Source: Anaeramoeba flamelloides
Taxonomy: Eukaryota > Metamonada > Anaeramoebidae
NCBI GenBank assembly: GCA_027625915.1
Contig: JANTQA010000072.1
Location: 1-64,000 of the forward strand
Direction of reading: 5' to 3'
DNA length: 64,000 nt
This document shows positions 1-64,000 of the stretch, piece by piece. Every line of letters begins with the position of its first letter. Position 1 is the first letter of the stretch. The notes under the pieces were generated by a model, which worked only from the letters and a program-made list of their open reading frames with translations, did no database searches and was not told the DNA's origin. A program made the translations under genes and the position numbers.

Positions 1-60
1 CCTAACCTAACCTACCCTAACCTAACCTACCCTAACCTAACCTACCCTAACCTAACCTAA
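1..60. repeat. Terminal telomere repeat, pentanucleotide CCTAA with every third unit CCTAC
   Basis: Twelve consecutive 5-mers fill the first 60 bases: CCTAA CCTAA CCTAC three times, then CCTAA three times. On the other strand this is TTAGG with a GTAGG variant every third unit, so the true period is 15 nt. The C-rich strand runs 5' to 3' from base 1, the orientation expected of a left chromosome end. Non-telomeric DNA starts at base 61. The array is probably cut short by the assembly. Confidence 0.93.
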
Positions 61-141
61 TGTCTTTTTTAAAAAAATATCCACTTTCAAAATTTATTTA
101 TTTTTCAATAAATATAAAATTTGAATATTTTTATAATAAAA
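61..141 (+). promoter_or_regulatory. 81-bp AT-rich gap between telomere and first gene
   Basis: This is all the sequence between the last telomere unit and the start codon at 142. It is almost pure A/T, with a T run, an A run and ATAAATATAAAA-like stretches. Any promoter and 5' leader of the acyltransferase gene must lie here or in the telomere itself. No specific factor site is recognised. Confidence 0.35.
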
Positions 142-1616
142 ATGAGTTATCGAGGATCACAAACACAAATACAAGCCCCAAAAGAAAAACAAAGGCTAAC
201 ACAGATCAAATTAAAAACAAGACAGATAGATAACAAAAAAAAAATTAAGCGACAAGATAGAATTAAACAAGACAAGGAAAACCCAAATTTGGTAAAAAAA
301 ACAAATTTCTCAAAAGCAATAAACCTTTCCAAAGAACAAAACACTAACCCTTTGAACTATTTTTTAAAAAAAATAAAACCAATTTTTCTCTTTATTTCAT
401 TCTTTCCTCATACCTATAGTTTTCAAAGCTTGTCAAATTCCATAAATCTATTACTGGACTTTACCCCTTACTTCTATTTGGCTTTTTGCAAATTCTGGTG
501 AACACATATTTCAATTTTTCATGTAATGTCAAAATGTCCTGGAGTATCACTGTATATGTAGGTGTAGTGATGGGACTACCAACAGTTCTTCCGATGATTA
601 TCTTAGTCTTTATGTTCTCTTCAATGTCATATCTTATCAAAAAAATGTTTTATAAAAAAAAGATCAACATGAATGTTGCCCGTATTTTGAACCTGGTTGT
701 CGTAGGTTTGGTATTGGCTGTACCGCTCGTTTTTTATCTTGTCAAAACCAACATTTGGCTTCGTTCAATCCTTGGTACTCTATCTGTATGCCATGCACTC
801 AAGTTGTATTCATATTTTGAGTGCTTATTTCGCGAATTGGGCAATGAAAAAAGTAAAAAAGTGAAAAGTAAAATTATCAATCAGCACCAACAAAGAGAGA
901 GCTATCGGAAATTTCTTCTCTTTTTAAACTACCCCACCTTAATATATCGTACCAAATATGATTTTGTGGATAAAGTTGATTACAAAAAGGCATTCAGATA
1001 TTTTGTAGGGCTTGTTTTATCAAATTATCTCCTTGTTGTTAATGTTAATAGCTTTATGAAGAACATGGGTGAGCCAATCAATAATTTGGTGGATTTCTCC
1101 AAAAATTTGTCCTGTTTGGGTTTTCCTACTTTCATGTTTTTCGTTTTGATGTGGATCCAAATGTATCACTTCTTTTTAAACTTTAGTGCAGAGCTTACAA
1201 GATTTAAAAGAAGACAGTTTTATGGCAACTGGACCGCAGACTCCACTTGTAAGGAATTTTGGAAAAGTTGGAATAGGCCAGTCTACAATTACTCGGTTAG
1301 ACATATTTATGTGCCTACCATAACGAAATTAAAACTACCAAAATTGGTTGCTGGAGTGTTGGTATTTACGTTTTCAGGTCTTTTCCATTGTTACATTATG
1401 TGGAGTGTCTTTGGATTTTGGAGCTTCTCTATTCTCGTGTTTTTTGCAATCCAACCTTTCTTTTTTCTCATTGATAACATGTTTGAAAATGGGAAAAACC
1501 ATCTATGGGCAGTTATTTTTAAAATCTTAATAGGCTTTGTAATTGAACCCATATTTGGAATGATCTGTTTTGCAAATAATACTATGAAATTTGAAAGCCC
1601 TGCTTTACCTTTTTAA
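142..1616 (+). CDS. DGAT1/SOAT-type membrane-bound O-acyltransferase (MBOAT)
   Basis: Predicted to transfer an acyl group from acyl-CoA to diacylglycerol or a sterol in the ER membrane. Two exons are inferred: 142-291 and 420-1616, joined in phase 0 by a 128-nt intron (GTAAAA...CTATAG), giving about 448 residues, close to the usual DGAT1 length of roughly 490. The first exon encodes a short Lys/Gln-rich cytosolic tail from the ATG at 142. The rest is a chain of hydrophobic segments. Family signatures are visible: FLLFLNYPTLIY near residue 214, FYGNW followed by FWKSWNRPV near 317-337, a RHIYVP stretch, and the probable catalytic His373 in FSGLFHCY. The acyl-CoA motif is weaker than the usual FYxDWWN. 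DGAT1 versus sterol acyltransferase cannot be decided. The gene sits directly under the telomere. Confidence 0.88.
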
Positions 1617-3898
1617 AAAAAAACAAAAACCTTGTAATATCACATTTTATGTTTTTGTTTTTTTTTTAGTTATTTTTATTTATTTTTTTTTTTTTGAATA
1701 ATTATTCTTTCATTTGAATATTTTTTAAAGGTTCAAATTATTAAGAGAATAAATATTTCCCGAAATCGGAATTTTTTTGTTATTAAATCCTTTAATGTTA
1801 TTTTTATAATCGTTTATTAAAACTTGATGTTTTTTCTTAATATATTTCTTTTAAATTATTTATTTTTTATATAAACAATTTTATTCTTGAAGAATTTCCA
1901 AAAACTTTCAAATAATGATTTTTATATAATAATAATAATAATAATTCAATAGTTTACTATGAAATTTTAAATAATAATTAAAAAAATATGTCATTTTTTG
2001 ACATTTTCCATTCAATAATTTTCTGAAAAGTTTTTGCAAAAGAATAAATAAATAAATATTGGGATACAATAACTAATATCAAATGTACAGTAACAATAAT
2101 TTACATATTTTGACAAAGTTAAAGACAAGGGAGAATATGACATATATTTTTATTTTTTTCTATCGTGAAATGGAATTGTTTTGAAAAAAGGTAATACAAG
2201 AACTGAGTTATATAAAATGTGAGGTATTTAAAAATATAACAAGAAATTTTTTATTCATTTTTTTGTATATTATCAATGAACAGATGCGGGAAATAGTAGC
2301 CAATATATTTCCGAAATCTAATTTATTTAAAAATATTTCTTAGAAATGAAAGTAAGCATTATCAATTTAATAAAGTAATACAGCCATGATAAAAAAGTGA
2401 GGACTTTTTGTATTTTTTTTTTGATTTTATTTATTTTAAAAAAGTGAGATTTCGATTTTTTATATATGGTAAAGAGGTAGGTTGGTAAATAAAAGTCCTT
2501 TTTTAAAAAATTAATTTCACTTTATTAAAACAAAATAATTTCCAAAATTTTTAATTTCAGTTATCTAAAATAAAAAATAAGTTCCTAACTTTTTTGAAAT
2601 AGATAGAATTAAATATATTTTCAAAAATAAATTCACTATGGTTATTATTACAATTGAAAAAATAAATTATTAAAAAAATGTATTTCAACAAAATTACTTG
2701 ACTTTTATCTGAAAATCTGAAAAAAAAAAATTTCTTGTATTATTACTATATTTTATCTTCATAATAAAACTATGTAGTTATATTTTTAATAGCTGAAGAC
2801 TATTTCTCTAGATATCGTTGAATAAATTGTAAGATGGAAACTATTTATTCAAAAAAAATGAAGATAGACTATTAATGTTTAAAAAAAAAAAATGGAAATA
2901 CATACTCTTTTTATGAATCTTAAATATTTTTTTTGTCCAAATAATACCCTTTTTGAATTTTATTTTATCTCGGTGAACCCTAAAAAATGTAAAAGAATTC
3001 ATCTTATCTGGTGTTGAAAATGAAAATAGTAAATATTGGGAAAATTAATTATTCTTAATTCTTTGATTGTAATATACTAAAAAAAAAATTATTTATTAAA
3101 TATTTTTCAAAAATGAACTAATAAGAACTATTCTTTTGAAGAAAAAAGATTTTTAATTTTATTTTATTTAATAAGATTTTTGAACAGATTGAAATTCTTA
3201 TTATGTTATTTAATATATATTTATTTAATGTTTTGATAATTAAACTCGTCAAAAACGAAAAATTAATTTAAAAAACATAATTCCAATTTTTTTTTACTTT
3301 TACTAAGTAGAAACATTTTTCATCAATTTTTAAATTTCAATTTTATTATTTTTTAAAAATTTCTTGTATACGTGATCAAATTTATTCTTTAATTAAATTT
3401 AATGATACCTATTCACCTTCTTCATGGAATATTTTATATCTGGACTTGTGTTGTATATGGATTCCAAATATATTTTAAAAAGGGATTTTTTTTAAAAGAA
3501 ACTCTAAAAAAAAACAAGGAAATATGGTTGCAGATTTTTCTATATTTAAATTTTCTATAAAAAAATTGAATCAGTATATTTTGACTTATTACAAAATAAT
3601 ATACTATTCTTTTAAAATAAAAAAAAAAATAAATTTTATCTCGAAGTTTCAAAAATAAAGAGAAACCTGGAATTCAAATTAAAAAAAACCTCGGTAATCA
3701 TGACCAAATGGTCTTGAGATTATCTTTGTTTTATTCTACGATTTATAATCCAATCCTTGGAAAAATAGTTGAGATCCTGAAATAATAATTTTTTTTTCTT
3801 AATTGGAAAATAGAAGTATTATATAGATAGTTTATAAGCTATCGTTGTTTTAGAAACAATTCACTAAAAAAAAAAAGAAAAAGAAAAAAATTAAACTT

Positions 3899-4425
3899 AA
3901 TTCCAAAAATTTGGATACAGTTTAAACTATTGAAAAGATAGAAATACTCACTTTACATTCAATTTAGGAATAATTTTGATTTTAAAAACTATTTCATTTT
4001 TTGTCTTTTTTGTTTTGTTTTCATTTCCTTTTTTACAGTAAGATAATTTGTTTCTTCTAGATCTGAAAAATTTTTTTGAATGGTTGATAGAAGGTTAGTG
4101 TTGAGTTTGTTAAATTGAAAAATCACATACAACCATTCGATGGTATCTTATCATTTGATCGATCAATAATTGTTGGTCAAATTTCAACAAATTTATCACC
4201 ATATTTTTTGTTCCCCTCGTTTCATTATTTTGGACATACCTGTTTTTATTTTTGAGTTTTATATTTTTTTCTTTTATTTGGATGAAAAAGAGTACTCTAT
4301 AAAACACAAATACTGGGTAACTTAAATCTTTTTTTATATTAGGTTTGGAAAAATATAATAAAATGAGTATTTTGTTGCCTATTTTTGATTTTGGGTTTGT
4401 CAACATTTTTGAAATGGGGTTTATT
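3899..4425 (-). mobile_element. Family C TIR element, solitary copy (~0.53 kb)
   Basis: One end reads TTCCAAAAATTTGGATACAG; the other, reverse-complemented, reads CCATTTCAAAAATGTTGACA, giving imperfect terminal inverted repeats. Internal blocks (ATGGTATCTTATCATTTGAT, a TTTGGATGAAAA block, a CTCGTTTCATTATTTTGGAC block) match in order the middle of the 1.37-kb TTAA elements at 31.2 and 35.7 kb. It stands alone here, so family C is its own mobile unit. No coding sequence, so non-autonomous. Confidence 0.7.
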
Positions 4426-5462
4426 ATAATAAAGATATTGTGGTTTTTTTTTATTGAAATGTTGAACTTCCATGTAGGTTTTGAAAAGGAATTGATTATA
4501 TCGAAATGTTATCTCATAGGCTAATTTTTGATAGGATGTTTGATAAATATGAATATGGGGTAATTATCTTAAAATTTTGAGAGTATTGAAAATTTTATTA
4601 AGACCTCCTGATTCAATCCTTCTTTAATATAATAAACAGTCAAATATATATATTCTAGGATAATCTTAAGTCAGTCACTAATACTTTTTGTATTTTTATT
4701 ATTAAATAAAAAAAAAATGAAATGTTTCATTACATGAAATTAATTTGCTTAATTGATTTTTGATTTTTTTTTAGAAAATTATTTACCGTAAAATATATTA
4801 TTTAATAAATCATAATAAAAGATTTCAAATCAATTTTAATAGCAAAACACCTGAAAAATTGAAAAAAATTTGAAATATTTTTTTAATTTCTTTTTTTAAT
4901 CTATTTTAAAATAAAAACCAAATCAAAATATTGTATTGATTTTTGGAATCAAAACATAATTCAGAATAACAAATATAACCAAAATTTAAGCTTTTTCTTT
5001 TTATAAAATTTGAGATTTTAATTTTAAACATCAATAAAACTGAATTTTTGGGTTTTTTTTTGATGTTAAGGTTTTTTAGATTATGTGTAATTTGCTTTAA
5101 GATTTTAAAAATAAGTATTTATCCAGTTTGAGGAATTTCAGTTACATATATCTTTGTTGATCAGTGAAAAATAAGTAAAAAAAAAAAATGTAAAATTTTC
5201 CTTTTATTCTGTTTTACAATTATAACAGATAACCTAATTTTTTCATTTTGATATTTTTTTTTTTTTCAAGAATGATAATATAAATTTTTCTTTTATATAT
5301 TCATTTATTTTGGAAAGATTAAAGTATTTGTTTTTTTTTAAAAAAATAATGAAAAAGATAAGATAATAAAATATAATAAAGACTAAAGAATTGCATTTCC
5401 AATATATATTAAAAAAATTACTAATTCTTGGGTCAGGTTTATAAAATTATTGTATACTTTAC

Positions 5463-6012
5463 CAATCCCCAATTTAAAATTTTTAACACAAAAAAAAAAA
5501 ACCAATTGTTGAAAAAAAAAATTTTCAAAAATCAATTCTATAAGAAATAGAAAATAAGTAACAGTGCATAATAGTAATGTTAATAATTATTTATAATTCA
5601 AAATACTGGCAAAACAAAAAAAAAACAAATAATTATAATTTTAAATAAATAATAAACAAGTTAAAAAATTTTACAATGAACACAACAAAAAAATATATAT
5701 TAAATTTTTTTTAAATTCTCTTAATAATTATTGATCAATCAAAAAGTTAAATACTATCAACTTGAATTGATTAGTGATTTTTCTCTTTCAAAAAATTAAG
5801 ATTTAAACTAAAATCAACTGTTTGAAATTTTTTTTTTGATAGAACAAAACAAGTTGCATAATTCGAAAAACAAAATAGAAACAAAAAAAAATTGAAAAAT
5901 GAAAAAAAGATTTTTGTATTTTGTAAAAATCAAAAATATTTTCGGTTATGAAGGAAAAAGTATTATTATGATTCTTTGAACTGCTTTAACTGACTTCAAA
6001 AAGTGAATTTTT
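5463..6012. mobile_element. Family C-like TIR element, diverged copy 1
   Basis: Starts with AATTTAAAATTTTTAACACA and ends near a CTTTGAACTGCTTTAACTG block. It shares the block order of the copies at 6396, 12417 and 53200 (AATTCTA..AAGAAAT, CACAAAACAAAAAA, TTGATCAATCAAAA, AAAACAAGTTGC). Ends are approximate. Confidence 0.5.
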
Positions 6013-6395
6013 GTTGTTCCAATTAAGAGTTAAATGAAAGAGTCATTTAATCTGATAATGTGAGAATTTTGAAGTGACTAAAGTTGTAACTTCAATTTTA
6101 AAGAATGTCTAAAATGAATTATGAATTTTATTTTCAATATATTGGGTCTAATGTTCAACTAATTAAATTTTATAATAATCGGATTGACTGTAAAATAAAA
6201 AAAAATAAAAAAATTGAGCAAGATTTGGAAAATAAAAATAAAGTAAATAAAAATTCATCTCTTTAAAATAAAGAAACTTTAAATCAATGAATATTAATTG
6301 TTTTCAACATCTATTTTATTAGTTAATTTATTTTTGTATTAAAATAATGAAAAGATAAATTTTGAAAAAATTTAGAAATCTCAATATATTTATCT

Positions 6396-6942
6396 AAACT
6401 TCAATTCAAAATTTTTAACAAACCAAAATTCAATATTTTAAAAACAAAAATCTTATTCAATCAATTCTAGAAGAAATACCCAATTAGAACAATTCACCAC
6501 TTGAAATGTTAACAATGTTTTATTGAATATAATACTCACAAAACAAAAAATAAATATTTTTCACTACTAAAAAATCAAGACTCTTTGTGTTAAATTTTTT
6601 GTAGAACGGCTAACCAAAAAAAATTATTGGTAAATTTGTAAAAATTCTATTAACAATTAGTGTTCGATCAAAAGAATATATACTATCAATTAATTTTATT
6701 TGAGTTCTTCTATTTTGATAGAACCCAACTTTTTAACCAAATATCAATTTTCGAAAAAAATTCTTGATCAAATGAAATAGGTTACGTAATTCAAAAAATG
6801 AAATGAAAACAAAAAACTAAAAAGATGAAAAAGTGATTTTGTTCTTTTACAGAAATCAAAATTATTTCCAATTTGAAATAAATTGTATTATTGTGATTCT
6901 TTTAACTGTTTTAACAGTGTTAAAAAATTTTAAATTTAAGTT
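6396..6942. mobile_element. Family C-like TIR element, copy 2
   Basis: Left end CAATTCAAAATTTTTAACA; the right end reads ACAGTGTTAAAAAATTTTAA, which is the inverted partner. Internal blocks match the copy inside the PH-gene intron at 12417-12952 almost line for line, for example AATCAATTCTAGAAGAAAT and TTTGAGTTCTTCTATTT. It ends about 80 bp downstream of the PH-gene stop codon, so it may supply part of that gene's 3' flank. Confidence 0.65.
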
Positions 6943-7019
6943 TATATGTCTATATGTTTATATATTTAATCCAATTAACAAAATTTACTTTTATTGGTAT
7001 TGATTTATTTGTTATTACT

Positions 7020-10000
7020 TTATACTTTTTTTTTTTTTTTTTGTTTTGATCTCCATTTTCGACCGAATCTATTTTTATTTTTTTTTTTTTCTAATTGTTT
7101 TTTCTGCTTCTCTAATTGTCGTAAAGCTAATTGGTCATCATTTGAAATCTTGTTTACAGAAATATTTAGCTTTTCTAATATTGGGGCAGAAACTATATTT
7201 TGACCAAAAATTTTTGTTAAAATTTTTTCAGTGTCGTGTAAAAATTCTGAATAATCTTGTGTTATATCTAAACTTATTAAAGACATTTCAAAACAAATTG
7301 TATCAAGAATTTTTTCAAATAATTGGTGTGGTTGAATGTTTTCGTTTTTTAATATTTCGGGGCTGTTTAGCAATTCGATGTATTCAAAAGTGTTATTCAA
7401 TTGTTCCATTTCCTGAGAAAAACTGTATAAGATTTTTTCTAATTTATATTCTGGTGAATCATTTTCTTCTAATTGTTCTTCTAATTGTTCTTCTTCCTTT
7501 TCTTCTTTTTCGTTTTTTTCTATTATGCTTAAAGAGTTTTTAAAAGTTTTTAATTCATTTATTGGTAATAATGGTAATGGTTTATCAAAATAATGATAAA
7601 GTTTATTAATATAGGATTTTTCCTGACTTTCCTCTTCCATATCTGTTCCTGGTTCAGATTCAGAATAAATTTCCCAATCAGAATCGTCGAGTTCAGATCT
7701 TGATCTCGTTTGGTTACTTGAAATCATTAAATTTTTATCTGAACTAATATTTAGATCGTTTGCTTCACTTTTATGACTTTTATGGCTTTTATTGCTTCTA
7801 CTGCTTTTATTGCTTTTATTACTTTTATTACTTTTATTGCTTTTATCATTTAACAGTTCATTAAGTTCTCCTCCCTGACTTAAGGATTTTTCCATTTTCT
7901 TCCTTTTCTTGGGATCAGATAAATCAATTGAACTTCTTCTGGAAGTGTTTTCATCTTGTAAATAAGACGATAGATTTGGGTTTGATCTACTTGTCGGAAT
8001 TTTTCTATCCACATTTTCTCTGGGTTTTAATTCGCTTGATTTAACCTTTTCGATAGTTGTGACAATAAAATTTGAGTATTTTTTGATCTTATTTTCCTCC
8101 TTGCTTGTTGTGTTATCATGATCATTAACGTTGTCTGTATTATTATCTTTATCGAAATCATTTTTATTCGTTTCGTTGGAATTATTCGAAGTTGGATAAA
8201 GTTCCTTTACTAAATTATGATATTTTTTATCAATAGTTATAGTTCTGCCCATTGTCCAACCCATAATTGATCCCCAAGTATTATAAAACAATATCTATTA
8301 TAAATATTAACATTTTAAGAAAATTTGTTTATTATTAGAGATAATACAAATTGATATTTCAAAGATTTATTTTTAGCAATAAAATTTGTGATTTTTTTTT
8401 TTTTAATTTTTATTAAATTCAATATGTTTATTTCTGATCATAAAATTTTTGTTGATTTATTGATTATATTTGTTTTTTAATGAGTGTTTTCGTTATCAAA
8501 GGATATATTTTAAAAAAAAATTATGACTGTAATGATTATTTTTGATGAAATTTTTTTATGAATAAAAGATTTTCTCCAATTTGGATCTAAAAAAAAGAGA
8601 ATTTTTGAGGATTTCGAAAATTCTTGTACTCATTAACTATAAAAATCCGAGGATCTAAATGAAAAAGAATGTTAGAGAAATAGTTTATGGAAAAAAAAAA
8701 AAAATTTGTAACTTAAAAAGTGGTACTTTCTAACAATCTTTTTGATAATTGAAATTTGAATTTTTTATCAATTTAGGCGTGATAGAAGCTATGTAATTTT
8801 ATTCTAGATACCGAAACTTTAAAAAAATGTAATTTTTTTTCAAGATTTTGAGAAAAATAATATATAAAAAAAAATAACAAAAATGTTATCGTGTTTAATT
8901 TCCATCAAAAACAACAAGATTCTTTTATATATTCTTAATGTGATAAAAATAAAATCTTTCATTTTTGATCATGTACCTATTTATCATAAGCTTTGAAGAA
9001 ATAAATTTATTTTTCATTAATCGGATTTTACTTTTTAGAAACGGTTTTAAAGAATTAACAAGATCCTTTTCTATATTGAGGTTAAGATTCGGAATTTTAA
9101 ATATACATATCTTTCAAAAAAAATAAAATGATATTAAATTATTTTTCACATTTAAAAGTTAAATACGAAGTAAACATCAAAAAAATATTTCTGTTAAGAT
9201 TTTTATTTGACAAAAATACCTGTTTAACTGTTTTATGTGCGAATTTGAAACAAAACAATTTATTTGGGAATTTGGATACAAAAAAAAATCGATATATATA
9301 TAATTATATATATATGTCGTAATATATGGGTATAATTTTTTTTTTTAAAGAATTTGTTTTAATGAATATAAACATTTAAATTTTTTTAGAATATTGATGA
9401 GCTCAATTCTTGATTAATTATTTTGGCTGGACAAACCCCCAGAATCTTTTGCAAAAAATTGAAAAAAAATAAAAATATTTTCAACGTTTTATTTATTGTT
9501 TAGTTGACTAAAATCAAAATAATGTATAGAACAGTCAAAGGGTGGCGAATTCGCTTGTTTTACTTGGGGAATTTGAACAAATAAACTGAGAAACAATTTA
9601 ATTTTTTGCTAAAAATTGAAATTTCATTTGAATTTTTTTCTTTTAAAAAATACTACTCCTTTTTTTATATACAGAACGTCATACATGCCACCAAAAAAAA
9701 AGAAATTTTAAAAACAAAATGGAAATTAAACGATTCTTTCTGTGAGTTGAGAAATTAATTTTCCTCTTTTTTGTTATTTTCTTCAATTAAAAAAAGATAA
9801 AATAAAGCTAATTTCTATCAAAAATCCAAGTTATAAATGGTTTTCTTTTACAGCGTATATTTGTAATTTTTAAACCCTACTTGGTAATAAAATTTCTCAA
9901 AAATATAAATATCATTAATTAAAATGAGTACCAAACCCTCAATGACTATTAAAGATTTGATTTTTTAAATAAATTTTTACTTCAAAAAAAAAAAAAAAAG

Positions 10001-13000
10001 AAATTAAATACTGTTTTCCATTCTTACTCTATAAACTAAATAAAGTTTTATCCATTATAATTTGAAATTGTAAGGGTGATTTTCCAAAAAAAAAAATAAT
10101 TCTAAAAATAAATACCTTCTTATGTTTCAAAAAATTGTAGTATTTCAAGGTATTTCCTTTTTCAATCCAAATCTATTTTAGATAAATATCATATGATCAA
10201 AAAGCTGAGATACCTAAACTTTTTGAATCTTTTTAAATTTAAATTTTAACAATTAATTTTTCATAAAATTCCAAATTATGAGATTTTTAATTATGTTTTC
10301 ACAATAAGCAAAAATTGTTTCGGTTTATTCTCTTTGATATTTTTTTTTCTTTATTAGTTTATCGATCAACGTTTACCTTTCAATTTTTAATAGTCAAATA
10401 AGATCCAACAACATTTTTGGTGTCGATTACTCAAAATTAGAAAAAATAAAAAATACCGAACTTGTAGCGAAAGACATATAGATTAGAAAAAATAATAATT
10501 TAAAAAAATAATAATTTAATAAAATAAAAATATTATCGAAAAAACCTTACTGGTGCGTTGCTGATTATAAAAATAATATAGGAATTATTTTTTTTAAAAT
10601 AGTGCATCTGTTCTTCTATTGAATTAGTTGGTTCAATTTTTACAAAATGGATAATATTTGAGAAAAATTGTGAGATTTTTTTTAAAATTGGAAAATTCAG
10701 ATCTTTCCAAAGAATATGTGCCATCAAAAACACACAACCTAAAATCTCTTGTGTAATTGGTTTACAGCTTTTGTAATTGTTTACAAATTTTTTAATGACT
10801 TGTTCCATTTTTTCGGCTTTTTTTATTATATAAAAGAGATTAAATTAGATGAATAGATATTATAACATTTTAATATATTCCCAAGTTTAGGATAAAATAA
10901 AAGAAGGGTAGGAAATTAGGTTTTTAAATAAAATATTACTTTTTCATAATCATTAAAGGATAAAAGTAGAATTTACAAAAAAAAAAAAAAATAAATAATT
11001 TTTTTTAGTTTTAATTTTTATAAAAAAAATAGAAAATGTTCTCTAATTAGATTAAAATGTATATTGAATGTTTCTTGATCTTTTATTAATTTAATAAAAA
11101 AAATAGACTAAATAATATTACATTTCATAATACTGTTAAATTCTCAATTTTGAAAATTTTTAATTTTCTCTCAAAGTTCAATCAGAAAGAACCATTTTAA
11201 TGATGTAATTTTGGTTTTTAATTGAATAGTGAAAATTGTTCTATTATTCCAACTTATTTTTGAGTAACAAAATTTTGATTATTAAACTAAAAAATTTTGA
11301 TTATTAATTGGTAATTTTTAATGATGTAGAATTATTATTATTTCTATTAGTATTCATTAAAGAGTGATTATAAAAATTTACATTTTATTCGAAAGATTTT
11401 TAAAGAAGATCAAATTTAATATGAGTAAATTTTCATTCTTTTAATTGATTTTGTGAAGACATTTTTTATTATTTTAGTTACTAATTAGAAACATATTTAG
11501 TAAATTGAAAAAAAAAAATTTCATTTTTGAATTTAAAAATTACGTTCATAGAATGAAATTAGATTAAAATTGAATATCATGTTTGTACTGAATATTTTCT
11601 GAGAAAAGTTATTTTCAACTTTAAAATTATGTTGTTTTTTGGTAAAATATCTGTGTTTTTTTTTTTTTTTTTTTTCTAATCTTATGGTCAGTTTTTTTCT
11701 TAAGTATTTCATTTTTTTATATAATAAAAAAGATTTCTATTAATAAAATTTTTTTAATGATGGAATATTTTTTTGAGAAAAGTATAGACACCAAATTGAA
11801 ATTTGAAGACACCCAACACTTAGTATTCTAAAATAAATAGAGATAAATTTTAAGAAAAAATTCAAATATAAGCACACAAAGAAATAAAATTTTTAATTCT
11901 TGGAATTTAAAAGTAAAAAATGGAAATTTCAAATTTTGAACATTACAGAAATCACACAAATGGCAGAAATACCTTTTTTTTTAGCAAAGTATTTCCGAAA
12001 AGTCTCTAATTGAGTTTTTTTGTTAATAAAATATAGAATATTTGTAAATTTTAATTGATAAATTTTTAGATGGTTAAGAAAAAAATTCACAGAAATTGCA
12101 GAAATTGCAGAAATCACAGAAATCATAGAAATCACAGAAACCAAAGCACATTCATAAATATAAAGGTGTTTTTTTTTTTTTTTAATGTGATTCAAATTTC
12201 TTTTAAAAAGTGATTTGTTGTTCTTTGGTTTATATGATTTATGTGTTTGCTTTGGCTTTTTTTCTTGAGAAAAATTCATTTTTCAGTTTCATTTTTTTTT
12301 GTAAAAAACCTTTTTTTCTGGTTCAAAAAAAAAAAAAAAAAGACACAAATAATTTTAATTAAAAGGTTGATAAGAATTAGTGGTTTTATGAAAATGATCA
12401 AATTTTAGAAACCTAAACTCCAATTCAAAATTGTTAACACACCAAAATTCAATTTGTGAAAAAAAAAATCTTATTTAATCAATTCTAGAAGAAATATCAA
12501 ATTAGAACCATTCACTAATTGGAATGTTAACAATTGTTAATAAATTACAATACTCACAAAACAAAAAATAGATAATTATCAATATTAATAAATTATCGGT
12601 GTGTTAAAAATTTTGGAGAGAGCAAAACAAAAAAATACATTGGCAAATTTTTTTAAATCCTATTAGGAATATTGAAGGATCAAATGGTTAGATATCATCA
12701 ACTAATTTTATTTGAGTTCTTCTATTTAAAAGAACCCAACTTTATCCTAATACCCACTGTTCGAAAAAACATTTTGATTAACGAAACAGGTTGAGTAATT
12801 CAAAAAAGGAAATGAAAACAAAAAATTAAAAGATGAAAAAATGATTTTCATATTTTTACAATAAATCAAAATTATTTCAAATTTGAATGAAATTATATTA
12901 TTAAGATTCTTTGAACTGTTTTAGCTGTGTTAAAAATTTTGAATTTTAGTTTATTTTCATTGAAAGATTGGGCAAATAATTATTTTATTTGAAAAATTTA

Positions 13001-15272
13001 TATTTGTGTTGATTGAAAATTACTTTGTTACTAAATTGAAAACTAATTAAGATTTGGGGTAAAAAAGAAAATTAAAAAACAAAAACAACTTTTGGATAAT
13101 TAGGAATTAAACCATTACTAAATAAGCAATGGGGAATCAATAAATGAAAATTTAATGAGGTAAAGTAAAATAAAAAAAACTGTTTGAGTACGATCAATTA
13201 AAAATTAATTATTTTTTCATTTTTTTTCTCGACTTTTCAAAACAAATCAAACATTAAATTGGGGGCTATATTAAAGTGGTATTGTAGTTTGAGTATTTAT
13301 TTTTAAATCTATAGATCAAACAAATTCCTTAATATATTACTGGTATTTGAAGAATAAATGGAGAAAAAAATTCGCTTCATTATTTGATTACTCCATTTTT
13401 TTTTTTTTTTTTTTTTACAATGAAACTTGCAAAGAAATAGATTAGAATTTGAGTTCACTATTTATTTTCTGGTCTCTTTTATTTTGATCTTTGTTGAGAA
13501 CTAATAAGTGTAAGAAAAGTCCGATTAAAGAATTGAAAAAACGAAAATCAATTGAAATTTTATACAATTTAAATTTCAAATAACAGTCAAGATATTGAAA
13601 ATTTTAAAAAATTAAAGAACCTAATAAAGTAAGGTATTCAACAAAAGGATTAAAAAAAAAAAAGAAAAGTGAATTGTTTACAATGATCATAAAGCTCATT
13701 AAATTGGTTGAAATCAAAATTAAAAATTGGATCTGGAAGTAGCCATAATATTAGGCATAGGAGGATTGTTAGGCTTTGGAGTGATTGGTTATCTGTACTT
13801 GATTTGGAAATAATTTGTAAAGGAAGCTTTTGAGAAAAGTATTCAACAATTTTTTCAATCCACAGGTTTTGTGTTTTTTCTAAATTGTCAAAGTGTAAAA
13901 TTGATAAATTATTTTTTAAGATTAAAATAATCTCAAAAATTTTGCTAATAAGTGGATAAAATAAACGATGTATTTGTTCTGTTGTTTGCATGGGCCCATT
14001 TTTTAAAAATTCTTCATAATCTGGATGATTTAAAAATTGCAAGATATGGTAAACAATTAAAATTGTTACAACGTTCTTTGAGGTTAAATATTTTGGTGTC
14101 TCATTAAATATTTTGATCGTAATTTTGTATTGATCCTCATTATCAGAAGTTAAACAAATCAATTCAATATCTGATATTTCGATTTCAATTTTACTTGTCA
14201 TTTCGTTGTCTATTTCTGTGCTGTTTGGCAATGGCAATAATGTCAATTTTTCTGTGGTTAAGGTACAAAAATATTCCTCAAAAAAAAAATTTTGGGGATC
14301 TTTATAAATAATACTTCCTTGGAAAAAGACTTTTTGTTTGTTTGATTGGTCGGTTGTTTGGTTGTTTGTTGTTTGGTAGGTTGGTTGGTTGGTTGGTTGG
14401 TTGTTTGTTTGTTTGGTTTTTTAGTTGGTTTTTTGGTTGTTTGTTTAGTTGGTTGGTTGTTTGGTTCATTTTTTATAAATATGGCAGTTTCAAGTTTTTT
14501 TTGTTTGTTTTTTTTGTTATGGGTTTTTTGTGTTTTGTGTTGTTAATGGTGAGTTTTAGGGATTTGGAAGAAAGTTAAAGGTGTAAAGAGAAAAGAAAAA
14601 ATCAAAAAAATCTTCAACAAAGATCATGGTTGTTGTTGATTCGTTTTTTGAATTTTTTTGTAAAAGGGAATTTTTTACTCTTTTTTTCTTTGACAGCTTG
14701 TGTTAGTAAATAATTTGTTTTTAAGAACTTGAAATCTTCAAGATTCTCAAGTAAGCCGCGTTTCGACTCATAAATGGGCAGACTGTTTGTGTTTGGTGTG
14801 GCTGTTCTTGTTTTTTTTTGGTTGCTGGATTTGAAAAACTTTAACCACATGATCCCATTCGATCGATCTTGAGTCGAAAAATTTATTGATCGAAGACTGT
14901 TATGGGTGAGGCGAAAATAGAACTTTGTGTCTTTTTTCTTTTTTTTTGTTGGCTCATACACTGACACTGTATACCCTTTAATGTCGTAAGTTTGTTTTGG
15001 TGTTTTCTTGGATTCATGATCTTTTTTTGTTTTAAATACTTGCAATTGCTTTTCAAACAAGACAAAGTATCTCTTTTTTTGTGATTTTAATCGTGCTATT
15101 TTACAATTTGTTTTGCATTATTTTGGTAATTTTTTGAAATTAAAGTTTGTTAGCAGGATTTGGAAAAATTATTATTTGTGAATCTTAATTGAGAATTTTT
15201 ATTCCTTATCAAGAGAAGAAAAATGTGAAAGATGAACGACTTACAACCAACTTGGTAAAGATACCCTTCCAT
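7020..15272 (-). CDS. PH-domain protein with degenerate RhoGAP-like middle and disordered Ser/Lys/Glu-rich tail
   Basis: Five exons inferred on the minus strand: 15272-15245, 15095-14679, 14329-13682, 10816-10551, 8294-7020; phases agree at every join (1, 1, 1, 0), giving about 877 residues. Exon 1 encodes only MEGYLYQVG. With exon 2 it forms a pleckstrin-homology domain (residues 1-~105: KKRYFVLFEKQLQVF, KGYTVSVYEP, FYFRLTHNSLRSINFSTQ, GIMWLKFF), which usually binds phosphoinositides or proteins at membranes. Residues ~280-420 are helical; LILWLLPDPIFNFDFNQF resembles the LPEPL helix of RhoGAP domains, but no Arg-finger GIFR motif is seen, so RhoGAP is only a weak suggestion. The last exon is low complexity (NKS repeats, acidic runs, basic C-terminus). 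Exon 4 is the least certain part, because it lies beyond a 2.9-kb intron. Confidence 0.75.
12088..12144. repeat. 9-bp minisatellite (AGAAATCAC/AGAAATTGC)
   Basis: About six tandem 9-bp units inside intron 3 of the PH gene. On the minus strand they translate as repeats of Ile-Ser-Val/Ala, giving the false look of a short coding frame at 11929-12279. Confidence 0.8.
12417..12952. mobile_element. Family C-like TIR element, copy 3, inside intron 3 of the PH gene
   Basis: Left end CAATTCAAAATTGTTAACAC; right end GTGTTAAAAATTTTGAATTT, its inverted partner. It has the same internal block order as 6396-6942. Its presence partly explains the unusual length of this intron. Confidence 0.7.
14339..14466. 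repeat. TTGG/TTTG microsatellite in PH-gene intron 2
   Basis: Alternating (GGTT)n and (TTTG)n runs fill most of intron 2 (14678-14330). In the plus orientation they read as Gly/Leu/Val/Trp-rich frames, which are artefacts of the repeat. Confidence 0.85.
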
Positions 15273-15630
15273 AAGAAAAAAAACCTTTAAAGAAAAAATG
15301 ATAGATCGTATGAAATGTTGAGTTACTTTAAAATTCTAACTTTTGTAATGATTAGTGTCTCTTAAAGTCTTTTGCATCCCCAAACCTTTCTACACTTTAA
15401 ACGAATGAAGAGATTTCTCAAAATATTGTTATTGGCAATTGGATTTTATTGGAACTCAACAAAAAAATTAATAATTTTCAACTTTTCAAGAATTCTTTGC
15501 CCTTTTCCGATTTTAGACACTAAAAGTCAAAGTATGTCTTTATTGATAATCATACTCATTACATGTTCGATACTTTGAATAATACAAATAACTGCAAATT
15601 TTTTGATATTTTTTCTGATTTTCTTTTGAT

Positions 15631-15914
15631 TTGATTAAGATCCTTTGGTCAAACAGAATCTTCGAAAAAACGAGAAAGAGTTATTCAAAAAAAAAGAAAA
15701 AAGTCATTTGATTTATTTTATTCAAGAAAAAGCAATTATTCTTTGTCACTAAAATTTCAAGAAAACAACAAACCTATCAATTTATGGGCTTTGGTATTTG
15801 ATCTTGGAAAATCGTATTTGGAACAAATATTTATGAACAAAAAAAATAAAATTAGTCTTCGGACGACGTTTGGATTTTTCCAAATTGTCTTAAAACGTAT
15901 TGATCCATTCTAAC
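15631..15914 (+). other. Uncharacterised open frame, possible exon
   Basis: About 94 codons stay open from just after a TGA to a TAA. The C-terminal part (NKPINLWALVFDLGKSYL ... FGFFQIVLKRIDPF) has a balanced residue mix unlike the surrounding spacer. There is no start codon at its head, so it would have to be a spliced exon; a shorter frame at 15372-15578 lies upstream. No family is recognised and it could be chance. Confidence 0.2.
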
Positions 15915-16377
15915 ATAAAATCACTAAGACAGTTCTATTGAAATATTACCCAATTTGGATCACAAAAATCATTTTCTGTCACTTTTTTTGAATGGAAAAT
16001 ACGAAAAAAAGTTTTAGATTTGTAAACTTGAAAATCCATCAAGCAGAAACGCGAAAATGAAAAAGAATATAATCACTATTTTTCGATCCTAAAAAAGGAT
16101 GATCATTGACAAACACTCTTAATAAAGAACCCTAACTTGTGGGTAGTTTTGACAATCCACTTTTTACTTTGAATTACTTAAATTTTGACAATTTCTTCAG
16201 AAATCAAAGCAATTCTTACCAAGAAGTTCGTGTTTTTCTCTTTGCTTTTTAGTTTTTTTGTTGATTCTTTTTGTTTTTCATTGGATTGAAGCCCTGAACA
16301 CCGCATTTGAATGACAGTTTCTTATATATTTGATTTTTGAACAGAACTCAATTACCAAATACCGAAAACATTTGGCT

Positions 16378-16847
16378 TTACTGTAGTCAAAATAAAGCGT
16401 ACAAAAAAATTTAATCCGGTGTTTCAAAATAAAAAGCGTGTTTTTTTGTTATAGTAGACCTATACATTAACCAATCAAAATAAACTGATAATAAACACTA
16501 AAAAAATATGGTGTTGGTTGCTTAAAGTTCTATATATCAAAAAGAAATTCTAAAAAAGAAAGATCAAATCGGAAAATTTATCTCAAAGAATAGAGTAAAT
16601 TTTCAAAATAAAAAAAACAAAAAATTTCAAAAAAATTGAGAATATTATGGAATATTTTCAACTATTTGCATTAACAATTTAAATTGTACTAAAAATAACC
16701 TGACCTTTACATTCAAAATCGATTTTTTCTTGGATATACTATTGGGTAGTCTATTGGGTGTTGCCTTGTGACAAGAATAAAAAAAGGCTTGATTATATTT
16801 TGGAACACAGATTAGATTCATTGTTCACTAATTTTTTGATTACTGTA
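16378..16847 (+). mobile_element. Family E TIR element, copy 1
   Basis: Left end CTGTAGTCAAAATAAAGCGT; right end TTTTTTGATTACTGTA. Internal landmarks (GTTTCAAAATAAAAAGCGTG, ATATGGTGTTGGTTGC, ATTGGGTGTTGCCTTG) recur in order at 40.1, 42.4, 43.9 and 45.4 kb. CAGT-type ends beside TA suggest a Tc1/mariner-like non-autonomous element. Confidence 0.7.
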
Positions 16848-17639
16848 TTGATATGTTGCAACTTTTTGACTAGTTTTATTTCTTATAATCCCTACATGAT
16901 AACTTAGAGAATCTTTGGATGAGGTCTTAGGGGAAAGTTTTATGGAATTTTCTCTTTAACAATTGAAATACAATCTTGTTTTCAAATATTGATCATTTTT
17001 TCTATCCGACATAAGACAGAAATTTTACCAAATAAATTTACCATGAAATAATCAACACATCATCCCAAAATATCTTTAAATTCTAAAAAGGAGAGTGACT
17101 GGTTAGTTTTAGAGATCTAGATTTTTTTTTATTTCTTTATTATGAAAATTTTTCTTTTTCTTTTGTGGGCTTTTAGAGATTTTTTTGACTGTTTTTTTAA
17201 TGAAACAAACAGGAATATTTTTTTATTATAATGATTGAAGAAGTGTTAATTACACTATACATACCTTAGACTTAAACCCTCTTTCAGAAACTTAATGTAA
17301 AATATTGAATTTATAGATTTAAAATTAATGAAAATAATTTCAAAGCTCGCACAGTTTAAAATTAATTAATTATGATTTATTTCTTTTAATTTAATTTGAA
17401 AAATTAATCTATCTTTTTCATAAGAAGGACACACCAATAAAAATTTCTTATATAAGCTATTATTTCTTTCTTTTCATGCTCTAAACACAGAGGGCAGAAT
17501 TAAATTTGAGTTTTTATCTATTTTATATTAATTTCTATTTAGGCAATTAGTAAATATTCTGAATTTTAGGTTTAGTGAGATTGAGGGATAACTAAAATAT
17601 TTTTGAGTTTTAAATGAATATTTTTGATATTTTATCATT

Positions 17640-17900
17640 GTGGAATAATTTTAAGGGTGTTTTTTCAAGTGTCGTAAAGTACATTCAAGTTCTTGTTTTT
17701 TTTTTTAAATTTTAGAAATTAAAAGTTAATTATTGAAATTTTCTTATTATTTTGAAAATTAATAAAAGAAAAAGTCAATTTCACAAAATTCAAAAGAATT
17801 GAGTAAAAACCTCATTTTTTCACAATTATTTTAAATTCTGATAACGTTAAAGGACGTTTTTTTTTGAATTTAAGAAATAAACCAAAAATTTCAAAAATTT
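17640..17900. repeat. Family I dispersed repeat, decayed copy
   Basis: Carries the block AAAAGAATTGAGTAAAA and a late GTTAAAGGACGTTTTTTT, both shared with 32990-33360, 52566-52930 and 60640-61080. No clear ends or coding content. Confidence 0.4.
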
Positions 17901-18614
17901 TCTTTTTATTTGACAAACTAAAAAAAATATTGACACTTCTCACTTGTAGAGTCCAGCAACTCATTGAAAATGTATAAATATATTTCTTTTTTTAGTTTGA
18001 TAATATCTCAAAATTCGTTTTGATTTTATTATTTATTAGTTGTTTAAATTTTATTAATTTTTCTAAATTAGGTAGGGATAAATATCTTAATTTATTTTTG
18101 GATTTGGAATTTTTTTTTATTTGCTATACTTATCAAAAAATAGGATATTTTTTGAATTCTGAAAATTAACAAAAAAAGAAAGAAAAAAAACTTATTTCTG
18201 ATGTTAAAATTATTATAAAGTAATTCTTTATGAAGTATTGGGAATCAATCCAATAAATAAGATTGTTATACCCCAAAAATAATAACTAGTGTTCATTGGG
18301 GAAATAATCTAAATTGTCATTCAGCCTTCGAAAAAAAAATCCCAAGAATTTAATAAATCATTAAAAATACTGTTTCTAAAAGGGAAATTAATAACTTGAC
18401 CTGGTTTTAAAAATTAAAAATATGAAATATTACACCATTTAATGATCATTTTTTTGGAAATCTATATTATAATTCTGTTAGATTTATTTTTCTACAAATA
18501 GTGGAATGTTTGGGATAGCATTTAAAATAAGAATTATTGTTTTTTAATTATTTAAAAATATTTATTTTCTTTTTTAAATGAAGGAAACAATAAAATTTTG
18601 TATTTATTAATTAG

Positions 18615-18763
18615 TTTTCTTTATTATTTTCTAAATCCGAAATAAAACAACATCAATTAGAAAAAGCTCAACAAACGTGTTCAAATATTCTCAAGAAACA
18701 GCCAACCAACAATTTTAACATCAACAAAAACAACAACAACTACCACAGCAGCAGCAACTATGG
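18615..18763 (+). other. Gln/Asn-rich exon-like frame
   Basis: Between an ATTAG acceptor-like site and a GTAAAA donor-like site, an open frame reads LEKAQQTCSNILKKQ followed by Asn/Ser/Tyr-rich repeats (CAACAACAAC, CAGCAGCAGC). It resembles a low-complexity exon, but no neighbouring exon could be joined. It may be a simple repeat only. Confidence 0.2.
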
Positions 18764-21402
18764 TAAAAATAAATATTAAGTGATCAGTCTTCGACAACAA
18801 CAAGGCAAAATTTTAAAATATATTATTGGTGATATTCTTTACTTACAAATTTTGTAAATCTCAAGTGCCAAAAAATTCTGATCCACTAAGTAAGCCATAA
18901 AAGAAAATTAGTTTTGTGAGATCAATTTTTTTTTTCATTTTTTTCTGAAAAAGAAAACTCTCAAATTCATTCAATTTCTCGAATTATAATTAGTTTTTAC
19001 CCAGTTTATTACCATTTTGATTATTATTATACTATAACAAGTCTTTGTTGCCAGTAATATTAATCTATATATATTTTTTTTCTTTTTTGAGATCATTTTT
19101 TTTGGTAAACCAAAAAAAAAAGTTTAATCCCAACCGATTAAAAAATAATTGTATTTTTTTAACAAGGATAGTTATAATAATCAAATTTTTAAAGTCATAT
19201 AAAAATTTTAATAATAAATTTTGTTTTTGTTTTAAGATAAAATTCGTTTTTTCAAAAAAAAATTTTCTTGAAGATATTTGGGAATTAGTGTAATTTTATC
19301 CATGAAATTTAAAATCAGTTTTTTTCTGTCAAAAATGATTTGAATTGTTCTTATGATTCTTATGAATAAGACCAAACAATTTGTTAAAAAAATTTTTCAA
19401 AATTAATAATTTTTCTGCAATTTTTTTTCATTTTTTGAAAATCAGAAAATAACTTTTTCAAAAACATTAAAGAAAAAAATTTTATTGTATAATAGATCTC
19501 AATTTAATTATAGTCTGTAGTTAATATTTGACCAAATACTCATTTATTGAATCGCCTATACCACAATTAGTTTTATTGACTAATATTTGAATTGAAATAT
19601 GAATCAAAGAAAAAGAAACCTCAAATAAAAAAATTTGCTTTCAAATTCAATACTTTCCAACATAAAATGAAAAATATGTTTTACCATTTTCAAGAATTAA
19701 CTTAATTGTTAAAAAAAATAATACGTTACTTTATTTCTTTTTATATTGGAAACATGCAAATTTTGAATTTCAAAAAAGAGACTCAAATCAATAAATTGTT
19801 TAAATGGGGTTAACTCATCCATTTCATAAGTCGAAACACAAATTACAAAAAAAAATTTTCAAGATCTTTACACGATTTCATTTTATTTTCAAAAATGGAT
19901 AGTCCCTTAATATCAAAAGAAATTAAAACAATAATCAAAATCAAACTTTGACTTTTTTTTTGCTGTTACTATCTTCTTTTATTGTTCATTTTTATCACTT
20001 TCACTAATAAAACCAATATAACTTCCACATTATTACATTTATTTTCTTTTTTATCACCCCCTTTCAAAAATATTTGTAATTGTAAAATTAATTCTATATA
20101 ATTTTTATTTATACTGTTAAAAAGATAAGTATAAAAAAAAATACAAGAGCCCATTAATATCTGAAAAAAATATAAATTATAAAAGGAAACAAAACATATT
20201 ATATATTTAAATAATTGTGTTTGAATTTTAACTTAGGCACATTAATTCAAAGATTTGAAGAAATACCAACTGAAAATCTATTCAAACCATGTAACACCCT
20301 CGTGTCAAATGGATTGGTTAATTTCCTATAAATTCTCTATTTTTTTTTTTTTTTTGATGAAATATATATATCTCTATAAGCACCATTTCAAAAACTATGT
20401 ATCACCTGAAATAATAAATGTAAAAAAATTAATACCCTTGAATATTCATAAACAACAAATAATAAACTCTGAAATGTAATTCGATTTTAAACCATTCTAA
20501 ATATATAAAAACCGAATATTTTATAAAATAAAAATAATAAAACCAAAATCTAAAAAAAAAAAAAGAAACAATTTTTGAAATGAGCATTACCGATTTTTTA
20601 TTACTGAACCTTAACCCAAAAAAAGTTTAACAATAAGATTTTTTACTAATAATTAAATTCATTGTAAAAAGACATTACATAGTCTCAATTTTGTTAGTGA
20701 TTATTTGTCTTTTCCAATAACTGTTTTTTTACCACATTATCTTGTGCAAATAAAAAAAAAATGAAAAAAAAAAAAAAAAAAAAAAACATAATAAAAAACC
20801 AATAAATTCCAAAAAATGATTCTGATCTAAAAATTTGAAAAATTATCTTTACGATCAAGATTTGTCATAAACCCACACAAAATTTCCACCAATAACACTT
20901 AAAAATGAATCAAAATTTTTGAAAATTGTTTATCTTTTCAAACACTTTTGAATTATTTAATTAATTTTAAAAAAAGTCTTTCATTAACAAAATTATAATT
21001 GTTTCTCTCTTTTTTTAATTTTTTGATTTATTATTATATACATTTTTCATTATTTTTTCAAAATTACAAAATAAATAACAAGTTGAGTTGGTTCTCTTAA
21101 AATCAAATAAAAATCAAAACAATCAATCAATTAAAATTCAAAATTAATTATTTGGTATTTTATTTATGAATAAAAAAATATAATAAAAAAGTCAAAATAT
21201 AAAAAAAATTATTAACTAAATTACTAATAATTAAATAAACAATTTTGTATAAAAATTTGTATCCAATTAAATGAATTAATAATTCTAAAAAGTGATAAAT
21301 TTAAATATGACATTTAAAAAATATTCAAAAAATTAAACAAGAAAAATCAAATGAAAAAGACAAAAAAAGCAATAATTTAAATTTCATCAACTTTGCAATT
21401 TT

Positions 21403-23647
21403 TTAGTTTTCGTTTTGAGATTCGTTGGTTTCTTCTTTAGTTTTCATCCAATTTTTCTTATTTCGTTGTTCTAACAATAAAGTGATTGTGCGTTCATCTT
21501 TTGTGTCTCCGTGATATTGGATTGGACCACAGGCATAGTAATCGTCGTCCATTCTCCAAATTTGGCGGTATTTCAATAAGGTTTTGAAAGGAACACCTTC
21601 AAGGTCGACCAAAATTCTTTTTGCAACTGGGTTGAGACCCTTTTGGAATCCGTTTGATTTCATGAGGAACATTTCTGGGAAGGGCATTCCGAATGGGATC
21701 CATTCTTCAGTCTTTTTCCAGGTCCCGTTGACACCACACATCACGCCGGTGATGCCAGCCTCGATGAATCTACCTGCAGTGTTACCGAGAACGTAACAGT
21801 AATCACAATCAAAGTTTGAAGGGTAGCCGCATCTTCCCTCATAGCCAAAGAAATGGGTCATACAGTTGAAGTCCTTATAGCACCTTCTTTTCAATTCCTT
21901 TCTACAGGACCATTTCAGCAACTTGTCGGTGGCAATTTTACTGAGTGTGATGTCGCCACACCAATCTTTAGAATATAACAATTCACGGGCAATACCCTTT
22001 GGGAGGCTGCTATATAATTTTAAAGAGTTGCCTTTTAATTTCTCCAGCATTTCCTCTCTTGACCATCTTTCTTCTCGGTCTGGGTTTTCCTTAACGATTT
22101 GGTTACACTCGTTAATCAAAATACTAAATTCGGGAATAAATTCAATCAGTCCCTCTGGGATGATCAAGACACCGTGCTTTAATCCCTTTTTGCTTCTTTC
22201 CTCAATCAAATCACAAATGTCGCAAATGACATCATTTAATGTTTTGTTTTGCTTCTCAATCTCTTCACCAATTAAAACCATGTTAGGGTGGGTCTTAAGC
22301 GCACATTCTAATGCAACGTGACTTGCAGATCTTCCCATAACTTTAATGAAATGCCAATATTTTTCGGAACTCAGCGCATCAATCATAATATTACCAATTA
22401 GTTGACTGTAGACTTTGGTTGCAGTATCAAATCCTATAATTTGGAATTTTCATTTTTTCAAAAAAGAGTAGTTAGAATGAAATTTTAGAAGACGAAGAGA
22501 AAGAAAGATTTTTAGTTTGTGAAAATTTAGAAATTGTTTTGCTTTTTTGAAAATTTTGTTAATTTTCAGTTAAAGATAAATAATAAAAAAAAAAAAAAAA
22601 AATTAAATAAAAAATACAAACCAAATGAGGTTTCAATAAATCTATTTTTAATATCACCGTCAATAGTCTTTGGAATTCCAACAACTTGCACGTCTTGATT
22701 ATTTTGGCATAAGTATTCTGCCAATTCTGCAGCTCTTGTGTTTGAACCGTCACCACCGACAACAACGAGGGCATTCAGTCCTGAAGTTTTACAGAACTTT
22801 GAAAAGGCAGGTAAGGCAAGATCTGGATCAGTGTATTTACGGCCTGTTAAAATCATATTAAATCCACCAATGTTTCTGTATTGATCAATGATTTCGTCAT
22901 TCAAGACAATGTAACTTTCTTCGTATAAGCCAGTCATGGAATGGTAGATACCCCACACTTCAGAATTTTTGTTATGACTCTTAATAAGATCATAAAGTCC
23001 AACAATTACATTATGACCACCTGGGGCTGGTCCACCACTGAAAACAATTCCTACCTATAAATAATTATTTTAAATTTGAGGTATTGAGAAAAGAATTATT
23101 TTTAAAAAAAAAAAAAAGTAAAGGTTTAGATTCTTGAATTTATAATTAAAAAATTTTGTTTTTTGCAAATAAATATTGAAATATTGCCCTTGTATTTTGT
23201 AATTTATTTTTTTCGTTTTTGAAATCTGTTGGCTTGAGAAGCAACATAATTCCAATTTAAAAAAACAAATTTCGAAAAAAAAAAAAAAAACAAAAAACAA
23301 ATATTCAGTCTATTTTTGTTTCCAAAGGAGGTATATTAAAAATAAAAATATGAATAAAAACAAAAAAAAAGAAAGTAAAACAAGGTATTTACTTTAATTG
23401 CTTTGTGGTCAATTTTTTCAGATTTGTTTTTCTCAAATTTGAAAACTGGTCTTCCGTATAAATTTGGAAAAGCTTTTTTGACTTCGTCATCAATACCGCT
23501 TGATTTGGAGTTAACGCCAGAAGAAACAACATTAGTTTCAACAGTTAAAATCTTTGGAAGGTGAGTTTGGTATCGTAACCTTTGTGTTCGGATAAATCGT
23601 CTTTTAAAAGGTAAAATATTATTAGTATTTGATTTTGTGTTTAACAT
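21403..23647 (-). CDS. PFP: PPi-type 6-phosphofructokinase (long PFP clade) with an ATP-type switch residue
   Basis: Phosphorylates fructose 6-phosphate in glycolysis, with PPi or ATP as donor. Three exons: 23647-23393, 23054-22622, 22433-21403; introns of 338 and 188 nt (GTAAAT..TATAG, GTTTGT..TATAG) in phases 0 and 1; 572 residues, the size of long PPi-dependent enzymes. Visible motifs: SGGPAPGGHN at residue 91, GGDGSNTRA at 185-193, PKTIDGD at 213-219, GFDTATKVYSQLIGN, MGRSASH, GYEGRCGYP. PPi enzymes normally have GGDD; here the fourth residue is Gly188, as in ATP enzymes, while Lys214 of PKTIDGD is of the PPi type. The 26-residue spacing equals that of Asp175/Lys201 in the Entamoeba enzyme. 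The donor is therefore uncertain. The start is the only ATG before the conserved N-terminal segment. Confidence 0.93.
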
Positions 23648-24811
23648 CTAAAGAATAAAATAATTACAAGGAAAAAAAAATGATATTTTATTTGAAAATA
23701 TTTCTCTTTAAGGGAATTTTTTCTTATTGATTATAGTGAAGTAAACAACACAGCGGCTCTATTACACGATTGCTTTGATGACTAATTATATTTTTCAAAA
23801 ATAAGAACAAGCTTTTTTTGGATTTTGCATCTTTTTTCTAATAGTATGGAAGAAAGATGGGGTAGTTTAATTAACCAAAATTAATTATAATTCATTCAAC
23901 ATATCCTTGGGTTGGTATTAAAGTCGTCTATCGGATCTAATTTTTTAAAAGAAAATTTGTAAAAAGCAAAATCAAAGAAACATTACAAAAGTCACAGGAT
24001 TTTTTTAAATGTCTTACATTTTCAAAAGTTATTTTCCAAATGTTCTCCAATTTTCACCCAAAACATAATAGAATCACGGTGCTCTTCAACCTATTTGATA
24101 CAAGGGTTTACTTTAGAATTATTTTTTTAATTGAAAATTTAATATTTTTCTTTTCTTACAAAAGCATTTTATTACCATTCTGTTTTGTTCTATAGTGACT
24201 TAATTGTGTCGGAGTGTTTAACTCTTTTCTTTGAAAGATCTAAACTTCCAAAATAAGAAATAACACAACAATTCTAAAATAATTATATTTGTCTTATGAT
24301 AAAAAAACTTTGCTTTATTTGATCTCAAAAAATTCCTATAATATTTTAAAGGGTGCTTTCCTTTGAGCGCAATTCTGAAATTCTTTTGAAAAAAACTGAA
24401 ATTTTCTATTTTTTTGGTTGGACGTGAATTGAAAATCATTGATCCTAACTCAATTAACTACCCCTTTTTAACTTTTGGAATTGCAATTAATCCCAAGAAA
24501 AAAATGTGTTAAAATTTTTGTCAACTTTCATGATTGAGATTGGTGATCAGAATATTTTTAGTGTTTGTTGAGATCATTATTTTGAGTTATTTGGTAATCA
24601 ATTTTTGAAAATAAACAGATATAATTTTTGCCTGAGACCTTTTTTTATTAGAAAAGATTAAAGGTCTTAGATTTTTGCTTTGAATTAAAGAGAATTTACC
24701 ACAGTGAACTGCTGTGTGTAAAAGGGGTTTATGAGAGAAAATAAAAAAGAGGAAAGAAAATACAGTCAAGTTAAAAAATTGTTTGTTAAGAGTTTTTTTT
24801 TATTTTAACAA

Positions 24812-25269
24812 ATGTGGTTCAAATGGAATAAGAAAAGTGAAAACGAAAAATTTTTGATAAGTAACATCAATCAATCAACCAACTCTGGTATGCTAACCCA
24901 CCGTGGCAGTTCTTTAACTCAACTTTTAGTTTTCACACTTTGGGAATCTAAAAATACTATTATTTACAAAAAAAATATTTGTTTGTTGTTTTTTTCAGTT
25001 GAAAATGAAGGTAAACTTGGAAATTTCAAGGGTCAAATTGACAATAGCGATTTACAGCCAAAAAAAAACAGTTCTTTTTTGGACTCTAATCGTGTCCAAA
25101 TCAGAATCTCTTTTATACCCTTTTTTTCAATAAAAGACTCATATCTTTTTTTGATTTCCATACAAAAGTCAAATCTTCGACTTTCTTTTAAATAAAGGTA
25201 ACCCACCAACCACCTCTGTCTGTGTTTTCTTTGTTTTAACCCGCAATACCAAGAAAACTTATTCTTCAA
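24812..25269. other. Uncharacterised GC-richer stretch, open on both strands
   Basis: The plus strand is open from an ATG at 24812 to 25195 (127 codons, MWFKWNKKSENEKF...). The minus strand is open across 25269-25033 (KQRKHRQRWLVGYLYLKES...), without an ATG at its head. Both look moderately protein-like and neither matches a family known to me. At most one can be real; a decayed gene is also possible. Confidence 0.25.
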
Positions 25270-25949
25270 AATCTCATCATTTTCCGTTTTTTTTTAAATC
25301 ATTTAGTTATTCTTTAAAATAATGCCATTTCTAAGTTAAGTGAGTGAAGTAAAGTGCTAGAGATTAATAATTTTCGAAAATACTTTGAGAATTGGATTTT
25401 GATAATCAAGTAAGATTAACTTTTTTGGTTTTGATTAATTTGTAATTTTCCAAAAAAAATTTTTCATCGTTTGATTGTGTCTTATTATTCGAGATTTATT
25501 GAGAGAATAAAAGATTTTTTGTGAGAGGTATTCTAAAAATGATATAAAACCTTGAGGTGTATTCATTGAAAAGGGTAAATTGCGAGAGTTGTTCTAATTT
25601 CCTGTTCTTTGAGTCACAACTTCCTTTCAGAATCTAAATCTGTTGAATAAAACATTGAAGAGGAATAAGATATAACACACCCACAGGATTTAGAAGAACC
25701 ACAGACCATTTATAAATCTAAATAAAGTCCTTTTCATAAAGTGTGATCATTAAAAGTTTATAAAAGAGTCATAAAATCGTTTTACTGTTAATTATAAAAT
25801 AAAAAGATCAAAAATTTTCATTCAACTTTCAGAAAAAAACACCACCTTCCTAGAATTAAGATAAAGCATCAAAGTTCCCAATTCTAAAAAGAGAAATTAA
25901 TATTTTATGACTTCTTCAAGGAAATAAAAAATTGAAATTTTATCTGATT

Positions 25950-26205
25950 TAAGGTGCTTTTTTTGGCAAGTTGAATGAAAATATTGTTCAATTTATTTTG
26001 TAACAAATAGTATAATAATTTGAAAATTTCCAATGATTTAAAACTCTTTTTTTAGAAACTGAATGAAAATTTTGTTACATTTATTTTACAATAAATAATA
26101 TATCAATTCTTGAGAGGTGTTAAAAACTTTTTTTTGAAAAGTTGAATGAAAATTTTCTTTAACTAATTCTGAACAAATAGTATTGGAGTTTTTCAACCAT
26201 TTTAA
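25950..26205. repeat. Degenerate tandem repeat, ~85-90 bp unit, about three copies
   Basis: Each unit holds a T-run followed by a core like GTTGAATGAAAATTTT and then a block like ACAAATAGTATA. Spacing between the three cores is about 85-90 bp. Confidence 0.55.
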
Positions 26206-26519
26206 TGGTAGTTTCTGTAAAGGAAAAATTAAATTGGAGAATGTAATTTTTTTTGTTAAAGATAAAAAATTTGATAATACTAATATAAGTGTTAAGGATC
26301 GACGATAAAGAAGTCCAAAATTAAAGTGTGCTACTATTGGTTGTAAATCAGATTGGTTCTACAATTGCCCAAATACGTATAAAAAACCAATTAATAAAAT
26401 ACTGTTATTTTCCAATTAATAAATGAAAATTTTCACTTTATAGATCCAACCCATCGATAAAGTTCTAAAAAACTTAATAAAGTAACCTATTTCATTTGAT
26501 CTATAGTTGTTCAAATATT

Positions 26520-26665
26520 TAGATCTCTTTATTAAAAGAAGAAATTTTATTGAAAATAACGATCATTTTTTCTGGATCTGTCCTTCCTATGATAAAGATA
26601 GATTAATATTTCATAACAAATTAAAGAAAAAAAATCTTAATGAATATATTTCAAATCAAATAGTT
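26520..26665 (+). other. Possible LINE reverse-transcriptase C-terminal remnant
   Basis: About 48 open codons read KYLDLFIKRRNFIENNDHFF, then WICPSYDKDR. The pattern of His, aromatic residues, then CP and an Arg a few residues on resembles the C-terminal zinc-knuckle-like tail of many non-LTR reverse transcriptases. Nothing upstream looks like a reverse transcriptase. Weak evidence. Confidence 0.25.
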
Positions 26666-29600
26666 TGAAACTATTTTCATTAATTAATAATCCCCAAATC
26701 TATGATTTTACGCTTAAATTTCTGAAAGGGGATTTAAGCAAAAGGGCACCTTGAGTGTAATTTACACTTCTTCAATAATAAAAAAAAAAAAAATAAATGA
26801 AATTTTTTATTTCAAGTTCCTAAATGTATATTAATTATTACTGTTACAATCAAATTAACAAAGTAAAAATTTTGTCTTAGATTTCACTAAGGTATTTTAA
26901 TTAAATGTCTAAAAATATCATTTCTAAACAATTAGTTAATTATTTTAGTGGATTTTCTTTCAATTTATAATTCATATAAAAAAATATAAGGAGAATTTGA
27001 ACTTAAAATTTTCATTTTTTAATTCGAAAATAATAGTTTTAGAAAACATTTATCTCATCAATTATTAATGATTCATTGTGTTCGTAAAGATTACAATAAT
27101 TATAGAAAAAAAGCTGTATTTTAAGATATCTTTAAATACCAAATGGTCAATTTTCAGACTTTAAAGTGAAAAAATATCTTTCTTAAATTTGTCTCGAAAT
27201 GTGGATTAGTTGCTGAAAAAATTCCTTTTCTGAAAATATTAAATAATACAACTTAAAGATTTCTAATTGAAATTTCCTTTTTATGTAACTTATTTTTTTT
27301 TTAATATATTTCCAATAGTGAAAATAATTTTCAAAATAATCTAGAATTTTATTTAATTTTTTTAAAAAAATGATCTCAAAGTTTTTATATGGATAATTAT
27401 TTAGTTGAACTTGAAATTAAAAAAATAAAAAATAATAGTTACTTTTGTATGTTTTAACAATTAATTATGATATATTGTGGTAGTATTATTTGGGGAGTTG
27501 ATCCGAAGATTTTTCAAAACAATTAAAAAAAATTTTTTCCAACAAGATAATTTTTTTCTGATTAATAAATAGTACAAAATCCCAGTTTTTACAGCACAAT
27601 ATTTTTAAAACTTTGTTTCTATCAAAAGATACCAAAAGTATTCCCAATATCAATTATTTATTATAATTGGCCTTTTAGGAAAGTAGAAGAAATAAGTAGA
27701 ATAATATTCATGGGAATAAAGTTGATAAAAATATAAATTGCAACTGATCAATCAATCTGTTTTGATAAAAATTGAAAAACTCGAATATTTGGTTTCTATT
27801 GAAAAAATAATAAAATGGTTAATTTTGATCTTAAATATCAGATCAAATAAAATGTCTATATAAAACAAATATGTTTTTACAGTCATAATCACAGTTTCAG
27901 TAATATTATAATAGTAGTTTTTAACTTCTGACGATAGATCTTGCAATAAAAAAAAAAAATTTGCAAATGAATTTTGTGTAAAAAAAAAAGAAATAAATAA
28001 TAATAACAAAATGTATCATAAAAAATTGAAAGAATTGTAAAAAAGAAAATGAGAAAAAATAATTTCCATTTTTTCATTTCTAAAATATTTTTTTTCAAAT
28101 ATTGATTCAAATAATTTAAATACATATAATTCATCAATTACAAATTGACATGTTGACTGTAAAATTTTTGACTATATCGGAGAAAACATAACTAAATTTG
28201 ATAAATTTTCACTTGATACACTCCCGATATAACTTCAACTAGATCAAATATATTGATTTAGTTAATTCCAATTTAAATACTTTTTATTTTTTATAACCCC
28301 CTTTAAAAAATTTTTATTTTATAATAATTAAAAATTCCATGGATAATTTGTTCAAATGATTCTATTTTAGTATTCAATATTTATAAAAAGAAAATTTCCA
28401 AAAAATCTAAAGAATTTTTGAAATAATCTTGAAAATCCCTGAAAAATGAAAATATTAAAAAAATTTTGAAATATTTAAAAGAACTTTTTGAAGAAATTCT
28501 AATAAACATGAATATTTTTATTCTCAATTTGAAATTAAAATTAGAATTTTTTTTTTTTTTCGAATTAAAAATATAAAATATGAAAAATAAAAAATTTAGG
28601 ATATTATTCTACTTATTTTTTACAAAAAGAATTGCTACCTGATAAATAGGTAGTATTTTATGATCATTGCAAAAAAGTCTTATTAAACGGGACTAAATGC
28701 CTTAGCGGAGAAAATTTCTAATCATGAATCATTGTTTATAATTTTGTAAAAAAATTTTTATCCTCACAATGAACTTTCAAAAAACATATAGTTATCCGAT
28801 ATCAAATGATTATGTTTATCAAAATTTTCGAATCATAGGAATTTAAAATTTGAAATCATAATTAATAAATGATTCCAATTTAATTGTTATTTAGCAAAAT
28901 TTTCTTGCGTTAAAGAAAATTTGAGAATAATTTTTCAAAAACCAAAAAAATTATTTAATTCTAATCACTTAATCAAAAAGAGATTTTTTATTTGATAAAA
29001 AAACTCTATTAAAAAAAAAAAATTCTTTGATTCCATTTCTCAAGTCAAATAATTTTCTGACAAGGACGAAACATAAAAACACCATTTTCTCGAAAATATG
29101 ATTAAAAATAAAATTTCAAGAAGAAAAAAAATCCAAGTATTTATTTTTTTGAGAAATCTGTTAAATTCTTCTTAAAAATTTGAAAAAAACTTTTTATTAA
29201 TTATTACATTTTAATAATGACGTAATTTTATTTATAAAACCAAATTTAAACAAGAAATAAGTTGAAACTTATAATTGAAATAAAAAAGAATAATTTGAAT
29301 ATTAAAGAATTAAAAAAATATCACTTGAGATGTTTTATTTGGTAAAAAATAATCAAAATGTGAATTCTCAGAGCAATATCCAACCTTCCACATACTAAAC
29401 AACCAAGCTGTGACGAAAAAAAAAAACCTTATGAAACTTTCCACCCAAGAAGAGTAATTGGTGTAATCTAACATAAACCTAAACACGTTGTACCAATCTT
29501 AAACATACACACTTACTTTAAAAAGGCCTCAAAATATCTAAAAAATTGTTCACAATGTTCCAAAAACCTTTTTAAGGATTTCAAGTTGAAAATTCAAAAA

Positions 29601-30046
29601 AAAATATTTCTACAATATAATTCAAAATTGTTATTTAATCATTAAAATTTATATATTGGTACTAGGTTTTCTTAGAAGTTGCCCATACCGTGTTTTTAAC
29701 TGTTTTAAAACAATTTCTAATATTTTCAATTTTCAGGTATTTTCAAAAATATTTCAAACACCCAAAAAAAAAAAAGTATTCAAAAATTAATTATTTAAAA
29801 AAATTTATTAAATTAAATTTGAGATTAATTTGTATTTTTAATTTCAAAAAGAAAAAGTTTCTTCATATTTATTTATTTAAAATCATTTTTATTTTTATTT
29901 TATATTTGGGAACTCAATTTTATTTCTAAAATAGAAATAAATACATACATATATATATATTGTTGAATGATTAATAAATATAAAGAAATTATAAAATAAT
30001 AACTATACACATACACATATGTATATATTCATCTATAAGTTAAAAT

Positions 30047-33000
30047 TTACTTTTCAAAGGATTTAAATTGCTGCTCCAAATGTTCAACGTTATCACGAAT
30101 ATATTTGAAATTTGATAATAATTGCTCATTAATTTGCTGCACTCTTGGGGATTGTTGCAAAAGTGTTTTTTGAATAATTTCTTCTGAATTTGATAATTGT
30201 TCAATTCGACCAATTATTGATTTTTTTTCGTTTTGGGCAATTTCTAACAATTTCAATCTATTTAATAATGATGGCAATGTTGGGATGATTATCTCCCAAT
30301 TTTCCATCATTTGATAAATTTTTGAAATCTTTTTTATTTTGGTTAATAATTATTATGGTGATTTAACAATATTATTAATTGATTTAACGAGTCCCACGAA
30401 TTCCATATATTTTAAGAGCAATAGAAAAAAAAAAAAAGAAAAAAAAAATAAACAAATGAATTAAAAAAAAAACAGTTAAACAAACAAATAGAAAAAATTA
30501 AAAAAATAAATAAGGATCATTACATTTTGATTTGAAATTTTTGAAATTGTAATTGTTTTTAATTGGTCTTCCAAAACTTTCAATTGACTTGAAACAAATT
30601 CAATTTTTTGAATTAAGGATTCCATTTCTTCATTTGTTAATTTTTTTAATTTTTCCTTTATAAATTGAATGTGTGTCTTACAATCAAGAAATGAAATATT
30701 TCCCTGGATTTCATTTATACCAGCTATTTTTTCAAGTTTTGAAATTTGCAATTCTTATTTTAAAATTTCATCATTGTTTTCTTTCTAAAAAGATTAATAC
30801 ACGGAAATTTAAAAAAATTAAAAGAAAGATTACGAGAAGTAAATTATAAATGATAAGAATAAAATCAATAAATAGTTAATCAAAAAAAAAAAAAAAAAAA
30901 AAACATATGTTTATAATTTAATGATTTTTATTATGTTATTAATATCATATAAATCAAAATACCTATCCCGATAATAAACAAGTTTTATCAGTATTATTAT
31001 GATTAATTAAATAATATTTTTTTTTTATATGATTTTTCAAATTAAAATTAGATGTTTAATTTTTGTTTTTCACTTTTGTTTATAAAATAATATCTATCCG
31101 ATTTGTTTGTTATATGAGATTACTTTAAGAAAAGATATGAAAATTTCTGATATCGATTATATATAATATTTCTTAAGGGGGTAGCCACGGTAAAGGAAAA
31201 TTTTTCACTTTTTTGCAATTTTGAAAAGGATCAGAATATAATATTTTTTACTTGGGCTGTAACTCATTTATTTTTATTATTTAAAGTACTTGATTCATTA
31301 GATTTTTTAAAATTTTTTTTCAAAGTATCAAAGAAATTGCCACAATAAAATGTTGGGCTGAATTGCTTTAAATAGTGTTTCGAATGTTGAATGGCTTATC
31401 TTTTGTCCTTATCTCAGCATTCTATTGTGGCACTTAATTTTTTCATTTTTTATTTTTTCATTTTTTATTTTTTTAATGATGACAACAAAAAGTAATTAGA
31501 AATATTTTTTTTATCAGTGACATTTGGGAAAAATGAATTTTGTTTAAAATGAACAACAACATTACAATCGAGAGAAGCACAAAAGAAGATACAAATGGGG
31601 TTTAATAGCTAGACGGATTCCAAAAAATAATAATTATCCCAAAACATTACTTGTTAGGATTTCAAATTTTTGGATTTAGTGGAATTGGAGATGTTAATAT
31701 GATTCTATTTTATCAAAATTTAAATCATAAAATAGCTATAAGTTTTATTCTAAGAATCTGAAATTATCCTCTCCCAAAAAAAGAAGCTAAAAAAACTAAA
31801 CCCCATTCCAAAAATTTGGACATATCTAAAATCAAAAATAGGAAAACAAAAACTCAATTTATTATATTTTTCCAAACTTGTTATAAAACAACATTTAAGT
31901 GGCATATTATTGATGTTTTTATAAGTAATCCTTTTTCATCCAAATAAAAGAAAAAAATATAAAACTCAAAAATAAAAATTAGCGTGTCCAAAAAAATGAA
32001 ACGAGAGGAACAAATAATTTATTGGTAAATTTGCTGAAATTTCAGAAAAAATTGTTGATCGATCAAATTGTAAGATACCATCGACCAATTGTAGGTGATA
32101 ATTCAATTTAAGAAACTCAACACTAACATTCTATCAACCAATCGAAAAAAAAATTACAGATCAAACAAAACAGATTTTTTAACCCGAAAAAAACGAAATG
32201 AAAACAAAACAAAAAAGACAAAAAATGAAATAGTTTGTAAAATCAAATTTTTTCCAAATTGAATGTAAAGCATGGTATTGTTATTCTTTCGACTGTTTAA
32301 ACTGTGCCCAAATATTTTGAATTAAGTTTATTTTTAATCTAAATAAATAAAAAAAAAAATCATACCTATTTTATCAATATATTCTCTTTTTTTTTTTTTT
32401 GTTTAACATTACTAAAATAAAAAAATAACAAATAATTTTTTAAATAAAATTTTTAGAGAATCTATGATCACATCCACAAAAATAAAATACTCTTGTCTCA
32501 TCTCTCTCAAATTTTTATAATGACTTATGGTGTATAAACCCCCTTAAGGGATGAAAATTAGTGATTCTTTGTTTCTTTTTGATCGAATAAAAAATCTTTT
32601 GCGAAGAGGCTTAATCTCTATAAAATTTATCAAAGTATGATAAAACTTATAAATGTATATTATTCGTTAAAAAAATCATTTGGATCTTTACTAAACTATT
32701 TTTCAAAAACTTTGACCCGTTTTATAATGATATTGGAAGTTATTTTATCGTTTTATTGGGCATTCTTTTAAAAATGACTTTTTTTAATATTATGAACTCC
32801 GCATTTTATCCTTTAATTCGATTATAATTATTAAATATCGTTAAATTCTGAATGGTAAATTGTTGTGATATTTTATTCAAATAAAGTTTTTTTTGACTTT
32901 ACAGTTTTGAGATTAAGGATACATCCATTAACAACCACGTCTGCACTTGAAAATATTTTTTTTTTTTTTTATTATTATTATTATTGAAGAGAGGTTGTTT

Positions 33001-34716
33001 TAAAAAAATTACCTCTTATTTGCCGTTAGGTTTTCCAGGGTTTAAAAGAATTAAGTAAAATCAAAGATTTTTCTCTATTCTTTTGAACTATGGAAAACCT
33101 AGGCACTCTATGTTAGGCTTTTTTTAATTTTTGAAATAAAAATAAAATTTATTTAATTTTCTTTTTATTTCGAAAATTAAAAAAAACCGTTATTAGTTTT
33201 CACAGAATTTAAAAGAATTGAGTAAAATCTTAGATTTTTCGGTTCATTTCAAAAAGTAAAAAAAAACTAAAGGAAGTGTCCGTCAAGTGCCGTTTTTTTT
33301 TAATTTCTAAAATTAAAAAAAACCTAACGGAAAAATCAAAAAAAAAATATTTTTTTTCAATTTAAACCAATAAATAATTCTTGTTTAGTCTAAATAATTT
33401 ATTTCTCTATTTGTGAAGATATTTATTAAATTTAAAATACTTTTGAAAGATATAATTAAATGGCCTCTTAACTAGAAAAAAAATATTCAAATTTTTTACT
33501 ATTAAATTTCGAAAAAAATATTAAATATAACCTGGAAAATTGGATTTTTCAACTTAAATTGTCGAATATCTTACAAAAATACTTTTTGATCAACAGATCT
33601 TTTATCAGCCAATGGTGGATATTATAAAGTTTTGTTATTCAAAAAGTGAAAAATTAAAAAATGTTTAATTTATTTTCGAAAAATTTTTTTTAATGATCGT
33701 GGTATTCCCTGATTTGGCTTTATATTTTTCAGTTCTTTTTGATTTCTGGACTAGCAATAAACAAAGAGTAACTATTATGCTCGTTGTTTGTTGACAAACG
33801 TAAAAAGAAGAAAAAAAATAGATTAAAAAAAAAATAATTACTTTTTGTTTTTCGTTGTCTTTGATATCTTCGGAAAGAGCAGAAACATTAAGCTCATAAT
33901 TTATCTTTTTACTACTTGACTTTTTTTTCTCTTGTGTTGTGCTGATTTGGTTTGTGGTTGTTTCTCCAAGATTGCTCACTATTTCTTTTTCTTTTTGGAA
34001 TTTCTGAAGAAGATTTTCTTTTTCTTTTTCTTGTTCGTTTTCATTTTCATTTTCATTTTCATCACCAAGCAAAAATGGCAACTTTGTTTGGTTTAATTTT
34101 GATTGGAGAACTTGAGTCATCTTAAGAAGCTCTTGGGTTGAAATTTCTGAATCAATTACATTTGGTTCGTGCTTTATTGTTAAGAATAAAACGAAGAATG
34201 AGAAATAAGTAGAAATATATTTTTGAAATATTTGTTCTTTTTTTGTTTTTTGTATGTTTGTTTTTTTTTTCTTCTTCTTCTTCTTCTTCTTCTTTTAAAA
34301 ATAAAATAAAAACGTAGAAGATAAGAGGTAAGTAAAATCAGTAGGAAATTGTTTACAATAACCAATTGTAAATCATTAATAAATCTTGATATTTCCAAAT
34401 TTAAACGTTTGTATTTTTGTATTGAAGTTTCCTTTTGAGAAATAGAATTTTTGTTCGCATTTAATCGTGTGGATTGTGCCTTTTGCTTCAAATTTTTCTT
34501 TCTTTCATTTTTGAAATGATCCAGACTTTGCTAAAAAAGCACTCGATCAAATTCAACCTCTTTGTTTTGGAACTGTGACAAAGTTTTTTCAACCGTAATT
34601 GATTCTTCGAAAACTAGCCCATTTTTCGTAGAGTTGTCACTTTCAAGTTGAAATTTACTTTGGTCATGGTTTTTTATAATCGGGATTTCCTTTGGATTTG
34701 TTGAAAAAGTTTGCAT
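30047..34716 (-). CDS. DCTN2: Dynactin subunit 2 (dynamitin/p50) homologue with two in-frame stop codons
   Basis: Dynamitin is the coiled-coil shoulder subunit of dynactin, which links cytoplasmic dynein to cargo. Inferred exons: 34716-34357, 34171-33842, 30784-30524, 30328-30047, all phase 0, about 410 codons against ~400 in animals. Matches to the family: ESITVEKTLSQFQNKEVEFD near the N-terminus, KETSIQKYKRLNLEI, a KKINYELNVSALSED segment, and the C-terminal ISKIYQMMENWEIIIPTLPS followed by coiled coil. The frame contains a TAG at 34533-34531 and a TAA at 30757-30755 and is otherwise unbroken. A micro-intron (45 or 57 nt, GTGCTT donor) could remove the TAG; no alternative splice in phase was found for the TAA. 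Intron 2 (3.06 kb) contains a TTAA element. It is either a recent pseudogene, a read-through gene, or carries sequence errors. Upstream it is divergent from the tRNA. Confidence 0.82.
31178..32543 (+). mobile_element. TTAA element, complete copy 1 (1366 bp), in the dynamitin intron
   Basis: Flanked on both sides by TTAA (31174-31177 and 32544-32547). Ends are GGGGGTAGCCACGGTAAAGG and, reverse-complemented, GGGGGTTTATACACCATAAG, a short imperfect inverted repeat. Order of parts: A (31178-31602), B (31603-31790), an embedded family C unit (31797-32335), D (to 32543). No long coding frame, so non-autonomous. The TTAA duplication is reminiscent of piggyBac, but the terminal bases (GGG rather than CCC) do not fit, so the superfamily is left open. 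Confidence 0.8.
32990..33360. repeat. Family I dispersed repeat
   Basis: Contains TTACCTCTTATTTGCCGTTA, then two rounds of AAAAGAATT(A/G)AGTAAAATC followed by a T-rich GATTTTT block, and CAAGTGCCG near the end. Partly inverted matches occur at 52566-52930 and 60640-61080. Confidence 0.45.
34271..34294. repeat. (CTT)8 microsatellite in dynamitin intron 1
   Basis: Eight CTT triplets lie in the intron between the first two dynamitin exons. On the coding strand they read as an Arg run after the splice donor, which is an artefact of intron translation. Confidence 0.85.
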
Positions 34717-34953
34717 TGTATGTATATATTATGTGTTTTGTTATGTTTGTTAGATTTTTTCTTGGTTTAATAAATATGAATGTGACAAAAAATAAACTAT
34801 ACGAGTTGGATATTTATAATTGATTAAATTAATTCAGTGTAAGTTATTTAAAGTTTTGAAGTTAATTGTTGTTGTGTTTAATTTTTGTTTTCGATTATTT
34901 AACAGGTGGAATGATGGTATAAAAATAATATTAAAATCGTAATTTTAATGTAT

Positions 34954-35025
34954 GGTCCTGTAGCGCAGTGGTAGCGCGTCTGATTTCTAATCAGAAGGTC
35001 GTAGGTTCGAGCCCTACCTGGATCG
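34954..35025 (+). tRNA. tRNA-Arg (anticodon TCT)
   Basis: A 72-nt cloverleaf folds with no intron. Acceptor 5' GGTCCTG pairs with CTGGATC (one G:U, one U:U mismatch at the sixth pair). D arm is GCGC-AGTGGTA-GCGC; anticodon arm is TCTGA-TTTCTAA-TCAGA; T arm is GTAGG-TTCGAGC-CCTAC. Loop position 33 is T and the anticodon TCT reads AGA. The internal B box GGTTCGAGCCC and A box TAGCGCAGTGGT are intact. A T-rich stretch from 35026 supplies the pol III terminator. Discriminator base is G. Confidence 0.93.
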
Positions 35026-35041
35026 TTTATTTTTTTCTATT

Positions 35042-35222
35042 TTTTTAAGATAGACGATAATTTTAGATTCTTAGAATAAAACTTATAACTATTTTATGGT
35101 TTAAAATTTGATAAAAAATAATCAAATTCACTTCTTCAACTCCACCAAATCATAGCTATTTAAAATCCTAACAAGATATGTTTTGGCTTAATTATTATTT
35201 TTTTTGGAATCCTTCTATCTAT
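35042..35222 (-). mobile_element. TTAA element fragment (part B only), 16 bp downstream of the tRNA
   Basis: Matches part B of the other copies in reverse orientation (AGACGATAATTTTAGATTC ... TTGGAATCCTTCTATCT). It stops exactly at the TTAA where the next element (35227) is inserted, and at its other end just beyond the tRNA terminator. The rest of this copy is missing. Confidence 0.7.
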
Positions 35223-35226
35223 TTAA

Positions 35227-37941
35227 AGGAGTAGCAACGGTAAAGGAAAATTTTTCACTTTTTAGCAATTCTGAAAGGGATCCGAAAATACATTGCAAAC
35301 TTTTTTTAAACTCATTGATTTTTATTATAAAAAGTTCTTGATTCAAAAATTTTTTAAATTTTTTTTTCAAAGTCTCAAAGAAAATTCCCCAATAGAATGT
35401 TGGGTTTAATTGCTTAAAATAGTGTTTCAAATGATGAATAACTTATCTTTTATCCTTACCTCAACATTCTATTGTGCCATTTAATTTTAACATTTTTTAT
35501 TTTTTCATCATTATTGAGTTTTTTAAATCATCACAACAAAAACAAATTAGAAATATTTGATTATCAGTGACATTTAGAAAAAAAGGATTTTGGATAAAAT
35601 GAACAACAACATTACAATCGATAGAATCACAAAAGGAAACAAGGATGGGACTTAAGGGAGTAGCTACACCATAAGACATCAATAAAATTTTAAGAGGGAT
35701 GAGATAAGAGTATTTTATTTTAGTGGCGTGTGATCATAGATTCTCGAAAAATTCATTTTTTAAAATTATTTGTTATTTTAATTTCTAGTAATGTTCAACA
35801 ATAAAATAATTGAGAATATATTGATAACATGGTTTTGATTTTAAAATTTATTTATTTTTTAAAAATTAATTCCAAATATTTGGACACGGTTTAAACAGTC
35901 AAAAGAATAGCAATACCATACTTTACATTCAATTTAGAAATTATTTGATTTAACAAACTATTTGAATTTTTGTCAATAAATTTGTTTTTGTTTTCATTTC
36001 AATTTTTTCGAGTTCTAAAATAAATTTCATATGATCTTGGATTTTTTTTTTTTCAAGATGTTGGTTGATAGAATGTTATTGTTGATTTTCAAAAATTGAA
36101 TTATCCACATACAATTGGTCAATTGTATCTTATCATTTGATCGATCAACAATTATTGGTGAAATTTCAAACAATTAACCAATACATTTTTTGTTCAGCTC
36201 GTTTTATTATTTTTGGACACACCCTTTTTGATTTTTTTATAAAATATTGTAATTTTTTATTTGGATGAAAATGATTAGTTATAAAAGCATTAATAGTCTG
36301 TTTCTTAAATGTGATTTTATATTATATTTCTTAAAATATTATAAAATGAGCTTTTGTTTTCCTATTTTGGTTTTTATGTGATTTCCAATATTTTTGGAAT
36401 GGGGTTTAGTTTTTTTTTTTTGGGAGACGATAATTTTAGATTCTTAGAATAAAACTTATAGCTATTTTATGGTTCAAAATTAGATAGAATATAATCAATA
36501 TTCACTTCTTCAACTCCACCAAATCTAGCTATAAAAAACCTAACAAGTAATGTTTTGACTCAATTATCCTTTTTTGGAATCTTTCTAGCTATTTAAATCC
36601 CCACACATGTTTCCTTTTGTGATTCTCTCGATTGTAATATTATCATTCATTTTTTACAAATCCATTAATCCCATATGTCACTGATATTAAAATATTTCTA
36701 ATTACTTTTTGTTATTATTATTAAAAAAATTCAAAAATGATGTTAAAATAAAAAATGTTAAAATTAAATTCCACAATAGAATGTTGAGATAAGGACGAAA
36801 GATAAGTCATACAACATTTGAAACACTATTTTTTACAATTAAACTCAACATTCTATTGTGGCAATTTCTTTGAGACTTTTGGAAAAAAAATTTAAAAAAT
36901 CTAATGAATCAAGTACTTTTTATAAAAAACAATGAGTTTCAACAAAGTTTACAATGTTATTTTCTGATCCTTTTTCAAAATTGCAAAATTGTGAAAAATT
37001 TTCCTTTACCGTGGCTACTCCTTTAAATAGATAGAAGGATTCCAAAAAAAATAATAATTAAGCCAAAACATATCTTGTTAGGATTTTAAATAGCTATGAT
37101 TTGGTGGAGTTGAAGAAGTGAATTTGATTATATTTTATCAAATTTTAAACAACAAAAAAGATATAAGTTTTATTCCAAATATCTAAAATTATCTCCTCCC
37201 AAAAAAAGAAGCTAAACCCCATTCCAAAAATTTGGAAACATCTAAAATCAAAAATAGGAAAACAAAAACTCAATTTATTATATTTTTTAAAAGGTAATAT
37301 AAAATCACATTTAAGTAACAATAATATTAATGTTTTAATAAGTAATCATTTTCATCCAAATAAAAGAAAAAACAACGAATACAAAAAAATCAAAACGAGC
37401 TGAAATGAAAGAGTTTGAACAAAAAATGTATTGGTAGATTTGTTAAAATTACACCAACAATTGTTGATTGATCAAAAGATAAGATACCATTAGTCAACTG
37501 TATGTGATTTTTCAATTTAAGAAACTCAACACTAACATTCTATCAACTATTAAAAAATAATCCAGATCTAACAAAACAGATTTTGTAACTCGAAAAAAAT
37601 GAAATGAAAACAAAAACAAAAAAGACAAAAAATGAAATAGTTTATAAAATTAAATAATTTCCCGAATTGAATGTAAATCATGGTATTACTATTCTTTTAA
37701 CTGTTTAACATTTGCCCAATTTTTTGGAATTAAGTTAATTTTAATAATAAAAAAAAAAATCAAAACCATGTTATCAATATATTCTCATTTTTTTTTATTG
37801 TTTAACCTTACTAAAAAAAAAAAGATCCAATAATTTTTTTAAATAAATTTTTAGAGAATCTACGATCACACACCACTAAAATACAATATTCTTTTCTCAC
37901 CCATCTCAATTTTTTTCATGTCTTATTGTGTAGCTACTCCC
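35227..37941 (+). mobile_element. TTAA element, outer copy 2, interrupted by copy 3
   Basis: Begins AGGAGTAGCAACGGTAAAGG after TTAA (35223-35226) and ends GTGTAGCTACTCCC before TTAA (37942-37945). Part A is 35227-35651; parts B, C and D are 37027-37941. A complete reversed copy sits between them. Without the insert this copy is about 1.34 kb, in step with copy 1. Confidence 0.8.
35656..37022 (-). mobile_element. TTAA element, complete copy 3 (1367 bp), inserted in copy 2 in reverse
   Basis: Begins GGGAGTAGCTACACCATAAG after TTAA (35652-35655) and ends CCGTGGCTACTCCT before TTAA (37023-37026), so it has its own target duplication. It reads D, C, B, A in reverse of the host copy. Inverted matches with the flanking parts of copy 2 make the whole 35.0-37.9 kb region foldable into large hairpins. 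Confidence 0.82.
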
Positions 37942-38374
37942 TTAAAACTAATTAAAACAGATATAGAATCACTAAATTGATTTAACTTCAACAATATATG
38001 TTATTAAAACTAATAAAAATAATACATTGTGATAAAGAGGAAAATATTAATAAACATAAAATCTGAAACAATTTACGATAACACATGTTTACAATTAAAA
38101 ATTGAAATGTGAAAATAGAACATAATCTGATGAAAAAAATCCAGGAAAAGATTTTTTCTTGTGAATATTAGGAAAAATATTGTGTAATTACGAATATTCC
38201 AATCAAATCCATTTTACAAATAACCAAATTTATAAAGTCATACCTCACCCACTTATTAGAATGACGATTAATGGAATTACACTTTTTTAAAGCACTTTTC
38301 AATAAATCAAAAAACCCTAAGAATACAAATTATCATTTTCCAAACTCTATGAACCCTCTATCAAACCTCTCCAA

Positions 38375-38571
38375 GCAGTTCCACCTCAAAGAGACAAACT
38401 TTCAACAAAATTTATGGTGCAAAAAAATCTCAAACCAAGTCAAAAAATTCAGATTCTATTAAAATAATTTGTGTAAAAAAAAAAAAAAATTCCAAAAAAT
38501 GTGCATTTATTTAAGATTTTTTTACACCTTAAATTATGTTTATAGTCTGTGCCTTAAAAGCGGAACGGGCT
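38375..38571. mobile_element. Hairpin element P, decayed copy
   Basis: Left half CAGTTCCACCTCAAAGAGAC...; right half ...TTAAAAGCGGAACGGGCTG, its inverted partner. It is weaker than the copies at 39.86 and 61.70 kb. The short frame at 38271-38462 partly overlaps it and is not a gene. Confidence 0.5.
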
Positions 38572-38984
38572 GGAAAGTTTAGAAAAAAAAGTAAATCTGC
38601 TTATACTATCAAATAATTACTTGAGTATTCTATAGACACCTAGCTTTAATGAATTGTAGGTTGTTTTTTACTTGGTTCATACTAAATTTGGTTCTTTATA
38701 AAAAGGATTTGATTCAAAATATTTGTAATTTCACAACAATTTTCAAAATATTCACAATTAAAAATCTTGAAAGGTATTTTTTTCTTGTCTGCTATTTTTT
38801 TCACTGTTATACTTTATTTTAATTTAATTTTATATTTTGAATTAAATATTAATTCTAATAACCAATCGAATTTTTGACAAAATATTTTTGATTCCAAAAG
38901 GAACAAAAAATAAGAAAAAAAATATATATAAAAGAGATCAATTACTTAGGTTATATAATTAAACCGATTTGAAAATTCTTTAGA

Positions 38985-39221
38985 TTAAAAATGAAACAAG
39001 AAAAAAAGTGAATCATATTTTCTTATTGTGTGTCTTTTCAAAAACACAAAACTAAGTACAAATAAAAAAAGAAAAAATAAATAATCAAAAAAAATGGTGG
39101 GTTCAATACAATAAATATTTTTTAAACAACTATCTTTGAGTATGCGTTTTTGTTGGATGAATTTATTATTTGAAAATGTTGAAACAATTGAATTAAGTTT
39201 GGGATCACCTTTACAGTTCAT
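38985..39221 (-). other. Short frame of unknown status
   Basis: About 78 codons from an ATG; the first half (MNCKGDPKLNSIVSTFSNNK...) is mixed in composition, the second half is Phe/Leu-rich spacer-like. No family recognised. Possibly a relic or chance. Confidence 0.12.
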
Positions 39222-39858
39222 TAAATTATAAATTAAAAAGTAAATCTTAATTCATTAAGAAAAAAAAACTATTGTCAAAATACTTTGTTTAAAAAAGTAA
39301 AACCCATTTCACTCAAAGTGGCCTAGCCAAAAATGAAAAAGTCACAGTATTTTTAAGAATCAACCAAAAATAGATTGTTCAGAAATATGAGAAATAATAA
39401 ACTTGGTATTGAAATCGATAATCATAATAGAAAAGCCTGAAAAAACCATAAATTTCAAAAAAAAAAAATTTAAAAAATTTTTGGGCACTTTTCATTGGAA
39501 CTTCTCTAGAAAAATTCTCAAATTCTTTAGGAAATTAATATTGTTGATAATAAGATTTTTTACTTGTAAATCTATGAATTTTAAAAGAACATACAAATCC
39601 TAATTTTTTTAATGTTGATTTGGGGTTTCAAAGGAATTATTTTTTTTCAAAATTTAATTTGAGGTTTCAAAATAAAAAAGAAAAGAAAAAAAAAAAACAA
39701 AAAAAAATGTTTTAAAAAAATGAGAAAAAATAATTTTGATCTCAAAATTGAAAATTTATTTTAAGAAGAATAATGAATTCACCTTACGAAAATTGGTTCT
39801 ATTTCTTCAATAAAAATCGGTCTATTCAACTGAAAAAAGAGTTTATAATCATAATTAC

Positions 39859-40050
39859 AACAGTTCCACTTTTAAGAAACAAATTTTAAACGAAATTTAA
39901 GGTACAAAAAAATCTCAAATTAAGGCACTTAATTCAGATTCTAGTAAAATAAATTGTAAAAAAAAATTGCACATTTTGTGTTTTAATTTGAGATTTTTTT
40001 GTACCTTAAATTTCGTTTAAAGTTTGTACCTTAAAAGTGGAACTGACTCT
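39859..40050. mobile_element. Hairpin element P, copy 2
   Basis: Inverted arms: CAGTTCCACTTTTAAGAAAC and AACGAAATTTAAGGTACAAA on the left match TTTGTACCTTAAATTTCGTT and CTTAAAAGTGGAACTGACTC on the right. Arms are about 85 bp with a ~20-bp centre. Confidence 0.7.
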
Positions 40051-40530
40051 ATAAAATAAATAGCTTGTTTTTTTTTTTTGTTTCTTTTAGAAGACCTATA
40101 TATTGACTCATCATTTTAAGAAACTGATAATAAACCCTAAATTGACAATACCCATATGTAGATATGGTATTGGTTTATAAAAGGTCTATTATTGTTTTTG
40201 AAATAGAAATTCTAAAAATTCAGTTTCAAATTTGAAACTTTTTATAAAAAAATAGAGATAAATCTATATAGCAAAATTTTTATAATCAAAAAACAATAAT
40301 TTCAGAAAAAATTGAGAAAATTTAAAAAAAATTGAACAAATTGCTTTCCTAATTTACATTTTTCTTATAAAATCAAGGAGTTTACACTAAAAATTGATTT
40401 GTGAGTGGCTATATTATTGGGTAGAGAATTGGGTGTTGCCTTGGAACAAAAAAAAAAAAAAAAAACAGATGGGTTATATTTGGAAACAGTGATAATAATC
40501 TTAGTGAAAGCATTATTTTGATAAATGTAA
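40051..40530 (+). mobile_element. Family E element, copy 2, ends eroded
   Basis: Landmarks in order: AGAAGACCTATATATTGAC, ATATGGTATTGGTTTA, ATTGGGTGTTGCCTTG, then GCATTATTTTGATAAATG at the end. The left terminus has merged with the hairpin element next to it. Confidence 0.6.
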
Positions 40531-40912
40531 ATGAATTATCACAGATTTTATAGCAATCAATACAATGTTTTTAAATCCTAAACTATATCATAATGAAAAA
40601 AGCAAATGATAATATTTTATAAAAAGGGAAAAGTTCATAGATAATTGGTGGAGAAATCTTAAATGTATTATGGTTTGAGAAATACTTCATCTGGAAGAAC
40701 TAGATAAATTAAAATTGAGTCTTTTGTCAACTTATTTGAAGATGAGAAAGCTTGATTAAAATACAAAGAAGAATATCGAGATAAGAAGGGAAAGATAAGA
40801 AGAGAAGGATAAATCAGATAAGGGCAAAGAAAAGGAAAACAATTTAAAAAGGGACGAGAAAAAATAAAAAAAAAGGATCAAAAGAAAAATTAAAAGAAAA
40901 AGAAATTTTAAA
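40531..40912 (+). pseudogene. Decayed fragment of an alpha-kinase gene like the one at 48.1 kb
   Basis: Colinear with 49876-50255 of the intact gene: ATTATCACAGATTTTA, then CAATCAATACAATG, CTTCATCTGGAAGAACTAGA, AATACAAAGAAGAATATCGA and a Lys-rich stretch. It covers the C-lobe active-site loop, the zinc-binding tail and the start of the Lys-rich linker. Frame is lost: several stops (for example TAG for AAA right after ATTTTA) and indels. It abuts a family E element on its left side. A second gene of this family once stood here. Confidence 0.8.
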
Positions 40913-41947
40913 ATCTAGTTAAGGGGGGAAGTACATTTTTCAAATTTTGAGTGTCACCATTTATGTGAAACTGAATTATTCAAATCATTTCTTTAGCCAA
41001 ATACATTGATATTTTAATAAATATTAAAATGGAATATATCCTAGTAGAAGATATTTTCATACCAACAAAAAAACACAAATCAAAAAAATGAAAAAATTGA
41101 GCAAAAAAAAATAAATAAAATTCATTTATTACTTGAACCTATCTTTAACATTTAATACAATTACTTATTCTTAATTTGATTTTGTTTTTAATTCTTTATG
41201 AAAAACGAATTTTTGTTAAAATTTTTGATAAAGAAATTACTGTTTATTTCTAAAGAATTTCCAAAACGAATTTACAATTCCTATTTTCATTTAATTCATC
41301 TAATTCTAGTTTTAGTTCTGAAAATCAGAGATTTTTTTTATACTTCTTGAGAAAGAGGGTTTATTGGGCAAATTCGATTGATTTTATAATTATTTTATTT
41401 ACCATTAAAATGAAAACGAAAAAATATTTCTGAATCTGATTGAAAGTTTTTCTTGAATTTTTTCAAATAATTTTGATTTGAATCTTTTGTAACTTGTTTT
41501 TTGATTCCAAGAATTCAACTCCTTTATTTTAATTTTTGAAATAGTATTCTTTGTTTTGGCTTTTTTTGATAAAAATATTTTAAAAAAGAATTTTGAAAGC
41601 AAATTAGGAAAAGAAGGTTTTTTAATAATAATAATAAATAGTGATGGGGTGGGAAATTCAAGGATAAAAATAGTTTTTTTTTATACAAATTAAGAAGATA
41701 AAGAAAGTCAATCTTTGAAAATATGTTTTTATCGATTTTTTTTTTTAATCAATCTTGATTTCAAAAAATTTATTTGGAATGGTGATCTTTATTCTTTGGT
41801 CCTCAAACAAGAAACTATTTGTTTCAAATGCACACTTTTCGGGTCTATTTTTTTTTAGTTTACTGTTTGGTTAATTTCAATCATTCGTATAAACACATTT
41901 CTAGATCCAAAACAAAATTTAATAAAATCAAAAATTGAATCAAAAAA

Positions 41948-42142
41948 ATGTTCAAAAAATTGAAAAATTTAAGATTCAAATCTGAATTATTTTGGGTTCA
42001 TTTTCTTTTCACAAATAGAGCAACTAATGGTGTTGTTGTCGTTTCAAAGTTTCAATATCTGGTGGCACTCAAAAAATATTTTTTTAGTAATGTTAACACA
42101 ATTAAAAATTTTCAAAATGGTAAAATGTACTTACTTCCTTAA
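41948..42142 (+). other. Short frame of unknown status
   Basis: From an ATG, 64 codons including NRATNGVVVVSKFQYLVALKK. It is somewhat protein-like but too short to classify. It lies just outside the inverted-repeat arm at 42146 and could be a remnant of that element. Confidence 0.15.
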
Positions 42143-42145
42143 AGA

Positions 42146-42270
42146 AGAAATTACTGAAGTACTCTCCAAAATAAAGCCATCAGAGTGGTATTAAGAATCA
42201 ACCCATAGGTAGATTAGATTGTCTAAGTCTTTAGATCCAGAATAACCATTACACATTTTCCAAATTTTTA
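42146..42270. repeat. Inverted repeat F, left arm
   Basis: GAAGAAATTACTGAAGTACT..CCAAAATAAAGCCATCAGAGTGG...ATAACCATTACA matches the reverse complement of 44491-44615. The two arms enclose about 2.2 kb with other elements; they may be the ends of one old transposon or two separate solo copies. Confidence 0.55.
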
Positions 42271-42448
42271 AAGAAATTACAATTGTGCCGATCAAATTCT
42301 ACTTCTCAGATGATACGAAAAACCACAAACCCTATCATTATTAATAAGACTTTAATTTTTTGATATGTTTTTATTGTCAACAAGATAATATTTTTCTATC
42401 CAAAAGGAAATAGTTTGGGTTTTCATTATCAATTTATAATTAAGAGTA

Positions 42449-42880
42449 CAGTGATCCGACTAATGCGTTCGCAACGATTATTATCATTGTTTCAATATAT
42501 AATCCATGTTATTTTTTTCTTCTTGTTCCAAGGCAACATCCAATTCTTTATCTAATAATATACCTAAGTTCAAATCAATTTCGAAAGTAAAAGTCTGGTC
42601 ATTTTCAGCTAAATTTAATTTTGGAAAACAACTTGTTCCTTAAATTTTTTTTGAAAATTTTTGTTTTTTGATAATAAAAATTTGTTTTTTGATTTTAAAA
42701 ATTTTGATATATAAATTTATCTCTATTTTTGAGATAATTTTTCTAATTTGATCCCTTAATTTTAGAATTTCTTTTTTAAAAATAATAGAACGATAAGAAA
42801 CCAATACCATATTTAATTAGGATTTATTGTTGATTTCTTTGATCGGTTAATGTAGAGTTTATTTAATAACGTGTGTTGAG
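42449..42880 (-). mobile_element. Family E element, copy 3, right end lost
   Basis: Starts TACAGTGATCCGACTAATGC and carries TCTTGTTCCAAGGCAACATC and AAACCAATACCATATTTAAT, the reverse of the family E landmarks. The other TIR is not seen before the next element. Confidence 0.6.
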
Positions 42881-42889
42881 TTAAATAGA

Positions 42890-43840
42890 TATTTTTTCAT
42901 ACTTTTACTGTTTTTTTTTCAAAAAGGTGTTTTTAAGTGTTGTTTTCCAACGTTTTTGATTTATTTTTCAATTTTTATCTGTTGTTGAAATGAAAAGTTT
43001 TCAAAATTGTATTTATTTTTAATAAAGAAGTATATCTTGAATATAATACTGTAATTCTCAAAGTCATCAAAGAAAATTATTTTCATAGTTTCCAAAATAT
43101 TAATTCTTCTAATTGATTGAAAAATTGAAAGATCTTGAGATAATCAATGAAAATTGATCTTTTTAAGAGATTTAATTTGCTTTCTTTTTTAAAATTGTTG
43201 AAAAAAAATTGATTTTTCAATAATAAGGTCATTGAGCATTTTCTTAGATAATTTTAATCTGATAAAATATGGGCTAATTAACTTTTGATGCAATATGAAA
43301 TATTGTTCATTGAGGATTCTTATCTAATCCAATATAGCCAAAAAAAAAAAGGAACCAAATAAATAAATAAAGTCTTCCAATTACAAGACATGATTTGAAG
43401 ACTCTTGACAAAAGGAAACAAGGAAAATGATAAGAAATTTTTTTTTCATTTCTATTTCAAAAAAAACTTATAAAATTAATCCTATTTTGTTCATATAGAG
43501 ATATCGGACAAAAAGTTTTTGCAAAACTCTTTTTATCCTTTTATTGATTTTCTGTAATTTATTCAAATTGAAAGATTTGGAAGGTGTGGGTTTTGGTGTT
43601 GATTTTGTTTAAATTTGGTTGAATTAGATCTCTTACATGAGGAGATTTGTCTTGAAGGCTATAGAAAAACTTTTGGATAATATGATTTATTTTACATATT
43701 GTTTGATTTGATGGTATAGTTATACTGAACTGTATTTTTCATTAAACACTTAATAAAAACCAAAAACCACAGCTAAAGAAAAAAAAAAAAACCTTTAAAT
43801 AGAAAAAAACAACAACAGTTATTTCACAAAATCATAGACT
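42890..43840 (-). mobile_element. Family G element, partial inverted copy
   Basis: Its sequence is the reverse complement of two blocks of the element at 44930-46883: 42905-43430 pairs with 45885-46369, and 43550-43830 pairs with 45000-45260. Examples: TTAACTTTTGATGCAATATG here and CCTATTGAATCAAAAGTTAA there. Both termini are eroded. Confidence 0.65.
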
Positions 43841-43924
43841 TATAACTTTCAAAAACACAAAAAAAAGGTGAATATATTTTATTTAACGAATAATATTGGT
43901 ATTCTCGAACAAAAAAAAATACTA

Positions 43925-44404
43925 CAGTGATCAAAATAATGCGTGCACAAATGACTATAATCAGTGTTTCAAAATATTATCTGTGCTTTTTTTTCTTCTT
44001 GTCCCAAGGCAACATCCAATCAACTACCAAAGATTATACTGAAGTTCAAATCAATTTTGAAAGTAAAGGTCTGATTATTTTCAGTAAAATTTAAATTATT
44101 CATGCAAACAGTTGACAATATTCTATAATATTCTCAATTTTTTTGAAATTTTTTGTTTTTTTTGTGATTATTGAAATTTCTCTTCAAAAATTTACTCTAT
44201 TTTTTGAGATAAATTTTACAATTTGATCCTTGATTTTTCAGAATTTCTTTTTAAATAATAGAACTTTTAGAAACCAACACCATATTTAATTAGTGTTTAT
44301 TATCAGTTTCTTTTCTTAGTTAATGTATATTTCTATTAAAAAAAAACATGTTTTTTATTTTGAAACACGCATAAAATTTTCTGTACACTTTATTTTGACG
44401 ACGG
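43925..44404 (-). mobile_element. Family E element, copy 4, both ends present
   Basis: Left CAGTGATCAAAATAATGCGT; right TGTACACTTTATTTTGACGA then CG, each next to TA (43923-43924 and 44405-44406). Internal CCCAAGGCAACATCCAATC and CACCATATTTAATTAGTG are family landmarks in reverse. Confidence 0.75.
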
Positions 44405-44490
44405 TATTCATTTTGAAATCCAGTATTAAACTTTTTTTAACACATTATTTTAACAACAGTAGGAAATTCCCAAATTCCAAATGACTAAAA

Positions 44491-44615
44491 AACATTTGGA
44501 AAATTTGTAATGGTTATTCAGGATATAAAGAGATAAAGTGTATAATCCGCCCCTAAGTTGATTTTTAATACCACTGTGGTGGCTTTATTTTGGCGAGTTC
44601 TTGAGTAATTTCTTC
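44491..44615. repeat. Inverted repeat F, right arm
   Basis: Reverse-complement partner of 42146-42270: ...TTTGTAATGGTTATTCAGGAT ... AATACCACTGTGGTGGC ... GAGTAATTTCTTC. Confidence 0.55.
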
Positions 44616-45371
44616 TTTTACTTGATTTTAAATTCTCGTTTCATGAAATATTTATTATTACAAACAGTTTTTTACCCTTTTTGCCGGTTGATCTTTTTCA
44701 ACACATAAGGCAAATCTTTTGATCTCAATCGGTTTGTTCTTCAAAAAAGAATAATGTTAAATGAAAAAAGTTAATTCTACTCCAACGATTAACTTTGATC
44801 AGATTGGAGCAAACCATGACTTAAATTATTAGACCAATACCAAAACAAAATGAGAACTCTTTTGTGAAAAACAAGAAAAATATTTTTACAATAGAAAAGT
44901 TCTTAAAACAAAATATAAAGAACAGACTACAGTATGTTCAATAACCCATGTCGGCGTTTTAATATGTGTTTTTGAAAATTATTTGTGTTGTTTTTTGAAA
45001 TAAATGTGGTTTTTTTTTTTTTAAACATTTTTTTTTTCTTTAATTGTGGTTTTCCGTTTTTATTTTGTGTTCAACAAAAAAATACAGTTCAGTTTAACTA
45101 TACTTTCAAATCAACCAATATGTACAATAGATCATATGATCATAGTGTTTTTCTATAACTTTCAAGACCAATCTCCTGATAAAAGAGATCTAATTGAACC
45201 AAATTTAAACAAAACACCCAGAAATATTAAAACCCAAATCTTTCAGTTTGAATAAATACAAAAAAAAATCAATAAAAAGGATAAAACAAGTTCCTTAAAA
45301 ACTTTTTTGCTTGTGCCTCGGCATATTAACAAAATGAGATATCAATTTTCCAAAGTTTTTTAAAAAAGCTT

Positions 45372-45833
45372 CTGTAGTCAAAATAAAGCGTGCAAAAAAA
45401 TATAAAGCGTGTTTCAAAATAAAAAGCGTGTTTTTTTGTTATAGAAAACCTATACATTAACCAATCAAAGAAACCAATAATAAACACTAAAAAAATATGG
45501 TATTGGTTTCTTAAAGTTCTATTATTTAAAAAGAAATTCTAAAAATGAAGGGATCAAATTGCAGGATTTTCAAAAAAAAAAAAAAAAAAAAGAAAAAACC
45601 AAAAAATTTCAAAAACAAAATTGAGAATATTATGGAAAAATTTCAACAAATTCGCATTAATAATTTAAATTTTACTGAAAATAACCAGTACTTTACTTTC
45701 AAAATTGATTTGGGCTCAGGTATACTATTTGGTAGTTGATTGGATGTTGCCTTGGTACAAGAATAAAAAAAAGCACGGATAATATTTTGAAACACGGATT
45801 ATAGTCGTTGTGCACGCATTATTTTGATCACTG
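45372..45833 (+). mobile_element. Family E element, copy 5, inside family G
   Basis: Left CTGTAGTCAAAATAAAGCGT; right TGCACGCATTATTTTGATCA then CTG before TA. Same block order as copy 1. The frame at 45545-45739 lies inside and is not a gene. Confidence 0.75.
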
Positions 45834-46369
45834 TAGGAACCAAAAATTTCAATTCATTTTCTTTTTTCCTTTCGCCAATCGTCTTCAAATCATATCTTGT
45901 ATTTGGTTTAATTATTTACTTGTTTTTTTTTGCCTATATTGGAGGAGATAAGAATCCAAAATGAAAGAATATTTCCTATTGAATCAAAAGTTAATTAGAC
46001 GATATTTTATCTGATCTAAAATTCTACAAGAACATACCCAATGACCAAATTATTTATAAATCAATTCATTTTTAACAAGTTTAATAATGAGAGGAAATTA
46101 AATCTCTTATAAGATCAATTTTCAGAGATTATAACAAGATCTTTCAATTTTTCATTTAAAATAGAAGAAATAATATTTTAGAAAACTTTGAATAAAAATT
46201 TCAATTATGGCTTTGAGAATGACAGTAATATTGTCAAGATATACTTCCTTTTTAAAAATAAGCACACTTTTGAAAACTTTTAATTGTGGTTAACAATTAA
46301 AAAACGAAAACAACTGAAAAAAGTTGGAAAACAACAGTTAAAAACACGTTTTTCAAAAAACCACAGTTA

Positions 46370-46828
46370 CTGTTGAGAGAAAAATGTTGGACACAGAAAA
46401 ATGGTTGGACACCATTTTTAATTGGGAACATTAGTAAAATTGAAAATCAAATCCTATTGATAACTAGGTGAATTTTATATAAATGCAGGTTTAAATGTGT
46501 TACAAGTTCATTAATCTGTGGTGTGTGTAGAATACTCATTTGAAAGGTTGATAACTAAAGTAGATCATGCAATTTTGACAAAAATCCAAGTTTTAGTAAA
46601 GTTTATTATTAATTTTGAAAATTGGTAATTTTTACACTTGCTTTTGATTAGAAGAGATAAGCTTTTGAAAAAGTAAAATTACATTTATCGTTATTCTAAT
46701 AAGTAGATTATTGTTATTTTCTTTAGTTATTTCACAAACGAAAGAAATTAAAAATCATTTTCAGTAATGTTCCCAATTAAAATTGCTTTCCAACTATTTT
46801 TCTGTGTCCAACATTTTTCTCTCAACAG
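46370..46828. mobile_element. Family H TIR element (459 bp), inside family G
   Basis: Terminal inverted repeats of about 70 bp: left begins CTGTTGAGAGAAAAATGTTG, right ends CAACATTTTTCTCTCAACAG. Both are flanked by TTA (46367-46369 and 46829-46831), a 3-bp target duplication as used by PIF/Harbinger elements. No coding content. The long, similar arms suggest a younger insertion than its host. Confidence 0.8.
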
Positions 46829-46919
46829 TTAAATTTTAAAAAACGACAATTATTTAAGTTGACACGGGTTATTTAACATACTGTACCTTCCATTGTTGTT
46901 TCAAATTCAAAAGCCTTTT

Positions 46920-47258
46920 TATTTTTCCCAGAAAGTTAACCTATTCAGCAATTAAGAAAACCCCATTCAACATAAAGTAAATTGGACCTTTTGTTTTTCA
47001 AATTCTTTGATTGTCGAAGAAAAAGCGGATTTGCCGTCTTGGATGAGGTTTTATTCGAATCAATTGCTTTTTGAAGGCACAGCCCCCTCACCCAGCAATG
47101 GAAATATTGATTATACCATTCAAATTGAATGCATTAATGATTGTGGTAAGAGCGCTAGTGAAACTTTCACTATCCATTTGGAAGAAGATCCAGATTTGTC
47201 TTGTGTTGATAGTGCAATTGAGTTAAAAAAGCAAATCCAAATACAAATTGCAGTCTAG
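46920..47258 (+). pseudogene. Relic of a dystroglycan-type cadherin-like (CADG) domain
   Basis: The frame reads ADLPSWMRFYSNQLLFEGTA..., then YTIQIECINDCGKSASETFT, matching the core of CADG repeats (LPSWL..F....F.G.P....Y.I.I...D..G.SAS..F). Upstream KLTYSAIKKTPFNIK, in another frame, is the preceding LTYSA strand; a 43-nt GTAAAT..CGAAG gap would join them, so either a micro-intron or a frameshift lies there. There is no start codon or other domain, and a transposon ends 36 bp upstream. Likely a stranded piece of a larger surface-protein gene. Confidence 0.55.
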
Positions 47259-48105
47259 GAATTTGAATTGCATTTCCAAATCCCAAATGATCACAAAAAA
47301 AGTAAAAAATTTCAAAATTTTCCACAAATCCATTTAAAAAAAATCAAGTTTGTGTGTTTTATCTCCTTTTTGTTATTCAGTCTTTTGCTGTTTAAATATC
47401 TGGAAAAATTAAAATATTTTTATTTTGTTTGAAAGTCTAAAGGCCAAGGAACAATTCAACACATATTTTCACAAAGCCATAGATGAGGTACAGTATGTCT
47501 CATATTTAACATTTTTTATTTTGGAAAAGGGAAAATATTGAAAAATGTGAGAAGTGTGCTTAACCAAACACTGAGTTTCATTTTTAAGACGCTTTACGAA
47601 ATTTATTAATTTATTTCGTAAACAATAAAGGATCAACACGGTTAATGTTCTCCTTTTTGGAGCAAAAGTTACAAATATAAACCAATAATTTTTAGAATTG
47701 GAATTTTCTCTAATTTTTCCAAAATACAACCAAAAAATTCTCTAAAATGACAAACAAAAATGTTAAAAAAGAAATTCATTAAAAAAATTGAATTCCAAAG
47801 AAGGTTTTTGACAGTTTTGAGTATTTACCTATTTTTTAAATCTTTATAATTATTTTGAACAGTAGAAAAAAAAATATGACATTCTTTGAAAATATTTTTT
47901 CTTAAAGTTTCCTTAACAATTCGAAAAGTTTGATCTTTTTCATTTCCAGACAATATCCATTTTTCATGCGAAATCTGGGAATATTAACACCCCAACCCAA
48001 AAAGAGAAAAAAATCCATCCCTCAATATAATTTAAAAACCATTTTTTGTTCATAAACAGCCATATTTTTTTAAAAATTGTTTTTTAAAATCCAACAAATC
48101 TTTTT
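47259..48105 (+). other. Intergenic and 5' flank of the VWA/alpha-kinase gene
   Basis: No gene or repeat recognised. The last ~150 bp before the start codon at 48106 contain a slightly C-richer stretch (CACCCCAACCC, ATCCATCCCTC) that may belong to the promoter or leader. Confidence 0.4.
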
Positions 48106-50759
48106 ATGTGGGAAAATTCGCTTGATTTAAATAATGTTCGGGAGGATTTACCGACTACAATTTCAAGAGAGTTTGACTCTGATAGCAACTCCTATTCAGA
48201 CGAGGACATTCTTTTCACATCTGACTCTGATCCTGACTCTGAAAGCGAGAACAAAAAAACAAAGAAACACCAGACAAGCAAGAAAGAGAAGCAAAAAAAA
48301 AAACAACTGCAGAAGGAGTATGTAAAAACAAAAAAGTCCAGCGATGTGATCACTGGCAAAGTGGTACCAACGGTATCAAGTTTAGATCGACGACAGATGA
48401 TTCTGGAGCAGAACAAATATGCGAACATTTGGAAAACAAAGCACAAGAGCTTGGGAGAGGAAATAAAAGCGACGACGAACCAGCTTCAATATAGTTTAGA
48501 TCTATGCTTTTTGGTTGACTGCACTGGATCTATGAAGCACGCTATTGACGAAGTCAAGAACAAGATCTTCAGTATCATTCGGCAGGTGAAGGATCAGATT
48601 AAGGGGCTGAAAACACGAATAGCGTTTCTCGGGTATACCGACATTGACTTTGCTGAAGAGGATCAATTCGAAATCTTGAATTTTGTTCCTGCTTACCATT
48701 ACAAAGACTTTACAACATTTTTAGGCAAAATCGATGCATGGGAGTTGGGCCTTGACGCTGCAGAAGATGTTATTGCCGGTATTGACAAAGTCAAAGAGTT
48801 GAATTGGAATTCGATGTCACGAATCTTGATCCACATCGGTGATGCCCCGCCACATGGCATGAAGTATCATCCAACCGAATATATAAGAAAGTATGGCAAA
48901 AATGATCGCTTTTATGACAAAGGGCAACCAATGATGCTTAATGAAGAAGAAATTGTGAAAAATTTAAGACTCAGGGGCATTGATTATTTTATTGGAGAAG
49001 TGCCCTTCAAACACTCCTCACTTCAATCTATGATTAAAGTTTTTCGAGAAAGCTATGATTCAGACTCACTCAATCCAAGAAAAATCGTGGACTTCAAAAT
49101 TGATTTAGATGATTCCCATTTTGTTAGGGATATACTAACTTCCATCGACAAAAGTAATTTAATTACAAAAAATTTGGTTGATAATATAAAGAAAGAAAAT
49201 TTTGATGGCGAGGAAGAGGAAGAGAAAAAGAAAGAGAAAAAAAAGGAGAAAAAAAAGGAGAAAAAAAAAGGAAAAGGAAAAGAAAAAGAAAACGATGATG
49301 AAGATTACTGGTATGAAGAAGAAGAAGTTGATATTATTCAGATCGACAAAACTGCTACTTTAAAAACTTTATTAAATTCCAAAAAAATACCAATCAAGAA
49401 ACAAGTAGGAAGAGTGAAAATTTCACGAAGGCCGATTGGGAGGGGAAATTACAATTTTGGATTCCATATGCTCGATTTAAAGGGCAACAAGCACATGGTT
49501 GGCAAGTTACTCGTCGAGCAGTCGGAAGAGAAAAAAATCAACAAAGAAAGGATCTTAAAGGAATTGGCGGTACACACAATAGCGTTCCAATTGTCTGAAT
49601 ATTATAATTCACAAAACCCAATTGAATTTATCGACTTGATTGAAACAAAGATCTACTTTTTTAAAAACCGAAACAAATACAATTATTTCTTGGCGCAGCC
49701 CTATTTATCTTTAATTACCCATTTAAAGCATTTCCATCTCCATAAAAAAAGCTCATTAAGGAAGCAGCGAAAGTTTTTGAGATGTATAAATGATAACGAT
49801 TGGAGATTTTCACACAAACGATGGGTGATCGCTCAAGCATTTACTCATTTAAGTTACCACCTATCTGATCAAAAATGGATTATCACAGATTTTAAAGGAA
49901 TCAATACAATGCTTTTAAACCCAAAGCTTTACAATAAGGGCAAAGACAAATGGTATGATTACGACGAAGGGGAAGAGGGCATCAACAATTGGATGAGGGA
50001 TCATAAATGCAATGTGGTTTGTAAAATGCTTCACCTGGAAGAACTAGACAAATCAAAATTGCCACCCTTGCCTGATTATTCGGGGATGAGAGAAAAACAT
50101 TACAATATAAAGAAGAATATCGAGAGAAGAAAAGAAAGGGAAAACGCGAAACGTAAAACAGATAAGGGTAAAGAAAAGAAAAAGGAAAGCAATTTAAAAA
50201 GAAACCCAAAAGATGCGAAAAACAAAATAAAGGATCAAAAGAAAAAGAAAGATGGGAATAAAACAAACACAAATCCTCGAAAAAGAAAAACAAAAGAAAA
50301 AAAATTAGATACAAAAAAAAAGAAAAAGACAAGCACCACAAGCAAAAGAAAAAAGAAAAAAAAAACAGACGATAAAAAGCATCCTACTTATAGAAACATG
50401 ATCCTTAGTACTCTGAAAAAAACAAAATCACAAAAAGGTTGGTCAAGACAAAAAATTTATGACATAATTAAAAACAAATATGAATTAGGAATCGGCCAAA
50501 ATTATCATTTAAGGTAACTATTTCATCCCCATTCAGTCGATCTTTTTGAAATAATTTGTAAATTTAACAACTTTTTTTTTCCTTTTTCGATGTTCTATTT
50601 CTCTATCCGAATAATAACAAAAATAATAATAGGTCTGCATTACAAAAACTTGTCCAGGAGGAAACAATAAAACAAACAAAACAGCACTTTACCTTAGCTG
50701 CAAATATACGCCAAGTTGCAAAAAAAAAAAGATATAACAAGACGAAAAAAAAAAACTAA
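48106..50759 (+). CDS. VWA domain / alpha-kinase / linker-histone H15 fusion protein
   Basis: Two exons, 48106-50513 and 50633-50759, split by a 119-nt intron (GTAACT..TAATAG, phase 2); 844 residues. Order: acidic Ser/Asp-rich N-terminus; von Willebrand A domain (~127-345) with MIDAS DCTGSM at 138-143, Asp179 in GYTD and Asp246 in IGDAPPHG; Glu/Lys linker; alpha-kinase (~430-650), as in Dictyostelium VwkA; Lys-rich tail; then an H15 winged helix (~758-830: HPTYRNMIL, KGWSRQKIYDIIKNKY, HLRSALQKLVQ), the globular fold of histone H1, completed only after splicing. ATP-site Lys467 (VGKLLV) and the HKCNVVC zinc motif (633-639) are present. The usual DxQG..TDPQIH loop reads DFKG..LNPKLY, so the second catalytic Asp is Asn605. 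It may act on chromatin or be a pseudokinase scaffold. Confidence 0.92.
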
Positions 50760-52565
50760 CTCATTGTCTTTTATAATGATTTTAACCAACTCTGGAAATG
50801 ATGGGCTTTATTCTCCCCAGTTTATATTTTATCAATTGAAAAAAAAATTCTCTTATTTTGGTCCATGCTTAAAAATAATTTTTTTTTTTCTGATAAGCTT
50901 TTATTTCTAATTAAAACATTTCAATAAAAAATATTTGAATTTTTTGCTATTTGTTTTTTATTTTTTATATCTTAAAAATTATGATAAAAATTTAATTTAC
51001 ATTTTGAGCTTTAATATAATTAAACTCTTCCAAAAAAAGCTCGGTAATTTTTTTTTTTAAATATATTTATTAAACTCAAATCCTAAGATCATTGTTTAAA
51101 TCTACAAAATTATTAACAACCATTAATAAATTCTCAAAATTAATTCAAATAGTCTGTTAGTAAGGCATTTTATCAATAAGGATATTCAATTTTCTGATCT
51201 TGATTTTAGTGGAAATTTTTTCGTGTGAATATTGGTGTTTATTATTTTCTTTTTGATCGAAAAAATCCTTTGCATAACTTGTTTAATCTCAACAAAATTT
51301 TCCCTAATAAGAAAGGAAAACTTATCAATACATTTTTTTATGTTTTAAAAAACTGTTTGTGCCCTTTTTATAATTCTTATCTTTTTATTGAAATTGGTCA
51401 TCCCTTGTTTTTTCCAAAAAAAGAGCAATCATTTTTTTGTTTTGTTTTTTTTTTTATTGTTTTCTGATGGGTTTTTTTATTTCTTCCTGTTTTCCCTCAA
51501 TAAATTCATCTTTTTTATCCGAATCAAAACATTAAATTGTTTAACGCCCTTTTCTAAATATTTTGATGATCATATTTTGAAAATTTGAAATATATTTCTA
51601 AAAAAAAAACAATATGAAATTTAAAATCTTATTATAACTTTTTATTTCTCATAAAATTATAAGATTACCCCCGGAATTATCCTTTTTATTAAAATAAAAT
51701 TTTTGAATGAATAACTTATGATTGAAAGTGTATGAAATATACTTATTTAACCCTGTTAAATCCAACTTTCTATCTTTATTCTTAATTTCAATCCAAGTTA
51801 ACATGTTTTTATCATTATTTTTATAATAATTAAAATATAGTTTTAATTTATTCTGATTGGTATATTTTTTTCTTGATTAACTTATTAATCAACAATTTCC
51901 ACACATTTGACGATATTTATAATAAGATTGTATATGACATCCGGTGTTGTGGGTTGAAAATTAGGTGGGAATACTGGAATTGTGGTGAAAAATATATTAC
52001 AGAAAAATCTTAGAAAAAAATTCTTTTTGATAAAATAGTACAGATTTTTTATTTGGTCTCTCATATCAAAAATTCAGAAAATCAGTCAAATCAAAGTTAC
52101 ACCAAAAAAAAAAAAAAAAAATCAAATATTCTTGAAAAAATGAAAAAACAATAGTAAAATTAAAATAAAAAAAAAATATTTTTTGATGACAATTTCATTT
52201 TAGTTTCAATAAAATGAAAAAAAGAAATAAAAAAAAAAATGTAAAAAATTGAAAAAGAATTGACCAAGTATAATTTATATAGTCATTTTTAGATTATTGG
52301 AATTTAGAGACTATCAAAATTTGAGGATTTTTTCAGTGTTGTGATTTTTTCTATGGAATTGCTCAGCTATTCTATGAAATTGTTTAGTTTATAAAAATAA
52401 TCCTAAAATCTGGATATCTGAATTAAAAAAAATTAATATATAAAATATTAAAAAATAATATTATTTTTAACATTATTACAATAAAAATTCATCAAGTTCA
52501 TAATCTTTAGTGGATAAAAAACTTATTTTTGAGTCTTTAATAAAATTCCTAAATAAAAATTTAGG

Positions 52566-52930
52566 AATTCGGGTACGTTCAGTGGAGTACCGTAAAGCGC
52601 CTAGGTTTTCTTGAGGTTTTCTGTTTTATTTCTGAAGTGTTCTAGGTTTTTTTGAGATTTTCTATTTTATTTCTAAAGTAAAACAAACCTAACGAAAATC
52701 TATTTATTTTCGAAATAAACAAAAAACTCAAGAAAACCTAATGGCGATTATCCAGAATTCAAAAAAAATAGAGAAAAATCAAAGATTTTGCTCAATTCAT
52801 TTAAATTCTGGAAAAGATAACTGTTTTTTTTTTAATTTTCCAAATATACTGAAAATTATATAAATTTTCTGTGTATTTATCAAAATTTTTAAAAAACCTA
52901 ACAGCAAATAAGGGGAGTTAATAATCCCTT
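52566..52930. repeat. Family I dispersed repeat with internal inverted copies
   Basis: GTACCGTAAAGCGCCTAGGT at the left; CTAGGTTTT..TTGAG blocks on one strand face CTCAAGAAAACCTAATGGCG further on; the right part has CAAAGATTTTGCTCAATTCA and CCTAACAGCAAATAAGGGG, which is the inverse of TTACCTCTTATTTGCCGTTA at 33010. Confidence 0.45.
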
Positions 52931-53199
52931 CCTTAAATAATAATTAAAAAAAGCATTGGGTTTTTTTTTTTTATGGAAATTATGGTTATGTTTTGATTTC
53001 CCCAAAAAACATTTATTTTTTGATATAATTAATGGAAAATATAAATAAAATATATTTACTTTCCAAATATCAGCCATTTGAGATAATAGTTAAAAATAAG
53101 CCATAATAAATGATTTTTCTCAATTCACACAAACAAAATTTGACTTTTTAAAGCTTATAATGTAAAAAAAAAAAAAAAAATGGTAAACAAATGCACATA

Positions 53200-53640
53200 A
53201 CTTAAACCTGAATATAAAATTTTTAAAACACAAAAATTCATTTTTTTAAAAAAAAATCTAATTTAATGAATAAGAGGAGAAATATCAACTTAGAACGATC
53301 CACTGAACTAAATGTTAAAACTTATTTATAAATTAAAATAATCACAAAACAAAAAATAAATAATTATTAATATTAATAAACCAATCCTTTCTGAGTTAAA
53401 AATTATTGGGAGAGAGCAAAACAAAAAAAAAATGAATTGGTAAATTTGTCAAAATTCTATTAGGTATACTGATCCATCAAAAGGTTAGATACCATCAACA
53501 AATTTAATATGGGTTCTTCTATTTTGAACAAACCAACTTTAATCTAATATCAATCTTTTAAAAAAATCTTTGGATCGCACGAAACAAGTTGCGTAAATCA
53601 TAAAAAAAAAATAAAAAACTAAAAGAAGAAAATTTATTTA
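53200..53640. mobile_element. Family C-like TIR element, copy 4, right end lost
   Basis: Starts ATAAAATTTTTAAAACACAA; internal ATCACAAAACAAAAAATAAAT, GAGAGAGCAAAACAAAAA and GGTTAGATACCATCAACAAA match the copy at 12417. It fades out before the (AAG)n run. Confidence 0.55.
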
Positions 53641-53676
53641 AAAAATGGAAAAATTAAATATGAAAAAAAAAAAAAA

Positions 53677-53699
53677 AAGAAGAAGAAGAAGAAGAAGAA
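53677..53699. repeat. (AAG)n microsatellite beside the RasGEF 3' end
   Basis: About seven AAG units, 38 bp downstream of the RasGEF stop codon, with a long A run on their left. Confidence 0.8.
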
Positions 53700-53737
53700 T
53701 TAAATAAACATAAAAAGAATTTATTTCTTTACTATTA

Positions 53738-56700
53738 TTATTTTTTCATTCTAGGTTCAACGACCAAACTTCTTTGGTAAAGTTTTTTCGTATCATAGGC
53801 AACATTTATGTGCTGAGAAATAAAATTTTGAATAATTTCAACTTTTTGAAAATTGAAAGGTATGTGCTGAAATTGTTGTATAGTAGCGATTATTCTAGCC
53901 GTTTTTTGTCTTTTTTCAAAATTTATCAAGTTGGTATTAAAATTATTTTTGGATCCAACAGACTTCATGTTATTTGCGTTACCGTCATCGATGAAAACCA
54001 AGTCTGTTAAAAACATGCCGATATAGGGCAAAGCGGGTGGGTCTATTGTAGTTAGTATCTGGCGGATTACTTTGTAATTGGTTGCGCCTCTCATTAATTG
54101 GTTCAGATCGACCCAAATGTTTTTCAATTTGTTTGGCAATGCGTTCCAGGTTTGCTTTAATCTGAAAACCCCCGAACTGCTTAACCCAGCGATTATTTCT
54201 TGCACCGAATTAAAGTTGCCGATTTTTTTCAGATGGTAGCCGATTTTGATAAACTTGCCAAGGCAGTTCACTCTATTTTTTAATTTGTCGTGCGACAAAA
54301 TTTCGTTCGCCATCCAATTTGAGAATAGATTAAAAGACCTTGTAAAGTTGGTAATATTTGGCGCCAGCTCTTCTTTGTTTTTTTTCGTCCAAGCCTGGTT
54401 CAGAAATTCCCTGTGCTTAATTTTTTGATACAAATCAAATTCCATTAAGGTTAGTTGCCTGCTAAATTCCATTCCATTGATGTCGGTGAATGCAAGTTCC
54501 TGTTCATCTGGTAATAAACGGGGAATGATTGGCTTTGGAAGGCCTTTATTTAAGCTGTTTGTGCTTTTACTGATGGGCGAGGCCATTTGGCCATATTTCC
54601 TCGCGTTGGAAGCAAAAACGTAATTATTGTTTTTCAATTTATTCAGGACCCCCCTCAGCACGATTCCTGATTTCTTCATGAATGGGTCGTTTAAGATATC
54701 TTGCTCAATGAATGCCAATAATTCTTCGTCGAGCCCCGTGTTGGGCCCAAAGTCCGATGAATGGGTCCTCATCCACTGATTCAGGACATTGAAAACTTTA
54801 AACTTCACCGTGTTAATGATTTTATCTTTAAAAAGGCGCAATGCCTTGCCTTCCAAATTCTCTGGCGGCTTCATTAAAAACCTCTCTTTTAATAGCAGCA
54901 GCAATTCGGACCCCGTGGTAAAGGTCTGGTAAGTCAATAAAAAGGTGTTTAAATATAGGGGGTTTGATCCCTGTTCCGAGCACAAATATTCCACTAGCCA
55001 TTCCAGCGTGCCGCCAATGACGTTAATATTGGAGTTTGCGATCTTTTTGTTTCGGGTCTTTGTGTTGCTTGTGATCTCGTACCGTTCAATTATCGCAAAC
55101 CGTTCATCGATCTCAGAAAATTTTTTCAAAAAATCTTCTTCCTCTCGGATTTCATCGATCATGATCTGCTTATGATCCACAATTTTTTTCCTGAGATCCC
55201 CGTTGAGGCAATTCAATTGCAAAATTGCATCTTCATCAAAATTCTGATTCTTCTTGTTGGCTTTGTTATTACCGTTCCGCCTATTTTGGTTCACGATTTT
55301 TTGTTGGTTGCTTTCATTTCCGTTTTCGTTTGCATTTTCGTTTGTATTTGCATTTTCATTTTTTTCAAATAACAAATGAACAAATTTCATTTGAGTGATT
55401 TTTTCAATTTTTTTTGAACGTTTTAATAATTTCTCATTGGACAAGGGCTGCACCCCAATTAAAAATTTCTGTAATTGCTTGATTGGCGAGATGTCGAAAT
55501 ACACCGATTGTTGGAAATTTTTAATTTTTTTGATGACTTTCCCAATTTTGAGAAACTTGTTGATATTTAAGATCGATCGGTTGTTGTCGAAATAGCTTTT
55601 CTCTTGGTAGTCGATCAGGGAAATGTCGTAGAGCAATAAGTCGATTTGGGGGATGAATGGCAATTGGCTGCCTTCCAATATGGAGCGATATTTCCGGAAG
55701 TTGTTTTTCTTATTGGTAATTGTACGCAATTTGTCGAGCGCCCTTTTGGAATTGTTGGGTACGCTGGCCCATGTGGCGTCCAGCCGGGTGACGGGCAAGC
55801 TTTGCAGCGCAGACATGATGCAAAACAAATGCTGGTAATTATTCAATTTCATTAGGATTTGCGAGACCTCGAGCCATTTCGCAATTCTTGAAACCCGATT
55901 TGAAACTTTCGACTCGGAGAGAATTGTTGTGCAGATCCAGCCCGTTGTGCGTTGCAAGTAATTCAAATAATTGAATAGCTTTGGAAGGTTGCTTTGTAAA
56001 TTTTGCTCGTCGTCCCAATTTTGATACTTATTAAATTCCTTGAGGTCCAGCTCGTAAAATTGCTGCAGGGCATTCAGTGTCATCTGCGCAGCTATTACTT
56101 GCGAGGACAGATTTTGGAATTTGATTTTCCCTTGGTAGGAGTTGTTCCTGCTGTGCTTGTTCTTTTCAAAAAGGCTGCCATACGAGGCATACAGATCCCG
56201 CAGGGTACGCGACTTCACTTGCCTTTCGATGCAGATCTTCAGTTTCCTCGACACGCTCAAATTGATCGCGCCGATCCGGCTCTCCAGGAAGGGGTGCACA
56301 GTTTCTCGGATCCAATTGGAATTCTCATCGAAATCTTTTACCTGGTGTCGGGTCCATATCTGAAGCAACTTTAAAATACGATCTTGAATGATCGGCTTTT
56401 TGATTTTTTTAAACAAGTAATTAAAATTCGACTTTGCGATTTCAAAGTCAAAGTATTTGACAAAGTACCCAAACAATTCGTACTTGCTCATAAAGCTCTC
56501 GTAAACCAATAAAAAGACTGAAAACATTTCCAAATCTAGGCTTTCATTTGTTAAAAAATGATATATAATACTTTCATTGCTGCCCTTGGAGACGCATGGG
56601 ACACCTTTCTTTTGGTAATGTAATGTAATGTCGGTTCCATTGTTTTGAAAATATCGCTGCTCATTCAAATTGTCACGCAGGGCCTTCGTGGGCCTTTTAA

Positions 56701-57313
56701 GCAAATCGTTAATGGTAATGTTCGAATATTTGCTTTGGCTTTGGTGCGAAATTTGCTTGTTTTCAAACCTTTTTCTCGTGTGGTACCTCTGCTTTTGTTT
56801 CGAGATCGTAAAAATGGAAATTGGCAAGTTTGTTGGCTCGTTGGTTTTTAAAGAGATTTTTAATTTGGATAATGATTTTTTTATTTTTTTCACAGAATTT
56901 GCATTATTATTGAGATTGTTATTTATTTTCCTTTCGTTTGTTGTGTTGATGTTTGCGTTTATATTTGAAGTTAGGTTTATGGTTTTGTTTTTATTGCTCT
57001 TGATAAGATCATCAATTTCAAATTTTGGATTTGAAATTGTCTTTTTGTTCAGATCAGTGTTTAGGCAGATGTTTGTGCTTGTGCTTTTGCTTCTATTGAG
57101 TGTTTGGCTTATAAAGGAATCAATGTTGAAGCTACTTTTCGATTTTCTAAATGTGCTTGTGATTTTGGTTTTTGAGGATTTGAATTCCTCCAAAACATCC
57201 AAATAGGATCGTGGTTTTGTTCGTTTGTTTTCTTTTTCCTGGAAATTGCTAAAATTAGTACTTTTCGTTAATCTTTCAAGTTGTTCATCAAGTAAATCAC
57301 TTAAGTCACTCAT
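53738..57313 (-). CDS. Tandem Ras guanine-nucleotide exchange factor (two RasGEF-N + CDC25 modules)
   Basis: Single exon, 1191 residues, ATG at 57313. It would load GTP onto Ras-family GTPases. Order: basic, Ser/Asn-rich N-terminus (1-~215); RasGEF-N 1 (~235-345); CDC25-type RasGEF 1 (~400-640); a NENANTNENANENGN linker (652-667) and a coiled stretch; RasGEF-N 2 (~762-885: GGTLEWLVEYL, FLLTYQTF); RasGEF 2 (~940-1178: SRQLTLMEFDLYQKI, RELN-like IGNFNSVQEIIAGL, PPALPYIGMFLTDLVFIDDG, LINFEKR). The second catalytic domain has all family landmarks. The first is diverged: it has LPFIPQIDLLLYDISLIDYQ and lacks the LINFEKR helix, so it may be regulatory or specific for a different GTPase. Many plus-strand frames over this gene are shadows. 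Confidence 0.95.
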   Translation of the reverse strand: MSDLSDLLDEQLERLTKSTNFSNFQEKENKRTKPRSYLDVLEEFKSSKTKITSTFRKSKSSFNIDSFISQTLNRSKSTSTNICLNTDLNKKTISNPKFEIDDLIKSNKNKTINLTSNINANINTTNERKINNNLNNNANSVKKIKKSLSKLKISLKTNEPTNLPISIFTISKQKQRYHTRKRFENKQISHQSQSKYSNITINDLLKRPTKALRDNLNEQRYFQNNGTDITLHYQKKGVPCVSKGSNESIIYHFLTNESLDLEMFSVFLLVYESFMSKYELFGYFVKYFDFEIAKSNFNYLFKKIKKPIIQDRILKLLQIWTRHQVKDFDENSNWIRETVHPFLESRIGAINLSVSRKLKICIERQVKSRTLRDLYASYGSLFEKNKHSRNNSYQGKIKFQNLSSQVIAAQMTLNALQQFYELDLKEFNKYQNWDDEQNLQSNLPKLFNYLNYLQRTTGWICTTILSESKVSNRVSRIAKWLEVSQILMKLNNYQHLFCIMSALQSLPVTRLDATWASVPNNSKRALDKLRTITNKKNNFRKYRSILEGSQLPFIPQIDLLLYDISLIDYQEKSYFDNNRSILNINKFLKIGKVIKKIKNFQQSVYFDISPIKQLQKFLIGVQPLSNEKLLKRSKKIEKITQMKFVHLLFEKNENANTNENANENGNESNQQKIVNQNRRNGNNKANKKNQNFDEDAILQLNCLNGDLRKKIVDHKQIMIDEIREEEDFLKKFSEIDERFAIIERYEITSNTKTRNKKIANSNINVIGGTLEWLVEYLCSEQGSNPLYLNTFLLTYQTFTTGSELLLLLKERFLMKPPENLEGKALRLFKDKIINTVKFKVFNVLNQWMRTHSSDFGPNTGLDEELLAFIEQDILNDPFMKKSGIVLRGVLNKLKNNNYVFASNARKYGQMASPISKSTNSLNKGLPKPIIPRLLPDEQELAFTDINGMEFSRQLTLMEFDLYQKIKHREFLNQAWTKKNKEELAPNITNFTRSFNLFSNWMANEILSHDKLKNRVNCLGKFIKIGYHLKKIGNFNSVQEIIAGLSSSGVFRLKQTWNALPNKLKNIWVDLNQLMRGATNYKVIRQILTTIDPPALPYIGMFLTDLVFIDDGNANNMKSVGSKNNFNTNLINFEKRQKTARIIATIQQFQHIPFNFQKVEIIQNFISQHINVAYDTKKLYQRSLVVEPRMKK

Positions 57314-59406
57314 TTTAAAAGAGTTGAGAAAAAGTGCGTTCTTTAAAGTGTTTTAAAAGTTATATTTTTAGGTTTTATAGTTTTAAAAAAAATAAAAATG
57401 AAAAATTTTTATTAGTGTAATTTTTTTAAAAAATTCTCTTTGAAAAAGGTTCAACTTTGAGGTTTGTGTACTCAGAGGTTAATTTGAAATTCTGGATTAA
57501 ATTATTTTTCGATTTGTTGTGTCATCAAATGTAAAATTGAGAAGATTTTTTTTTTTTTTTATTGAAGAATGTGAAATATCGAACGTTTGCTGTTTCGTTT
57601 TTTTATGTTCTTTTTAAAATCAAAAATGTTTTTATTGTTTTCACTTGGATTTTCAAAATTAAAAATTAAAAATTAAATTCTATTCCAGCCTCAGTGACTT
57701 TTTGAAATTCATATAATTAACCAATGATACAAAACAGTTGGTTTTTGGAAAATTTCTCTTTTGTATTTTGAACTTTTTTAAATATTTTACCTTTTTTGAT
57801 CTTTTATTAATTAAAAAAGACAATTCTGTAAAATTTTACCAACATACATTTCTCTTTGTATTTTATTCTTTTCGACAAACAAATATGTGAACCAAGTTTA
57901 CTTTATGTATATTTTTTGAAATAGTAATATACAATAAAGATATTTAGTTGACGTATTTTAGAATTCAATAAAAGGTTTTGGCAAAAACTGTTTGAAAAAA
58001 AAAGGGTCTTTTGTTAATTAAAAAAAATAGAATTTCATCCACTTATCAAACTCGTCTTGAAAAAAACATTCAGAGGTATTCTTACAATTCAATAACAAAA
58101 ACTTTTCAACAAGATATTTTTTTTCATCTGATGAGTTCATTGTTTTGGAAGTTGTTTTTTGATAACTCGAAATATTTTGGTTCAGAACAAGAGATTCATT
58201 TGAGATTAGATTGAGAACATTAAAAATTAAAACTAAAGATTTCTGTTGACAGAAAAGTAGAATTTTGCTTAGTTATTATTCTTATTCCTATTGAGAAATT
58301 ATTTTGTGATTAGCCAACAAGTGGCTCTTAATTCAAAAAAATGTTTTCTCATTTTTCACTCAAGTCCACTTTTTCAATTTTTTTCACTTGTTTTGCTTTG
58401 GATATGAATTTTATTTCTAAAATTCTCAAAAACTTTGTCAAAATGTTGATTTTCGATAGACAGTTCAAAAAAAATGAAAAGTAAGTTGTTGTAATGATTT
58501 TTAAAAGAAAATGGTGAACTATAAATTTTTTACTTTATTTTAAAAAATATAGTTTCTGTTGAATAAATGTATAGAAAGACACAATTTGCTTTGATCGATC
58601 AATAGGTATTTGTAGTTTTTTAATTGGACACTTCAAGTTTATTTTTTTAAACAATTCGTAAAAATTTTACCATTTTAAAAAAACATTTTGCTGTTTTTTA
58701 AAAATTGAAATTTTATCAGATTATACTTCAGAATTAATAAATAGTTTAAAGTGTTAACATTTACCGTAAAGAAGTGTTGTTTTTTCACTCTTATTTGATG
58801 GAAAACACACTTTTTTTTTTTGTTTTTATTAAATATTTATGTAATCAATAAAAGTTCAAAAAAAGAAAAAGGTTTGAAGAATTTATATTTAAATTTTAGG
58901 TGGATTGTATCTGACTTTTTCATTTAAAAAAAGCTTTTTAAAAAAACCCAAAATTGAAAATTCATTTTTAAAAATTCTTCAAATTTCTATAAAAAAAATG
59001 TAAATTTTATTTGTATCAATTTACAAATTCATCGTTGGAAGTTGTTTAAAATTTTATATTTAATAAAAACTTTCTCCTGACTTCAATTTGCCACCCTTAT
59101 TTAATAAGATTTGAAAATAATTAATTTTCTCTCAAAAAACAGAGAAAGAAGAGTAAAATTAATATGGGTAAACTTTTGTTTTTCTTTGATTTATTGAGAT
59201 GTTTGGTTTTTTGGTTCAAATCAGGTTAGGTTATACTACAACCATCCCAAATACACTACAAAATAATTTCTAGATCAACTTTAATGCAAGTATTATCCTT
59301 CAATTTCTATATATTCAACTTTTTAAAAACCTGTACTAAAGATCAAAATTTGATTTTGATAAAAATTTACAATCGCGCTTAAAAGACAATTTTTTGGAAA
59401 TTAAAA

Positions 59407-59430
59407 TACATATATATATATATATATATC
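59407..59430. repeat. (TA)n microsatellite
   Basis: An uninterrupted run of about twelve AT dinucleotides after TACATATATA. Confidence 0.85.
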
Positions 59431-60443
59431 AATCAAATAATTTAGTTATTTAGACATTAAAGTTGTGAGAATGTAAAAGGGTGTTATGTTCTTTTTGGAT
59501 TGGGCATTAATATATTGAAAATCATATCTAGATATATTATACGATATTTCCAAAAAAGTCTTGTATTTTTTTTTTACATTTAATAAAAAAATCATCTTTG
59601 TTTGTTGGATCTATTGGTTAATTAACTTTAAAAAATCAAGTTAAAAAAAAATACTGATTGAATCAATGGCTAGGGCATTTATTTCAAAACATCTTTATTG
59701 GAATATTTCCCAAAAATGAAAAATGAAAAATAAAAAATAAAAAACACTTGTTTTTGAGAAAACAATGATTAACAATTATCAATATAAACCGGGAAATAAT
59801 TTAAAAGTTACCAATTATTTTTGAAATAATATAATACAGTTAAATGCAAATTCATTTAAACCTGAAAACTCCAGGTCTCTCACAATAATTATTTTAAACC
59901 TCTTTATTTTTTCCACTCTTCATTCTTTTCTTTCTATCATTTTTTTACAATTTCAATATTTTTACTCTTTCTTGTTTTAGAAAACTAAATTAATATTCCA
60001 ATACTTCTGATGACTGTATCAATTCTAGATACTCTTTGAATTAGAAGTCTCAAATTTAGCCACTTCAAAATTCTCTCTTTAATAGATTAGATGAGGTTTC
60101 ATCTAACCCTTAACAATAAACCAATAACACAGCTAAATGTCTTTCATTATATTGGAAAAATTGTGGAGATTAGCCCTCTCCAAATTTGATTTTTACGATC
60201 AAAAATATAATAATAAATAGTAATTTTCACCACTGAAAAATTTCAATTTAGAATTGAGATCATCAATTTAATATCCCTTTTTTTTTATCAAGAGTATACT
60301 ATCAATAAAATTGAGATATTATCAAGAACCAATAAAATGGTTTTAAATTATTTTGTATAATTGACAGTTTTATGGTAATTGGGTTTCAGAATGATATTTT
60401 CAAATAAATTTTACCCTCTTTTATATTTAAATAGCTTATATAC

Positions 60444-60491
60444 AAACATACATACACAGACACATCCACACCTACGCACACACACAAACAC
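60444..60491. repeat. Degenerate (CA)n microsatellite
   Basis: CATACATACACAGACACATC through CACACACACAAACACATAT: a C/A-rich run standing out from the A/T background. Confidence 0.75.
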
Positions 60492-60639
60492 ATATCAATA
60501 TAAATAGTTCAGAAGTATATTGTGATTTTTATTAAACGTTAACATCCCGAACAAATGATATTTTTGTTTTCAATTTGTTTTTTGGGCTTTTCCCCCATCT
60601 TGCAATTTTTAGGCTTACCTTCAAGTATTACTGGGTATT

Positions 60640-61080
60640 TTAAAGTGCCGTGGGGCCTTATAGAGTGACTTTTTTTTACAGAGCTGAAAAAAATTGAGAA
60701 AAATATTTGATTTTAAACAATCACTTTGATCTCGGAAAAAGCTAATTATTATTTTTTAAAATTTCTGTAATTAAAAGAAAATTTTTGAAATTATATTATT
60801 ATTTCTGTAATTAAAAAAAAACTAACGACAGTTTTCTGAGTAGTTTCTGCTTGATTATAAAAATTAATCGATTTTACAAATGAACAATAAAATTAAGAAC
60901 ATCTTGAGGTATATTTTTCTAATTTGGGAATTAAAAAGAAAAATACTTCAATTTTTTATTTCAAAATTTAAAACCAAACCTAACAGCTGTTTTTTTTTTT
61001 TTTTAAATCAAAAGAATTTAGTAAAATCATGGATTTTACCCAATTATTCCAAATATTTCAAAAACTAAAAAAGGTGATTA
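60640..61080. repeat. Family I dispersed repeat
   Basis: AAAGTGCCGTGGGGCC at the left, two CTAACGACAG/CCTAACAGCTG motifs inside, and AATTTAGTAAAATCATGGATT near the right end, all echoing the copies at 33.0 and 52.6 kb. The short frame at 60880-61068 is inside it. Confidence 0.4.
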
Positions 61081-61701
61081 GTTTATAACTTGGTATATAA
61101 ATACTATTATTAATGTTTTATATTAAAATTTAGTTTATTTTTATATCTTCACCTTTTGAATTGATAAAAATTTATTTAATTACCCTCTTATCTAAACAAA
61201 AAAATATTTATTTTTATTTATTTTTCAAATTTCTTTAAATGGAGAAAATATAATTCTAAATATATATATATTATTACTCAAAAGTTAATAAGGTGTGTTT
61301 TCGACTCCCCTTTTAATATGAAATTGTAAACTGATTTCTATGATCTTCTATTCAAATTAACGAATTTATAAATAATTTGCTCCTCTGATAGTAACAATTG
61401 TAGGAACCCATTGATGAAAGGAACAAATTTTAGGATTTCAATTCATTATTTTTCTCAAAATATATATTTCAATTTTTAGATCACAATATTTTTTTCTAAT
61501 TTTTTGGATATTATTTTTTTCTGTTTTTTACTTGAATTAATTTTTTTACTATATTGATCTTTCTTTCTTTTATTTACTTATTTATTTTTTTTAATCGTTT
61601 TAATTTTATGATAGGGTTAATTAGAAAAAACAAAAAAATTAGAAATTTCATTCTAAAACTAAGATTATCGATGATGTTGAATTTCTTTTTAAAAATATTT
61701 A

Positions 61702-61899
61702 CAGTCAGTTTCACTTTTAAAGTACAAACTTTCAACGAAATTTAAGGCACAAAAAAAATCTCAAATTAAGGCACAAAATTTAGAATTTTTTTTTTTACAA
61801 TTTATTTTTACTAGAATTTGAATTTTGTGCTTTAATTTGAGATTTTTTTTGTGCCTTAAATTTCGTTGAAAGTTTGTACCTTAAAAGTGAAACTGACTG
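61702..61899. mobile_element. Hairpin element P, near-perfect copy (198 bp)
   Basis: CAGTCAGTTTCACTTTTAAA at the left and TTAAAAGTGAAACTGACTG at the right, each next to TA (61700-61701, 61900-61901). The two ~85-bp arms pair almost perfectly, including AACGAAATTTAAGGCACAAA with TTTGTGCCTTAAATTTCGTT; the centre is a short T-rich loop. CAGT ends with TA duplication suggest a Tc1/mariner-derived MITE. Confidence 0.85.
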
Positions 61900-62552
61900 T
61901 AGTTATCGATAAAAAAACTTATTTTCACATTAAAAATTTACAAAAAGAAATTGAGAAATTTTGGATGAGTTATTCCAGTTTAAGCTACCCAAAAAAACAT
62001 TTATTTTTATAAAATTCTTGGGCTTTTCCAGGTATTTGTTTTCTGAACATCAACAGTAATCAAAAGATTGTTATTTCTCTGACCACCATAACTTTACAGT
62101 CGATAATTTCACTGAAATTTAAGGAACTAAAAAAAAAAAAACAAAATCAAAACAAAAATTTGTATCCAAGGATGGGAAATGAAATATAATTAATAATTTG
62201 AAAAAATGAACCCCAATTTATAATTTTATTTGATAATTTATTTGGTCAAATATCTTTGCCTTTAAAAATGATATTCACTGCATTTGAAAACAATCTTTGA
62301 GAAGAAAAATCATTACAAAAATGAGATTTTTTATTTACAACTTCCCTCCTTTGTGTAAAATTGAGTTTATATTTAAAATGTATATACTCCCAGTTAAAAA
62401 TTGATTTAATTCTATATTAACATCATCTCTATAATGATAGAAGTGCTTTTTAATTAAAAAATTAACACCCCCCCTGGCTTTTAATACCTATACACAACTT
62501 AATCAAACAACATTAATAAAATTACTTTTAACAAAAAAATACCATTATAATA

Positions 62553-62665
62553 GAGTCAGTTCCACTTTCAAGGTTCAAACTTTCAACGAAATTTAAGGCA
62601 CAAAAAATTTTTCAAATTAAGGCACAAAATTCAGAAAATAGTAAAATAAATTGTATAATAAGAGA
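62553..62665. mobile_element. Hairpin element P, left half only
   Basis: GAGTCAGTTCCACTTTCAAG then AACGAAATTTAAGGCACAAA and AAATTAAGGCACAAAATTCA, ending after AAAATAAATTGTATAA where the second arm should begin. Flanked by TA on its left. Confidence 0.6.
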
Positions 62666-64000
62666 ACACAATAAATTTTATTTAAGATTTTTTTCAAATT
62701 GAATTTATTAATTGAAATAATTTTTTTTTCTATAATAAATATTGTATTTTATTATCGTTTAGAGTCAAATTATTTTCATTAAATATAATTTATTGAAAAA
62801 ATGGAAAAAATATTAAATTACCATACGTTCTTAATACTATTTCAAGGCCAATGAACCGTGATTTGTAATGGAAAACAATAAATAAAGAATGAAAAATCTT
62901 GAAATATTTCAAAAAAGTACCAAATGGTGAAATACAATTTCCAATTTCAATCTTTATGAATGATCACTTTGAAAACAGCAATTTCTGTTCTATAGTGTTG
63001 TTATATGTTGCTTTTTGAGCTCTAACAATTTATTTTTACTTTTCTTTTTCAATTTCTCAAATGAATTTATTTTGAAATCAAATAATATTATAAAATAAAT
63101 ACTTCTTTCAAATATGAAAGATTAAAAAATAAAATCAAATAAATTGATTAAGAATTAAATTGATTATATATAGAAAGAAAACAAATCATTTCAATTTGGG
63201 ATAATTTAACCAATCCCAATATTCCGAAATTGAAAACAAGAAAAGATTACTTTTTGTTATTTGTATTGTTTGATTGATAATCTTTATAAAAAAAATTTTT
63301 TTTATTAATTAATTTTTTTTCTTTGTTCAATAAGATAGTTAAAAATTTTCTTTTGTTAATTAAAATATTTGTTATTTGATATTATAGTGAGTTTTTTTTT
63401 GTAATGTAAATAATATGTCTTCGAAAAATATATTGAATATTTCATTTTTATTTCATTTTTTATAATGAGATCCAGATTAATTTTTTTTTCATTTGAATTT
63501 TTTGTAATTGATAACCTAAAAAAAAAATTTATTTTTGTTATTAGAATTGACGATTATTAAAATAGTTTTCAAAAAAAACAAATTAATTTATTATAAATAT
63601 TTCACTTTTTGATAACTTCTCTTATAATAAACATTACTTATTAATAATATATATATTGGATCAAATATTATTTTTCAAGATATTTAAATATTGAATTCAG
63701 AAAATAAAATGTTCACTTTGGATTTTTTTTACAAATTTAATATTAAAAAAATTGAATAATTTTTTTCTCAGGGTTAAGAGGTTATATATATATTGACATT
63801 CCAAAAGTCTATTAAAACTAATAAATATTTTTTCAAATATATAATCAATAATCTTGACTATTAATGAATTATTTATTGACCGAAATTGAAAAAACTATTT
63901 TTTTTTTTCATTTTACTCTTAGTTTTTTTTTTAATTTTGAAATAAACTGAAAATTAAATAAATTTTCATTTTATGAACAAATTTAAAAAAAAAACATCAT

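What the first reader, a model, noticed from the sequence alone, without database searches (positions are those of the whole stretch)
48106..50759. VWA + alpha-kinase + linker-histone H15 fusion
The VWA/alpha-kinase pairing is known from Dictyostelium VwkA. Here a Lys-rich tail leads to a clear H15 winged helix (HPTYRNMIL, KGWSRQKIYDIIKNKY, SALQKLVQ) that is only complete after removing the intron at 50514-50632. A DNA/nucleosome-binding module on an atypical kinase with a metal-site VWA domain would be a chromatin-targeted kinase or scaffold. I know of no described protein with this order.
Basis: partly seen in the sequence, partly recalled or inferred. Interest (0 to 1): 0.82.

Follow-up and report, generated by a model that had tools for sequence, protein, structure and literature searches.

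The report
VWA, dead-kinase and linker-histone fusion
A gene in an AT-rich eukaryotic sequence joins a VWA-like domain, an alpha-kinase-like domain that lacks key catalytic residues, and a linker-histone (H1-type) DNA-binding domain, which suggests a chromatin-bound scaffold rather than an active kinase.

Summary
The gene model holds: 48106-50513 + 50633-50759, 844 aa, with the best of 30 possible GT-AG splice pairs. Pfam finds an alpha-kinase domain (E 1e-19) and a linker-histone domain (E 3e-14), the latter in 0 of 9 shuffled or reversed controls. The VWA call is weaker: only ~35 residues match, at 22.1-27.2 bits against a cut-off of 27, but metal-site residues are present. So this is most likely a pseudokinase scaffold or sensor held on chromatin by a Lys-rich arm plus H15, not a chromatin-targeted kinase. 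A broken paralogue about 7 kb upstream (40529-40905, 7 stops) carries the same Asn. ALPK3 is a precedent for an alpha-pseudokinase at the nuclear envelope. My searches found no alpha-kinase + H15 protein, but PDB aside they held no eukaryotic genomes or proteomes. Nuclear location, DNA binding, splicing and inactivity are inferred.

The parts
48106..50513 (+). Exon 1 of the gene (ATG to split codon R803)
   Evidence: Open frame 48088-50517; translation
50514..50632 (+). 119-nt GT-AG intron (75.6% AT) inside the H15 domain
   Evidence: Best of 30 GT-AG pairs; raises the Pfam H15 score from 38.0 to 56.5 bits
50633..50759 (+). Exon 2: second half of H15, basic tail, stop
48496..49125 (+). VWA-like domain with MIDAS-type motif D138xT140xS142, T178, D246
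   Evidence: VWA_4 22.1-27.2 bits against cut-off 27, first ~35 residues only; residues; limits are my estimate
49444..50022 (+). Alpha-kinase-fold domain, predicted pseudokinase (K467 and D595 kept; Q758 to K597, D766 to N605; zinc residues H581, H633, C635, C639 kept)
   Evidence: Pfam; alignment to MHCK-A chains; positions
49918..49920 (+). AAC codon, Asn605, at the place of the catalytic Asp766 of MHCK-A
   Evidence: the chain of 3LMI (D766A) shows Ala in that same column
50116..50376 (+). Lys-rich arm, residues 671-757 (43 K/R of 87)
50380..50681 (+). Linker-histone H15 winged helix, residues 759-819, interrupted by the intron
   Evidence: PF00538 E 3e-14; histone H5/H1.0 chains, best E 3.6e-8
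40529..40905 (+). Truncated, broken paralogue relic (kinase C-lobe and start of Lys-rich arm), 7 in-frame stops, Asn kept at the 605 position
   Evidence: 281 of 384 DNA columns identical, E 6e-66; tblastn

Best explanation
A nuclear scaffold or sensor protein. The Lys-rich arm and the H15 winged helix hold it on linker DNA or nucleosomes (inferred from homology). The VWA-like domain binds a protein partner through a divalent metal (inferred from the MIDAS residues). The alpha-kinase fold between them is a pseudokinase: it keeps the zinc-site residues of its C-lobe and the probable nucleotide-contacting lysine but lacks the catalytic aspartate and the DxQ glutamine (shown at sequence level). 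So it probably serves as a docking or nucleotide-gated switch module rather than a phosphotransferase (inferred).
For: Alpha_kinase and Linker_histone above Pfam cut-offs on one spliced product, with 0 of 9 scrambled H15 controls hitting. The N-lobe fragment alone is recognised as alpha-kinase, 22.9 bits against 21.3. D766 to N605 and Q758 to K597 in a segment aligned to MHCK-A at E 1.4e-10. D766 is called invariant and catalytically essential in PMC4876393 (passages), and D284A, the eEF2K equivalent, loses catalytic activity (PMC12509998, passage). The relic paralogue also has Asn there. ALPK3, with Ala1776 two residues after its predicted catalytic Asp1774, was concluded to be a pseudokinase, found at the nuclear envelope and sarcomere (PMC9698156, passages and section 27). 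The Lys-rich arm beside H15 has 43 K/R in 87 residues.
Against: No expression, location or binding data. Asp to Asn is a mild change, and divergent kinases can stay active without standard motifs (WNG kinases, PMC6442604, seen only in the listing). The N-lobe residue mapping (R592 to N450, K645 to K467) is weak, and a middle fragment of the domain scores under the Pfam cut-off (15.5 of 21.3 bits). Recalled DNA-contact positions of H5 are only partly kept. Structure models were too poor to use (pLDDT 38 and 41). I have no orthologue to show that the fusion is conserved.
Confidence: 0.58

Rival explanations
1. An active chromatin-targeted alpha-kinase: H15 brings a working kinase to chromatin, where it phosphorylates histones, as reported for cleaved TRPM7 kinase.
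For: The domain scores well above the Pfam cut-off; Lys467 and Asp595 are kept; PMC4876393 (introduction) says that cleaved TRPM7 kinase can enter the nucleus and phosphorylate histones.
Against: Catalytic Asp766 is Asn605 and the DxQ Gln is Lys597; in eEF2K the Asp-to-Ala change loses activity.
Confidence: 0.13
2. A VwkA-like protein whose basic C-terminus is not nuclear: the H15 and Lys-rich arm bind acidic membranes, RNA or cytoskeleton at vacuoles, as VwkA acts at the contractile vacuole.
For: VWA then alpha-kinase is the VwkA order (PMC1420674, passages); VwkA localises to contractile vacuoles (PMC4083560, passages).
Against: VwkA is not described with an H15 in the passages I read; H15 domains of known function bind DNA or nucleosomes (recalled).
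Confidence: 0.12
3. The gene model is partly wrong or the locus is decaying: the intron is retained, giving a product that ends after R803 with half an H15, or the gene is a young pseudogene like its relic neighbour.
For: A broken paralogue lies about 7 kb away; live-versus-relic substitutions show no significant synonymous excess (13 synonymous codons against 10.1 expected, P 0.18); a stop follows R803 if unspliced.
Against: An open exon 1 of 802 codons that holds the VWA-like and kinase domains and half of H15, and one splice pair that restores the H15 far better than the 29 others.
Confidence: 0.12
4. Assembly chimera or sequencing error joined a kinase gene to an H1 gene through the A-rich Lys-coding stretch.
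For: The join lies in A-rich tracts, which are prone to error; no reads were available.
Against: The frame stays open through 87 Lys-rich codons; the relic copy carries the same kinase to Lys-rich junction (alignment runs to residue 715), although it stops before H15.
Confidence: 0.05

Closest known systems
VwkA of Dictyostelium (VWA + alpha-kinase)
   Same: A VWA-type domain upstream of an alpha-kinase domain (PMC1420674, passages)
   Different: VwkA shows autophosphorylation enhanced by calmodulin (PMC7079120, passages) and localises to contractile vacuoles; here the catalytic Asp is Asn and a Lys-rich arm plus H15 follows. No VwkA sequence was compared here.
MHCK-A alpha-kinase domain
   Same: Best solved relative by sequence; QAFxHxxYxLS-type and HKCNxVC motifs kept
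   Different: D766 to N605, Q758 to K597, possibly R592 to N450; MHCK-A has a coiled coil and WD repeats instead of VWA and H15
ALPK3, alpha-pseudokinase of vertebrate muscle
   Same: Alpha-kinase fold with losses at active-site positions, concluded inactive, found at the nuclear envelope (PMC9698156)
   Different: Muscle M-band protein; no H15 described in the parts I read; its predicted catalytic Asp1774 is kept
Histone H5 / H1.0 globular domain
   Same: HPTY...SRQxI...IKxxY...KQTK, best E 3.6e-8
   Different: C-terminal module of a large protein; Lys-rich arm lies before, not after, the winged helix; by eye a shorter wing; some recalled DNA-contact residues changed
Plant TRB (Myb-H15) and MOZ/MORF-type proteins (recalled)
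   Same: H15 used as a module in a larger chromatin protein
   Different: Different partners (Myb, acetyltransferase); not searched here

Membership tests
Alpha-kinase family (catalytic) | Alpha-kinase fold (PF02816) | tested here: met
   71.7 bits, cut-off 21.3, profile 6-185 of 185
Alpha-kinase family (catalytic) | Invariant catalytic Asp (MHCK-A Asp766) | tested here: not met
   Asn605 in an aligned column fixed by the D766A chain 3LMI
Alpha-kinase family (catalytic) | Gln of the DxQ motif (Q758; number recalled) | tested here: not met
   D595-F596-K597
Alpha-kinase family (catalytic) | Invariant ATP-site Lys (Lys645) and P-loop Arg592 | tested here: inconclusive
   Lys467 is a likely match (it also aligns with a Lys of PLK2 in a hit at E 0.11); Arg592 falls on Asn450 in a non-significant segment
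Alpha-kinase family (catalytic) | Zinc site His-His-Cys-Cys of the C-lobe | tested here: met
   H581, H633, C635, C639; ligand identity recalled
VwkA-like VWA-alpha-kinases | VWA domain N-terminal to the alpha-kinase | tested here: inconclusive
   MIDAS residues present; VWA_4 22.1-27.2 bits against 27, first ~35 residues only; fold model unusable
VwkA-like VWA-alpha-kinases | Calmodulin-stimulated autophosphorylation | not testable with these tools
   Described for VwkA in PMC7079120
Linker histone H1/H5 (H15 domain) | Globular winged-helix domain PF00538 | tested here: met
   53.4 bits, cut-off 22.4; H5/H1.0 solved chains; 0 of 9 scrambled controls
Linker histone H1/H5 (H15 domain) | Small protein with the Lys-rich tail C-terminal of the globular domain (recalled) | tested here: not met
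   844-aa protein; Lys-rich arm before H15, 25-residue tail after it
Alpha-pseudokinases (ALPK3-like) | Loss of phosphotransfer activity | not testable with these tools
   Inferred from the residue losses only

The most novel reading that the evidence does not exclude
A chromatin reader or scaffold made by fusing a VWA-alpha-pseudokinase to a linker-histone domain: an H1-like protein whose residence on nucleosomes is controlled by a metal-dependent VWA partner and a nucleotide-sensing dead kinase, a combination that I found nowhere in the searches I could run.
Probability: 0.33. Interest if true: 0.72.

Novelty: new variant of a known kind. Interest (0 to 1): 0.5.

Why it matters
If right, it shows a linker-histone domain recruited to aim an atypical pseudokinase at chromatin. 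That joins two families that my searches did not show joined, and adds a likely further case to the alpha-pseudokinases, of which ALPK3 was called the first (PMC9698156). It makes a testable claim: an H1-type module can carry non-histone signalling folds.

Tried and rejected
Relatives: viral contigs (VWA+kinase, H15, and a two-row C-lobe alignment), genome contigs (C-lobe alignment) and phages by tblastn with the kinase part gave none. These are viral and prokaryotic collections, so the misses say nothing about eukaryotes. No whole genome is held for the window. PF02816 in the 14 control genomes rang in 0, which the tool itself says does not show absence.

Structure: single-sequence AlphaFold2 models of residues 110-669 and of residues 125-345 (VWA part) had pLDDT 38 and 41. 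A Foldseek search of the second gave 0 matches at E <= 0.001; of 832 matches at E <= 10 the 50 listed were led by glycosyltransferases, with two integrin rows and one ANTXR2-complex row at E 0.27-0.40. I use none of it. PDB sequence search of the VWA part found only a flagellin chain at E 0.067. NCBIfam found nothing for the VWA or kinase parts. The H15 segment also drew sub-threshold matches to DUF4145 (E 0.024) and, for its first half, Forkhead (E 0.012).

Codon-level test of constraint between the live gene and the relic was not significant. Organism: I take it for an AT-rich eukaryote from GT-AG introns (this gene and a PFK gene) and a RasGEF gene. I considered Anaeramoeba (AT-rich, GT-AG introns; PMC11550330, passages and section 10) but could not test it.

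Papers: 'alpha-kinase' + 'linker histone' gave 2 papers and 'alpha kinase' + 'linker histone' gave 7, none about a fusion by title and abstract start. 'H15 domain' + 'linker histone' + 'fusion' + 'kinase' gave 2, neither relevant by the same reading. A four-term protist search gave 0. The VwkA discovery paper is not held. Passages of PMC3218828 added nothing.

Full report
The observation. Exon 1 (48106-50513) and exon 2 (50633-50759) join to an 844-residue product with a split Arg codon at 803. Pfam recognises an alpha-kinase domain at 450-639 (71.7 bits, cut-off 21.3) and a linker-histone domain at 759-819 (53.4 bits, cut-off 22.4). The VWA domain is less secure. PF25106 matches only the first ~35 residues, at 22.1 bits in the whole protein and 25.3, 27.2, 26.3 and 25.4 bits in four cut-outs (cut-off 27). 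PF00092 stays under its cut-off (15.5-17 against 23.8). The residues of a MIDAS-type metal site are present: D138, T140, S142, T178, D246 (motif recalled). I accept a VWA-like domain with that reserve.

The intron. Exon 1 alone carries half of H15 (38.0 bits), the spliced 91-aa segment scores 56.5 bits, and the exon-2 piece alone hits nothing. Among 30 GT-AG pairs around the site, 50514-50632 aligned best to the H5/H1.0 globular domain (score 122, next 94, unspliced 92). Eight shuffled copies and one reversed copy of the segment gave 0 of 9 linker-histone hits at E <= 1. Solved histone H5 and H1.0 chains are the nearest by sequence (E 3.6e-8 and 5.7e-8). The PFK gene at 21403-23054 on the minus strand has a 188-nt GT-AG intron that ends in ATAG, as this one does. 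No RNA was available.

The C-lobe aligns with MHCK-A at E 1.4e-10. In the wild-type chain the motif reads DIQG-x5-TDPQ, and here it reads DFKG-x5-LNPK. The chain of 3LMI, a D766A form (PMC9921739, passage), shows Ala in the same column, so the column is fixed: Asp766 corresponds to Asn605 (codon AAC at 49918). PMC4876393 (outline and passages) calls this Asp invariant and catalytic, and finds it phosphorylated in crystals. In eEF2K the equivalent D284A loses catalytic activity (PMC12509998, passage). The Gln of the DxQ motif is Lys597. The Asn in the GNLG stretch of MHCK-A aligns with Asp (alignment; its role in the N/D-loop is recalled). In the N-lobe, Arg592 falls on Asn450, but that segment aligns with a negative score and is weak. 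The N-lobe fragment alone passes the Pfam cut-off (22.9 bits), while a middle fragment does not (15.5 bits). Kept are Lys467, the probable ATP-site lysine; Asp595; and the zinc residues H581, H633, C635 and C639. A zinc-held fold with a lost catalytic Asp is what a pseudokinase looks like. This is inference from sequence; Asn can in principle work poorly rather than not at all.

A broken relative next door. At 40529-40905, same strand, 281 of 384 aligned DNA columns (73%) match the kinase C-lobe and the start of the Lys-rich arm (E 6e-66). It has 7 in-frame stops, and I found no VWA, N-lobe or H15 part beside it. It has Asn (AAT) at the 605 position and Ile at the 597 position. The simplest reading is that the Asn is older than this duplication. 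The kinase to Lys-rich-arm junction is thus present in two copies. Over the 306 ungapped columns compared, substitutions lean to G>A and C>T (32 of 78), as in decay; the synonymous excess is not significant (13 against 10.1, P 0.18), so this pair does not show constraint on the live gene.

How it most likely works. The C-terminal module is a Lys-rich arm (43 K/R in 87 residues) followed by H15. By recalled H5 numbering laid on the alignments, the DNA-contact positions keep H25, K40, R47, K69 (as Arg) and K85, while R42, K52, R73 and, by eye beyond the aligned part, R94 are not basic. So binding to DNA or nucleosomes is likely but may differ from H5. The VWA end would hold a partner through a metal ion. 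The dead kinase would be a docking or nucleotide-sensing module. ALPK3 gives precedent: it has Ala1776 two residues after its predicted catalytic Asp1774, phosphoproteomics failed to detect activity, and it sits at the nuclear envelope and sarcomere (PMC9698156, passages and section 27). Cleaved TRPM7 kinase entering the nucleus (PMC4876393, introduction) gives precedent for the active-kinase rival.

Known and new. VWA followed by alpha-kinase is the VwkA order (PMC1420674, passages). Alpha-kinases with other modules (WD40, ArfGAP, SH3) are described (PMC4192601 and PMC1420674, passages). I found no alpha-kinase with H15, but my literature searches cover open-access papers only and my relative searches covered viruses, phages and prokaryotes, not eukaryotes. 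The claim of a unique architecture is therefore open. I rate it a new variant of a known kind: a VwkA-type protein that lost catalytic residues and gained a linker-histone module. It is one gene in one unnamed sequence, with no orthologue and no expression data, which holds the score at 0.5.

Noticed in passing
39861-40045 and 38361-38583: Two related inverted repeats of about 185 and 223 nt (arms 73-74 nt, 90% and 74% complementary), like a MITE family, just upstream of the kinase relic. A scan for an 18-base piece of the arm found 5 places against 2.3 expected, 4 of them in these repeats.
   Followed up: partly
40529-40905: Truncated, broken paralogue of the kinase C-lobe and Lys-rich arm, which suggests that this gene family duplicates locally.
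   Followed up: yes
53738-57352, minus strand: A 1204-aa open frame with two RasGEF stretches and two RasGEF_N stretches in one protein.
   Followed up: no
21403-23054, minus strand: Phosphofructokinase gene pieces joined by a 188-nt GT-AG intron. It reads GGDGS in one motif and PKTIDGD in the next; from memory, features of ATP and PPi types are mixed.
   Followed up: partly
420-1616: MBOAT-family acyltransferase open frame.
   Followed up: no
46956-47258: 100-aa open frame with a near-threshold Ig-like (He_PIG) match (22.6 bits against 24), possibly the last exon of the upstream gene.
   Followed up: no
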